In this document: positions 1-64,000 of the stretch, one piece after another
Position numbering within the stretch: the stretch's first letter is position 1
Layout of the letters: each line of letters starts with the position of its first letter
Source of the DNA: Ctenosaura bakeri
Taxonomy: Eukaryota > Chordata > Lepidosauria > Squamata > Iguanidae
Direction of reading: 5' to 3'
NCBI GenBank assembly: GCA_948474755.1
Contig: CAOLHI010000747.1
Span: 62,001 to 126,000, forward strand
Length of the DNA stretch: 64,000 nucleotides
Program-made: the position numbers and the translations under genes
Notes under the pieces: model-generated
The model's database searches: none
Told to the model about the DNA's origin: nothing
What the model saw: only the letters and a program-made list of their open reading frames with translations

Positions 1-488
1 ACTCAGGCAAACACGTTTCCCCACGGACAAGGAGTCTTCAGCCACAAATAGCCGACTTTTTGGGGATTATTGTGTTTCCCCCCGGTTGAGCAACTGTGAC
101 GTTAGTTAAACCCCGCAAAAGGTCATCTGCATAAGCCAATCATGCAAACTACCCATTTACTATTGTGTGGCACTTCTCTCTTTTTTTGGCCATTGTTCTT
201 CCTTTTTGGGGAGGGCCTGCCCTGGGGGACCCCTTCCTTTCCCAAAAGCCCCATTTTAAATTTCTTCGGAGAACTCCCCACCATGCGAGCAGACCAGCAC
301 TCTGTTAGTCGAGTGATCCCCTCAGCCGCTTCTCTTTTTACTTGAACCCGTAAATTTGGGGTAAAAAATTCTGGTGGGTTACCCTGCCCCTCGTTTGGCT
401 ACAGCCAGTGCTCTGCTAATTTCCCCAATCTTTCATTTTTTGGGGCGAATAACAGTGCCCCCCAAGGGACTCCCAGAAGTCAGATAAA
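1..488 (+). mobile_element. ERV LTR, family A copy 1 (cut by window edge)
   Basis: This stretch aligns by eye with the better-preserved LTRs at 12021-12888 and 16873-17786, starting at about the level of 12185. Shared landmarks include the Pol-II-promoter-side segment near 120-300, the block ending in 'cccctcagccgc', and the 3' block with 'gggttaccctgcccc' and 'cccagaagtcagataa'. About 200 bases present in copy 2 (roughly 12515-12735, containing the AATAAA signal) are missing here near position 335. The 5' part lies outside the window, so a solo LTR cannot be told from one end of a provirus. It is not protein coding. Confidence 0.7.
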
Positions 489-800
489 CTTTCCCTCCCT
501 TCCCCCCACTGGGTCATTATTGCAAATTACTTTTGCAGTTTAAATAATTTGCAGCTGTTGAGGTAGGGTGGGGCAGAGCGGATAAAAAGGGAGGGAGAAA
601 AAAATTTGGGGCATTTTTAAAAAAACTGAAAATTGGGGGCAGCAGCAGATTAATTGGAACTATTCCTCCCAAATAGGACAGTTGGAGGGAAAAAGGGGCA
701 GGACACCTCTATAGGACCTAAGGTAGGTTGGTCAGTATACCCCCTGGAATTTGAGTTTTTGTTGTCCAACAGGGGGGTGATGAACCTGCAGGTGCCCTTC
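489..800 (+). repeat. Interspersed repeat X, copy 1
   Basis: The sequence matches the two halves that flank the LTR at 16873-17786, and the reverse complement of 22788-22960. Landmarks are 'attgcaaatt', 'gggcattttt', 'gattaattggaact' and 'acacctctata'. The class is unknown to me: there is no coding frame, tRNA head or clear terminal inverted repeat. Its 5' boundary is blurred by the abutting LTR. Confidence 0.6.
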
Positions 801-2169
801 CAACTCACAGACTAGTTTCTTGAAATTCTAGAACCTCCCGGGCTGCCCTTCCACCAAGAAGCTGGAGTTTCTAAGAGCAGTGTCTGCAACATGCCAGGCA
901 GCACTGAAGAATGGAAAACTCCCTTTCCAGAGCCATGAAGTTTGGCACTGGCACAGTGGTGGGAAATCTGGAAGGAGTTTTTTGGGGGGGGCTTCCATGC
1001 TTCCTCTTGGGGCAGGCCAGGGGGTGACAGGGTCTTTTTATTTTTCACCCCTTTCTATCTCTCCCCGGTAGTCATGGAGAGCCTACTTGTCCTGTCTTTT
1101 CTTCTCTTGGTCAACGCTTGCCTTCTACCACCTCACCTTTACTCCTCTTTATGGGACTATAGAAAAGGTGCATCTTTTTGGAAAGACTCTTGCCACTTCT
1201 GAGTATTTTTTTTTTCAGCTCCTACAACTGAAAATGTCCCCATTTGGAAGAAAGAATGGACACCCCATTTCATCAGAAGAAGACCAAGAATCATTTAAAA
1301 AGATGGTGCTGAATAGTTTGTAACCTTTCTAAATTATAAAAACTTGGGAAAAGGGGTGCTAGGATTTTTGTCCCTTTTTTCTGCTTTTTTCTTCCATACA
1401 GACTATGTGGCGGAGGAGCAAGAATGGGGACATAAGAGACAGAGCAGCCACCCAAAAAGGAACACTGAGGGAAAAAAAAGCACCATGGATTGTATTTATT
1501 ATTTATTCATACTATTATTTTGGCACATGTTTTAATCAAATCAATATGAAAATATCAATATGGCTGTGTAGGAATACAGAGACATACAGAGAGAGATGCA
1601 AACACAGGTATCTTCATGCAAAGCCACGAACAATTAGAGACAGCTTTTGGACATCCTGAATCCACCCTTCTCCCAGGGATAATTTTATATTTTTACATAT
1701 TTAAATCCAGTGAACTCAGGTTGCTACCCTGTAAGAGCTAAATCTCTAGTTGGTTGTTTCGCAGTCAGTCAGTTGGGGCCTCTGTCTGCACAAAACATCT
1801 CTTCTCAAACTCCAGCCCTCCCCCTCCCCCCCCTCCTCCTCCTCCTCTTTTTTTTCTTCCAGGAGGGATCCTTAATCCCTGATCATTAAAACCAGAGAAA
1901 GAATAAAAATTTTTTTTTAAAGGGTTTACTCCTTTTTAAATTTTAGCTCTCCTCTTCCTCCATCCCCATAAAACTAATTCTTGGTTTGCACTGGGGAAAG
2001 AAAGAGCTGTCTTCTGCACACAAAACAACAGGTTTCATTTATTTATGTAAAATATTTCTGTATTGCCTCCCAGCATACAAGGGCTCCCAATGAACAAATA
2101 AAAACTAACTTAAACAATACAAAGATAAACCATCTTTTTATTTCTCTTACTGTAACGGATAATATTTGG
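801..2169. other. Gene-free stretch, unassigned
   Basis: Only short overlapping chance frames are present on both strands, with no recognisable protein. The stretch is rich in homopolymer runs (T, A and C tracts, for example around 1205-1215 and 1825-1855). No tRNA-like or splice-flanked segment stands out. Confidence 0.5.
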
Positions 2170-2611
2170 TATTCATCAATTTCACCGATGGGGTCGTGCA
2201 AGTGGAGGTGGGCACCAAAGAGAGCTAGCAAGGAAACAGCTTCCCCACTGGTTTTTAGTGGGGGGTGGTCACAGGAGACAGCCAGTGGGGAAAGAGCTTC
2301 CCTGTTGGCTTTCTCCTCGCCTCCACCCAAACAAGGAGGCAAGGAGAGAGCTATCAAGGGCCCTTTTCCCCCCTGGCTTTTCTCCTGTGCCTCCCTCCAC
2401 TCGTGCCATCGTGATTGGGTGGGGGGGGGGAAGGGGGAAAACCAGCAGGGAAAATCTTGGCAGTAGTGGAAGGAGCGTAGAAAATGGGTAAATTTCCCTC
2501 CCCGTACCCTCCCAGGCCCGGGAATGGGAGGGGGGGAAGGGGCGGTAACGGGGGACCTCACGAATAATCAAATTTGTGAAAGTGAAACCTGCAAATGTGG
2601 AGAGAGGACTG
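2170..2611 (-). mobile_element. Tigger/pogo-like DNA element, reverse orientation
   Basis: Read on the minus strand, the segment starts CAGTCCTCTCTCCACATTTG, directly preceded on that strand by TA (plus-strand TA at 2612-2613). A CAGT start next to TA, followed by a 'ccacatttgc' block, is the usual look of Tigger/pogo terminal sequence. The copy at about 58965 starts the same way (CAGTGGGCCCTCCACATTTG, again after TA). The interior is GC-rich with G and C runs and has no transposase frame, so it is a non-autonomous or deleted copy. The far end is not defined and 2170 is an estimate. Confidence 0.45.
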
Positions 2612-2613
2612 TA

Positions 2614-3535
2614 TTTATTAATTTTCAAAAACGTGTAAATTACTTTAAGTTTACACATTCGTACCAGCTATATGATTGAAAGGAGACATTATAGATACAT
2701 TTACATGAAATCTACTACAATAATGACCAATACACATGACAGCGTAGGAAACCCAAAAAAAACAAAATATATGATAACAAACATTGACTAGAAAAAGGGC
2801 CCCTTGAATGTGTCCTTGAATTCTTCAACATTATCCTCTTAACCCCTGTTATTTTTTTTATATCTAATATTCCAATGAACAAGGTTAGCATTCCCTTTCC
2901 CTACATAATCAAGTGGTCTGAACAGCACAAAAGATAAAGTATCAACATAAAGAGACCCCTCCCTCACTGAGAAGAACACAGCTAAATTATATTTTTTGGT
3001 ATTTTTATTACACCTTCCCAATTAGTGTGAGAGGAAATAATAACACAGGAGTTGCTGAATAAATTTGAAGTATGTAAAGACATGAATATGTGTTAACTAA
3101 GATATTACAATGCATTACATTGGAGTAATCCAATTTTCCTTGTATCACTGCATGTCATCATACATTATACATTATACAGTTATACAATTATACACTATAT
3201 TTTATACAACATATTTAGAATATATAATCAACCCCTGGCAGGAGAACTAACTTAGAACTTTTCCTATTTTGATTTTTTACTTTTGAACCAAGAATATTTC
3301 TTTAACTATATCTAAGTTTCCTTTCTTAAAGTATTGCTATGAAATTCCACCCTCTCATAACTTATGAAAAATATCAATGTTATCGCAGTTTCCTATCTAT
3401 TACCTCCTTCCTTACTCTTTTCAATAGGAATCTCTATTGTATCCTAAGTTGAAAAAATTTACTCTGGAGTTATAATAATCCTGCTACCAGCATTTCTAAT
3501 CTTGTTACTGTATAAATCTAGGTATTGTTGTCTCA
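2614..3535. other. AT-rich gene-free stretch, possibly L1 3' UTR in part
   Basis: AT-rich sequence with imperfect TATAC-type repeats at about 3160-3215. The part next to 3536 lies 3' of an L1 ORF2 end on the minus strand and may be that element's 3' UTR, but no poly(A)/poly(T) boundary could be fixed. No coding sequence is seen. Confidence 0.4.
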
Positions 3536-4040
3536 TTACCATTCAAATCCATCAGAATTCCCTATTTCGTTTTTCACATAGTCCACAAATGGTTGCCAGC
3601 TTTTAAGGAATTTGCTGTTCCTTTTCTCTTCTAATATATGGGTAAATTTATCCATTTCAGCCAATTCTGATAGTTTCTCTAGACATTCTTCCACAGTTGG
3701 GATGGTGGTTTTTTTCCAGGTTCTAGCGTAAACAATTCTTGCCACTACTATCATATGCAAAAGTAGCCATTTCTGTCTTTTTTCCAGGTCACATCCTAAA
3801 CTGAAAATTCCTAGAGGAAAAACTCAGGTTTTCAAACAATACTTGATTTTAGGATTTTTTGCATTGTGGATCTTACCCTAACCCAATATTTTTGGGCTCT
3901 ATCACACCTCCACCACTGATGGATGAAGGTACCAACTTCGCTATCACATTTCCAATAGATATTATTGGCGTCCTTAAACATCTTTGCTATTCTGGCAGGA
4001 GGTAAATACCACCTATACAGAATTTCTAATACATTCTCTT
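3536..4040 (-). pseudogene. L1 ORF2 C-terminal fragment
   Basis: On the minus strand this encodes the end of an L1 ORF2 protein. It has the late Cys-His motif (WKCDSEVGTFIHQWWRC, about 3890-3965), then a hydrophobic ARIV segment and the terminal helical region, ending at the stop at 3536-3538. The same order and spacing occur in the full-length L1 at 43900-44341. The copy is 5'-truncated near 4040 and broken between the Cys-His motif and the terminal open stretch (3536-3760). It is a dead retrotransposon remnant and older than the copy at 37.9 kb, judging by its divergence. Confidence 0.8.
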
Positions 4041-4345
4041 GGAGAATGTAGGATCACATATGACTGATACTGTGTTTCCTGGCCTTTTCAAAGAGTGGTA
4101 TTTTTTAAATTTCCCCCAAAACAGTACCTGCCGCTTCCAAACACTTTCAAGGCAAACCTGCATAAAGTGCATTACAGTAGTTGTGAAGATCCAGGAGCAG
4201 GGGGCAATAAAATTTAGATGAAAAAGTGATATTTTTCTTAATTTCCCGCAAAACAGTAATTTTCTGGGGAAAGTGGTGGGAAAGGGATCGTAGAAGATCT
4301 GCTTTTAGACCAATAAACAGCATATTTTAGACAGTTCCCCACTCT

Positions 4346-4464
4346 CCCATGGCAACCCACTTGGCCTTGAGTACATCACAGGCTCTCAGCCCTAGAAAAA
4401 CCCATGATAGGACCATCTTAGGATTGCTGTAATTCAGAAATGGCTTAAAGACCCACAACAACCC
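4346..4464 (+). mobile_element. Sauria-type SINE, 3' part
   Basis: The body and tail match the SINEs at 19.7 and 25.6 kb: 'gcaacccacttgg', 'ctctcagccctagaaaa', 'ttgctgtaattcagaaatgg', then a short acaacaac-type tail. The tRNA-like promoter head is missing, so this copy is 5'-truncated. Confidence 0.7.
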
Positions 4465-5047
4465 CAAATCATATCTATTATATCTAAAAGTTATGGAACT
4501 GGAAGATTTTAATGTAAGCCTCTCTACAGTGTCAGAGGATTGCAACCTATGGTCCCAGGCTGCTTTTTCTCAGGTTTTTAAATGGGAAAGAGTGCTTTTT
4601 AACACTATGGAAGATGAGAGAAGACAACATTGGCCGAGACCCTGCATTGGGAAGTGTGTGTTTCTCTGTAGTTATACCTTGCACTACTATGTTTCTAAAT
4701 CCCACTTTGTAAGCCCCTTAGAGCAAGGGATCAGTGGGAACATATCCACTTATTTTCCTTTAGCTGGATACACTGCAACAGGTACCAGCAAAGACTTGTG
4801 GAAGCCAGCAGTTATTTTCTTTCTTCTACCACTGCTGACAGCTTCTTCTGTTTTTATTGTTTTTTCCTGCTTTCTTAAGAAATCAAAGAGGTTTCTTACA
4901 ATTCATCTGGTCCATAGCTTCACATGTTCCTTAGCCATTCAAAACCTTCTAGCTTTACCTGTAACAAAAAAATGTAAAAAGTAAAACATTATATGCAACT
5001 CAGAAACATGCTCTGAATTATGTGTACCTTTTAACATTCCAGACTTG
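4465..5047. other. Gene-free stretch with a 163-codon chance frame
   Basis: An open frame runs 4493-4984 on the plus strand. Its product shows one hydrophobic stretch (about residues 107-128) but no recognised family, no plausible promoter and no splice context. It is best treated as a chance frame. Confidence 0.4.
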
Positions 5048-5249
5048 GGCCATTTCCATACCACACTGTTATAGTGCTATTATTCCACTTTCAACATCCT
5101 ATGGAATCCTGGGGTTTGCAGTTGAGGGGAGGAGCATTTAGAATTCTCAGCCAGAGAGCTCTTGGGCCTCAGGAAACCACAAACCCCAGAATTTCACAGG
5201 ATGTTGAAAGTGGAATGATAGCACTGTAACAGTGTAGTGTGGAAATGGC
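5048..5249 (+). mobile_element. Long-palindrome MITE, family P (Harbinger-like)
   Basis: The two arms are inverted copies. The left arm starts GGCCATTTCCATACCACAC and the right arm ends GTGTAGTGTGGAAATGGC. Complementarity continues inward through 'ccactttcaacatcct' / 'aggatgttgaaagtgg' and 'ggggtttg' / 'caaacccc', leaving a loop of about 70 bases. There is no coding capacity. A shorter family member at 34496-34584 has a clear TTA target duplication, as in PIF/Harbinger elements. Target duplication at this older copy is not clear. Confidence 0.7.
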
Positions 5250-5764
5250 TATGATAATTTGATGTTAAACTGCATTATACATAATGTATTTTATGTTCCT
5301 AAAGTAAAAAAGTGAAGGGTCCTAGTATAATGTTTCCGCCAATTTTTCTGAAAATTTCTGTTCTTTCCAAACACACACACACACACTGTAGTTTCCTCCC
5401 ATGGCTTCAACATTTCTAGAAATGTGGAACCCTCTGTACCTCATCAACGAATGCAACCTACGTAGACTTTGGAGTGCCATTGCCTGAAGTCTCATTGGTC
5501 AACTTTTTAGAAAACACACCCCTTTCATTCACCACCACCCCTTGATTGAATGAGAACTTCTCTGGCTGAACGATCCACCCTTAGCCCTTTCCACCCTGAT
5601 GTCTGACTCCTAATCAATTCACTGACTGCTATATATTCACTCAGTCCTCCACCCCTGAAACTGTAAGAAACTGACAGCTAAGTTTAAGAACTCAAGAGTG
5701 GAATCATGTAACCCTCCAGATGTTGTGAGACAGAACCCTTTCCATTCCTAATAATGTACTTTGC

Positions 5765-5820
5765 AGGACTGATGGCAGTTGTAGTCCAACATCTGCAGGG
5801 CCACAAGATTCCCATCTCTG
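5765..5820 (-). mobile_element. hAT-like MITE, end fragment
   Basis: 'gatggcagttgtagtccaac' followed by 'ggccacaagattcccatctctg' is the end of a common lizard hAT-like MITE. The complete copy at 55648-55777 has the same kind of end (CCATCCCTG). Only one end is recognisable here. Confidence 0.5.
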
Positions 5821-6021
5821 CAATTATAAGTATCAAATCAAGTAAACCCATTTACAGGAAGGAAATATGGCAATCAATATGAATTATGTCAAAAAGCTTT
5901 AATACAAGAAGGAGAATCATGTCTCCTTCCAGACTGTTAACAAGAATTGATAAAATAGTTGATGATGAAATTCTGTTCAATTTCTGTTGAATGATGTAAG
6001 TAAAAATGCTTAATTGTAGAC

Positions 6022-6072
6022 ATTGTTGTTCTTGTGTATCTTCAAGTTGTTTCCGACTTACAGTGACCATAA
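6022..6072 (-). mobile_element. SINE tail fragment, reverse
   Basis: Read in reverse, 'actgtaagtcggaaacaacttgaag' followed by an acaacaa-type end is the 3' tail shared by the Sauria-type SINEs in this window. Only the tail is recognisable. Confidence 0.5.
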
Positions 6073-6674
6073 TTACTCAGGAATGGCAATGATGTAGCTC
6101 TTCACAGCAATTCTCAGTATTCTTCACCATTGGCTATGTAGGCTAGGACTGGAAACAAAGTCAAGGTTAATTTATCAGTGGGATATTATGCAGCCACCCT
6201 GATGGTAGTGGACTGCAGCTCTTAGCAATCCTAGCTGCCATAGTTGAGGGTGAGAAATGATGAGAGATGCAATCCAACAGCCTGTTGAATGCTCGGCAAT
6301 TCCCAGCCCTGATTTAAGACCACACAAATAGGCTGATGTTGCTACTATTCCTGGAGTGGAGAGAAGAAAAGTATAGAGGTTAAACATGAAAATAATAAAC
6401 AACTACTGTGTGGAATAATAGGAATAAAGCCCCAAAAGCTCTGGGTCCTCCTAGTGACATAAATAGGGTTAACTATGTATTATATCTGTGTATTTACTTG
6501 AATGGGTTGTAGAGGAAGGTACTTCCTTGCACAAGACCTCTCCCTCAGTGCAACAGCACCTAGAAGTTGACAAAACACCACCCACAGCTAAGGGGAGGAA
6601 AAGGCCAGCATGAGAAAGAGAAAATGAGTGCTTTTCTTTTGTGCAGAGCTTTCTTCCACTTGCATAAAATTTAT

Positions 6675-7145
6675 GAAGTTTCAGAACATTCAGGATGGAT
6701 TCCAATCCCCAAGAAAGAGGGCAACAAGGATTGTAGTAACTATCAGAGTATTGCACCGATCTCTCACACTGGCAAAGAATTTACAAACAAGGCTTTTACT
6801 GTATACTTGGATGTCCAAGCTGGGTTGACAACAGAAGAGGTACTAGGGCTCATATTGTAAATATAGTTGGATAATGGAACTCAACAAAGAATTTCGGAAG
6901 AAAATCACAGCAAAATCTTTGATTGTGTGGAACATGAGAAATGATGGTTTGTTTTAAAAGAATAGGACAACAACAAGTAAACTGTGGCTGTTGTACTTTG
7001 GACATATAATGGGATAATGTGACTCATTGGAAAAGACAATAATGCTTGGTAAAGAAGTAGGAAGTAGGAAAAGAGGGAGATCACACTACAGGTGGATTGA
7101 TTGAATCATTCATATGGTCATCTTTAAGTCAGCTTTATGGTAAAT
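6675..7145 (+). pseudogene. RTE/BovB LINE reverse-transcriptase fragment
   Basis: Broken frames preserve the RTE/BovB reverse-transcriptase order. WIPIPKKEGNKDCSNYQS is encoded at about 6697-6750, then DVQAGL at about 6810, FDCVEH at about 6918-6936, and a late LGKEVGSRKRGRSHYRWID block near 7040-7105. Stops and frameshifts separate these blocks. BovB is the LINE family usually held to mobilise Sauria-type SINEs through a shared 3' tail, and such SINEs are frequent here. This copy is short, truncated at both ends and dead. Confidence 0.75.
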
Positions 7146-7796
7146 AACAACTAATGAAGTTTGTGTTACTCATTCATTCACACATATATACAATCACAAA
7201 GTATGCACAGGTCAAACTAGACGGCCAGTGCTTCTAATTCTTGAAAGTCCAGATTTTTTTTTTAAACGCTTTTCGTTCCCACTTACAATAGGGTAGAGTT
7301 ACCATATTTGAAGAGCAAAAATGAAGATACATTTATCAATTCACTGCTTCAAACCACTTGTCGCTATACCCCTACTATATAAACTGGAGTTATTGCTGTT
7401 AGTAATGCTCCTAACCTAGTATTTAAATGACAACAATTTTAATTGATTACCATGCAACATTTAATAATACTATAAATTGGGCCATTTAGAAACTTTGGCT
7501 CTGAAAAAAGGACACATCCAGGAAAAGGAGGATGGACAGTAAGCCTAGCTATGGTCAAGTATGCAGCACAAGGGGTGTCATGTCAAGATGGATGCTTTGG
7601 ACCTCAGGTTTTCTCTACCATATTCTCAATTTCACCCTATTTTGCCCTGTGACCCAAGGAACACTACATCCCATCTGGAGAAAAGTGAAAGGAGATTTTC
7701 AGTGTAGCATCAATGAGGCCTCAACTGGCCGAAATCTGCTCCTCATCCATATATAGAGAGGTATGATATTTGGCTCATACCAACTGTAGATATGGA
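7146..7796. other. Gene-free stretch, unassigned
   Basis: AT-rich sequence with no recognised repeat and only short chance frames (for example 7532-7756 on the plus strand). Confidence 0.4.
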
Positions 7797-8290
7797 GGTG
7801 TGATGGGTCCTAGGGGTGTGGCCAGCCTAAGGGACAGGGCAGCCCTGGCAACAGGTTGCCATGTACCCAAGTAGCTCTGGATAAGAGAGAAACCCAGCCC
7901 ATTGATTCTTAGGAGAGGCTGAGCTTTCTGAAGAGGAGCTCTATGTAAGGCATAATGACTTGCATTTTTGAAGCTTCCTTCAGTGAGATTTCCACAGAGA
8001 GTTTTGAGTGAGAGCTTTTCATTCAGTCAAGAGAGGCTGTTTGAATAAGTGGGGTTATCTTCTCAGAGTTCTAGTTAGAGAGAGAAGAAACCAATCTATT
8101 TTGAGTTGGGTCAGAAAAGATTACCTAAACTTGGGAATTTCTCTTTTGAGCAGAAAAGGAAGCCAAGAGCCTAGATGTGTAAGAAAGCTCTGAACCTGAA
8201 CACTCTGTTAAGCTGAAGAAACGGGATAATTATTTTGCAAGTTCTATTTTGCTAAATATACCTGTAGCACCCAATACCTTTTTCCTGTTT
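7797..8290 (+). repeat. LTR-like repeat, family B copy 1
   Basis: This aligns with 28712-29005 plus 29851-30110. Both copies begin TGTGATGG, share 'cagccctg', 'acaggttgcc' and 'ggagaggctg', and continue through 'tcagtgaga' to 'gtcagaaa...gattacctaaacttgg' or its equivalent. A TG start, about 500 bases of non-coding sequence and a TATA-like box in copy 2 suggest a retroviral or gypsy-type LTR, but the 3' end was not fixed. A broken ERV pol fragment lies about 2 kb downstream; whether they belong to one provirus is inference only. Confidence 0.45.
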
Positions 8291-9356
8291 GTTCTTTTAA
8301 TTTGTTATGTTCCTCTTTGCCAGGCAAATAGAAGAAAAGGCCAGCTGCAGGTTTCAATGGAGCTCCTTCAGATAGGAGGTCCTCAATGCATCCAACCCCT
8401 TGCTTCTTTTCACACTGGAGATCTGCTCATCTGGTCCCTCTGGGGTTGGAGAGCAATGTCCAAGACAGTCCTACCATTAGGTAAAATGAGGCATTCTCCT
8501 TGAGGGCACATGTGAAGAAGGGGTGGATGTGGGCCAAAACCTCACCTGTTCACTTAACTGCAGCTGCCCACCTACTGTAGTCTCCTGACACTTGTCAAAC
8601 CCCCATAGCGCCTTGGGTTGCACTGCCACCTCTTCTACCTGCTCTCCTCATTTTACCACCACCACCCAGAATCTCAGGGTCCCCAGTTTCATGGTTCTGG
8701 GTGCTGTTCCCATGATTGAGTGTTCTTCTCTGGGCCTCAGGGCAGAGAGCCATGTCAGAGCTATAGCACTCTCATGAATACATGTATACATAGAAAAACA
8801 CACACACACACACACTCATACACACACATATACAAAAATAGTGTGCTCCTGGCCTCAGTATCCCTCGTGGGTTGAAAAGGCTTCTAGGATGTTCGAGGCT
8901 GGTGATTTGATCCTGGATGGCTGTGTCAGCCTGACCCCCTACCACAGAGAACAGGCTCAATCAATCTTTCTTGGCTTTGCTCACTGGGGTTGTCTCTGTA
9001 GCAGCCAACAAGACCTTGGCTATGAACACTCATACACAGAAAGCCAATTCCAAAGTTAAGTTTCTTCCCATTAAATGCAGCGGGTCTTAGTACAATTCTG
9101 CTTCATCAAATTTCAGGAGGCACAGTTGCCTAGGAATCTTAGTCCAATTTTGCTTAATCATTTCATGTAGCTATGTGAGGGCAAGGGATGTTTCTGCATT
9201 GCATCCTAATTTTGGCAGGAGATTGAGCCATCACCTGGTGTCCCTTATGCCAGGGTGCATAGACCAGAAGCATCCGCCAGGGAGGGAGAACTGCACATAA
9301 GTTAAAGAAGAGGTTTCTAATGAGGCCCAACAACTGTCTATGACTGGAGAGCTTTG
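8291..9356. other. Gene-free stretch with a CA microsatellite
   Basis: No protein family is recognised. An imperfect (CA)n tract lies at 8797-8832. If the flanking LTR-like repeat and pol fragment are parts of one old ERV, this would be its gag region, but no gag motif is visible. Confidence 0.35.
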
Positions 9357-10262
9357 TAAGAAGGAAGAAGAGTTCTACATTCCATCATGGGTGGAGCTGC
9401 AGGGAGTTTAAGATCTACTCCCCACACTGATCCCCATGCCCTGATTGACACTATGAGTTGACTGAGGGCAAAGCTAGAGCCACAGCCAAAGCTTTGAGTG
9501 AGAAGATATTCTGGGCTCCTGAGCAATTGTGAGGAGGGAACCAAGGATCCAGTGAATTGGGTGAATGGGGAGCATCTGGAGCCCCAGCTGTCAGATCCCA
9601 GAAGGAAAGAGGAGCTCCACATTTCATCACTGGTGGAATTGTGGGGGGTGTAAGATCTACCTCCTGCTCTGCTAGCCACCTGGCCCACAAAGCAGTATAG
9701 ATCCGTGTGTCCTGATAGACAGATTATATGACGTAATTGAGGACAGAGAGACTTTTCGCACGTTACCCGTTTGTGTGGCGGGTGGGGGGCGTCTCTCGCG
9801 AAAAGCCTCAGCTGGAACGCTGCTGCTTCCTCGCTCCTTCATTCTGCAGGTCACTTCCTGGTAGCGCGACCGTCACGCTAGCGCCCCGCCCCTTCCTTCC
9901 GCAGCGCAGTCTGGGAGCTGTAGGCTGCGCTGGGGGAGGAAGCGCGACCGGGCCGGCTTGTTCGGTGCACTGCACGCAGGTAAGTGCACGAGGGCTCCGT
10001 GAGCATTGCTCAACCGCGCAGTATTTTCGGCTTAGAGCTGAAAATAAGAAAATGCGCGAGCGTCCCGCTTTAGGCTCCTGAGCGTCGCGTGAGTGGGAGT
10101 GCGTCGTATGGACTCAAGGGGTCCTCGCACAAAAAAAACCTGTGTGCGAAAAGGGCCAGAGTCAGAGCCAATGCTTTGGGTGAGAAGATAACGCAGGGCT
10201 GCTGAGCAATTGTGAGGGGGGAACCAAGAAGCCAGGGAATTAGGTTAATGGCAGGGGGAGGT
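9357..10262 (+). repeat. Tandem duplication of a ~245-base unit, second unit interrupted
   Basis: Unit 1 (9357-9597) and unit 2 (9600-9749 continuing at 10154-10262) align throughout. Paired landmarks are 'gaaggaagaagagttctacattc' with 'gaaggaaagaggagctccacat', 'ttaagatctac' with 'gtaagatctac', and 'gagcaattgtgaggagggaacc' with 'gagcaattgtgaggggggaacc'. The alignment is interrupted exactly where the CpG-rich element at 9750-10153 sits, which shows that the element inserted later. No coding function was recognised. Confidence 0.65.
9750..10153 (+). mobile_element. CpG-rich element with short inverted ends
   Basis: The ends are inverted: CTTTTCGCAC at 9752-9761 and GTGCGAAAAG at 10144-10153. 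The flanks resemble a target duplication (ggacagag at 9741-9748, ggccagag at 10154-10161, seven of eight matching). The interior is strikingly rich in CG dinucleotides for this AT-rich region, and no transposase frame is seen. Because it splits an otherwise continuous repeat unit, it is best read as a non-autonomous DNA transposon and a recent one. A genuine CpG-island promoter is the alternative. Confidence 0.55.
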
Positions 10263-10375
10263 AATGCTTGTTTCCCTTGACTTCTGCCATGTCTTTCTGC
10301 TACAAAAATGGAGGAGTGTTCCTGGTAACTGCCTAGCAGTGCTAAAGGGAAGGGCAGGGGAGGTTCCGGGGAAAG

Positions 10376-10830
10376 CAAAATATGTTACACCATTGAAGAT
10401 AGTGTTACAGCCAAATATAGTTCCCCCAAATGTCCCCCAGTACCCTGTAGGATTGGAAGCCAGAAAAGGGATTCAGAAATTAATAGACAAGTGATGGATA
10501 TATGGGCTCCTGGAGGAATGCCAATCATCCTTTAACACATCCATCCTCCCCTTTTGTAAACCAGGGACACAAGAATATTGGTTTGTGCAAGATTTAAGGG
10601 TTGTGAATAAAGTAACTGGATGGTCCAGATGGTGGTACCCAATCCATATATGCTACTAGCTGCCATTGGAGTGGAGGATGAATTGTTTTCGGTAATAGAT
10701 TTGAAGGATGCCTTCTTTTGCATCCCCATCAAAGATGAGGGAAACAACATTTTTGCATTCAAATGGGAAGATACACAAGGAAAGCTTTTTGAGCTGTATA
10801 CCCATGAGCGAAGGGGTGGTGGTCATGGGA
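10376..10830 (+). pseudogene. Endogenous retrovirus pol fragment (start of reverse transcriptase)
   Basis: The translated segments follow the order of the N-terminal part of a class-I-type retroviral reverse transcriptase. There is a QYPV-type segment near 10435, a KPGTQEY-like segment near 10560, a VQDLR motif near 10590, and an LKDAFFCIPI motif carrying the first catalytic-site aspartate near 10700-10730. The frame is broken by a stop at 10492-10494 and by at least one frameshift around 10610. It degenerates after about 10790, and the remaining pol, integrase and env are absent. It is a dead remnant. The family call rests on motif order only. Confidence 0.7.
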
Positions 10831-10930
10831 CAAAAGAAAGGTTCCTTGGTCAGAGGAGAAGGACTTAAGACAATCAGCAGTTTGGTGGGATTCTCCCAGT
10901 CACTATTGTTGAAAAGTCAGAATTGTTAAG

Positions 10931-11990
10931 GCTATCTGTAAGCTTATTATCTCCAGAGTTACCTGGTGATTTCCTGACTATGACCTGGATACGTCTAGAG
11001 GTGTTTTCTGACCTAATTTGCAGTTACATGTATTCACCTGGACTTTTCCTCTTGTCCATACAATCATAGCAGGGCAAGTTTTATATCAAAGCCAATTAAT
11101 ATATTTGCCAATTAAATCATATTTCACCAATTAAACCATATCAAGGTGTGGGAGTGTATAGCCTGGTAACAGCTGTACTGACTGCCATGTTCCTAGAAAG
11201 ACATAAAAGACAATTAGATAGTTTTTTTCTATCTAATCAAAGAAAAAAATCAATGATATGCATAAACAGACTGAGTACCCAGCCTTTTCTAAGAAAGATG
11301 TTAATTAGCCTCACTTGAAAAATGGGATGGAATTTTCTGGGACTATAATACAAAAGATTATCTTGACAATCTCAAATCCTCTCACTTACCACAGTCTGTC
11401 ACTAGTCAGTGCTCATTCTCACACATTCCCGCTATCAAACAGGTGAGGTCATGTTGAAGAGGATTTTTTTTCTCCTTTGATGAGGCTAAATAAACCTCTC
11501 TCACAACGGCAGGGGCTTCCTAAACAAAGAATTAAGCAGAAGTGGAAGGAAGCCTTGTTCTGCCACTCATCATTTATGTAACAGGAAATCAAAAGACATG
11601 GTTTCTTTTGCTAGCTGTATAATTTTCTAGAACGTGAAGAGAATCATCATGAGCTTTCAGATTTGTGATTGCAGAACATCTTAACTGAATGCCAGTTTGT
11701 GTGCGACATTCCTTGCTTACTACAAAGAGAGCATTTGATTCTTTGAGGTGCTTGATTAAAGCTACTTCTGCCTGTCTTCCAGTGAGAAATAGAGAAATGA
11801 AGGCAATTGATCAGTAAGACCAAAAACAACATAATTTAAAATCCTCAGCATGGTTTCTTTACTAGGACCAACTACAACTGCACCATAATATACAAATTCT
11901 TCTCCAGAACTCTTCGTTGAGCTAGATGATTTTAAAAAAATTGAGATAGGAACAGTTGTTTGGCAGTTCCTTAACTGGTAAAAATATCAG
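10931..11990. other. Gene-free stretch, unassigned
   Basis: AT-rich sequence with no recognised repeat family. Only chance frames are present, such as 11647-11832 on the minus strand. Confidence 0.4.
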
Positions 11991-12928
11991 GGCACCAACC
12001 CTGAAAACGGTTAGGGCAACTGTTACCCTGACGACAGACCCCATCTCAGGGAATATAAATTTGATATCAAATATGCCTGCCACGCCAGAGAGGTTGCCTG
12101 GGTGGGTGTGTAGACAAAGAGGTCAAACAACCAAAACTAGGTCAGGCCAAGAAAATCCCTAGTCACGTTTCCCCTAGGAGACCTCAGTCTAAACACATCC
12201 GCATGGACAAAGAGTCCCCAGCCAAAAACAGCCCACTTGAGGGGATTATTGGGTTTTCCCCAGTTGAGCAACTCTGACTTTAGAAAATCCTACACGGCGT
12301 GGTCCATCTGCATGAATCAATCATGAAAACTACCAAGTTGCTATTGTGTGGCATTTCTCCCTCTATTTTGGCCATTGTTCTTCCCGGGAGAGGGCCTGCC
12401 CTCAAGGTACATTCTTCCCTATAAATAGTCCCAGTTTTTGAGGGTCTCTTTGGAGAACTTCCTGCCACACTAGCAGACCAGCACTCTGTTAGCCGAGTGA
12501 TCCCCTCAGCCGCATCTCTTCACTGAGCTCTGCCTTTCTTGCTGCTTCTCAGACTGAAGACTTCAGGATAGGTGCAGTATCACTGCCTTTACACCCTCTC
12601 CTCTGAATCCCCTATCAATTTTCACTTCTTTCCCTTCTCAATAGGCCTTGTGTGCATGAGTCAGTGAGTCCGTTGGTGCGTAAGAATACATTTATTAATA
12701 AAGGCATTTATTAGTATATTTGTCTGGCTTTTCACTTGGCCTGTCCGCGTAAACATTGGGTAAAAGATTCTACTGGGTTACCCTGCCCCTTGTTTTGCCA
12801 TTGCCAGTGCTCTGCTAATTTCCCCAACTTTTGCATCTTGGAGCGAATCACGGTGTCCCCCAAGGGACCCCCAGAAGTCAGGATAACACAACAACTCAGA
12901 AAAGGGTCAAGGCACCAACCCTGAAAAC
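11991..12928 (+). repeat. 18-base direct repeat pair bracketing the LTR
   Basis: GGCACCAACCCTGAAAAC occurs at 11991-12008 and again at 12911-12928. Removing the LTR and one copy of its 4-bp target duplication leaves these as the ends of a tandem duplication with a period of about 48 bases. They are therefore a pre-existing local duplication rather than the target duplication of the LTR. Confidence 0.6.
12021..12888 (+). mobile_element. Solo ERV LTR, family A copy 2
   Basis: The copy is 868 bases long, begins TGTTAC and ends GATAACA. It is flanked by CAAC on both sides (12017-12020 and 12889-12892), a 4-bp target duplication of the kind made by gammaretrovirus-like integrases. A TATA box (ctataaatag, 12419-12428) and a polyadenylation signal (AATAAA, 12697-12702) sit in the expected order. 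No internal retroviral sequence adjoins it, so it is a solo LTR left by recombination between the two LTRs of a provirus. The region 12419-12702 would contain the transcription start and R region. Confidence 0.85.
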
Positions 12929-12939
12929 TTTTAAGGAAA

Positions 12940-13530
12940 ACACATAAGATTAATAAACATAAAACAAAAATGTTAATTAAAAACATTAAAATCCAAGAGA
13001 AAATCCAACTTGGGGAAACATCTGGAATCCAGTGTACTCATAGAGTTAAATATCTGGGAATTCAGGTCACTAATAACAACAATCAACTATTTCAAAATAA
13101 TTATTTAATAATCTGGAAACTGGAGGTTTGGAAACAGTTAGGTTTGTCTTTATTGGGAAAAATATTGTTGTTTAAAATGAGTATTTTACTGTATATGTTA
13201 TTCCTATTCCAAATGATTCCAATAGCCATTCCTTATAGGTGGTTTGAAAACTGCAAAAACAATATAATAAGATTTTTTTGGAATGGGTAAAGTTCAAACA
13301 GATGACAATCTTCAGGAGCGAGGTGGATTTTCTATGCCAGATTTAAGAACATACTATATGGCTATATGGCTGCATGTCTCGTTTGGATAAGACCATGGGT
13401 ATTCCTGAATAATCGACAGCTTTTGGCACTGGAGGAGCATGATCTGCACTTTGGGTTGGCATGCCTACTTATGGCAGAAAGCGTTCCTCCAACATGTAAT
13501 TCGGAAATCTCTTTTTAGGATATGGATAAA
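12940..13530 (+). pseudogene. L1 ORF2 fragment (post-RT region)
   Basis: An open frame at 12970-13290 matches the region after the FADD motif of the full-length L1 (42800-43140). It has RVKYLGIQVTNN, then an LLGKILLFKMSILLYMLFLFQ hydrophobic block, then FFWNG. Weaker similarity continues to about 13530 in other frames. The fragment is truncated at both ends and dead. Confidence 0.75.
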
Positions 13531-14740
13531 GGAAGAACAGTTTATTGAAAGAGGGGAAGGGTTAAATAGGTTTGGAATGACAGTGATCTCATAGAACATA
13601 CAGTGCATGTGCAAGAATATTAAGAATATTTGCTTTCCCAGGACTAGAATTCTGATTCATGGTTGATAATACAGTAACTTCTGGTTAACAATGAACAATG
13701 AACCAGGTATGACACATGCATTCGCTCAGGAGTGAAGTGTAAGAAATATGGTTACAGTGTGCGTTGGGAACACAGGCTGAGAACCTAGGCATTTAGCTTT
13801 GCCAATTAATGTCAGCATAACTTTGAGTAGGGCAAGGGACTGACAACAGGACCCTTTAAAGCTGACTAGAATTCAAAATGGAGGACTTTAGTTAAGCAAA
13901 TAAAAAAAGACAGAGTTTCTTTAGGTTAGAGATTTAAGCAGGCAATATCCCCTGTGAATTAAACTGTCCAGGGCACTGAATCTCCTAACAGCCATGCAGG
14001 GTAGACGGGGCGGGGGGGATGGGAAACACCATCCATTTTGTCTGTACTCTTTCACTGTTAACAACTGTTCCAAGCCCAGGGGTTCCCAGTCAGCCTTGGT
14101 CCCAAGATGGAGAGTGACCGTTGGAGGAGTCACTGGCAGGTCTGCAGGCATCACGTGACATCTCGCAATGGCTGCTGGGATGAAGACAAGATGGAGGATC
14201 CCCACGCCTGGGTAGCAGAGGGCTGGTAGCAACTCAGACCTCTGCCTTTTGCTAAGGAAGGCGCCTGCTATCTTGGCTTGCTCATATTTATTTCACTCCA
14301 AAAATTATCTGTGGCTGTACCTCAGGCAGCTTGGACGGAACAATTAGACCCCTGACTTGAAACTGAGGGGGGTGTATTACAAACAACAATACTGTGCCAG
14401 CGAAGAGTCTGGAATGTGCTATTCATATGGTAAGTTTCAGGGGCTGACATTGCTAAATATATCCTCCTGGGAAGAAACCTCTGCATACTCTGACAAGACA
14501 TCGGGGACAGAGGGTCTCTTACAGCTTTCTTCCAGACATGCCAGTCATCCATGTGCAGATACTTCCTTTTCTCCACGAAGAAAAATATTCACTCACGTGA
14601 GCTCCCCCCCCCCCGTAGTACAAAGTGGTGCAGGCCAGAGATCTCCAGCCACACTTGCTATGACAGCTTTACTGGATGGATTTAGCTAGATGACAAAGGG
14701 TCAATAATACCAGTGGATGGAGCTAAGCCAAACAGCCCTC
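13531..14740. other. Gene-free stretch, unassigned
   Basis: No recognised family. A GC-richer part lies around 14000-14250, with a G run near 14010 and a C run at 14607-14615. Open frames on both strands are short and overlapping, as expected by chance. Confidence 0.4.
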
Positions 14741-14862
14741 CCCAACCTGTACTGCCCAGGGATGTTGGACTGCACCCACCCCGTCTCCACGCTCTCACGA
14801 TGGCTGGGGACGAGGGGAGTTGTGGCCCAGCAAACCTGGAGGGTGCCAGATTGAGAGGCCCG
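14741..14862 (+). mobile_element. hAT-like MITE copy, diverged
   Basis: Imperfect palindrome: 'cctccccaacctg' and 'atgttggactgcac' on the left pair with 'ggggagttgtggcccagcaa' and 'cctggagggtgccag' on the right. This is the arrangement of the hAT-like MITE family also seen at 34.2 and 55.6 kb. Ends and target duplication are not clear. Confidence 0.45.
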
Positions 14863-15109
14863 GTGGTTAGACCCAGTCCCAAGGCAGTCCAGGTTTGTTG
14901 GGCCACCAGGAGAAATATCACAGGCTACCAACCATATCCAGAGAGGGGGTTGCTGCTTCTGATGTCCTTTACTGTCTGCCACAAGAAGATCTCGACTGGC
15001 TGTGCCTAAGGATGGACCTGGTCCTGCTTGACTGGGAGAAACGGACCCCTGGGCCCACAGCCTCGACTTGCAGCCAGGTCTATACACTGCAGCCTCTCCC
15101 TGGCTTCAG

Positions 15110-15240
15110 ATCATAGAATAATAGAATTGGAAGGGTCCACAAGGGCCATCTAGTCCAACCCCCAGCCATGCAGGAAAAGACAATAATGGACTCCCTGAAG
15201 CCCGTTTGATTAAAAGCAAGGTATTCCTAATGCACAAAAC
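15110..15240 (-). mobile_element. CR1 3'-end fragment, reverse
   Basis: Read in reverse it carries the CR1 3' terminus ('ggccctt...ccaattctattattctatgat'), closely matching the end of the CR1 at 32540-32588. Only the last roughly 60-130 bases are present, the usual severe 5' truncation of CR1. Confidence 0.7.
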
Positions 15241-15289
15241 GGAAGCTGTCTAATGCGTATTACTCATCAATCTAGAGTTGTGCTAGAGG

Positions 15290-15450
15290 TGGGTTTTTAA
15301 TTATGTATTTTCACTTTGTTTTACTTCTTTTTTGATTGATTGTGTTTTAACTTTTGCATTCTGTGGTTTCTAATGTATTTAATTGTAGTAAAACACTTTG
15401 AGCCCCAACTTAGGAGAAAGTGGATTTAAATAAAGATAATGATGATGATG
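15290..15450 (+). repeat. LINE/SINE 3' tail remnant
   Basis: A T-rich stretch is followed by 'aaaacactttgagcccc', 'ggagaaagtggatttaaataaa' and a gat/aat-type microsatellite. This is the layout of a retroposon 3' tail ('...ggcgggatataaataaa'). The SINE at 45.1-45.3 kb and the insert at 39.56-39.63 kb show related ends. The body is too diverged to name. Confidence 0.4.
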
Positions 15451-16740
15451 GCAGCTCATCATTTAATCTTGATTCATTGCTGTACCTTTCCCCTCAAAGT
15501 CTGACTACTTACTAAGTTAAATCCTACAAACCCCAATGAGCACCTTTCATTGGATAACGAATCCTGGCATTCTGCAGAATCTGGTGTGTCAGTTATTGAA
15601 ATGTGTTGTTCTTTCCATCTTCATGAATGACGGATGATAGGAAACAGCTCTATACTTTGAACGATATCCCCTTGGAGAGTTAAGAGCAAGTGACACATTC
15701 CCAATCTTTCAATGTGTAAGGGTAATTATGGGAGTACTCCCATTTGTTTTAATGGTAGCCACATGGTAAATTTCCATCTGATTGGACTATGGCTCTCAGC
15801 CACCATCTGATTGCACAAGACAGTCTGTGGATGAAAGGCTTGCTAATGGACATTAACTTCCACAGGAAATAGTGTGATAGACTCAGAATTCACACTCCGT
15901 GCACTGATTTTTGAGTCACCACAAAACACCACAAAATAGAACAAAGACCTCTGGAATAAATCATTTGATGGCAAAGATGCTCAGCTGGAGTCAAAACATT
16001 CATATTGCTTGAAGAATAAAAATCAGCCTTTGAGGTTTTGCTTCACTTCTGGTCTATGATATTTTCCTGCCTGAGATGAAGTACAAGATGATGTCTTCTT
16101 CCTAATCCACAGAAGGTGACTGCACCGGCTGTTGACTCTTACCTCAGTATCACTGATGGGACAGCGATCTCCATGGTGGCTGAGGCAGCAAGGGTTGGTG
16201 GTATGATATATACAGAGGGAAACAGCCAGAAAATTCAGGCTGAACTGTTGGGAGGTTCCCACTACTGCCCCCAAGCATCTGCTGCTGGATACATTCACCC
16301 CACTGCCTGTCATGGTAGGTGCTGTTTTTCTCTGTACAATATAATACTAGTATAAAGTTTTTCATCATAGCCCTGGATTTCTCTGTTTTATCTATTTTAC
16401 CTGCAGAGAAAGGAAAGTTCTGTGGAGTGTGGCTTGGTTCAGTTAGTCAAGATCTGTCTGCTAGAACATAATCTACTACATCTATCTATATACTACATCA
16501 TCTACTACTACTACATCTGCTACATCAGGTTGTGTTGTTCCCCTCCATGTGTTTAAGGCAAAGCGACCATACCCGGTCCCAACACTTCAAGAGATGAAAA
16601 CCAGGACGTGCGTGGTCAAGCCACCTCAACAGTGTGGTCATGATGGCAAAAGTTATTAATAAGGAACAACACATAACTGGGAAAGCCTGTAGCAGTCTGC
16701 TTTTGCTTCAGCCTACTGAGAATGACAAGACTCTGCCCCC
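15451..16740. other. Gene-free stretch, unassigned
   Basis: No recognised repeat or gene. There is an imperfect CTA/CAT-rich patch at 16470-16525. The open frames at 16023-16368 on both strands overlap one another and look like chance. Confidence 0.4.
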
Positions 16741-16872
16741 TCCTCTCCCTTGCCCCCCTGTTGGGTCCTTTATTGCAAATTAATTTTGCAGTTTGATCTC
16801 AATTTGCAGCTGCTGAAGTAGGCTAGGGCAGAGGGGCTAAGAGGGAGGAGAAGAGAGAAACTGGGACATTTT
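16741..16872 (+). repeat. Interspersed repeat X, copy 2, left part
   Basis: Matches 500-610 and the reverse complement of the right half of 22788-22960. It runs up to 'gggacatttt', where the LTR at 16873 interrupts it. Repeat X resumes at 17787. Confidence 0.65.
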
Positions 16873-17786
16873 TGTTACTCCACTGGAGAAACCCTATCCC
16901 AGGGTCTACAATTTTGATATTAAAATATGATTCTGTGTGCTAGAGAGGTCCCCCAAAGGGGCACATAGGCAGGCAGCAACGGTCAAAGACCGAAAACCAG
17001 GTCAGGGCAGTAAAATCCTCAGTCACGTAGTCCCAGGAGACCTCAAGATGTGTAAACCCACAATAAACAAAGGGTCCTCAGCCCTGAGAAGCTGACTTGA
17101 GGGGATTAGCGTGTCTGCCCCAAGTTGAGCAAATATTCCATCAGGTGAGGACCATTTACATGAAGTCACACCACAAAACACAGCCAAAGATCCTGAGACT
17201 TTGGCAACACCTTGCAATCCCATCACATAAAGGAAATTGCCATAGTGGAGCTTCATTATCGCTCCAACACCCATTGTTCTCCCCGGGAAAGGCTTAGTCC
17301 TCCGGGTACTTTTCCCCTACAAATAGTCCCAGTTTTTAAGTGGTTCTTTGGATCACTCCTGGTCACCCCAGTAGACTGTTGCTCCATCTGTTGAGTGATC
17401 CCCTCAGCCCTCTTCATACTGAGTCTCACTTCTCTGCTGTTTTTCACGGACCAAGGACTTCGGGACAAAGGTGCAGTATCACCCCAGCTACAACCCCCTT
17501 CAATATTCCCCTATGCAGTTTCCTCTCTTTTGCTTCTCACTAGGTCTTGAGTGAATGTGTGAGTGATTGCGTTGCTGTGTGAGACTTTTCATCAAATAAA
17601 ATAATTTATTGGACATTTTTGTTTGGTTTTTGACTTGGCCTGACCCCGTAAAAACTGGGCAAAAAGACCCCGCTAGGTTACTCTGCCTCTCGCATTGCTA
17701 TTGCTTGTGCTCTGGCTAGTTTCCATTCCCCATCACGTGGAGCACATTGAGGTGTCCCCCAAGGGACCCCAGAAATCAGGGTAACA
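16873..17786 (+). mobile_element. Solo ERV LTR, family A copy 3, inserted in repeat X
   Basis: The copy is 914 bases long, with perfect 6-base inverted ends (TGTTAC...GTAACA) and a TTTT target duplication (16869-16872 and 17787-17790). The uninterrupted repeat X at 22.8 kb shows the empty site (gggacattttaaaa). The TATA position is altered here (ctacaaatag near 17318). A polyadenylation signal AATAAA is at 17595-17600. No internal viral sequence is attached, so this is a solo LTR. Confidence 0.9.
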
Positions 17787-17965
17787 TTTTAAAAGCAGCT
17801 GAAAAAGTGGGACAGCAGAAGATTAATTGGAACTGTCCCTGCCACAATAGAACAATTGGAAGGTATAGAGCAACTAGAGGTACACCTCTATACAACCTAA
17901 AGTAGGTTGGCTCAGCATACCCCAGGGTATGTAGAGCTCTGCCTTCCAATAGAGGGGAATATCCA
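17787..17965 (+). repeat. Interspersed repeat X, copy 2, right part
   Basis: Continues repeat X after the LTR: 'ttttaaaagcagctgaaaaagtgg', 'agattaattggaact', 'acacctctata'. It aligns with 615-790. Confidence 0.65.
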
Positions 17966-18592
17966 GAAAAATCTCTAGAGGAATGACTAGGACATTGCTA
18001 ATGCTGCCCTTTTAATGTCTGTCATCTGAAACAATTATCTTGTTTGGCCTAATGGTAAAGCTGTCCCAGAGTCCAGTGTTTTTGTTGCTGCTGTTGCTAT
18101 TGTTGTTCTTATTTCCATTAAAAAATCTTACAGATTCTATCTGTAGTTTCAGGAAAAGGTCAAAACAATTCTGAACCTTCAGTTCATAGATTACAGAGCT
18201 GGAAATGAGCCAGTGGGTCATCTGAGAGGGCATAGGGAGCCCGGTTTCATTATCTTAAAAGTTGGGCAGCTCCATCTGAGAGAAGGTGCTGATTTATTTT
18301 AACAAGTTTATGTTAATCCTGTCCATCTGACAGCCAGATTTCCCTTGCTGAATGCTATATGTCAGATGGTGCACCTATCTTTGCGCTTTGTGCAAATGGG
18401 TGAAAAAAATCCTGGAAAGGGCAATTTAATGAAATCCACACCTTAATGGACTTGTTGCTTAAATTAAGTGAGAGTTGAAAGTGCTCCTGCTGCCTTGTTA
18501 ATTCTATCACACACTATTATTGTTGTAAATAAATAGTCTCCTGATATGCATATGTTTTCTCCAATGTGCACTCTCCATTCTTGCATTTCTAT
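17966..18592. other. Gene-free stretch, unassigned
   Basis: No recognised element. A short GTT/GCT-rich patch lies near 18080-18110. Confidence 0.4.
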
Positions 18593-18697
18593 ATGTGTGT
18601 GTCCATACATGCCTTCCAATTACCTGTTGACTTATGGTGACTCCATGAATTTCATATGGTTTTCTTAGGCAAGGGGTATTCAGAGGTTGTTTCTCTC
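18593..18697 (-). mobile_element. 5S-derived SINE, 3' part, reverse
   Basis: The tail reads in reverse as 'atgaaattcatggagtcaccataagtcaacaggtaattggaaggcatg', matching the tails of the 5S-derived SINEs at 28.1, 36.4 and 55.0 kb. The 5S-like head is missing. Confidence 0.65.
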
Positions 18698-18735
18698 ATC
18701 CTATACAGACCTATCAATTTTGCAAACTGGAGTAG

Positions 18736-18990
18736 GTGATGCAAAGCATTCTGTACTTTGCAATCACTTGGTCACTTCTAATGCTGCTTCCTGACATTAA
18801 GGGATCAAGCCAAGATATGGAAACTGTGAGCACAGAAATATCAGTTTCAGAGTCAGTCAAATATTCCTTTTGTAAAAGAAAATCTAATGACAACAACATG
18901 TTTCTTAATTGTGGTGAAACAGGAAAGTTCAAATGTATGCAATGTGGCAGTTGGATACATTGCAACTTGCAAATAAATGAGATTTCTTAA
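18736..18990 (+). pseudogene. Possible zinc-motif transposase remnant
   Basis: An 84-codon frame carries CGETGKFKCMQCGSWIHC at 18910-18963. The spacing (C-x2-C-x2-W-x-H-C) resembles the C-terminal Cys/His motif of some pogo-like DDE transposases and a degenerate PHD finger. Nothing upstream in the frame resembles a catalytic domain, and there is no splice context. A chance frame cannot be excluded. Identification is tentative. Confidence 0.25.
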
Positions 18991-19732
18991 AATGCTTTCT
19001 TCTCTTTCCATTAAGGTGTTATTTTTTTAGAGAAGAATCACAACATTACTCTGATATAGTGAAATTTGGCTCTATCCATTACCACTTCTGAAGACAATCC
19101 AACTTCCTTTTTTGTGTGTAGGCTTTGGACTGAGTAATTAAGTTCTTGTTTGATTTGGATGTTACTCTTTAATTCAGAACTAGAGTGAGGGGGGGGGGGA
19201 TGAAAATCTCTGAAGATTCTTTCTCAGGAAAGGCATCCAAGGGGTGAGGGCTAAATGAAATCGAGGCTTCCAACATGAGTTCTTAAAGTATTTTAGCATA
19301 TCTCCTCAAGAGCATTAAGAGATAAATACAGATGTCAACTTGTATATGAACACCATTGTTTCTTTGTTTTACAAAGGAAATTTTGTTATGTAGCATGTTA
19401 GAATAAAGGATTCAGTTTTCCAAACTATGCTATGAGTGTCTACAAACATTCATGCAGATCCATCAAAGGTGATCTAGGTATGCAACAGAAGTAGAGGTCC
19501 AATTGGATTGGTCCACTGATGGAACTACTTTCAACAGCAGAACCAAGAGAGTGGCAATTCTCCTTCCCCACTTCAGGTTCCCATGCATCCTGAAAACTTG
19601 TTCCGCAGAGCAGGAAAACTGGACCAGGTTTCTGGGTGGTATGGAGACCTGTTTGTGGCAAGTAAAAGAAATTCTCAATATACACATGGCTGGCCAATAG
19701 TACAATACTATATTAAGCCACAGTAATACATA
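18991..19732. other. Gene-free stretch, unassigned
   Basis: No recognised family. There is a G run at 19190-19199. Overlapping chance frames occur on both strands around 19440-19740. Confidence 0.4.
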
Positions 19733-19935
19733 GCCTAGCATGGTGTAGTGGTTTGAGCATTAGACTACAAACCTGGAGACAAGGGTTCGATTCTCCATAG
19801 AAACCCACTGAGTGACCTTGGGCGCATCACACACTCTCAGCCCTAGAAAACCCTAGGTTCACCTTAGGGTCATCATAAGTCAGAAATGAGTTAAAGGCGC
19901 ACAGCAACAACAACAGCAACAGCAACAACAGCGAC
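19733..19935 (+). mobile_element. Sauria-type tRNA-derived SINE
   Basis: The tRNA-like head has an A-box region (tggtgtagtgg, about 19741-19751) and a B box (gggttcgattctcc, 19783-19796) suited to RNA polymerase III. The body contains 'accttgggc' and 'ctctcagccctagaaaa'. The tail is 'catcataagtcagaaatgag' followed by (aac)n. It is one of the better-preserved SINEs here. Confidence 0.85.
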
Positions 19936-22309
19936 ACACAGCAGATAGGGAGACTGCATCCAGCTTATAGCATGGAGAATGGCTACATCCTGCAGATGTG
20001 GTGATTCACCACATCCTGTGATGATTCTGCATCCCACATGATCGAATGAATAAACAGTCAATGCTGGTGACTTTAGCAATACCAATCCCCAGTCTGATGT
20101 ATTAGTAGTGTTTATTCTAGTCCACTATCTGAACTTTGTCCTGTCTGATCTCTGTACCTCCATGGAAATATAGACAGTCTCTTGGCTATTCTGGTCCCAG
20201 GCCACTTAAGGCTTTATGTTGGACTTTGCTTTCACCAATTAGTGGTAGCAGCATATTAAAAAAATACGCATGCCTGGATATTTTAGAAAATTCTATTCTT
20301 TAGTCCATTGTTTCAGTAACATTTTCTGATGAAGAGAGCTTTCTTTCCATCCTAGGATATTGCTATGTAGTATTTTAAAATGACATTCCAACTGTCCCCT
20401 TTATTCATTTGTTGCTTCAATTTGCTTCAGCTCTCCAGGGGATCTATATATTTGCCTAGTTAGTTTTTGCCTTCTCTCCCAGTAAGTGTAGAGCCAGGAC
20501 TCACCCTCCACTCTGCTCTGCATCCACATTTAGGCTAGAAGCAAGTAGGCTAGATTAAATGATCCTTATCCCATCTGCCTAAGTAAGTGAGAAGGAATAA
20601 CCCCTTCATTTCACCTTGATATGGGAACAGCTCATTTAGCTAAGTTTTCTTTCTTTATTTCCAAACAGGAAAATATATTCTCCATGTGTATGTGTTTGAA
20701 TGCCATGCTATGGGCTACTGTGGTCCTGCATTCTAACTGAGGAGTAAGCAACTGTGGCAGGTGTGGTATCCAGTTTCCTGCCCTAGCACATGGTATAAGC
20801 AGTGTTAAACAGTGCAATATTAAGCAGTGCAAGGGAGCCTGTGAGCAGTTCATAAGGAGAATTGCCACCCTTGGAGAAGGAATTTAGGCTTTTGTGCTAG
20901 AAAAGAGACAGTTCAGGCTTGTGTGGAGCCACAGAAACAGTCTTGGGGTAGCATTGATCCAAAGATCTTACTCTGCCCACTCCATCTCCTATCCACTATC
21001 CCACATTGTCTCTCAGTTTGGAAAATTACAGTTCTATACCCACGTTACAACTCTTACATGTGAGAAAGGTTGCACTCTTTAGACAGTTGATTATGCATTG
21101 CTTTGGAAGTATTGCTGTTGCATGAGATGGAGTTGGTCCCACATTCCTGTGGGCCCCTCGCATGTTCAGAAGTGAACACCTAACGAGGAATTACCATGAA
21201 TGCAATACTAGTTACTCCATTAAGCAATTAATGTTTGGCATTGATTGAGGTAAGAGACCTGATCTATTCAGAGAAACCTTAAAAATGACAGTTTTTCCAA
21301 ATACACTGTAACTAATTTGTAGTAGTTAAAAGCTAGAGGAAAAAGTCAAAGAGAGAGAGAGAGTTTCCGATTCTTTTTCTTTTTTTTTTAATCTCTTCAA
21401 AGTTCAAAACATCCAAGAGGATCAACAGAGAAAGTTTGTGTTAGTCATGATCTTTCTTTGGATAGCTTATTCCCTAAGACAGTGGAAGTTTTGATGTCTT
21501 ACATGCTCTCAGCAGGAATTGGCACCATGATACAAGAGATTAGTGGAGCTTCACTGACAAAGAAACGTAAACCAAAGGGAATAGAAAGAAAACAACTATT
21601 CTTATCCAGATCATCTCAGTGTTAATTATCTCAGCTCTTTATACCTTATTGTAAACAAACATATTTCAAAAGTATGAATTAAAGAGGCTGTTAAATGTAG
21701 GCAGTCCATTCAACAGCAATTGCTACTTTTACAATTAGCTTCTTAAAGTGATTAAGTAACACCTGGTTTCTTAGCAATAAAGATTTTAGAGACCCAGTCA
21801 CCCCCTTGTTCCCCCCCTGCTGCATCTTTTTTTTTCTTCTTTTTTTCTTTTTTTTTCTTTTTACTCATTCTAGGCTTACAATATAATACTGGATACAATC
21901 ACAAATACTGGAACACAACAAACGAAGCAAGGCTGCAAGTGAGCTTATGTAGTAAGGTGGAATTTATGTAATAATGGCATTGCACAGATCTGTGCCAAAT
22001 GGGCAGATGCACAGAAGGCATTTCAAAGTACTTTCTACCAGAATTTGGATAAGATTATTTTTGGACTACAGCTCCTACCTTCAACCAGCAGGATGAGGGA
22101 CTCTGGGAGCTGCAATTTTTTTTAAAAGGGAAATAAACTTGCTATTTTTTATTTTATCTAATCCCCTTTTGAAGTTTCACTCCCAAATAGTTTTATAGCA
22201 ATTCCATAACTCAAGTTATGTAGTTTTATCTTGAGCATCTCATTCTCCCTTTTTCTCTTGGTATTCAGCCATCCCCAAATCATGTTGTTGTGGCTTTCTG
22301 TGCCTGCAC
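19936..22309. other. Gene-free stretch, unassigned
   Basis: No gene recognised. Around 22070-22130 there is a short MITE-like palindrome (ggactacagctcc ... gggagctgcaa). A pyrimidine-rich run lies at 21825-21862 and a (GA)n patch at 21348-21362. Confidence 0.4.
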
Positions 22310-22465
22310 TACACAGTTACAGCAGTTTGATACAACTTTAATGATCATACATCCATTCTAAAAAGTCTTGATTTGTAGTTTGCTGAGGTAGTTAGAATTC
22401 TCTACCAGAGAGCTCTAGTCCACTTTGTTGAGCTACAGCACTGGAATTCTCAAGCAAAGAACTGT
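22310..22465 (+). mobile_element. Family P MITE, diverged fragment
   Basis: 'agttacagcagtttgatacaacttta', 'gatttgtagtttg', 'agaattctctaccagagagctct' and 'gagctacagcactgg' follow the order of family P elements at 5.0 and 25.8 kb. Ends are degraded. Confidence 0.4.
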
Positions 22466-22787
22466 ACTGAGACAAAGCCCTGATTTCATAGGACAAAGAC
22501 ACAGCAATTCAAGTGTGTAGGGTAGATATTTAACACTGTAAAAGTGTGGCCTTTACTCTCTCTCTCCCTGGCAAAGACTGCAATATCTCTTGCAGAAATT
22601 ACTGTCTTCTCTACTCCTTGTTTGTCTCACCTTCGTTTGTCCTGTCAAGTCCATCCAGCACATTGCTGCCGATATCATTTACCTGCCTCATCATTCTCAT
22701 CATGTGCCAGCTTTCTGGCCTTGAGCAGATCATCTAAGACACAGTGGGGGGATGCTCAGAAACACTCCATCATTTGGCTTGAAAAGG

Positions 22788-22960
22788 ACTCCAACTGTCC
22801 CTGTTGGGCAAAGACAGTCCCAATTTATCCTCTGTTGTCACACTTTTTCAGCTGATTTTAAAATGTCCCAGTTTCTGCCTCCTACTCTCAATTCCTCCCT
22901 TTGTCTTTGGCTTTCTTCAGCTGGTACGAACTCAGCTCAAAGTGCAAAAGTAGACATAAT
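22788..22960 (-). repeat. Interspersed repeat X, copy 3, uninterrupted
   Basis: The reverse complement matches repeat X around the LTR at 16.9-17.8 kb without the LTR: 'gaaactgggacattttaaaatcagctg', then 'gataaattgggactgtc'. It provides the empty site for that insertion. Confidence 0.65.
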
Positions 22961-25626
22961 AGGTTCTTTGACATTCACTTTATGGTTTACTGCAGCTTTT
23001 TAAGATGAACTCTTCCCTCAGAAAGTGTTTTGAAAAACCTGCCACTTCTAATTCACTGAACTTGGCTGTATTGCTGAGATAGCAGGTTTTTCTATAGTGT
23101 CTATTTTCATAAAAGAGCGAGCTAAACTCCCTTTTTAAAGATGATTGCACAGCAGATGGTGATCATTGATAACAGACGGAGAAAATAATAGAAATACATA
23201 GATTGGTTTGCTTATCGGCCAGTGAAATTCATCACAGAATGTAGAAAGAACTACGAATCTTTGGCAAAGGAAGTGATGTGCATTTTGAGCATAGAAAGGA
23301 GAAAGGGTTAAGGAGAACTGCATTACTGTACTTCTGTGCAGGCCCTATTGGGACTGTGGGCCGCCCCTGAGCTGTGCTTGGGTGGTCTGCTAGTACAAAT
23401 TCTTATGCAGGGATCTATTCGAGGCATCTAGCAGCGTGATTTATACAGCTGTCAAGCAGCCCTCATCGGCACAAGTGAATTGTGGGCACCACCAACTAGC
23501 GCAAACTCAAACTCCATCATAGTGTCTAAAGCAAAAGAAAAACAGTCCAAGGTACCACCCACTCATCTTCTCAGTTCTTTAATGACATGTTCCCTCGAAA
23601 GAAAAAAAAAGCCTCATACAGCTGCTTGCATGAGACCACACTTACAGAGACCCTACTGTCTAATCACAGACAGCTCATGAAAAGCTCACTTTTCGGGGCT
23701 GAGCAGAAGCAAGGAGGAGAACAGGGAAGACTGGCAAAACTTCACCAAGGGTGAACAGAGTATTAATGGCAATTAAAAAAAAAAACTTGCATCATAAATC
23801 CTATAGCATCATGTCTCAAGAAATAATGCAAACAATATACTCCAGTGGTATCATTCAAAATAATTAACTGGTTCTGTCTATTTTTTTTTTTTTTGGTCAA
23901 AATCTATACATGTTAACCAATTTTTTTAAATTGTATGATTCCACATCGGAGAAATGTGTGTGGGTGTGCACTTGCCTGTAGCAGAGTGGGGGAATCAGGA
24001 CATGACACTCTATGGATGACCTTCCACCCTGTCTCTGCTTCTGTCATTCTCTCTCACTCTCCCTCCCTCCTTCTTTTCTGCCTTCCTTTCCTTTCCCAGT
24101 GGGAGCTGCCTGAGGGGTGGTGACCCTTTTTTCCTCTTCCTTACCCTTTCGTATGACATACAATGCTGTGGCAATGCTGAGGCTGGCCAGCAAATCATTG
24201 ACTTGTTGCTGCTTTTGCCACTACTGAAGAGGGCAGCAGGCACTCAGTCTAAGACCATTTCTGCACAAGAGGGGAGGAACGGTTCACTGAGTGTCAAGAG
24301 CAGTATTTTTATAATCCGATTCGGAAACTGAATTCAGAAATTCAGAAACTGTGCTGTTTGCACCCTCCCATTTACATTGTACTACTGCGGAGAACAGCGG
24401 TTGCTGCATCCACAACAGCAAGTCCCTGGCCACTCCTATTCCCCTCCCTCACCCAGTCCCACCATTGCTGATTGGTCTGTTTTTTGAAAAACACACAAAT
24501 ATTTTTAACACATTTCTGTGTTGCTACATTTGTGCATAGGAATGTATGTTCATTGATATGTGGGAAAAAACACGTTTTAACAGTCCATCACCAGCGCCAC
24601 TACCTTCCCGCTGTCCGTTTAACACAGGAAGACAATCATGACAGCAGCCTGTCCTTTGATGGGCGGAGAGAGATAGGGACGGAAATGACAGAAGCGACAG
24701 CCTGGGAATGCCCATAGCTAGCCACTTCTGTGCTCTGAATCAATGCTACACTTCAGTAAGTAGGCAAAAACCAAAACAGAAACCATTTGAGAGATTTACA
24801 TCGGAGTTTTTCTGGTTTTCACATACAGCAGTTTCGCATTACTGTGACCCGTTCTAGGAGCTCAAAACATGAAGAATCGTGAGGAAAACTATGATGCTAA
24901 AATGGTACAATGTGCAGACCAGAAGGTAAGAATTTGACACTGCTACAATGTACCACCCTTGTGCCGAAATGTCCTCAGTATATGCCAGTCAAAAGTTGAG
25001 GGGGGTTTGCAACAAATCTTTCTGTTTTCTGTCCCCATAACAAGCAGTTTGGTGAATTCAACCAATTTTCATGACTGGTTTAGGTGAACCATTGGAAACT
25101 GGCTGAATGCTAACACTGGTTCCTTCACAACCAGGGCCACAATGCTGCTTTTTCGAAAGGCTGAAATACTTACTGGTTATATATAGCAGTGGCAGGAACC
25201 CATAACCCTTCAAATGTTTCCAGACAACAGCTGCCATCAACATAGGCTGTAAAAGAAGCTGCTGCCAATGGGCAAACATTTTTTAGGAAAAATTTGTGGT
25301 AGGCTTTGGGCAATTAAGCTGGGTACTGTGGAAGATGCTTTTAATCGTGGATGAATTTCTTTCTTTTAGTCAGATGTATTAAATTGCATTTAAATGTTTA
25401 ATCTTTTTTTAAAATGCTGTTTGTTTGATTTGATTTTATTATTGTTACCAACTTTCAGTGCAGTTTTTCAGGGGAAAAGACACAGTATAAATCCAATAAG
25501 CAAAGAAATCTCTGGCTAGTTATTGTCCATAATGGTTGGAGTTGATGGGACCTGTAGCCCAACAATACTGTACAGCTATATGTTTCTAGCTCCATTATAT
25601 AGGCTTAGTAGCCCTACCAGGAGAGA
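22961..25626. other. Gene-free stretch, unassigned
   Basis: No gene recognised. A sequence like a family P terminus (gaccatttctgcacaag) occurs at 24254-24270 without a visible partner. A half palindrome like the hAT-type MITE (ttggagttgatgggacctgtagcccaac) lies at about 25535-25562. There is a T run at 23881-23894. Confidence 0.4.
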
Positions 25627-25806
25627 GCCAACATGGTGTAATGGTTTGAACATTACACTATGATCCTGGAAACCAGGATTCAGTTCCTCACTTGGCCATG
25701 GAAACCACTGGGTGACACACTTTCAGCACCCAGAAAGCCCTGTGATAGGTCTGCCTTAGGATCACCGTAAGCTGGAAATTATTTGAAGGCACACAACAAT
25801 AACAAC
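25627..25806 (+). mobile_element. Sauria-type tRNA-derived SINE
   Basis: Head 'acatggtgtaatgg', diverged B-box region (accaggattcagttcc), body 'gccatggaaaccactgggtga', tail 'atcaccgtaagctgg...gaaggcacacaac' and an (aac)-rich end. The order is as in the copy at 19.7 kb, with more divergence. Confidence 0.8.
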
Positions 25807-25826
25807 CCCTACCAGGACACCACAAG

Positions 25827-26047
25827 CACTTTCAAACTACACAGTTATAGCACCGTGATTCCATTTTAATTGTCACAGCAACATCCTATGGATTTCTGGG
25901 GGTTGCAGTTTAGAGAGGGACACTTAGAAATCTCAGCCAAAAGCTCCTCTAGTGCTTCACCAAACTACAAACCCTGGATCCTATGAAATGCAAACGTGAC
26001 AGTTACAGTGGCATTAAAATGCTATTAACTGTTGAGTGTGAAAGGAC
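25827..26047 (+). mobile_element. Family P MITE, full-length diverged copy
   Basis: The order and imperfect inverted arms match 5048-5249: 'acagttatagcaccgtgattcca', 'catcctatggatttctggggg', 'aatctcagcc', 'aaactacaaaccctggatcctatg', 'agttacagtgg'. No coding capacity. Confidence 0.55.
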
Positions 26048-28146
26048 CCCAGATCTTGTCCACATCATGAAATCCAAAGTACCATTCCCATCTATCTACC
26101 ATGGCCGTGTCTTTTACCACCTACAAGGGAAATACTCTGCTAGAAACACATTCATTCAACCCCCAAAACTTGCACACGTGTGTGGACATGTAAAGAAGGG
26201 CTATATGTACACCGATAAGCAAGCAGGGCCTTTACTGATGTCAGCTGAACATGCTGCAGGAGCTTGGGCAGTAGAGATTCCTTCTCCATAACGGATCAGT
26301 TCACTACAAAGACAAGCAGAGGAACAACAATATTGTTCCTCTGCTTCCTCCCATGCACAAAGTGCTAGGAAACACACTTGCTGTGTAGTCACCTCCTTTT
26401 CTTCCTCTTTCCCCAGCCCCATGGAGCTTGGCAGCTATTGTGTATGGAAGATTTGGGATGGGGTACAAGAGGCTAATGAACAGCCTCTTGCACTCTATTC
26501 TAAAAAGGGTGTGTGAGAGCTTTATATAAGTGCATATCACTAACAGAATTCCAGGCAATAAGTGATGGATACACATGTCTGAAGCAGTAGTAAGCCAATG
26601 AATTGGCAAAGCTATCCTAGACAAAGCGGACCAAACATTAAAGTGAAAGATTGGTGGGTTCCACCCTTTTCACATTCTCTTGGTTTCAAATAGGATGACC
26701 AAGATTTCAAAGAAGGGCTTTGGCCAGCTCAGTTCAAGACAAAGAAACTGCACCTTGTTAGATGCCCTTCTCCTAAACAGTCATGAAGCTGATTAAGATG
26801 GAGTGAGGACTGTCGGGGAGGCACATCTGAAACGTGGAAAGGGAAACTATATAGGCTTTTTGTCACATTTTCCATCTTGTTTCGGACAGCCAGTAAAATT
26901 CCATGTCCAAGATTATTTCATTTTTGGCTCTAGATACACATAAAAATAAAGCTTCTTATTAAGGAAACTATTTCTATTTCTAATGTCTGGATAGGTGAGA
27001 TGTATTCTGTTTAAAAGGAGGGAGGGAGAAGGAGGGGTGCAAAAGTAGTAGTGATGGCAGAAGAAATTAAGAGGTAGAAGAAATTGTTATTTAGAATACT
27101 TCAAAATTATCTTGACTTCCCTCAAATTGTTCAAAAGACATTCAAAAAACTGGTTGTTCTGGTTTCTTTCATCCATTTAGCCCGTATACATGCTTGCTTG
27201 TTTTCCCACTACATTGAACTCTAATGGCAGAAAGCATTTCCAAGCAACAATCCAAAATTAAAAATGTCCCAGAAGCATATTTTAGATGATAATCTATATT
27301 GAAACAGCTTTCTGGCATGTCAGGGGAAATAAGGAAACTAGATAAACAAAAGAGACCAGTCTCCTTTCTTTGCATCAAAGTAAAAACAATATTTCTTTTT
27401 AAGGATACTCTGTACCAAAAAATTTAGAGAGGTGCCCCTTCTGTGCAAAAGTGTTTTGTGAACGGAGGAAAACAAAAGCATCAACAGAACATCAGAAATA
27501 TCCAAGGCTTCAAATACTGTGCTTTGGAAGAACTTGAAGACTTCAATGTGTTGACCATTTTGAGCCACAAGTCCTTTAAGAGAAATAATAAATTCACAGT
27601 TAATTGAAAACATTATTTTTATAGGAGTAGTTTTTTTCCTGATGTTTAATTACTGTATGCTTTTTCATTTAAATATTATAATTACAGACACACATGCACA
27701 AATAAACATAAACACATGGCTACATATTTTCTGGAACTAGACTTCAGGCTCATAGTGTTCATAAATATCCTTCATAAGGCACATAGGCTCTGACTCAGTG
27801 CAGTGCAGTTCTTAAACCTTGGAACAAGGAGCTCGACACAGATACTACACTTTGGCCGTGCTGCCATCTTGAACCTCGGGGCTGGCCAACTTTTTGCTTC
27901 TTCAAGGAATGTATTTCAGGCACCTTCCTTCCCATCCCCACCTTCATACTATCTTCATGCAAAGACAAGTTTCATTTCATGTGATATGCAACTGCTAAAG
28001 GCAACAAAGACAGCCAAAAAAAAATGTGGAATCATAATCAAAAGATAGTGTTCCACACTGTGGAAAGGTTAATTTTGGGGGCTACAAGTCCCAGAATTAC
28101 CTTAACTAAATTCTAGTGCAACTTTGAGTTTATTTCAGTGCAATAT
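26048..28146. other. Gene-free stretch, unassigned
   Basis: No gene or repeat recognised with confidence. Open frames up to about 106 codons (for example 26304-26624 minus) overlap other frames and show no family features. Confidence 0.4.
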
Positions 28147-28365
28147 CCTAGAAGCACCAGATCTGTCTGATCTTGCAGGTTAAGCAGGTTCAGCCCTGGT
28201 TAGCACTTGGATGGGAGATTGCCAAGGAATGCCAGGTGCTGTAGGCTATATTTCAAAGTAAAGAACTGGCAAAACCACCTCTGAGTACTCCTTGCATGAG
28301 AAAAACCTATGAAATTCATAGGGGTCACCATAAGTTGACAGGCTATTTGAAGGTGCATGCACACG
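28147..28365 (+). mobile_element. 5S-rRNA-derived SINE
   Basis: The first half closely follows the 3' two thirds of 5S rRNA: 'gatctgtctgatcttgcagg', 'ttaagcagg', 'ctggttagcacttggatggg', 'agattgcc', 'ccaggtgctgtaggct'. This includes the internal promoter region used by RNA polymerase III. The second half ends in 'ggtcaccataagttgacagg...ttgaaggtgca', a tail shared in form with the tRNA-derived SINEs here. It is a retroposed element and not a functional 5S gene: the 5' part of 5S is absent or changed and a SINE body is fused on. Confidence 0.8.
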
Positions 28366-28474
28366 TAACCATTGAAAGTACAAGAGTCTTCCTCTGTTTT
28401 CACTCTGGCAAACTTCAAAGAGTACTCCAGCCTTTCTCTTAGAACCCCGCCTCCAGCCAAATATTTTGGTTTTC

Positions 28475-28649
28475 CAAGGTCAGCCCTGGTTAGTATTTGG
28501 ATGGGAGACTGCCAATGAATACCAGATGCTGTGGGCTATATTTCAGAGGAACAAACTGGCAAAACCATGTCTGAGTTTTCATAAGAAAATCTTATGAAAT
28601 TAATGGGATTGCCATAATTTAACAGGTGACCTGAAGACACAAGCACATA
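28475..28649 (+). mobile_element. 5S-rRNA-derived SINE, 5'-truncated
   Basis: Starts inside the 5S-like part ('ggtcagccctggttagtatttggatggg') and runs through the body to a tail reading 'gccataatttaacaggtgacctgaag'. It lies 109 bases after another copy of the same family in the same orientation. Confidence 0.75.
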
Positions 28650-28711
28650 ATAAATGGCTCCTTTTCAGTGAAAATGTCAATTAGCATTTTTTTCACTTTT
28701 TTAGTGTATAT

Positions 28712-29005
28712 GTAACTGTGATGGAGTTCTGGGGATATGGCTATCTGGAGTGTCAGAGCAGCCCTGAAACAGGTTGCCAGACAACCAGAATAGCTTCTCA
28801 GTATAGAAACCATGCCCAGTAGTGTGTGGGAGAGGCTGGTGGCTGAGAAGAAAGATATATAAAAGCAAACACTGGTTGTCTTTTGTGAGTTCTTCAGTGA
28901 GAAAGAACTCTGGAGTAAAGTCCCTCAGTCAGCCAGGAAGGTTGTGTGGGAATGGTTTAATTCTCAAATAAAGACTAGAGAGAGGCAGAAGACTCATTAA
29001 AGAGT
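28712..29005 (+). repeat. LTR-like repeat, family B copy 2, left part
   Basis: Aligns with 7797-8080 and starts TGTGATGG. It contains a TATA-like box (gatatataaaag, about 28852-28863) at a position suited to an LTR promoter. It is broken after about 29005 by a CR1 fragment and resumes at about 29851. Confidence 0.5.
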
Positions 29006-29850
29006 CATTACCCCAGAGGACAGGATCAAAATTCATAATGACCTTGACAGATTGGAGAGCTGGGCCAAGGCTAACAAAATGAAATTTAACAGAGAGAAAT
29101 GTAAGGTCCTACACCTAGGCAGAAAAAATGAAATGCATACATATAGAATGGGAGATACCTGACTGGACAACAGTATGTGTGAAAGGGATCTAGGAGTCTT
29201 GGTAGATCACAAGCTGAACATGAGTCAGCAGTGTGATGTGGCAGTCAAGAAAGCCAACACAATTCTTGGTTGCATCAATAGGAGTATGGTGTCTAGATCA
29301 AGGAAAGTAATAGTACCACTCTATTCTACTTTGGTCAGACCTCATCTTGAATACTGTGTCCAGTTCTGGGCATCTCATTTCAAGAAGGATATTGACAAGC
29401 TAAAACATGTCCAGAGGAGGGCGACCAAAATAGTGGAGGGTCTGGAAGCCATGCCTGACAAGGACCAGCTTAGGGACCTGTTATCTTTAGTCTGCAGAAG
29501 AGAAGGTTAAGAGTGGACATGATAGCCATGTTTAAATATTTGAAAGGATGTCATATCGACAAGGTAACGTGCTTGTTTTCCACTGCTTCGGAAACTAGGA
29601 CAAGGAGCAATGGATTCATACTATGAGAAAAGAGATTCCATCTGAACTTCAGGAAAAACTTCCAGACAGAGCTGTCCAGCAGTGGAATATGCTGCCTTGG
29701 AGTGTGGTGGAGTCTCCTTCTTTGGAGATTTTTAAACAGGCTGGATGGCCATTTGTTGGGAGTACTTTGATGTGTGTTCCTGCATGGCAGTGGATTAGAC
29801 TGGATGGCCCCTATGATCTCTTCCAATTCTCTGATTCTAAACGATTGTAG
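29006..29850 (+). pseudogene. CR1 reverse-transcriptase 3' fragment
   Basis: Starts at the PEDRIK-type region just after the active site and runs to the CR1 3' end. Recognisable blocks are KMKFNR near 29075, an open frame 29175-29510 with [17 protein letters not shown] and [11 protein letters not shown], then the C-terminal RNFQ-like region in broken frames. It closely parallels 31750-32580. The left and right flanks are parts of one LTR-like repeat, so this copy inserted into that repeat. Confidence 0.85.
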
Positions 29851-30110
29851 AATCAGGTCAGAAAGTGTTACCTAGATTGGGGATTGAGCCTTTGGTAAGA
29901 ATGTAGCCAAAGGGCTGTTTATGATACTTGTGCTTATGTGAAAGTTTAAAGATACAAGGAAACTGTCTAAAAGAACTCTGAAGAACTATATTAGCTTTGA
30001 CCTGCATATGAACTTCAACACATTATTCCATATGTTATTTTAATAAATATAGTTTATTTTTATAAATACTGACTCTGCTGAGTAGTATACAGTATTTAAG
30101 TATAAAGTAT
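29851..30110 (+). repeat. LTR-like repeat, family B copy 2, right part
   Basis: 'aatcaggtcagaaagtgttacctagattgggg' continues the alignment with family B copy 1 (8106-8145) after the CR1 insertion. An AATAAA occurs near 30042, but the 3' end of the LTR is not defined. Confidence 0.45.
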
Positions 30111-30594
30111 TGAGTGTCACTGAGTGGTACACAGTATGATACCATAGAACTATAAAGGCGTTCTAAATAATTGTTGAAAGGCTTTACAGTTTTACACAAA
30201 AGTGGTATTATAAGTGTGGAGGCAGTGCTAAGTGGAAAAGACAATATGCCTTATCAGACTGGTGTGGCAGTCTGAAAGAGAAAGAAGTAAGCCCCTGTCA
30301 CAGTAACATAACAGCATTGTTTTCATTTGCAGAGTAAATGTTGCTGTTGAGTGCTGTATTTGTTGCTGTAGTTCTTGGAATTTTTTTAAAATAACCAGAC
30401 AACATTTCTGCTGTCCCAGAATATTCAGTGGTAATTCCAGCACCAACAGCAATATTTTATTCCCACCCAGAGGTTGTTTCTTTAAAAAAAGAAAAAAATT
30501 CCAGATTATATCATGTGGGGGGGACTCAAAGGATTTGTATGATTTAATACTTGCTGTTCATATCGGGTTCCTTGGCCATTCCTCCTCCTCCTGC
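30111..30594. other. Gene-free stretch, unassigned
   Basis: AT-rich sequence with no recognised element and only chance frames. Confidence 0.35.
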
Positions 30595-30713
30595 TCCTCC
30601 TTCCGGGATGGGATGGGATGGGATGGGATGAGGTGGGGTGGGGTGGGGTGGGGGAGAACATAGGTGGTCCCTTACAGTACTTAAGATTTATATCCATGTG
30701 ACTGATGTATGTA

Positions 30714-30744
<31 letters not shown>

Positions 30745-30757
30745 ATATGTATATGTA

Positions 30758-30801
<44 letters not shown>
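30595..30801 (+). repeat. Simple repeats: GGGAT/GGGGT tract and TG/TA tract
   Basis: (GGGAT)n changes into (GGGGT)n at about 30605-30652. After about 50 bases comes an alternating tract of TGTG, TATG and finally (TA)n at about 30706-30801. Both are simple-sequence tracts and open frames across them are meaningless. Confidence 0.85.
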
Positions 30802-30806
<5 letters not shown>

Positions 30807-31434
30807 TTATTAGCATTATCTATTTGCAGCATCAAATATTTAGAGGAAAGCTTCAGGAAATCTGAAGGCTGAGGCTCAGCATCTCAGTTAGAGCTCTCTT
30901 CAAATGCCGTTTTGATACCATTAAAGAAGCCAACTATTTCTAAACAATGAATGTGTTCTTTTGAGCCTCTGCTAGAACTCTGAAGCTGGGGAAATGACTG
31001 TTTTGACTACAGCTCTTTGAATACCTTTGCCAGCATCACCGTTGGTCACACTGTCTTGGAGGTCCTAACAATGCAGGCTATGAGATTATGGGAATTATAG
31101 TCCACAACAGAATTTTTCTAAGTTCTGAGCCACATGTAGTGATGTTCCACAAATTACAAAGAGATCAACACCTTTACACTTTATGCAGATGAAAAGGTCA
31201 AAGTTCAGTCATTTCTTCTACATGTGTACTTCAAATTACGGGGCATCTTCTACCATTGCTTTTTGTTTATGAAATGACAATGTTTTATTTTTAAATGTTT
31301 TTAAATGTTTTATTTTGGATTTGGATATGTGATGACATCATAAGGGGAGTGGACCACTTTAGAAATATCAGTTGATCTCGCAAGACTAACAAGTTCTTTA
31401 CCTTATATGCATGCACAAACAATCACACATTCCT
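30802..31434. other. Gene-free stretch with a MITE-like palindrome
   Basis: Around 31005-31130 there is an imperfect palindrome ('tgactacagctctttgaat' ... 'gggaattatagtccacaac' and 'tttttctaagttctgagc') like the MITE at 56.06 kb. Nothing else was recognised. Confidence 0.4.
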
Positions 31435-32373
31435 CTGCATGACCTTGACCTCATTAAGGCCTTTGACAAAGTTCCACATGACATTCTTGCAAAGAAGCTA
31501 ATAAAATGTGGGCTGGACAGGGCTACCGTTAGTTGGATTTGTAATTGGTTGACCAACCACACCCAAAAGGTGATCACCAATGGATGCTTTTCATCCTGGA
31601 GAGAAGTGACTAGTGGGGTGCCACAAGGTTCTGTCCTGGGCCCAGTGCTGTTCAATATTTTTATCAATGACTTGGATGAAGGAATAGAGGGCATGCTCAT
31701 CAAATTTGCAGATGACACCAAATTGGGAGGGGTTGCTAATACGCCAGAGGACAGGATCAAAATTCAAAATGACCTTGACAGATTGGAGAGCTGGGCCCAA
31801 GCTAACAAAATGAAATTCAATAGAGATAAATGTAAGGTCCTGCACTTAGGTAGAAAAAATGGAATGCACAAATATAGGATGAGGGAAGCGAGGCTGGATA
31901 GCAGTACATGTGAAAAGGATCTAGGAATCTTGGTAGACCACAAGCTGAACATGAGTCAGCAGTGTGATGCGGCAGCCAAGAAAGCCAACGTGATTCTTGG
32001 TTGCATCAATAGGAGTATGGTGTCTAGATCGAGGGAGGTGATGGTACCACTCTATTCTGCATTGGTTAGGCCCCATTTGGAATACTGTGTCCAGTTCTGG
32101 GCACCATTCAAGAAGGATGTCGACAAGCTGGAGCATGTTCAGAGGCGGGTGACCAAAATAGTGAAGGGTCTGGAAGCCATGCCCTATGAAGAACGGCTTA
32201 GGGAGCTGGGTATGTTTAGTCTGCAGAAGAGAAGGTTAAGAGGGGACATGATAGCCATGTTTAAATCTTTGAAGGGATGTCATGTTGAGGAGGGAGCAGG
32301 CTTGTTCTCTACCGCTCCAGAGATTAGGACAAGGAGCAATGGATTCAAGCTGTGGGAAAAGAGATTCACTTGA
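31411..32373 (+). pseudogene. CR1 reverse transcriptase, 320-codon open remnant
   Basis: The frame is open for 320 codons, the first eight or so likely from flanking DNA. It starts within the reverse-transcriptase core: the catalytic-site aspartate in [10 protein letters not shown] (residues 14-23), then [11 protein letters not shown] (68-78), then FADDTKL (99-105, nucleotides 31705-31725), which holds the catalytic aspartate pair. The thumb and C-terminal regions follow ([33 protein letters not shown]). Compared with the sister copy at 29 kb, one base is missing at about 32366, which ends the frame some 50 codons early at TGA 32371-32373. There is no start, no endonuclease and no promoter, so it cannot act as an element. 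Confidence 0.88.
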
Positions 32374-32590
32374 ACCTCAGGAAGAACTTCCTAATGGTCA
32401 GAGCTGTCCAGCAGTGGAATATGCTGCCTCGGAGTGTGGTAGAGTGTCCTTCTTTGGAGGTTTTAAAGCAGAGGCTGGATGGCCATCCGTTAGGAATGCT
32501 TTGATGGGTGTTTCTGCATAGCAGGAGGTTGGACTTGATGGCCCCTGTGGTCTCTTCCAACTCTATGATTTCTATGATTCTATGATTCCT
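31435..32590 (+). mobile_element. CR1 LINE, 5'-truncated, with intact 3' end
   Basis: Covers the second half of the CR1 reverse transcriptase, the C-terminal region and the typical 3' end made of (TTCTATGA)-type short repeats at 32557-32588. Upstream endonuclease and 5' UTR are missing. CR1 normally leaves 5'-truncated copies ending in such a microsatellite. Confidence 0.9.
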
Positions 32591-34230
32591 GTGCATGTTA
32601 AGTCAAATGTGAGTCCCATTGAATTCAAGGAGGTTTATGTTCTGGTATGTGTACAGTAGAGGTAGGCCCACAACTCTCCAGCAGGATGCTCTGGGATGTG
32701 AGGCAAGGGCAATGCACACATATACACACGCAAACACATCCATTCTGTATACAAAGTCCAACTAGAAAAACAGTTGAATCTTATTTCAGCACTGATTGTA
32801 CAGACTTAAAAAATGCAGGCTGTGTAATTTTCTTGTATCAAGCAACTCCCAAGTATTTCCAACTATCTTTTCACAGGCCCCTACTTCTTTCACAGAATCC
32901 TGCTTCTTGCCTTCATGAAATGAGCAAATGAAGACTTATTTACTTGCCACAGACATAAAGTAATGGGAATAGCTCTGTGTGCCAGGCTACTCGTAAAGCC
33001 AGCCAGCAAAAATATTGATTTTTATTTTAAAGTTGGCAACAACCTCAGTTGTAATCCAGTTCCTAGGACTCCAGATGCCAACAGCACCAAGGTGTACTGT
33101 TTTGTGAAAGCTCTTACACCAGTGGTTTAGAGGAGGCTGCTGTTAAATAGATCTGGGCAGACTTGAGACTCGTGGGATCTCTTTTGTTTTTATAAAACCC
33201 CAAGGTCCACCAGCTGGAGCCAGGTGCAAAATAAAACATTGCTTAGGAAGATTTAAGAAGCAGGATATCAGTGGAATATAAGTTCAACCCATAAACCAGT
33301 TTTCAGAACCAGAACTGATCTCATGGTGGTTTTACACAGCTGGCTTTTCACTCAAGCTCTCTTCACTTAACCCAATTTAGAAAAAGGGAGAGAGCGAAAC
33401 ATTTTTCTTGTTGTTTTGTTACATAATTGGGTGTTGGAAATCTTTGCTGAGGTGCTGCAAATCATCCAGATCAGTTTGATTTTTCTTTATTTCAAAAGCA
33501 TTGTTGTACTTCTTTTTCACCCTGACAAAGAGGAAAAAACAAAGCTGAGAAATCTTGCCAGGTAAAGGGTAACCCTGTAGCCACCAAGGTGTCCCCAACA
33601 TTGCTACCATGCCATCAAATTTTGGCATGCAGTTGCGGCAACCCACCTCCCAAACTTTCATGGTAAAACAATACATGCGAAGAGTGTGATTTGATTTTAA
33701 AATGAGGCATATACTCTCTAATGCACCTTGTTTTAAAAGGAGAAGTTTTTATTTTTTGCTACTGCCACCTTGCAAATTTGGTGGCATGGAAGCAAATGTA
33801 GTGATGGAGAATAGTGGGATACACAAGACCAGGCAAGGGAGCTACACATAGTTCATAAGCTGCAGACACCACTCCTGCCATACAAAGTCAAGGATGTGTG
33901 TGTGTGTGTGTGTATGAGAGAGAGAGAGATGTGTGTGTGTGTGAATGAATGAATGAATGAGAACACTATACTGAAAATTCAAAACTGTTTTAACCATCTA
34001 TCTTTAAATTTTTTTAAAATAAATCAAATGTTCTATAACATAAACACATGGAATTTGCTTTTAAATGTCTTTTTCCTGCATTCGCTCCAGAATCAGAAGC
34101 CCTGATTTTTTGATCTTGTTAAGTATTTTTCCTCCAAGAAGTTGTCAGGATGTTTTATTTTAATTTTGAAAAAGGCTTTTTCAATGATAGGGCTGGTATG
34201 TCTTCCATTTTAACATATCTACAGAGCAGA
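32591..34230. other. Gene-free stretch with a TG/GA/GAAT microsatellite
   Basis: No gene recognised. A compound microsatellite (TG)n-(GA)n-(TG)n-(AATG)n lies at 33895-33960. The open frame 33419-33676 (minus) shows no family features. Confidence 0.4.
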
Positions 34231-34233
34231 ACT

Positions 34234-34335
34234 AGGAATCTTCTGGCCCTTGAGATGTTGTTGGACTGCAGCTCCCATTGGCCTTTCCCAGCAAAGTCCA
34301 TACTCAGGAATTCTGGGAGTGCAATTCAACAACAA
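34234..34335 (+). mobile_element. hAT-like MITE copy
   Basis: An imperfect palindrome: 'ggcccttgagatgttgttggactgcagctccca' on the left against 'ggaattctgggagtgcaattcaacaaca' on the right. This is the family also seen at 14.7, 25.5 and 55.6 kb. Ends are not sharp. Confidence 0.5.
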
Positions 34336-34355
34336 ATGGAAGACTGCGTTTTTGA

Positions 34356-34631
34356 CAGTATAAGGGTTTGAGCACTGGACTGCGACCCTGGAGACCAGGT
34401 TCAATTCCCTGCTCTGCCACAGAAACCCCACTGGGTGACCTTGGATGTGTCACATACTCCCAGCCCCCAGAACACCCCATGGTAGGTCTGTCTTAGGCCA
34501 TTTCTGCACTAGACTGCACTAGACATTCAATAGGATGTTGAAAGTGGAATAATAGCACTATAACAGTCTAATGCAGAAATGGCCTTAGTGTTGCCATAAT
34601 TCAGAAACAATCTGAAGACATAGAACAACAC
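34356..34631 (+). mobile_element. Sauria-type SINE split by a MITE
   Basis: The head starts near 'gggtttgagcactgg'. There is a B-box region (aggttcaattccc), the body 'ccactgggtgacc', and then interruption at 34496-34584 by an 89-base element. The tail resumes as 'tgttgccataattcagaaac...gaagacatagaacaac'. Joining the flanks restores the normal SINE order. Confidence 0.8.
34496..34584 (+). mobile_element. 89-base Harbinger-like MITE nested in a SINE
   Basis: Perfect 13-base inverted ends (GGCCATTTCTGCA ... TGCAGAAATGGCC) are flanked by TTA on both sides (34493-34495 and 34585-34587). A 3-bp TTA/TWA duplication with GG-starting inverted ends is the PIF/Harbinger signature. Internal sequence 'aggatgttgaaagtggaataatagcac' matches the family P palindrome at 5048-5249, so it is an internally deleted family member. 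It carries no coding sequence and would depend on a transposase supplied elsewhere. Confidence 0.85.
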
Positions 34632-35521
34632 AGCTATAGAACTTTTTCTTCTTCTCTAAGAAAATCATGTTGCATTTATAAATAAGAGACCATTTAGCAT
34701 AACAAACTACTACACCATATGTTTTCACTGTTTCCCTTTATTTTAAAATTTGTTCTGTACTTTTTGGCTTTTTTTCTTGTCCCTCATTTTAAAAGAAAGT
34801 ATTAAACACTGCAGCATGATTTCAAATACCAGAACATGATGAAATAACATAAAACTTCACAAAAGCACAAATGAGTGTGCTTCATGAACATACATATATG
34901 TGCTCTTGCACATGTTCTAGAAGTTATTATATACTTTTTCTCATTGTATACCAAAGAGCTAGCAGCCTCTAGAGCACCCATACACAGTTAAAGTGGAGTG
35001 GCCATGTTAATTTCCCACAGTGCCCCCAATATATCATTGCAGAAGATTCCAGAGACGTTTTTAAAAGCCACTTGCCATTGAGTGTAGTGTTGCTGATGCC
35101 AAGGCTAGATACAGGCACAAGATAAGTACAGTATAGTTTAGGGCCACAGATTATGAGTGGGAAATTTAAAAAAAAATCTGTTAGAATAATTCACTTTTTT
35201 ACATGAGGGGGCAAGCAATGGGGCCTCTTAAACTTTACCTTTACTATCCTCAGCATATCTGAATCCAGCCCTGGCTGATGTTCATTGTTACCTCCGCATA
35301 TGCCAGCTGGGGATGCAGTAAAAACCCACTTTGCTAAAGGTCCTGTTAAATCATGGAAAAAGCCCTGATTAAAGACCATTAGACCTGAACCTGGAGAGTT
35401 TCTTCCTGGTCTACAGTTTCCAGAATTCCCCAGGCCTACAGCAATTTTCTTAAGTTGTGCATCAAACATAGGACTACTCCTTCTATGCATTGTTTATGGA
35501 GGTCAAATGAGACTTGCATCC
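34632..35521. other. Gene-free stretch, unassigned
   Basis: AT-rich and no recognised element. The open frame 35191-35490 (minus) shows no family features. Confidence 0.4.
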
Positions 35522-35695
35522 TTTCACACGGCACAGTTATAGCCCTATAATTCCTCTTTAACTGCCATAGCAACTAGATACAGAAACTTACAGTGTGTCA
35601 CTTGGTGAGGCACTAGAGCTCTCCTGTCTGAGAATGCTAAATACCCCTCCCTGTACTGCCAGTCCTAGGATTTCATAATAATTGTAGGATGTAAA
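35522..35695 (+). mobile_element. Family P MITE, diverged copy
   Basis: 'cacagttatagccctataattcctctttaactgccatagcaac', 'cacttggtgaggcactagagctctcc' and 'cctaggatttcat' follow the order of the copies at 5.0 and 25.8 kb. Ends are degraded. Confidence 0.5.
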
Positions 35696-36378
35696 AGAGT
35701 CTATGTTCTGCCACAGTCGAGTGTGGGATCAAGCATTCATGAATGGGGAACTGTGTGAGAAAATGAGGGCTGCACATGTAGCTCCCCAGGCTGACCAACA
35801 GGAGACAGCAAATTCTAATGTCCAATCAAAACTTTGCTGTTTCTCAGAGCTGTTTGCTCTGCCCTCCCGCATCTTGAAGATACAGGATCTTGTTCTTGAC
35901 CTAACATTGTAAGGTCATGGAAAATCCCTGATTCTCTCTCCAAGTCAAAACATTGGCTTGCTCTGTGCTTGTAAAATGTTCAGTTAGGTGACACAAGTGA
36001 CACCCATGTGATGGTGGTTGGTGGCTCTCATTGCAGTGAATCTACTTCAGATTTTGTCTCAACCGTTAAAGAAGCAGTCTCAGATGCTGAACCTATTTTA
36101 GAGATAGAGCTCAGCACCTTGGACAACTTCTTGAAAATCTAAACCAAAACCCAGATCAGAGTCACTATCCCAATGTCAGGGATAACCAGCAACTATGGGT
36201 GCCAGATTCTTAGCAAGACAAATTGCTTAGTAGACTCTGGTTCCCTTCCCTAGAGTGAAAGAGTGATGAGCAGAATTAGGAAATATGAACTTATTCCCAC
36301 TGACAGACTTCTGTATGTGGAACCCTTGCAGCTAGATAAGTTTAAATTTGTTTAGTTTAAATTTGTTTAGAAGATATT
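35696..36378. other. Gene-free stretch, unassigned
   Basis: No recognised element or gene. Weak resemblance to retroelement-derived sequence around 36050-36330 could not be confirmed. Confidence 0.35.
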
Positions 36379-36597
36379 GTGTGTGTGCTTTCCAGTCACC
36401 TGTTAAGTTGTAATGACCCCACAAACTTCATATGGTTTTTGCAGACAAGGAATAATCAGAGGTGGTTTTGCTAATTCCTTCCTCTGAAGTATAGCCTACA
36501 GCACCTGGTATTTGTCGGCAGACTCCCATCCAAGTAATAACCAGGACTGACCCTGCTTAGCTTCTAAATCAGACAGGATCTGGTACCTTTAGGGTAT
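36379..36597 (-). mobile_element. 5S-rRNA-derived SINE, near full length, reverse
   Basis: Read in reverse: 'taccctaaaggtaccagatcctgtctgattt', 'aagctaagcagggtcagtcctggttattacttggatggg', the SINE body, and the tail 'ggtcattacaacttaacaggtgactgg'. Same family as 28147-28365, with the 5S-like head complete from the internal promoter region onward. Confidence 0.8.
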
Positions 36598-37877
36598 TTA
36601 GAAGGTGCGTCTTCTTTAAAGGGTAATGGGTATCGTTCCACTGACTGCCAGCCCTGTTTGCTCTGCTGAGTGGGGCCCTAGATTTCTGCTGCTAAGTTCT
36701 CCCCAATGCCATCACACTGGTTACTTCAATTTAGGCTAAAACACTGCTGGACTTGCAAGCTGGGGAAGAGGTGGAGGCTAGTTTCATCCCCAGTATATAG
36801 CTGATCTTGTTCCAAGACCATCATGCATTAAAATGTTTGTTAATAAGGGAGTGGTCACAGCACTCTATTTTTCAGTCTCAAGACATACTGGGAAGTTAAC
36901 ACAACAGAAAGAATGCTTCTGAAAGTTCATTTCCGTTAAATGTGTTCTTGTGCCTGAATAGAGACCTTTAATCCAAAAATATAACATCAGAATTTGCAAC
37001 GATTCATTAACACTTTTATACAACATTCCTTGTTGGCAATTCTTTTACTTGCAACGTAAAATATGGAAGCTGGGAAGGCCTGTTTATAGGACAATATATA
37101 ACATGAAAGAGTTTCATATTTGTAGGACAATTTATAATATAGAAGTTTGAATCAGTAACCCAAGTGGATGCCTTCCAAACTTGGGTCCCATTTTAATCAC
37201 CAGTTGCTTTCTCATAATGTTTTGAGCAGGGATACTTGAGCATACCCTGTGATCTGGGAACCAAGTTATACAAGAAATATAGCTTTTGGTGGTGTGTTCC
37301 AATCCAGGATGCTGGCAGCAATATAGAACAGTTGTTACACGTAGAGTAGTGTGTCAAGGAAAAGGTTAGTCTGGCATGCTTCTCTCCTAGGTACACAGTT
37401 CCCTGCAAATGAACTTTCAAGCATATCATTCTCTAGCTTTGGTCAGAAGTAGAGTCTAAGAAGAGCTGCACCACACGGTTGTACCAGATTTTGATGGTAC
37501 AGAGATGCAGAAAGAAGCATGCAAAGACACTATTGAATCCTTCTGATCAAGCAAATCACATGTTTAGAGGTTTGATCTGAAAGAAAAAGGCTGGTAGTAA
37601 AGAGAGAGGAAATAATGGGCCTGAGAGGAACACTGGAAAGACTGGGTGGAGTAGATTCTTAGTAAAACTCCCACTGCACCAGATAGCTTAGCCTTGTAAA
37701 GAAATTAGGATGCAGCTGCAAGAATAATCAGAGATGTGTCTGCTTGGTTGACTCTAAAAAATACAGGGCAGAACATTTGGAAATACAAATGCCATGTGCA
37801 TCATGTGTCTGATCTGTGCTTATGATTGTTCATCAATCTATAACAGTGACAGAGAGACAGGGAGCTTGCCACAGTTC
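36598..37877. other. Gene-free stretch upstream of the L1
   Basis: No recognised element. Ends at the first copy of the 17-base L1 target duplication. Confidence 0.4.
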
Positions 37878-37894
37878 TAAAGCCATGACACCCA
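37878..37894 (+). repeat. L1 target-site duplication, left copy
   Basis: TAAAGCCATGACACCCA is repeated exactly at 44658-44674, right after the element's A-rich tail. The nick position (TTC/TAAAG) is close to the TT/AAAA-type site preferred by L1 endonucleases. Confidence 0.95.
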
Positions 37895-39410
37895 GACTTC
37901 CGGTCTGACTATGGTGCCATGACAAGGCTCTCCGTGAAGCTTGGCTAAAGGAGAACCTTTATGCAGGTGGCAGGAGAAGGTTGGGGAACCAACTGAAGTC
38001 CTCCTTGGTATAGGGGGAATGAGAAGGGGCTCCGGAGATTGATAACACGCTTCCCAGCTTCCATCTAAGCGGAAAACTTCGTGAAAGACAGCAGCGGACA
38101 GAGAGAGGGAGATCGGAGCAACCACCGCCATCTGACAACGCTCTGGCACACAAGCAGCACCCACAGATCTTTTAATAGAACTTCAATAAAAGAACACTTT
38201 TGAAGGTCCTGCTTTCTCATTCCAGAAAGAGATTTATATCCATCAGAAGATCAAAGGGGTAAGGAATTCAGACTGAGATATTTTTCACTGGATAGTGACA
38301 GGTAAAGGGGGAGTGAGACAAGTAAAGCAACACGCTAGCAGTCGGGTCGAAGACTTGGGAACCATATTTCTAAGCTAGCGGAAAAACTTTTGATTTATAA
38401 ATTAGTCCACTTCCCTGTATAGACTATATGTTTGGACAATCTATTTAAAATACTCTCTTTGCTATGGACTTACAGTTGGAAGTTAAAGGATTAAAGGATT
38501 TGTATTAATAAGAAGGACTATCAGTAGGAGGAGAAATAAACTTGAGTGGCGAGTGAAAGACGACAAGATACAGAGAGGGTAATGGCAACTCCCATGAAGA
38601 GGAAAGGACTTTTATAAGACGGGACTGAACTGGACAGACTTTATTTATATAATCTCCCAAATAATTAACTGTTTACTTATTAACTGGTTAAGGTAAAGTT
38701 CATTTTAAGAAGGCAGAAAGAGAAGATTTGTGACTAGAGACGATATACAACAAAGACGGACTCGAGACAATGAATGACAGACAGCGAGCAGGGTAATAGA
38801 AATGGTGGCGGAGAGAACAGAGGCGGAGAGAAACAACAGAGAAGAAGATGGAGTGAAACAGGATTAACAGAATTATTGTGGGATAGTATGAATTATAATT
38901 TTCAATAGTTGCAAATATAATTATTGGTGAATAGACTATTATTGATTATATACTACTGATTAATTAATGAAATATACCTGAGGTCTTAAAGATAATGAAT
39001 TAATTTTTAAAGTGATTAGAAGGTTAAGCTTGGGTAAATTGATTGCTAATTAATTGGACTGATTAAGGATTAATAATCTATAGATTGAATTAAGTATTAT
39101 TTAATACAATATATAGTAATGAAAATTAGAATTAATTAGATATTTAGATCTGCTGATAGTGAATCTGGTTTGAATTGTTTTACTTTGTTTTGTCTTGACA
39201 ATTTTGGCCTGTTCTGAACTGAATTTGATTTACCTTGGTGGGGACTGAATTGGGAAAATGATAGAAAAGAGGATATTGGATATTTGATAAAGGAAAAATA
39301 TTCCTAAAAATAATTGCTAAAAACAATTAATAAGAGAACAAAACCAATTTATGATAAAAGAACTTTTAAAACCTATCAACCTTTCAATTTAATCGATTTG
39401 GGAAAGCTTC
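37895..39410 (+). promoter_or_regulatory. L1 5' UTR / presumed internal promoter region
   Basis: Starts right after the target duplication with a moderately GC-rich block (to about 38160) and becomes AT-rich towards ORF1. Vertebrate L1s carry their promoter in this region. Because the insertion is full length, the start of this segment approximates the original transcription start. No binding site was identified. Confidence 0.6.
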
Positions 39411-39554
39411 ATGGATACCAGAAAAATGACCAAAGCGGCAAAAATGACTACGCAAACCATCACTACTACTCAGTGAAAATTATCTTTGGAACCAGTACCA
39501 AAATCAGAACAATCCAAATCAGACCAATATAGAAAAATATAGAAAAATGTTTCG

Positions 39555-39628
39555 AAACACATGCTAAATTGTTCACCGCCTCGATCTATATGGAGAGGCG
39601 GGATATAAATAAATAAATAAATAAATAA
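39555..39628 (+). repeat. Retroposon-tail-like insert in L1 ORF1
   Basis: 'ccgcctcgatctatatggagaggcgggatataaat' followed by (aaat)n looks like the 3' tail of a lizard SINE/LINE rather than L1 coding sequence. It sits between the start of ORF1 and its coiled coil. Target duplications are not evident. Confidence 0.5.
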
Positions 39629-40167
39629 TATCAATTTGCACTACTGGAAGAGATTAGGAACATAAAATTGGAAATAAGACAAGAAATGAAAGACCTTAGG
39701 AGTGAAATGAAGCAAGATTTCAAAACAGAATTAAAAGGTATTAAAATCGCATTGGGAGGACTACAAGAAGACTTAAAGATTACCCAAAATCGGGTGGAAA
39801 TACTTGAAATTAAAATGAAAGAGACTGAAGAGACTATTGAAAATCTGAATCGACAACAAGATCGTCTATTAGACAAAAAAGCACTATCCAACCTAAAAGC
39901 GAAAGAGAATTATATTAAAACAAGAGGTTTAGCTGAATGGAAAGAGGAGAACCAATATGAAAGGTTGATCCCACCGTTAGCAGAATATCTAAACATATCC
40001 TGCAAAAAAATGGAATGGGAAATCGACAAAATGTACAGGATTGAATCCAGAATTGCTAAAGAAAGGAGATTACCATGTGATATTATGATACAACTGGTAA
40101 GGAAGAAAACCAGAGAGGAAATAATACAAAAAAGCTTAGAGGCTGACTTCATAATTGACAAAACGAA

Positions 40168-40183
40168 AGGATGGATGGATGGA

Positions 40184-40225
<42 letters not shown>

Positions 40226-40226
40226 T
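40168..40226 (+). repeat. GATG/GATA/GACA microsatellite inside L1 ORF1
   Basis: (GATG)n, (GATA)n and (GACA)n in series replace or interrupt the ORF1 C-terminal domain. It expanded after insertion or was carried by the source copy. Confidence 0.9.
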
Positions 40227-40597
40227 ACCTCCAAGAATTCTGAGGAACTGAAATGAATATAAATTTTAACTACCTTTTGAAACATCAAAATGTACTGTAT
40301 GGATGGGGGGAACTAGAAGGTTTAAGTTTTCGCCTCCGAGAGAAATAATTCAAAATTGATACTGTTCAAGAAGCGAAAATATTCATGAAAAGGTAAGGGA
40401 AAGAACAATGGAGATGCAAACCGCGAGAAGAAGAAGAAGATAAAAGAAGAACGCAACCTGAGGCCAGTCATAAAAGTACTACAGAATGGGAGAATACTGA
40501 AGAGGAAGAAGCAACAGGGAATGAAACAGATAATGATGATGGTGAAGATTCAGAAGAAGAAAAGAATTAATTAACAACTGAATGGCATTCTAAAGGA

Positions 40598-43500
40598 ATG
40601 GACTTAAAAATTTTTTCTTGGAATGAAAAAGGAATTTTAACTCCAACAAAAAGGAAAAAAATGTTTCATTATATAGAAAAGAAAAAGCTTGATGTGATCT
40701 GTCTACAAGAAATTTGAGTACAATCATCAAAAACCCATTTGGTTTGAAATAAAAAAATAGGCAATGAATATGAGTCGGTCCCAAAAACAAAAAAAAGAGA
40801 TATAGTATTATATGTGAACCCGGGAATAAACTCTAAAGAAATTCTCAACGATGAAGCATGACGGTATATTGCAGTAGAAATCAATTGGCAAAATCAAAAA
40901 ATATTGGTAATCGGTATATATGGCCCACATAAAAAAACAAGAGAATTTTTATAAAGAATTAAACAAAGAAATTACAGACTTAAGCTATCATAAATTAATC
41001 ATTCTGGCAGATTGGAATGGGGTGATAAATCCAAGTCTAGATAGGAAATCAAGGAAAAACATAAAAGAAAAACAAGGAAAACTGTCTAACTCATTTAATG
41101 CTATGATGGAGAATTTTGAATTAATAGACATATGAACATATCTATATGGACTAAGTAGAGATTATACATTTTATTCTGATCCCCACACGTCATTATCATG
41201 AATTGATATGTTTCTAGTCTCTAACTCTATAATACAGATGGTTAATAAAAAAGTGATTTTGCCCCGGTACCTTTCAGATCATAGTCCAATATTGATGATC
41301 CTAAAAAAAGGACAGAAGGAATATTTAAATGGAGATTTATAAAAATTACTATTGGAGGATAAATTAGTAAATAAAATCAGAAATCAGATCAAAGAATGTT
41401 TTGAGGAAAATTTTAACAAATATATTAATCTTGCAACGGTATGGGATGCTGGAAAAGCAGTTATTAGAGGATATCTTATTCAATATAATTCAGAGATCAA
41501 CAGGAAAAATGAGAGAGTATCCAGGAATTAAACGAAGTGATGAGGAAGAAGGAGGGAAAATTAAATGAAGATCCAATGAATAAAGAAATACTAAAAGAAA
41601 TAAAGATATTACAAAAACAACTAGAGACGCAATTAGAAACGGAACTTAATGAAAAATTGACATACGTTAGACAACATCACTTCGAATGGGCAAATAAGGC
41701 AGGAAAATGGTTGGCACTTAGATTGAAAAAGAAAAAAGAGAAAACATTGATAATTAAATTAAAAAGCAGAGAGATGATATATACAGATTCCCAGAAGATA
41801 AAAAAAAATAATCACAAATTATTTTGCAATGTTATATAAGAAACAAGAGCTTAAAGATGGAATGATAGAAACATATATTTCTCATCAAAATTTAGCAATT
41901 TTATCAGAAGAACAGCATGAGAGTTTAAATAAGCCAATCACCTTGGTAGAAGTGATGGAAGCAATCCACAAAGCGAAGAAAGGGAAAACTCCAGGACCAG
42001 ATGGTTACACAGCAGCATTTTACAAAACATTTCATCAGGAAGTGGCACCCATACTACAAAATATAATGAACGACGCACTACAAGGGATCACCCCAAATTC
42101 ATGGAAAGAGGCGGACATAATATTGATCCATAAAGAGGGAAGAGACCCACTCAATGTTAAAAATTATAGACCAATTTCATTATTGAACACAGATTATAAA
42201 CTTTTCATTGTGGTATTAGCCAATAGATTAAAGAAAATTCTCAAAGACTTGATATCTGAAGAACAAGCTGGATTTCTTCTGGGGAGACAGATAAAAGACA
42301 ACATAAGGAATATAATTAACATTTTAGAACTTTGTGAGAATCATCCCCAGAGAAAACTGATAGCTCTTTTTTTAGATATAGAGAAGGCCTTTGATACAGT
42401 AAATTGGGAATTCCTAATTAGAATTTGACAGAAAATGAAGATGGACTCAAATTTTATAAACTGGATAAAGACTATCTACTCCACACAATATGCGCAAATA
42501 ATAGTAAATGGCCAAAAATCTGATAAATTTAAAATACAAAGAGGAACACATTAGGGATGCCCTTTATCTCAACTTTTGTTCTTATTGGTAATAGAAGTAT
42601 TGATAATAAATATTAAAAATGCCAAAAAATCAAAGGAGTTAACTTACAAGGTAATAAATATAAAATACGGGTATTCGCTGACGATTTGGTGATTACCTTG
42701 GAAAACGCAAGTGAAAGTTTAAATGTGTTGAAAGATGTCATTAGAGATTTTGGGAAGCACTTAGGTCTAAAAATTAATAATGAGAAAATGATAGTGCTGA
42801 CAAAAAATATAAAAGAAGAGGAGAGAAACCAAATATCACAGATCACAGGCTATTCAATTGCCAAAAAAGTCAGATACCTAGGAATTATGATTACAAATAA
42901 AATCTCTGAGCTTTTTAAAAACAACTATGAAAAAACATGGAAAACTATTTTGAAAGATTTAAAGAACTGGAGTAATTTAAAATTATCATGGTTGGGGAAA
43001 ATAGCCACAGTCAAAATGTCAATACTTCCAAAGATTCTTTATCTATTTCAAACTATCCCTATTATTCAACGTGACAAGGTTATTAAGGTGTGGCAAAAAG
43101 AAATTTCTAAATTTATATGGGATGGAAGCCAAGGGTAAAAATGAAAATATTAGAAGATGCCAAAGAAAGAGGGGAATTAGCTTTACCAAATCTGATGTTG
43201 TATTATCATGCATGTTGTCTGAATTGGGTGCAAGATTGCATCAAGCTAGAAAATGTTAAATTATTAAATTTAGAAGGAGATGGACTTTGGTTAGGGTGGC
43301 ACTACTATCTTTGGTATAATAAAGGGAAAAGCAATAAAGAGTTTGTCACTACTTAAGAAAAGCATTATTAAAGATATGGAGGAAATATGCTACAAGAGCC
43401 TATATGAAAACCTCACAATGGGTCTCCCTATGAGGCTTTTTATAAAAAAGAAAATATATTATTTGGAAAATGGATAAAATATGAAGACATGGTGGAGAGA

Positions 43501-44341
43501 CAAAAAGGACAAATTAAAATCAAATCTCAACAAGAGATAAATGAATCTGGTATCAAATATCATTGGCTCTTATACAGACAACTCAGAGAATAATTAAGAA
43601 GTGACATTAGACTCAACGGATATCAAATAAAAGATGAAGAACTAACTGCAATATTTAGGGAAACCTAAATCTGTCTTCTCTATCTACAAGGTTTTATTTA
43701 GATGGTCCGCAGAAGAAGAAATTATTAAACCATCTATGATAAAATGGGCCCAAAATTTCTCCCACTCAGTTCTGATGGAACAGTGGGAGAAAATTTGGCT
43801 AAAAAGAATAAAATATACTGCTTGCCAAGATATAAAAGAAAATTTATATAACATGTATCTGAGATGGTACTTAACACTGGAAAAATTGGCGAAAATATCT
43901 AATAAATGCTTTAATAAATGCTGGAAATGTGGCTCAGAAATAGGAACCTTTTACCATTCATGGTGGTCGTGTAAAATAGTAAAAGAATATTGGAAGTCTA
44001 TTCATATACAAATAGAAAAAATGTTAGGTATAAGGTTTAAAATGTCACCAGAAATATATAGGCTATCAATAATGGAAGAGGAATTGGATAAAAAAGCTGG
44101 AAAACAATTATTTTATATGGCAGCAGCCGCAAGAATAGTTGTAGCACAAAAATGGAAATTGGGAAAGATGCCATCAGTAGAAGAATGGGAATTAAAATTG
44201 TACAATATGATCCAAATGGATAGGTTAACATATATAATAAGAGGGGAGAGCAAAGAAAAATGTATAAAACAATGGGACAATGTAATAAATTATTATAAGA
44301 ATTCATGGAAGGTTGTTAAGATGGTGAATATAGATTTTTGA
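40598..44341 (+). pseudogene. L1 ORF2 (endonuclease-reverse transcriptase), broken
   Basis: ATG 40598 opens MDLKIFSWNEKG, the first motif of the APE-type endonuclease. LDVICLQEI follows at about 40690-40716 with the catalytic glutamate, then IGIYGPH at about 40912-40932. The reverse-transcriptase part includes GKTPGPDGYTAAFYK (about 41983-42027), NYRPISLLNTDYK (about 42162-42200), LDIEKAFDTVNW (about 42373-42408), GCPLSQLLF (about 42555) and FADDLVITL (42674-42700). A Cys-His motif (CWKCGSEIGTFYHSWWSC) is at about 43920-43973, and the stop is TGA 44339-44341. The span is close to the usual 1,250 codons. Stops (for example in the endonuclease and before GCPLS) and frameshifts near 41340, 42430 and 43140-43730 make it non-functional. 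Confidence 0.92.
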
Positions 44342-44657
44342 AGTACTCAAGAATAGAGAATATTTAAGAATATCAAAGAATATAAAGACCATAAAGGAAA
44401 TAGGTTAATGTAAACCGGTTCTAATGTCGGAGTGGGAAGTATTGTTAAAAAGCCATTCTAATAGGTATATCTATTTATGTAGAAATTGATATGGGATTAG
44501 AATGATAAGAAAATGTTATTGTAAAAGATGTAGAATGTTTTGTTTGTATGTTTTTTGTGTTTTTTGTATAGTTTGTATAGTATATTTTGTATTATTTGTC
44601 TTGTCTTTTATGTACAATTTTAATAACTAAAGTCTTTTTCATAAAAAAAAATAAAAA
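44342..44657 (+). other. L1 3' UTR and A-rich tail
   Basis: About 300 bases after the ORF2 stop, T-rich near 44530-44620, ending in an A-rich tail at 44641-44657 next to the right target duplication. Confidence 0.85.
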
Positions 44658-44674
44658 TAAAGCCATGACACCCA
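44658..44674 (+). repeat. L1 target-site duplication, right copy
   Basis: Exact copy of 37878-37894. Confidence 0.95.
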
Positions 44675-45129
44675 AACTAGCTTAGCATGGCTAGTAAGGG
44701 GACCCAGGGACTGTGCGCTTCTCAGTTATTTTTTCTTTTGTATCAATTGATTAATTTTAGTTAATTAAAACATCTCTGTAGCATGTAGTATCATCTTCAA
44801 TCACTAGATGGCAAACTGACCTAATCATTCCCAGCCAGAAGGGAGTTCTGTTCCCTGCAAAAACTTCCCAGGCTTTAAATAGCTCCTAACCTTCAATCAC
44901 TGATTGGAGGTAAGGGCAGGCAGAAAACAACAGACTAATCAGTCAAAACTCACTACTCTTTTTGTGGCAAAAATATAACAAGCTGGGCCTCATTAAGTTA
45001 AAAATAAAATGAGCAGCTGTTTCTCCTCATCATTTGAAAAGTCCTAATGAATTAATATAACTCATTTTTCCAAACTTATTATTTGCGAACTCTGTAGGTG
45101 AGGCCGACAAACACACACATCCTTGTTCT
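44675..45129. other. Gene-free stretch, unassigned
   Basis: AT-rich sequence with no recognised element. Confidence 0.4.
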
Positions 45130-45345
45130 TGATTAGAGATTATTGTTGTTACATTTATTGCCTGTCTTTCCTGTAAGCAGCTCAAGGTAGTGTATGTGGA
45201 TTTTCTCCTCCCCTCTTTAACCTCACACCAACTGAGAAAGTATCCCAAAGAGAAATTATCCCAAAGCTGAGTGAGTGGAGACTTGAACCTGGATCTCTCA
45301 GATCCCAGTCTAGTTCTGTCCACCACAGCACACTGGCTCTCACAC
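45130..45345 (-). mobile_element. tRNA-derived SINE with a different tail, reverse
   Basis: Read in reverse: 'gccagtgtgctgtggtggacagaactagactgggatctgagagatccaggttcaagtctcc' has tRNA-like order with a B box (ggttcaagtctcc). The body then ends in 'accttgagctgcttacaggaaagacaggcaataaatg'. That tail differs from the Sauria-type tail, so this is a second tRNA-SINE family. Confidence 0.65.
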
Positions 45346-46482
45346 AGTCTTCTCTATGTTGCAACCATATTAGCAGCTTCTCTCACGCCTTCCCCAATAT
45401 TCTACAAACACAAAACCTAGTGTAGCTTTGTTCTGATTTTTAACCTACATGTAGCACCAAGTTGATGAAACAGCTGTAATGGCTGGAACACACATAACTA
45501 GAGGCATGATGCACTTTAGCAATACATGGAAGAAAATTTCTGTATATTCTTTACTGCTAACTCTCACACACAAATACCACCTATGGGACTAAAATAAATG
45601 GAAAGCTTCAAGGATGTTTGAGTGTGAATTCCCAGTATCTGTATGTTGACCACAACATTGCAATTCTCACAAGGACACTTATGTTGTCGTGTTAATTTAT
45701 ATACACCTTTGTAGGGAATCCTCCCCCCCCCCCCCTGCTTCTACTCTTAGCAGTGGCTCTGAATGCTTTTCTGCATGCTGTTAGCTTTTTGGAATTGCTA
45801 ATGAGTTATGTCAAGCTGTCACAAATTCAAGGGCTGTGAGGAGCATTTGGAAAACTCCTGTGACTCCGGATGTTAAAGTTCATGGTTCATGCATGAAGCA
45901 TCTGAATCCCAGTCCAGGCTGAGGGAAGGGGGCAGGACAAAAGGCTTGTCACACACATGCTGAGTAGCTGGAAACACGATCACACAAGGTTAGGGTAGTT
46001 ATCATAACTGATTTGAAGTTTGCCTCTTGTTTCTCATGAGTTTCAGCTGCCTTCATTCTGGAAACAGACAGCAGCTGCCTTGATCATGTTTGCAAATATA
46101 TGCAGAAGTCAGAAATAGTTTCACTGAGGGGGAAAAATCACAAGAGTTTCTGCAAATGTTCTTATATTTACTTATGTGGTCAGCAAATCTGTTAAAAGAA
46201 CAAATTCAGGAGTAATTCTGCACTAAAGTTCCCATGCATTTTTTGCCAAAGCAGATGAGTTTAAAAAGCAATCAGAAGGCTCCCCATGGAGGATGGTAGA
46301 CATGTTGTTGTTTTTTTGTCCCTGAGGCTTACAGGCAAATATTGGCACTGGATGAGAGTTATCTTGGTGGGAGCCAGGTATGACATCCCCTTGGCCCCTC
46401 ACTTTGTCTCCTCCAAACTGGCCAAAAGCCTCAGAATTTGGTGGGACTTATAGCTGTAGTTATCAGGGTCTCTCCCTCCCTC

Positions 46483-46522
<40 letters not shown>

Positions 46523-47892
46523 TGTTCTTTCTGTTCTCATATTTTTCTTGTGAATTTCTGGCACTACCTGCAGCTTCTTTAAGCCAACCATAGAGTGTGG
46601 GTTTTTCTCTGTCACAGGTGTTTCCAGTACAGGCTGGAGTAAATGTCCTACATCTGTATCCATTGCCTTGCTTCCTCTCACTACACTTTTGGCCAGTCCC
46701 ACTGATCACATTTGGTGTGAAGGTGTGACCTTTACCACAGATGTTTTCCACTGACTTTCATCCCCTTGTTACATTTCTGGTCAAGAGAGCCAACATTTCT
46801 TCCCCATCCATTCTTTTGTTTTAGAGTTATAGGGCACTTGATATAGTCCTTCAGCACTATCACTATAAAACAACAATAAAAACTGTGCAGGATAGAGAAG
46901 ATGGACACTGAAAGAGGAGTGGAAAGGTGTTGAGTTCATGATGGGGATGCAAGGAAATTATGCCCACAACACATCTTAACCAGAAATAAAAAGAAATGTG
47001 CAGATTGCGAGTGCTAAACTTTGCTATAAGCAGTAACAAACAAGGGCCAATACCCTGACATAGTTAGGATGTGAGGGCAGAAACTACCATTGTAAAACAT
47101 TAAATCCAGAAACAGAAACTGTGATGTGTACTGGGACTAATGGGCTCTCTGGAAGAGCATTCTGTTTCCCACATGAACACACAAACACAGAGAGCCTCTT
47201 CCACTCACTCATTTGCACACACCCAAGCACAAAGCACTGTACCTCCTGACTCAGCATCCCCCAATCACCCCCTAGCTGTCTCCCCATTCTCTATCATTCC
47301 CACACATCCTTGAAAGCAAAGGAGAGACTCCATTTAAAATATGGATTTGTGGGACAAACTGGACATCACAGCAGAAGGATTATTATCAACATGAAAACTT
47401 CATTTGGATTTCACCCAAGATCTGGACTTCGCCATGACATCACTCTGTCCAGGATATTGATGCAAAGACAGCTTTGGTCCCAAACAAACAGTGGCAGTCG
47501 AAAGGCCTTTCTGAAGGCCAGCCTTACAGTTAGGCAGAATGAGTCTCAAGTGGTAGATGAACGGTTTGGCTACTGCAGTGCCTTGGCTATTCTCTAGTCA
47601 TTCCTTTCTGATGAAGGACAGAGTTGTGCCGCATGGTCCTCTATCCTATTTCCCTCAACCTTCCTAGATGCTATTCGATTGCCAGTATCCAGCTGACAAT
47701 CCAGTCAGCTTCTGAACATAGAATTGTGGTGGGGAATCATCTTGTTCTTTTCTCAGGCAGCAGAATTCCCATTGCTATTTTATTTACCTCAGTCCTCCCA
47801 CAGACCTTGACTTCTGATGGTCCTCACAGCCATAGTAGAGGATGGAGATTGTGTGCCTTGTTTTTTTTTTCCTGGTGCTATGAATATTGTAT
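45346..47892. other. Gene-free stretch with a CT/CA microsatellite
   Basis: No gene recognised. A (CT)n-(CA)n microsatellite lies at 46472-46521 and a C run at 45723-45735. Open frames such as 47310-47597 (plus) and 47624-47926 (plus) show no family features; the latter runs into the DIRS left end. Confidence 0.4.
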
Positions 47893-48056
47893 TCTTCTTC
47901 GTGGTCTCTGTGCCTTCATACACTAGGAGCTTTAGCGCCTGCGCGGTAGCGTTCGGAAACTTCTAGAGCTTGTTCGCTTGCGGGAACCCCTCCCCCACGC
48001 CGGTACTGTGCATGCTCCTCCCGCCGAGCAACGGTCTCTCCTCAGTTCTTTCTCGT
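47893..48056 (+). repeat. DIRS left inverted terminal repeat
   Basis: From 'ttcttcttcgtggtctctgtg' through 'ctaggagctttagcgcctg' to 'ctcctcagttctttctcgtcc'. It is the inverted copy of 53740-53905, with one missing G near 47983 and one CpG-type change (tgtgcatg against tgcgcatg near 48009). It lacks the roughly 28-base outer extension present at the right end. Confidence 0.92.
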
Positions 48057-48222
48057 CCGCCGCCGCGTACGGAAGGTTCTTTAGTTTGTTCCTCTCACGT
48101 CGTGCTTGGCTTGCTGTTTTTTCACGGTTTTACGGACTTTCGGACTGTCTTTGACCTCTCTTTCGGACTCCCCCTTCGGTTTTCGTCTTTTTGGATTTCG
48201 GACTTTGGCGTTTCTTCGTCTT

Positions 48223-50673
48223 ATGTCCGCGCTCTTTAAGAAGTGCGTGTCCTGCGGCCGCAAGGTTGCCCTCAACGACGGCCATAAGGAGTGTCTCTTC
48301 TGTTTGGGCGAGTCCCACAACATCCGGACTTGCCCAATTTGCAGGGATTTTACTCCCCAAACTCTTCGCAACCGCTCCGCGAGACTCAAATCTTATTGTT
48401 GGGAACAGTCTCTGCGGGCGATAGACGAGACCTCCACTTCCAAGATGGCCGACAAGAAGACGACCACGCCATCGACGGTATCGGCGGCTGCCGTTCCGTC
48501 CACCTCGTCGGTATCGGGCTCGGTACCGGCGAAACGCCGATCTCGGCGTTACCGAGGATCCCGAAGCTGTCGGCGGCTGCCAAGTCAGCGAAAGGATCCT
48601 CGACGGCGAGGAAGGCTGAGGCTCCCCTTACGGAGACGCCTGCAAAAAAGCGCCCTGCTCCGGACGGAGGCAAGGGCAAGGAGAAGGAGAAGAAGAAGAA
48701 GAAGAAGGAAAAGAAGCGCTCCCCGGCTGGGGACGCTCAACCTCTTACTCCTCCTCCTACTCAGCAGCCTTCCAAAGGGCGAGGCGAGTCCGTCGACCTC
48801 TCGGAGGATGAGATCGAGGATGTTCCCCAACAGCACCCGGACTCGCCTGTGGCAGACCCTCCAACCCTGGTGGAGGAGCGCCACCGCCCCTTAGCCGTCG
48901 CAGGTCGGCCGACCTGCAGCAGAGAGAGCCCTCTGCTTCTCCGGAGCGGCGTTCGACCTCCTTCAGGTCCCGGTCCCGCTCTTCCGAGCGTCCGGTGGCC
49001 TCGCCGCCTCCGAGGGAGACAAGAGAGGAACAACCTCGCTCGTCTGCCTCCAGATACACCTCGGCGTCCTACGTGGCCAGGTACGCGAGGGAATCTGAAT
49101 GGAGAGAGCGCCCGGCCTCCTATCGGTCGCATTCGCCATCGTACCGGGATCGGTACCATCGTGGCCCGAGTCGCTGGGAGACCTTCCGGAGGTCCCGGTC
49201 ACCTCGTCGACAGCGCGAATCGCGCTCGCCTAGAGGGGACGAGGCTCGGTACCGTCGACGCCGAAGCCGATCTCCGTCGGACCGCCGCTCCTTCAGCCGC
49301 TCTCCCTCCCCTCGATATCATAGGGCGAGGGAGCCTTCACCACGGTATCGGGCGATATCGCCACCTCCTAGGGTCACGGCAACGGCGACGCGCCCTACGG
49401 AGTCGGTGGTGACTGAGCGGGCTACGACGACGTCAGCCTGCCAGACTACCCCGGTCACCACCAAGAGGGTGAAGTCAGTGGTCAGCCATCCCAAGCGGGA
49501 CGCTGCTGCTACCACCGCCCCGGCTGCGGAGAAGCCTAGGAAGGCAACACCTGCGGCGACTACGAAGGAGCCGGAGAGCGAGCGGCGAGAGGACTCACCG
49601 AGCTCGGAGTCGTACGACTCGAGTGCGGAGTCTGAGGTGTCTGAGGCGGCCTCCCAGGAGTCTCCTCCGTTGGGATTCGGGGACCCGATCCCAGATTCTG
49701 CTCCAGAGGACGTCCACCAGTTCTCTGCGATGCTGCTCCGCATGGCCACTACCCTCGGCCTTAAGATCGCCGATGCGGAGCCGGAGGATGACGATCCAGC
49801 CTTCTCCGTTTTCGAGGAGAAGCGACCTTCCACGGCCCCGCTGCCTCTCCTGCCCCGGGTATCCAGACTGGTGAAGGCCGCCTGGGATAGACCGGCCTCG
49901 GCTCAGCCGATACCGCAGCGGTTAGAACACCTCTACAGGGTGCAGAAGGATAACGCCGGTTATCTATTTAATCACCCTGCACCGAACTCTGTGGTCGTCG
50001 AGTCCGCGCAGACGAAGGGCTCCGGCAGGCAACACACCACCCCGCCGGACAAAGAGGGCAGGAAGTTGGACGCCTACGCAAGGAGGTTCTATTCAGCTGC
50101 CTCCTTGCAGATCAGGCTGTCCAACACTCAGGCTTGCCTCGCGGCATACCTGAAGAAAGTGCTCGATCGCCTGCAACCAGCGATGGAAGCGGTACCGGAG
50201 GACATCCGCCAAGCCTCCTCCGTGATCTTCAATGAGGCAATCTCCATTGCTCGGCACCAGATGGCCTCCTCCCGGCACGCAGTGGAGATCGCCTCCCGGG
50301 TCATGGCGGGATCGTCGGCCTCCGCCGCCATGCTTGGCTGCGACCGGCCGACATCCAGGAGGACACCAGAAGGAGGATTGAAGATCTCCCCTTCGACGGT
50401 GAAGGCCTATTCAATTCGTCCACAGACGAAGCTTTGGACAATCTCGTCAAGGCGAGACTGACCGCAAAAAAGATCGGGCTGCAGCCGGCCACGCAGGCCC
50501 GCAGGGCCTCCACCTTCCGCCCATCCTGGCGACGATCTTCCACCTCGTCGTTCCAGCGTTCGGCCCAGTCTGGACAGTCGAGACCGTCCTCCGGCTCATC
50601 GGCCAGACGCACGATTAGGCGGCGCCCGCCTTCGTCGAAGAAGTCCTCCTCCGAGACAAAGTCTCGGTTTTGA
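48223..50673 (+). pseudogene. DIRS gag-like protein gene, frameshifted
   Basis: ATG 48223 opens MSALFKKCVSCGRKVALNDG with a Cys-rich zinc-binding-like N-terminus (CVSCGRK...CLFCLGE...CPICRD; about 48240-48345). The reading moves to another frame near 48540 (Lys/Glu-rich and acidic stretch to about 48850). It moves again around 48950 into an Arg/Ser-rich block (RSRSPRRQRESRSPRGDEA, about 49194-49250) and a conserved helical Gag region (about 49720-50330). A last frame ends at stop 50671-50673. At least three single-base-type frameshifts are needed to explain this. In DIRS elements the product is thought to act as the structural, RNA-packaging protein. Confidence 0.85.
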
Positions 50674-50739
50674 CGTGCCTGGCAGGACCCACCAATACCC
50701 ACTCTTCAGCCTACCATCAGCGCTCGGAGACCGACCGAC

Positions 50740-52570
50740 TCTCCTTCGACACCTAGCGGAGTGGCAGTATGTACTACGGACTCTTGGGTGCTTTCCATCG
50801 TCCGTCTTGGCTACGCCATCGAGTTTCTGATTTCCTCCTCGCGGCGTTTACTACTCCACGCCGTCGAGCCGGCCCTCCTGGAAGAGATCCAATCCCTCCT
50901 CCAGAAAGGGGCGATCGAGCAGCTCCCGCAAGAGGCCAAGACCACCGGCTTCTTCTCCAGGTACTTCACGGTCCGAAAGCCGACGGTACCCTCCGGCCGA
51001 TCCTAGACCTCAGAGGGGTGAACTACTACATCCGCCCCAAAAGGTTCAAGATGGTCACGATACCGTCGATCCTACCCTTCCTACATCGAGGGGACTGGTT
51101 CGCCTCCATCGATCTCCGAGACGCATACTTCCATATCGCCATTCGCCCGCAGCACAGACGGTACCTCCGCTTCGCAGTCGACGACACCTGTTACCAGTAC
51201 AAGGTGCTGCCGTTCGGACTCTCGACTGCCCCAAGGGTCTTCACCAAGTGCATGGCCCCGGTGGTATCCTACCTGCGGACGAAGGGCGCTTCCGTCTTCC
51301 CCTACCTCGACGATTGGCTGTTGGTGGCGTCCTGCAAACAGAGACTTTACCACGACGTCCACATGACGTTGTCACTCCTGACCCGCCTTGGTCTACGAGT
51401 GAATCCGAAGAAGTCCCACCTCGAGCCGGCGAGGATCTTGGACTTCATCGGGGCGACGCTCGACTCGACCTCCGCCAGGGCGTACCTACCAGAGTCTCGA
51501 GCACAAACCTTAAACCGGGCCGCCGCTCACGCTCGTAGGCCCCGACGTTATCTGCGAGAAGCGTCCAGCAGCTCTTGGGCTACATGGCTGCGACGACCGC
51601 TGTGACATATCTCGCCAGGCTGAGAGCAAGACCTCTTCAACACTGGTTCGTCCGCATATTCGACCCTGCGAGACGAACAGACACTCCGACTGCAGCTGCC
51701 GGGAGACGTCCGCTCATCCCTCCGATGGTGGCAGTCGCGACGCAATCTCATGTCAGGGATGCCTTTCCAACAGCCGACACCGAAGGTGACGGTAACGACC
51801 GACGCCTCCCTGTATGGATGGGGTGCCATGGGGGCGATCTCAGAGTCCGCGACAGATGGACCGACGACGAGACCGCTCTCCATATCAACGCGCTGGAGCT
51901 GCTCACCGTCTGGAAAGCCCTACGGGCGTTCCGCCATGCCGTGGCGGGGCGCACGGTCCTGATTCTTTACGGACAACACCACCGCCGTCTGCTACATCAA
52001 CAGACAAGGTGGGACTCATTCCACGACCCTGCTCGACATCGCGCTCGACCTGTGGGAATGGTGCATTCGCCTGCACACGCATCCCGTGGCGGTTCACCTG
52101 GCCGGGCAGGAGAACACCACGGCAGACGCCCTCAGCAGGGACACCTCATCCCATCACGAATGGTCTTCTCCGGAGAGGCGTTCAGACTGATTGGGGACCG
52201 CGGGGGCCCCATCGATCGACCTTTCGCGCCCAGGGAAAACGCGAAGTGTCGCCGATTTGTTCCAGAGCGGGCCACGATCGTGCCTCCATGGGGGACGCTT
52301 TCCAGTTTCCGTGGCCCGGGGGAACTCCTCTACGCCCCCGCCGTTCCCGCTGCTCGGCCGGACGATATCAAAACCCTCGCCGACCGAGCCGACGCGACCC
52401 CGGAGCCCCGACGGCCGAGGCAACATTGGTTCCCCCCCCTGCTACAAGCCGCGCGAGACGACCTGCTCCGGTTGCCACCGACACCGGACCTGCTCTCCCA
52501 CTCCGGCGGCCGAGTCCTCCATCCGGACCTGCCACGCCTGGCCCTCCATGCCTGGAGGATATCGCACTAA
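50740..52570 (+). pseudogene. DIRS reverse transcriptase / RNase H gene, frameshifted
   Basis: It begins in the frame containing ALLEEIQSLLQKGAIEQLP (about 50875-50931) and shifts near 50985. The reverse transcriptase follows with LRPILDLRGVN, SIDLRDAYFHI (catalytic Asp at 51111), LPFGLSTAPRVFTK and YLDD (51303-51314). RNase H-like blocks then alternate between frames: VTVTTDASLYGWGA (about 51790), INALELLTVWKALRAF (about 51885) and the late TTADALSRDTSSHHEWS (about 52119-52169). The last part (about 52190-52570, with RQHWFPPLLQAARDD) lies where DIRS elements carry a Dam-methyltransferase-like domain; I cannot confirm that domain here. It ends at stop 52568-52570, overlapping the recombinase frame. 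Confidence 0.9.
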
Positions 52571-52599
52571 AGACCCGTGCTCGGACCGTCCTCGTCGCG

Positions 52600-53558
52600 G
52601 CCAGGAAGGAATCCACCCCTCCAACTATCAATACAAGTGGGGACGTTCCACCTTCGCTAAAGAGAGGAGTAGCCGGTATCGCCCGCGGGGGTCCGACCGC
52701 CTGATTCCTCCTGCACCTCCGGCAACAGGGCCTGGCGTTTCCATCCCTGAAGGGGATCTCTCCCCGATCGTGGCATACCAACCGCCACGATCTGCTGCCT
52801 CGGCCTTCTTCAGGAACGATACCGTTAAGCGGTTCCTGAAAGGACTTCACACCACCCGCCGGTATCGCCGCCGTACCGCCGTGGTCCCTCTCGCGGGGCT
52901 CTCGCAGCTGACGAAGCCGCCCTTCGAGCCAATGGCGACCTCGGATGACAGGCTCCTGACAATGAAAACTGCCTTCCTGGAGCGGTGACCTCAGCGAGGC
53001 GAGCGGGTGAGATCACAGCCCTTTGTTCCGATGAGCCCTTCACGGTCTTCCACAGGGACAAGGTGGTCCTGAGACCTGACATCTCGTTCCTGCCAAGGTG
53101 GTGTCCAGTTTCCATCTCAACCAGGACATCATCCTGCCTGCCTTCTTCCCGAACCCGACGACACCGTTGGAGCGGCCCCCCACTCCCGGAGTGCGTCGGG
53201 CATTGGCTTTCTACAAGGACAGGACTGCTTCCTTCCGACAGACGCCGCATCTCTTTGTTTGCTATGGGCGACGTCGGAGGGGCCTAAAGTGTCCACCCAG
53301 CGCTTCTCCAAGTGGGTGGTGAGGACTATTCAAATGGCGTATGAGCTCGCGAGGAAGCCTCCGCCAGTCCTGCTTCGAGCCCACTCCACCAGAGCTGTGG
53401 CTACTTCTGCGGCCCTCCTGCGAGGAGTTGACCTGCATGAACTCTGCCGTGTGGCGACCTGGTCCCAACCATCGACCTTCGTGCGCCACTACAGGCTCGA
53501 CTGCCGGTCGCGCAGAGATGCCCGGTTTGGACGTGAGGTGTTGGCTTCCGTGCTGTAG
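52600..53558 (+). pseudogene. DIRS tyrosine recombinase gene, frameshifted
   Basis: The N-terminal region contains FFRNDTVKRFLKGLH (about 52809-52853) and reads in one frame to about 52975. The catalytic domain follows over three frames. TSARRAGEI holds the first catalytic Arg (about 52997-53002). Then come FHLNQDIILPAFFPNP (about 53109-53156) and the box-II H-x-x-R in RAHSTRAVATS (His at 53382-53384). The nucleophile is Tyr in TFVRHYRLD (53490-53492). Stop is at 53556-53558. All four signature residues are present although the frame is broken near 52975, 53100 and 53265. The exact 5' end is unknown because an overlapping open frame runs from 52191. Confidence 0.9.
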
Positions 53559-53596
53559 GACCTGACCCGCCGTCCGACCGGTAAGCTACACAGTCT

Positions 53597-53690
53597 CCTA
53601 GTGTATGAAGGCACAGAGACCACGAGAAGAAGAACAGGTTGCTTACCTGTAACTGTGGTTCTTCGAGTGGTCATCTGTGCCATCATACAC
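53597..53690 (+). repeat. DIRS internal complementary region
   Basis: The first part (53597 to about 53630) is the inverted copy of the left outer end (47900-47929). The second part (about 53631-53690) is the inverted copy of the right outer end (53873-53933). Read on the minus strand it runs right end then left end, exactly the junction a circularised element would have. In the DIRS model this region serves as template to complete the ends and form the circle. Confidence 0.93.
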
Positions 53691-53737
53691 ACCCGCCCTT
53701 CCTCCCCTCTTTCTCAGGTCCCTGTAGGTTCTACGGC

Positions 53738-53933
53738 GGACGACAGAACTGAGGAGAGACCGTTGCTCGGCGGGAGGAGCATGCGCAGTACCGGCGTGGG
53801 GGAGGGGTTCCCGCCAAGCGAACAAGCTCTAGAAGTTTCCGAACGCTACCGCGCAGGCGCTAAAGCTCCTAGTGTATGATGGCACAGATGACCACTCGAA
53901 GAACCACAGTTACAGGTAAGCAACCTGTTCTTT
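53738..53933 (-). repeat. DIRS right inverted terminal repeat with outer extension
   Basis: 53740-53905 is the inverted copy of the left repeat. Beyond it, about 28 bases (to 'acaggtaagcaacctgttctt' near 53933) occur only at this end and in the internal complementary region. The same one-sided extension is known from DIRS1. Confidence 0.92.
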
Positions 53934-54733
53934 CGCTCTATGTGTTAGAAATAAAGATGATGCCTGCTATTCAGTCGATCTGGCCAGGCTCATCTGTTTC
54001 TGATTTAGGTTCATCTCCTCAACAGAGGCTGGATAGCATTAGCCTAAAGATTTCCATTAGACCATATGTTTTGTAAGTAGAGTGAAAGTGTCTAGTTTCT
54101 TGATGTCACTGTATGTATATCACCTGATGAAAATATCTCCAGCACAGAGCACAGCAATGACACAAATACAACAGACAGTTCACTATGTCTCCAGTAAGAG
54201 TTTTGTCTATACTACGGGGGGAGTACAACACAGAAGAAAATGTGTGTTTGACATCCTCAGCTGAAGAATGTCCTGAAAGAATGCAAGAAAGGTTCAAACA
54301 AAGGAAAGTTTGTTCTCGTTATACTAACCGTGTCAGGCTGTTTTTCTTTGGTAGAACAATTTAAGCAAACAAGGGATGAGCGAGGGTGCCAAAACTGGAT
54401 TGTTGCTGTTGTTTTAAAAAAAAAAAGTCTTAAGAACATCTTGAAAACTACTGCTACAACTGGTTTTAATATAGTGCAGTTGGTTAGCATGGAATGATGG
54501 AGGCTTTCCATCAAAGATGGTTCTCTCTGCCACAAAAATGCAGATTCCCAAATTATTTTAAGTTACGCTGTTCCTGATTCACCAACTTTAACAGCTGGAA
54601 GAAATACCACAATTGTCCTAGTTTAACTGAAAACCATGACAGCTCAGAGCCAATTCATATGTTATGCTTTGGTTAAGATTTTGCAAATACTGGAATCATT
54701 CACCATGTGCCTGACTATATGGGAGCAGCAATT

Positions 54734-54769
<36 letters not shown>

Positions 54770-54953
54770 GTTCCCTCTAGGACTTTAATTTGAATTAATT
54801 GTCCCAAAGCAAACACTGCAGTCATTGTGTTACATAGGAATTAGCAATTGGGCAAATGCAGGCTTAGTAGTGCTTAGAGTAGACCCATCAAAATCCATTA
54901 AGGTTAGGCCTCATTTATTTCAGCTATTACTAAATGTCCTAAAGAAGACGTAA
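53934..54953. other. Gene-free stretch with a CA microsatellite
   Basis: (CA)n at 54735-54769. No gene recognised. Confidence 0.45.
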
Positions 54954-55158
54954 CTACCCTAAAAGCACCAGATCCTGCCTGATCTTGGAAGCTAAACAGA
55001 TTAGTACTTGGACTGGAGACCACCAATGATACCAGGTGCCATAGGCTAAATTTCAGAAGAAGGAACTGGCAAAACCCACATCTGAATATTCCTTGCCTAA
55101 GTAAACCCTCATGGGGTTGCCATAAGTTGACAGGTGACTTGAGGGCACACATACAGTA
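54954..55158 (+). mobile_element. 5S-rRNA-derived SINE
   Basis: 'taccctaaaagcaccagatcctgcctgatcttggaagctaa' matches the 5S internal region. A short deletion precedes 'ttagtacttgg'. The body and tail follow ('gttgccataagttgacaggtgacttgagggcaca'). Confidence 0.8.
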
Positions 55159-55647
55159 ACGGAGCATGATGAAGTCTGCTTTCACTCCATGATGTTTTAT
55201 CTGATGTGATTCAGATCACGATGGTTCACTTTGGGTTGGAATAGAAACAACTAGCTTAGTAGCCTATCATCTGTCCACTTGAGAAATTTCATGATACTAG
55301 AAATGCAAGAGAAGCTTTCCTTAACTTCTCAAGTTGCCACTGGATTGGAGAACATGTCTGGAAGCAACATTGGCAGAGTTGTTGTAAAACCTGTGGACAG
55401 GGTTTTTATCATCATCATCATCTAGACTACCTTGCTATAATGTGTTTATGTCAGTACTATCATTGGTGGTTGTCTGGGAGTTGAAGAAGGAAGTGGCAAA
55501 TGTTTTCAGTAGGGCCAGATTTTGTTTTGATGTCACTCAATAGAAACAAGGTGGTGGCTATTATTTTTCAAGCTTTATATGATCTAGGTCTTCAGGACAG
55601 TTAACACTGCATTGTCTCACAGTCCTAACTTACCCATCCATTTAGAA
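55159..55647. other. Gene-free stretch, unassigned
   Basis: No recognised element. Short CAT repeat at 55407-55421. Confidence 0.4.
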
Positions 55648-55777
55648 CAGGGGTGGAAATCAAGTGGCCTTCCAGCTGTAGTTTGATCACAGTTCCTATT
55701 ATTTACTGTTCACTATGGTTACTTACTGCTGCTGGGACTTCCAATCCATCTAGAAAGCTGCACAATTCCCATCCCTG
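55648..55777 (+). mobile_element. hAT-like MITE, complete
   Basis: 130 bases, with ends CAGGGGTGG ... CCATCCCTG, flanked by an imperfect 8-base duplication (atttagaa at 55640-55647, gtttagat at 55778-55785, six of eight matching). CAGGG-type ends with an 8-bp duplication indicate hAT. No coding capacity. Confidence 0.7.
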
Positions 55778-56056
55778 GTTTAGATACTCAAAAAAGGCTG
55801 TTTCCCAGATTCCATATCTATCCTTGATGAGAAAGAAAACAAGAGCTTTCTCCCTGGGTGATGCATCATCAATGGGGAAGGACTCATCCCAGAGGGGTGA
55901 GATAAAGCACCTTCTGCTCAACCATGGGCCACCTGTGGTCTTCTCCACAGCAGATGCTGAGTGACGCTTTCTGCAAGGGGAGATCTGCTTGACACCCACA
56001 CTTGGTTTTACATTTTAGTGTGTCTGTAGTGCCTTCTTCAAGAACCATGTGCTGTT
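55778..56056. other. Gene-free stretch, unassigned
   Basis: Overlapping open frames on both strands (55653-55964 plus, 55703-55999 minus) run across the MITE and have no family features. Confidence 0.4.
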
Positions 56057-56153
56057 TTTTAACTAGAGACATTTTTGGACTACAGCAGCTGGAATTCTCC
56101 ACCCAGCATGACCAGAGAATTATAGTCCAAAAAAGTAACTTTCCCAAGCTCTG
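56057..56153 (+). mobile_element. Short palindromic MITE
   Basis: An imperfect hairpin: 'tttttggactacagcagctggaattctcc' pairs with 'agagaattatagtccaaaaaa'. The right end reads 'gtaactttcccaagctctg'. A diverged relative lies near 31005-31130. Target duplication is not clear. Confidence 0.5.
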
Positions 56154-56848
56154 ATCATTTCATTGCTGTGCTGGTTACCGATTTTTTTTAAAAAAGGAAA
56201 GAATTATAGTTGACGTGTCACTTCAGCTGTCTGAGAGTATAGAGAGACAACCCATGAAGAATCCTTGTTCTTTTGGCCATCATGAGCTAGTGGTAGGTCT
56301 CAGTGGTGGGACAGAAGGCAAACTGTGTGAACCAAAATTGCCCCATCAGCCTTTCATGCCATTTCCCCAGGATAGCCCATTCTCTCAGCAAGCATATTTA
56401 GTCCCTCATCAGACTGTTAGAGAGATTTCCTCTCTCCCTTTAGAGTACCCCTGTGACTCTGCCCACTCTCCTCTAAGGAAAGAAGCATATAATAATATGT
56501 GGACACCATGGCACAAAAGAGAGGCAACCTGGAATTCCACCACGCAACAGTTTATTGGCTCCAATGTGTTACCTGCCATGAGAGCCTTCACCTTCTACCC
56601 TGCATTCTCACATGAGGTCAGAACAGTGATACCTCTTTCTGAGGTACCCACATTGGGTTGCCAGAAAGAAGACTGGGGAGGATTCCTGATACTATAACGG
56701 TTGTGTGGAAGAGGGAATTTCAGGAGGTATGACTTGTCATGCAACCAGGTAACAAGCAACACCTGCTGAAATTCCACACGATCATTACAGTGTACCTTCA
56801 GGTACAGCAGGCAAGTTTACCTGATGAATTTCTGACTTTCACAGTAAT
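56154..56848. other. Gene-free stretch with a 160-codon open frame
   Basis: The frame 56215-56697 (plus) is open for 160 codons but resembles no family I know. It has no convincing flanking splice sites and overlaps minus-strand frames. A chance frame or an old exon cannot be told apart. Confidence 0.35.
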
Positions 56849-57177
56849 GTAGGGATGGGCAAAATGTAGCCCCAAAGCTGGTTTTATGCCCTTAACGAGT
56901 CCAGACTCCTCAGGCCATTTTTTTCTGGCAAGAGGAAGAAGAAGATTGCCTCACTTGAAAGCTTCTGGTGGAGGAAAGTTGCTGTTTTAAGTTGGCCATT
57001 TCACTGTTTAGCATCAAAAATGTCTGCCTTTCAAAACTGTGAATGGATTTCTCCCCACTTCTGGGGTTTGGTTTGGTTTGGGTTTTTTGTCAGCATTTTT
57101 GGCAGTCTGTGCAGCCCACAGAACATCCCAGAGGCAGAAATCTGGCTCCCAGACCTACCATCATTGCCTATCCCTGT
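56849..57177 (+). mobile_element. hAT-like DNA element
   Basis: The left end (T)AGGGATGGGCAA and right end TTGCCTATCCCTG are inverted copies with one or two changes. They enclose about 330 non-coding bases. The flanking 8-base duplication is not preserved well enough to be sure. Confidence 0.5.
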
Positions 57178-58964
57178 GCTAAAGGTAGAAAGTCTCTGTA
57201 CATTAGAGGAGTACATTGCCAACATTTGTTGCTATGGACTCCTAACAAGCTACTTTTAGCCGGCTCTTCTTGGTTTCCCACCTGCTAAGACAGACCTGAT
57301 TGTTATGATATCTTGGCCAGAAATCTAACCAAAATGATTACACCCTGGTGCCAGGAAACCATAATGTTTCCTACCATAAACAGTTCAAGAGTATTGAAGG
57401 CAAAAGGGTAGTTTTATTCACGACTCTACTGAGAACCATTCTAGCAACCAAACAGTGTAAGTGAAATAAGCAAACAAACCCACTGCTTGTGAGTGTCAGT
57501 AATAGGAAATGTATAGAGATTGAAAGCTTACTTCAAGCTTCAGTTGGTTCTGTGAAAGATGTTCTACTAAGCATGCATGTTTGTGATAAACCATTTTGGC
57601 CCATTTCTAAAATATAACACTATTTTTCATAACAGCTATCCAGAAATCATTTGGAGTATTTATTTGTATGTCTTTTCCAGATGATCCTACTTTTCCTTAA
57701 CAGGAGTTGGATTCAAGACACCAGTTTAGACCTATAAATGCAGACTATGACACAAAAATGAGAAAACCATTACTTGTATTTGTTTAAAGCAAATTCACCA
57801 TTCACATTTCTGGTGGGTGATTTCATAGTGGCCACTTTCTCAACCCTATGGAAATTCTGGGAGTTGCTCTAAAAAGTAACATTTTAAGCTCTCCCTTATT
57901 CTTTTATGTTGTAGAAGCAGAGAGACAAGGAAACAATGAGGTGGCCCAGGCCTACAAAAGGATTCAGGGTATCAAGTGGTAAAGAATACACATTTCCTAG
58001 TCCTCATGACGTCCAATCTTCCAACTGCACAAATCCTTTAAAACACTGTGAACTGACCCTCTAAACATGTAAAAAGTGAAACTTAATGAAGATTCAGTTC
58101 CGAGTTCTTCACTTTTAAGTCTATGCCATAAGATGAACTACTGCAGTGTTACTCTAAGTAGTGGTCCATGGACTGGTGCCAGTCCTCAAGCTATCAGCTG
58201 CTGATCCCCAGAGAGTTTCCAGGAAAGAAAAAAATGACCGTAGCCAATGGAGGCAAAGATGGCACCAGTCATTGGTACAAAGGAGGGGAGACTGCTATCC
58301 CTCCACATCAGATAGTTTAAGAAGCATTTACTACTGTCCTATGATTTAGATAGGTCTGACACAAATTGTAGATTATTATTATTTCATGTCAAAAACCTGT
58401 GGTTATAATAGCAATCTCCACTGGTATTAGCCTATTTTGGTCAACATTGTGGTATGCAGAAGTATAAACAATTGTTCAAAAGAAATCTAGGTGAGCAAAG
58501 GAGACCCAATCAAAAAACACAACAAACAATTCTAGCAGTCTAGTCTTGTAAACATAATGTCATTTCCGAGGGATCCATTTGTCAGTGTGGGTGCAAGTTT
58601 TGCACTGAATCAGAATGTAGACCCATTCCTGCATTACATGTTAAAGACTATACTATTTGTATTTGCATAATTAGTTTGCATACCTATAAAAAAAAGTTAC
58701 CTGCAATGCAATTATATGGATCTCATGTGCAAGCAGGTTCATGTTTTTCAAATCCATTTTGGAATGTATGGATCCTATGCGCAGGTGTAACCTGCATGTT
58801 ATTGCTTCAGCTCTTAATAGGTAATAATTGGAACAACTCAGACTCAGATCTTCAAGGATGAAACATGGAAGTTAGCTGGATGAGCCTATGGTTCAGGCTC
58901 CTTCTCCAAGGCATACAGAATATGGAACATTTAAACAAACATCTTGCCAAAACTTTCCAAGAAA
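57178..58964. other. Gene-free stretch, unassigned
   Basis: No gene or named repeat recognised. Only short chance frames. Confidence 0.4.
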
Positions 58965-59290
58965 CTACAGTGGGCCCTCCACATTTGCAAGTGTTCGGGG
59001 CACAGAACCCTTGCAAAGGGAAATTGCTAATACCCCCCCCCCGATTTTCCTCCTACTTCCTGGCATGGGAGCTTTCCTTCTCCATGCCTGGGCCAGAGGC
59101 AAGAGTGAAGGGTCAAAGGAAAGGGAAGAAGGAAAGCGTGAGTCCCTTCTATTTCTTTACTTTTGGCCTCAGTGCAAGTTTTCAGTGCTGGGGCAGAGGC
59201 AAGGGAAGGGAGGGTGTTACCCCAAAGGGTGGGAGATCCCTTGAGGTCTTCCAGCAGTACCCACAACTCTGCACCAAAATGGGGTATGTA
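58965..59290 (+). mobile_element. Tigger/pogo-like DNA element, end defined on the left only
   Basis: TA is followed by CAGTGGGCCCTCCACATTTG, the same start as the minus-strand element ending at 2611. Open frames across it (58865-59407 and 58888-59244) extend into flanking DNA and show no transposase motif, so this is non-autonomous or deleted. The right boundary is a guess. Confidence 0.45.
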
Positions 59291-60276
59291 TTAGTTCTGA
59301 TTAAGAAGGCTGAAAGAAGGAAGGTAACTAGCAGGATCTTTCCACCAATCTTTATGGGGTCTTTGCAGGAAAACCAATCAGTGACTTTATTTTTGAGCAG
59401 AGTCTAAACTAAACTAAAATATATTTATTGAGGGGAATTCAGTCACACATGAATGCAAGATTCAGACAGGTGTGACTTAAGCAGGCATAAAAGGACTTGA
59501 AGAACTGCATAGGCCTTCGAGATCATATTTGGCTCACTCCAATATAGGCCCTCTCACCCATACTTTTTTTTAAATTAGAACTTTAACATGGCAAGATTAT
59601 GAACATCTGTTAATCCCGGGGCAGTAAAATATAGTGTCACAGACTCATGGAGACAGGAATACCAGGTGGAAAGAAAAGAAATTCTGGTTTCTAATTTTAA
59701 ATTGTGAGTCTAAAAACTGCATATCTAAAATCCTAAGTGCAGAGTTAGGTGCACAAATGTTCTCTCATTCATGTATAAATTCAAGCAGTCCAGAAAAAAA
59801 GCAGGCCTGATAAGTTTCACTTACATCCATATTCTATCAAAGGGTACAAAAGGAGGGAAAATATATCTGTAAACTTTGCTTTCTCTCTTCTGACCACCTC
59901 CTTCAGTAAACCTCTAGAGGCAATTGCTTCTTAAGAATTAAAGACAAACAGCCCTCATCAGGTACTCTGAATAGAAACAGAAAATTGCATTGACCTTTAA
60001 CATTGATTTCACCTGCTGTTGTCTAATCTAATTTCACAAGGGTGACTATGTTTTACACTAATTAGCTAAAAAGTTAGGACACTAATCCACTAACAGTGAA
60101 ATACTCCTAGGAACTGCAAAAAAGAAAAGAAAGTATTCTGACTTCCTTCTGACTCATGGCAGAACAATTTATCCAATCCTGTACTATATTCACTCCACAT
60201 GCTTCAGTGCGCATGCTTTCCATCTAACATCATTCACCGAGTGGGAGTTTTCCTTCCGCTCTCCACTCTCACATAC
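59291..60276. other. Gene-free stretch, unassigned
   Basis: No recognised element. Confidence 0.4.
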
Positions 60277-60407
60277 CTTCTTGTGTTTCACAAATTTTTC
60301 AAGGGACGGGTAAATCTGTTCTTTTAGCTGTGTCTTTTTCTCTAGTGGAGACACACAGCTGGACACTTTACCTTGAAGATCCATGATTTCCTTGGTGCAG
60401 GCAGTCT
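60277..60407 (-). CDS. Candidate host exon, unidentified
   Basis: On the minus strand 131 bases lie between an acceptor-like ag (ttggcag, 60414-60408) and a good donor (aag|gtatgtgag, starting at 60276). The frame is open throughout and would encode a charged, probably helical segment (ETACTKEIMDLQGKVSSC, then LEKKTQLKEQIYPSLEKF). The pyrimidine tract before the acceptor is weak, and no neighbouring exon of the same gene was found. I do not recognise the protein. It could be one exon of a large gene whose introns span this window, or chance. Confidence 0.3.
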
Positions 60408-61240
60408 CTGCCAAGATAGATCACAACTATTTCACACCATCATTGAGTTCATAGATTTTGTGGTCAATTTATCACCTGATAGCCAATCATCTGGTGATGA
60501 ACATCTCTATTCTTAGCTATGATAGTCCTCAGACAGGAGACATGAACTGTTCTTAGGTCCCTCAGGGCCTGATACAGTCCTGAACAGGCTACTCTCAGCT
60601 TGTGGTTCAAAACTTTTGGTGAGCATTAATTTGCCTACCACTGAGGTATGAATTTAAAAATATTATTTGCCCATTTTTGTCCTAGGATTCTAGGCAGCTG
60701 GCAAATATGTAACATCAATAATGTTAAAAGGCAAAATGATAGAAAGGGATAAAATAAACTACCCAGCCTTATTGGAAAGAGGCTAATTCAAAATAGACTC
60801 ATCTGAAGAGGAACGGTTCCTGAAGTTTCAGGAATGTTTTCTGAAGTGTTATGGAGTTGTTGCATATAGATGCTTCTCTCACAGAATGGGAGCCACTGCT
60901 AAGAAAGCTGCATATATATGGGACTGAGAATATGATCCCTCTCAATAATCTGCATAGTCAGGTGGGAATCAAGTGAGTTCCTCCATCCCCAGTCTCCCCA
61001 AGAATTAAACCCATAGCATTCAAACAATTATATAATGCAAGAACTAGGCCATTTTTTTTTTACCCAGATACTGGTACCAATGAACTTAGGTTATCTCTAC
61101 TGGTGGTGACAGGGGATTCCAAATATTCCAGTTTTTAAAAAATTGATTTAGGATTGACAGGAAAAGTACTGCACAAGCATATATTAGCTAAACCTGAATG
61201 TATGAGATTCACACAGAAGTTGCCCACTAAAATTGTACAT
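60408..61240. other. Gene-free stretch, unassigned
   Basis: No recognised element. Confidence 0.4.
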
Positions 61241-61427
61241 TTGTTGTCGTGTGCCATCAAGTAATTTCTGACTTATGGTGATCCTAAGGCCAACCAATCA
61301 TGGGGTTTTCTGGGGCTGAGAATGTGTTATGTGCGAAAGGTCACCCAGTGAGTTTCCATGGCTGAGCAGGGAATTGAACCCTGGTCTCCAGGACAGTAGT
61401 CCAACATTCAAACCACTACATCATACA
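61241..61427 (-). mobile_element. Sauria-type tRNA-derived SINE, reverse
   Basis: Read in reverse: 'tgatgtagtggtttgaatgttgg', B box (gggttcaattccc), 'gccatggaaactcactgggtgacc', then 'ggatcaccataagtcagaaattac...gatggcacacgacaacaa'. Complete from head to tail. Confidence 0.85.
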
Positions 61428-64000
61428 CTTCAGGAATCCTGATTCCCCTTTAGCCTGTAAGTGATGGTGAACAATTTCCTTTATGATCAGTTATCAAGTC
61501 ATCCAGGTCTGTACAAAAAAGCAAGGATACTCAGGCTTACTGGATGTCTATTCATGCTCTAATAAGGGGAACAAAGTATAGGGGGAACCTCCATCTTTTG
61601 CGGGCAGCTTGGACATGTCTTCCCATGAGTCCTTCTGCCTATAAGAGATAGCTCCTGCATTGCTACTGATGAGCAATTAGGTGACTAGCATTCAAATAGA
61701 GGGGTTGGGCAATGCTTTTTCAAGCAGAGAGATCTGTGAATGTCACATTCAATCTGGGCCACCTCACCTATGCTAGCATTTGATTTTTGGTTGTTTTCTC
61801 ACCCTTCCTTTCTTCAATTTTTGGGTTGTTTGTATAAGCCGATATTATGAGTCTGCTCTTATGCATACTTAGTATGTTCACAGCTTTGAAAGGTTTAGCA
61901 GGGGTCAGATCCACTTTTGGGGAAATTGGGCTTGAATACTGGGCATACCTCTCTAGAATTTCCTTATGGAGATGAGGCTTGCAGAGAACATTCCAGCTCA
62001 AGAAGCCATCAGTTCTGCCTCCTAAGTAATACAGGATCCATATAGTGGTTGAAGTCTATGTAAGTTCCCATGGCCTCAGTCCTATTAGCTGTCCCTATCA
62101 GAGCAGACATATTAACTCAACAGCTGAATGCTAAGCTATCACTTACATAAATCCCATTGACTTAATGGGTCTGTGCTAGTTAGTATTAAGAGTAGGATTC
62201 AGATCCATATTTGCCAACCCCAGTAGGCAAACTCAGGGATAGATTTCCACATTTGTAGAACGTCAGATGCCTAGGCTATGCCCCACATTATGCCAGACCT
62301 TAGCAGCTGAAACCAATAGAGCTGTAGCCATATTCCTATACAAACAAAATGTTGTCTCCATCTACCTTTCTTGTACTCCATCAATACTTATCATTAGAAC
62401 TGAAAACAGCAAAGAATAAAGCCTTTTATTTTGCACTCAAACCCCAGTAAAACATTCCCCTGAAGTCACAGTAATGCTAAACCCACAAACACCTGCTGTC
62501 AAGGGTTCATCTAGGTTCTGGTCCCTAGGCAATATGATGTCATAGAGAAAATGTGGAGTTTGCATTTTTGAAATTACATTCTGAGAATGTGAAGACTTCT
62601 TACATTTAGAAGATCAGCAGATTGGGGGAGGGGCAGAATCCATTTTTCTACCATTCTAATTTTTATGGATTTTTTTTCAGGTATGGAGTAACATCCAAAA
62701 CTCAGCTGAGTTTGAGATGGTACAAGTCCTACTACCTTTGTTCCATATGATCGCTTTGTCCATGGAAGTTATTCCTAAGCTTGTCCAGAACCCCTTTGTA
62801 ATTCTGCTAGTCTTATCAAAAGAATTGCATTGCTTTTGCCTCCTTCACGATTTGGGTCAACATTTTGTTTGTACAGAAATCTCCAAATTTGCCTCAAATT
62901 TCTCTTTCTGTCACCTGTTACATGCTTACAAGGAATTTCAAAGCAGCATAATTTGATTGGTAAATCAAAAATTCTCGAGGAATGAGAGGATGGAAGGATG
63001 AAGAACCATTTGGGGTTAAAATCTTTAAAATTTCTTTATGCTGCTTTTCCTCATTGCAGATGGAGAAAACATAAGCAAGATGAACCGATGGGTCATTGAT
63101 AGCACACTTTGACACTCCAGTGAGATACAAGACACTTTAGAATGGATTTTCTGCCACCTAGTGGAAGCAAGGATGTTACATTTTCTTATAGATATATTTT
63201 CTTCCTTTGGAAGCTTTGTTTCACCTCAACCCTCAAATGATGTCTCCAAAAATCACTGGTAATTGCAGTGTAATGGTTCATTCAAAGAAAAGCCTCTACT
63301 AAACCATTTCTCCAATGCACTGAAACAGACAGCTTCTTTCTAGTTACTAGTCAAGAAGAGAGCCGTTAATAACATCAGATAATTTCAGGACATTCCTTGG
63401 TGGAAATGAAAGTAGTTTGCTTACAGATTTTGTGCTGAGATTATCCTAAATCCTAGTGGTTACTCCCAAATAGATCAAAAAGAGTAGATCCATTGAACCA
63501 AATGTGGAATGGTGAGTCAACATGCAGCTAGTTTACTCTGTTTGGGACTAACAATAAGATCCAGGCAATTGTCATACCAATTAAGGTCCTACTATAAAAT
63601 TGGGGTTATTTCAGCCTTATGTACCTATTCTGAAAAAGCAGAGCAAAAAAAATGTGATTCTTATTCATAGTGCACAGTACTTGTGGGCGACAACACTCAG
63701 GGATTTCACATCCTGTTATTATTACAAAACTGCATGCAAAATACAATGTGGAAAACTGAGTCATGTGTGGGATGTTTATGGTAAGATATTTTACAAGGGC
63801 ACCTAAGGCATAACGTGTGCGCATAACAGAGAACATGTTTTCAACTAAATCATGGATGGGCGAGTGTATGGGGACGAGTTTCCACTAATCCCTTTGCAGG
63901 TCACCACTGCTACCACCATTACCATCTCTGACAATGTGCCAAAATAATTCTATTTTCATCCATGCCCTGACTTTCCCAAAATGACCCCAAGTGATATTGC
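61428..64000. other. Gene-free stretch to the window end, unassigned
   Basis: No recognised element or gene. An acceptor-like pyrimidine tract ending in cag at about 62681 precedes an open frame ending at 62956, but no donor follows and the product is unfamiliar. AT-rich sequence otherwise. Confidence 0.4.

What the first reader, a model, noticed from the sequence alone, without database searches (positions are those of the whole stretch)
47893..53933. Complete DIRS retrotransposon whose internal complementary region records both ends
The internal region at 53597-53690 is complementary to the left end and then the right end. It keeps the variants that distinguish the ends: left gtgccttcata appears as tatgaaggcac in the first half, and right gtgccatcata appears in the second half. 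The right end also has a one-sided extension of about 28 bases that the internal region repeats. This is the junction sequence expected from the circular intermediate of DIRS1-like elements. Complete copies with all three structures legible are uncommon in vertebrate assemblies.
Basis: partly seen in the sequence, partly recalled or inferred. Interest (0 to 1): 0.8.

Follow-up and report, generated by a model that had tools for sequence, protein, structure and literature searches.

The report
Full-length DIRS retrotransposon copy
This is one full-length but coding-broken copy of a known kind of jumping gene (a DIRS1-like retrotransposon) that is very abundant in its host genome; its stored copy of the joined ends differs by one letter from the real left end, which may help test how such elements rebuild their ends.

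Summary
[quoted passage not shown] The layout is close to AcDIRS1/AcDIRS2 of Anolis. It is not rare: 20 of 20 further copies fetched are full-length with the same termini, and exact counts of two ICR junction forms in the host genome are 3,071 and 258. This copy's frames are broken; its private lesions cluster at about 51.9-53.3 kb. Correction: the window's ICR lacks one base of the exact right-TT-left junction. This 'D1' form is 7.8% of the exact ICRs counted, yet 37 of 37 sampled D1-ICR copies whose left end was read have the unchanged left end. A genome-wide pattern search found three genuine D1 left ends, two of them with a D1 ICR. That argues against the ICR routinely templating the left tip, unless D1 arises afresh in each cycle, D1 copies seldom act as parents, or ends come in trans. 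A known kind of element; the mismatch is the interesting part.

The parts
47892..53930 (+). whole DIRS1-like element by my parse (left TT taken as element-borne, right TT 53931-53932 as host-borne)
   Evidence: constant left TT in 20 of 20 other copies and varying right dinucleotide in 19 copies
47894..48062 (+). left inverted terminal repeat
   Evidence: 94.8% over 172 columns to the right repeat
48085..50670 (+). gag-like region, broken over several frames
   Evidence: frames; tblastn match of P0072 to 48235-48411; the corresponding frame of copy L018 has a just sub-cutoff LAP2alpha match
50973..51458 (+). reverse transcriptase domain (RVT_1), with FPYLDD seen by eye
   Evidence: E 1.1e-21, residues 73-234 of window:50757-51602
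53073..53555 (+). end of tyrosine recombinase region, HSTR motif seen by eye
   Evidence: translation; no Pfam match of this piece; SAM-like integrase domain in the matching part of L018; HSTR named as a YR motif in PMC3266345
53595..53631 (+). left half of ICR, complementary to the left end, one base short (D1 form)
53630..53690 (+). right half of ICR, complementary to the right end, 61 of 61; junction AA at 53630-53631
53734..53903 (+). right inverted terminal repeat
53904..53930 (+). right extension (rE), 27 nt, repeated only in the ICR
53931..53932 (.). target dinucleotide TT (host-borne by my parse)

Best explanation
A DIRS1-like (tyrosine recombinase) retrotransposon of an abundant and young family. 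It is copied through RNA by its reverse transcriptase/RNase H. The ICR pairs with both cDNA ends and so brings right end and left end together at a TT junction. The element's tyrosine recombinase exchanges that junction with a (G/C)TT-like host site, leaving no target-site duplication beyond the dinucleotide. Shown here: anatomy, constant termini, target dinucleotide, copy number. Inferred from published DIRS models: RNA route, pairing, joining, recombination.
For: ITRs, ICR and rE in the published arrangement; RVT_1, RT_RNaseH, a weak Dam match and a SAM-like integrase domain in another copy; same termini in 20 of 20 other full-length copies fetched; left TT constant and base before it G 14, C 5, A 1 of 20; right dinucleotide TT 14, AT 3, AC 1, GT 1 of 19; flanks share only TT in 21 of 21 copies, a set chosen for right-end likeness to the window.
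Against: This copy's frames are broken. The Dam match is far below its cut-off (14.5 against 28.1 bits), and the catalytic YR domain itself was not matched by Pfam. The ICR of this copy is not an exact junction. No RNA, cDNA or circle was observed.
Confidence: 0.93

Rival explanations
1. About the ICR, reading 1 (splint): the ICR's left half pairs with the left end but is not copied into its outermost bases; the left tip is carried by the RNA itself, so the ICR can drift by one base (D1) without changing the ends.
For: 37 of 37 sampled D1-ICR copies have the unchanged left end; D1 ICRs number 258 but only 3 genuine D1 left ends were found by pattern, which misses left ends with C before TT; one of the three has a FULL ICR; 7 of 20 D1 but 1 of 19 FULL copies belong to a diverged lineage, as inheritance would give (Fisher p 0.044, the diagnostic sites having been picked on the same data).
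Against: D1 is not clustered on a tree of 1.5 kb of the left part (12 changes against a shuffled mean of 12.6), so inheritance in the main lineage is not shown. Two of the three D1 left ends do have a D1 ICR, as templating would give. In Dictyostelium DIRS-1 the sense transcript lacks a small part of the left repeat (PMC5633606, passages). The genome-wide count of unchanged left ends did not complete.
Confidence: 0.4
2. About the ICR, reading 2 (scar): the ICR is the template, as published, but the D1 deletion arises afresh in the ICR during replication, and D1 copies seldom act as parents; left ends come from FULL parents.
For: D1 is scattered over the tree; outside the diverged lineage D1 and FULL copies share haplotypes next to the ICR; it is the only variant shared by more than two of 40 copies in the last 430 bp or so.
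Against: Needs one and the same deletion in about 8% of copies; a diverged lineage is enriched for D1, which suggests some inheritance.
Confidence: 0.35
3. About the ICR, reading 3 (trans): D1 RNAs are completed with the FULL ICR of another RNA in the same particle.
For: FULL is the common form (3,071 against 258), so partners would be plentiful.
Against: 37 of 37 would have to be completed in trans; no direct evidence.
Confidence: 0.15
4. The element is not DIRS1-like but Ngaro- or PAT-like.
For: RT and tyrosine recombinase are shared by these groups.
Against: Terminal repeats are inverted and there is an ICR; the repeat scan shows no split direct terminal repeats.
Confidence: 0.02

Closest known systems
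AcDIRS1 and AcDIRS2 of Anolis carolinensis (Piednoel et al. 2011, PMC3266345, Table 3)
   Same: Sizes 5,938 and 5,997 bp against 6,039 here; rE 26 and 28 nt against 27; ICR halves 40-58 and 39-60 against 37-61; AcDIRS1 starts CTT, ends CAT, junction AAG, which fits the TT/AT target rule seen here.
   Different: Their sequences were not compared (not held here), so family identity is untested.
DIRS-1 of Dictyostelium discoideum
   Same: Inverted repeats, ICR complementary to both ends, right extension, gag/YR/pol.
   Different: Shorter element and longer repeats (DIRS1-2: 3,793 bp, conserved ITR 304 bp). There the sense transcript is reported to lack a small part of the left repeat; the D1 data leave open whether that applies here.
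Xenopus DIRS-like families (PMC9210276, passages)
   Same: gag with LAP2alpha domain, RT/RH/MT, YR, ITRs and ICR.
   Different: Other hosts; ITRs about 120 bp there.

Membership tests
DIRS1-like retrotransposons | inverted terminal repeats | tested here: met
DIRS1-like retrotransposons | ICR near the 3' end complementary to both termini | tested here: met
   left half one base short
DIRS1-like retrotransposons | one-sided extension (rE) complementary only to the ICR | tested here: met
   27 nt, 53904-53930
DIRS1-like retrotransposons | RT and RNase H | tested here: met
   RVT_1 in the window; RT_RNaseH in copy L018
DIRS1-like retrotransposons | methyltransferase (Dam) domain | tested here: inconclusive
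   L018: Dam E 0.029, 14.5 bits, cut-off 28.1
DIRS1-like retrotransposons | tyrosine recombinase | tested here: met
   SAM-like integrase domain above cut-off in L018; HSTR seen by eye in the window; catalytic domain itself not matched by Pfam
DIRS1-like retrotransposons | no target-site duplication beyond the short junction motif | tested here: met
   flanks share 2 nt in 21 of 21 copies of the right-end sample
DIRS1-like retrotransposons | RT groups with DIRS in a tree | not tested
   no RT tree was built
Ngaro / PAT-like | split direct repeats | tested here: not met
   repeat scan of 47600-54300
AcDIRS1 family | sequence identity at family level | not testable with these tools
   reference sequence not held

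The most novel reading that the evidence does not exclude
In this family the ICR is not the template of the outermost left end: it is a splint that holds the two ends for joining, so its sequence can differ heritably from the end it pairs with. That would change the published account in which the ICR is copied to restore the missing tip.
Probability: 0.35. Interest if true: 0.6.

Novelty: new member of a known kind. Interest (0 to 1): 0.36.

Why it matters
As an element it is ordinary: one of thousands of copies of a known kind. It matters because the family is large and has two ICR forms, so the host genome is a ready natural experiment on an open point of DIRS replication: whether the ICR is copied into the ends or only holds them together. 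The unchanged left end in 37 of 37 sampled D1-ICR copies already limits how often the ICR can rewrite the left tip, if D1 is inherited.

Tried and rejected
Tried without gain: exact end and junction patterns in viral contigs and in bacterial/archaeal genome contigs gave 0 matches. Rfam and tRNA scans of the window gave 0. Pfam on ten stop-free pieces of the window copy gave RVT_1 and two sub-cutoff, chance-like matches.

Considered and rejected: Ngaro/PAT-like (no split direct repeats). A CTT-T target read from the first sample: its query ran into the window's own right flank and favoured such copies, so right ends were reread in copies chosen by their left end. In one search two of the 20 automatic right flanks (L074, L077) were ICR matches; the counts given here follow (19 of 20 read; L074 shows no right end in its piece). 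An earlier count said 13 of 18, which is wrong. In one search the ICR of L051 was misread; it is FULL.

Rows dropped before counts: L074; two copies with neither ICR form (39 of 41 labelled); L150 (did not align), leaving 19 of 20 FULL pieces; six of 20 D1 copies, no left end at the expected distance. Those six are six of the seven diverged-lineage D1 copies; the seventh (L113/L170) has the unchanged left end.

Not answered: the genome-wide count of unchanged left ends was asked and never answered, so the share of D1 among all left ends is unknown.

Full report
What is there. The window copy runs from TT at 47892-47893 to C at 53930, followed by a TT that I take as host. Its ends are inverted repeats (172 columns, 94.8%), and the ICR at 53595-53690 matches the right end at 61 of 61 and the left end at 31 of 31 without gap. 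The variants that tell the ends apart (T/A in gtgccNtcata, G/GAG, an extra A) sit in the proper ICR half. The right extension without partner in the left end is 27 nt. These are the parts that Piednoel et al. 2011 list for DIRS1-like elements (PMC3266345; passages; section 10 with Table 3), and the sizes lie close to AcDIRS1 and AcDIRS2 of Anolis.

Coding capacity. In the window copy the frames are broken; RVT_1 is matched at 1.1e-21. Frames of another copy, L018, carry RVT_1, RT_RNaseH, a Dam match far below cut-off, a SAM-like integrase domain and, in gag, a LAP2alpha match just below cut-off (24.9 against 25 bits), the last as described for Xenopus gag (PMC9210276, passages). In five of 21 copies a stop-free frame with RT and one that runs to the YR end overlap by about 1.9 kb (stop to stop, start codons not asked). 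Against the 20 other full-length copies the window copy has 58 private substitutions and 38 private deleted bases; the median of the others is 10.5 substitutions. Alignment columns 4000-5500 (about 51.9-53.3 kb) hold 42 of the 58 substitutions and 31 of the 38 deleted bases, and 29 of the 58 are transitions. I read this as a stretch of poor sequence or local decay; the data do not decide.

The family. One search scored 40 of 684 candidates for the ICR-to-right-end piece; the 20 hits after the window itself were fetched whole and 20 of 20 are full-length (6,060-6,086 bp) with the same termini and different flanks. One search scored 40 of 1,984 candidates for the left end. One search scored 40 of 333 for the stretch just before and in the ICR, 40 of 40 at 100%. 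Exact patterns count 3,071 ICRs of the FULL form and 258 of the D1 form, with 0 for the reversed control patterns. The scored hits are picked for likeness to the window, so their identity is not a fair clock; 'young' rests on the low private divergence and carries that bias.

Boundaries and target. In the 20 copies chosen by the right end, the left end reads N-TT-CTTCTTCGTGG in 20 of 20, with N = G 14, C 5, A 1. In the 20 copies chosen by the left end, 19 right ends could be read...TGTTC followed by TT 14, AT 3, AC 1, GT 1. In the 14 left ends, 13 have TT at that place and one (L112) does not. So the left TT is nearly constant and the right dinucleotide varies with the host, as expected if a right-TT-left junction recombines with a TT-like core. 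AcDIRS1's listed CTT start and CAT end fit the same rule.

The ICR is not simply the record of the present ends. The exact junction CCTGTTC-TT-CTTCTTCGTGG is the FULL ICR; the window's ICR (D1) lacks one base of it. In the last 430 bp or so of 40 copies this is the only variant shared by more than two; a gap at 53703 is shared by two. Copies with both parts read: in the right-end sample, whose query contained the D1 ICR and so favoured it, 20 D1 and 1 FULL; in the left-end sample 3 D1, 14 FULL and 3 other; all 41 left ends unchanged. The left-end sample was itself picked by left-end likeness. Of 18 further ICRs asked from left-end hits, 17 were fetched and 15 read: 12 FULL, 3 of FULL length with a substitution, 0 D1. 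Of 20 copies taken from the D1 pattern list, 14 left ends were found and 14 of 14 are unchanged at this place. So 37 of 37 sampled D1-ICR copies keep the left end. Against this, the D1-type left-end pattern gives 9 places genome-wide; 6 are ICR variants and 3 are genuine D1 left ends, two with a D1 ICR and one with a FULL ICR. That pattern leaves out left ends with C before TT (5 of 20).

What this means. In the published model the missing terminal sequence is restored with the ICR as template (PMC5633606, passages). If that held at the left tip, D1 parents would give D1 left ends. Either the tip is not copied from the ICR (splint), or D1 arises afresh and D1 copies seldom act as parents (scar), or ends come in trans. 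For inheritance of D1: 7 of 20 D1 but 1 of 19 FULL copies carry at least 6 of 9 alleles of a diverged lineage (Fisher p 0.044; the alleles were chosen on the same data, so the p value flatters). Against it: on a tree of about 1.5 kb of the left part the state is not clustered (12 changes, shuffled mean 12.6, 136 of 300 shuffles as low; recombination could also cause this), and outside that lineage D1 and FULL copies share haplotypes. L012 (FULL) shares clade variants with the D1 copies L020, L027 and L028. With the D1 share of 7.75%, finding 0 D1 among 35 left ends not chosen by their left end (21 + 14) would have a chance of 0.06, so that count alone is weak; the pairing in 37 D1 copies and the 3 against 258 are the stronger points. 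I lean slightly to the splint reading (0.4) over the scar reading (0.35).

Known or new. The element is a new member of a known kind. I saw no paper on ICR/end mismatch as a test of templating in the listings, but I read only passages of six papers, and one section of one of these. Malicki et al. 2020 (linear single-stranded cDNA intermediates) is not held; I saw only its title in a reference list, and it is a reason not to treat the circle as settled.

Host. Not named by the tools: 1.90 Gb in 8,006 contigs. Named protein matches among the 120 listed of 531 include turtles (Chelydra, Dermochelys, Pelodiscus, Gopherus, Natator), lizards (Pogona, Hemicordylus), the newt Pleurodeles and a fish, at about 45-55% identity. 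A reptile is likely, by inference only.

Counts were held against their calls; the first attempt at this form was garbled and has been rewritten. Changes of fact: right dinucleotide 14 of 19, lesion stretch ends at about 53.3 kb, host matches widened.

Noticed in passing
window 31390-32370, + strand: Open piece with reverse transcriptase domain (RVT_1, E 1.3e-23), a LINE-like fragment.
   Followed up: partly
window 39629-44341, + strand: Second LINE-like element in pieces; RVT_1 in 41802-42425 (3.4e-17) and 42617-43135 (3e-7), broken frames.
   Followed up: partly
window 40170-40225: Adjoining GATA and AGAC tetranucleotide arrays inside the LINE-like stretch.
   Followed up: no
window about 51.9-53.3 kb: Cluster of private substitutions and small deletions in the DIRS copy (42 of 58 and 31 of 38; 29 of 58 substitutions are transitions): poor sequence or local decay.
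   Followed up: partly
L019 (G000:C469:271789-278429), left flank: The 24 bases before the left TT match the inside of the element itself (window about 52264-52287, reverse strand), so this copy seems nested in another copy; compared by eye.
   Followed up: no
L094/L093 (G000:C2674): A copy with a one-base-short (D1) left end but a FULL ICR, the reverse of the window's mismatch.
   Followed up: partly
L160, L163, L165, L166, L168, L170, L172 and L147: A diverged lineage of the same element recognised next to the ICR; for six of the seven D1 members no left end was found at the expected distance.
   Followed up: partly
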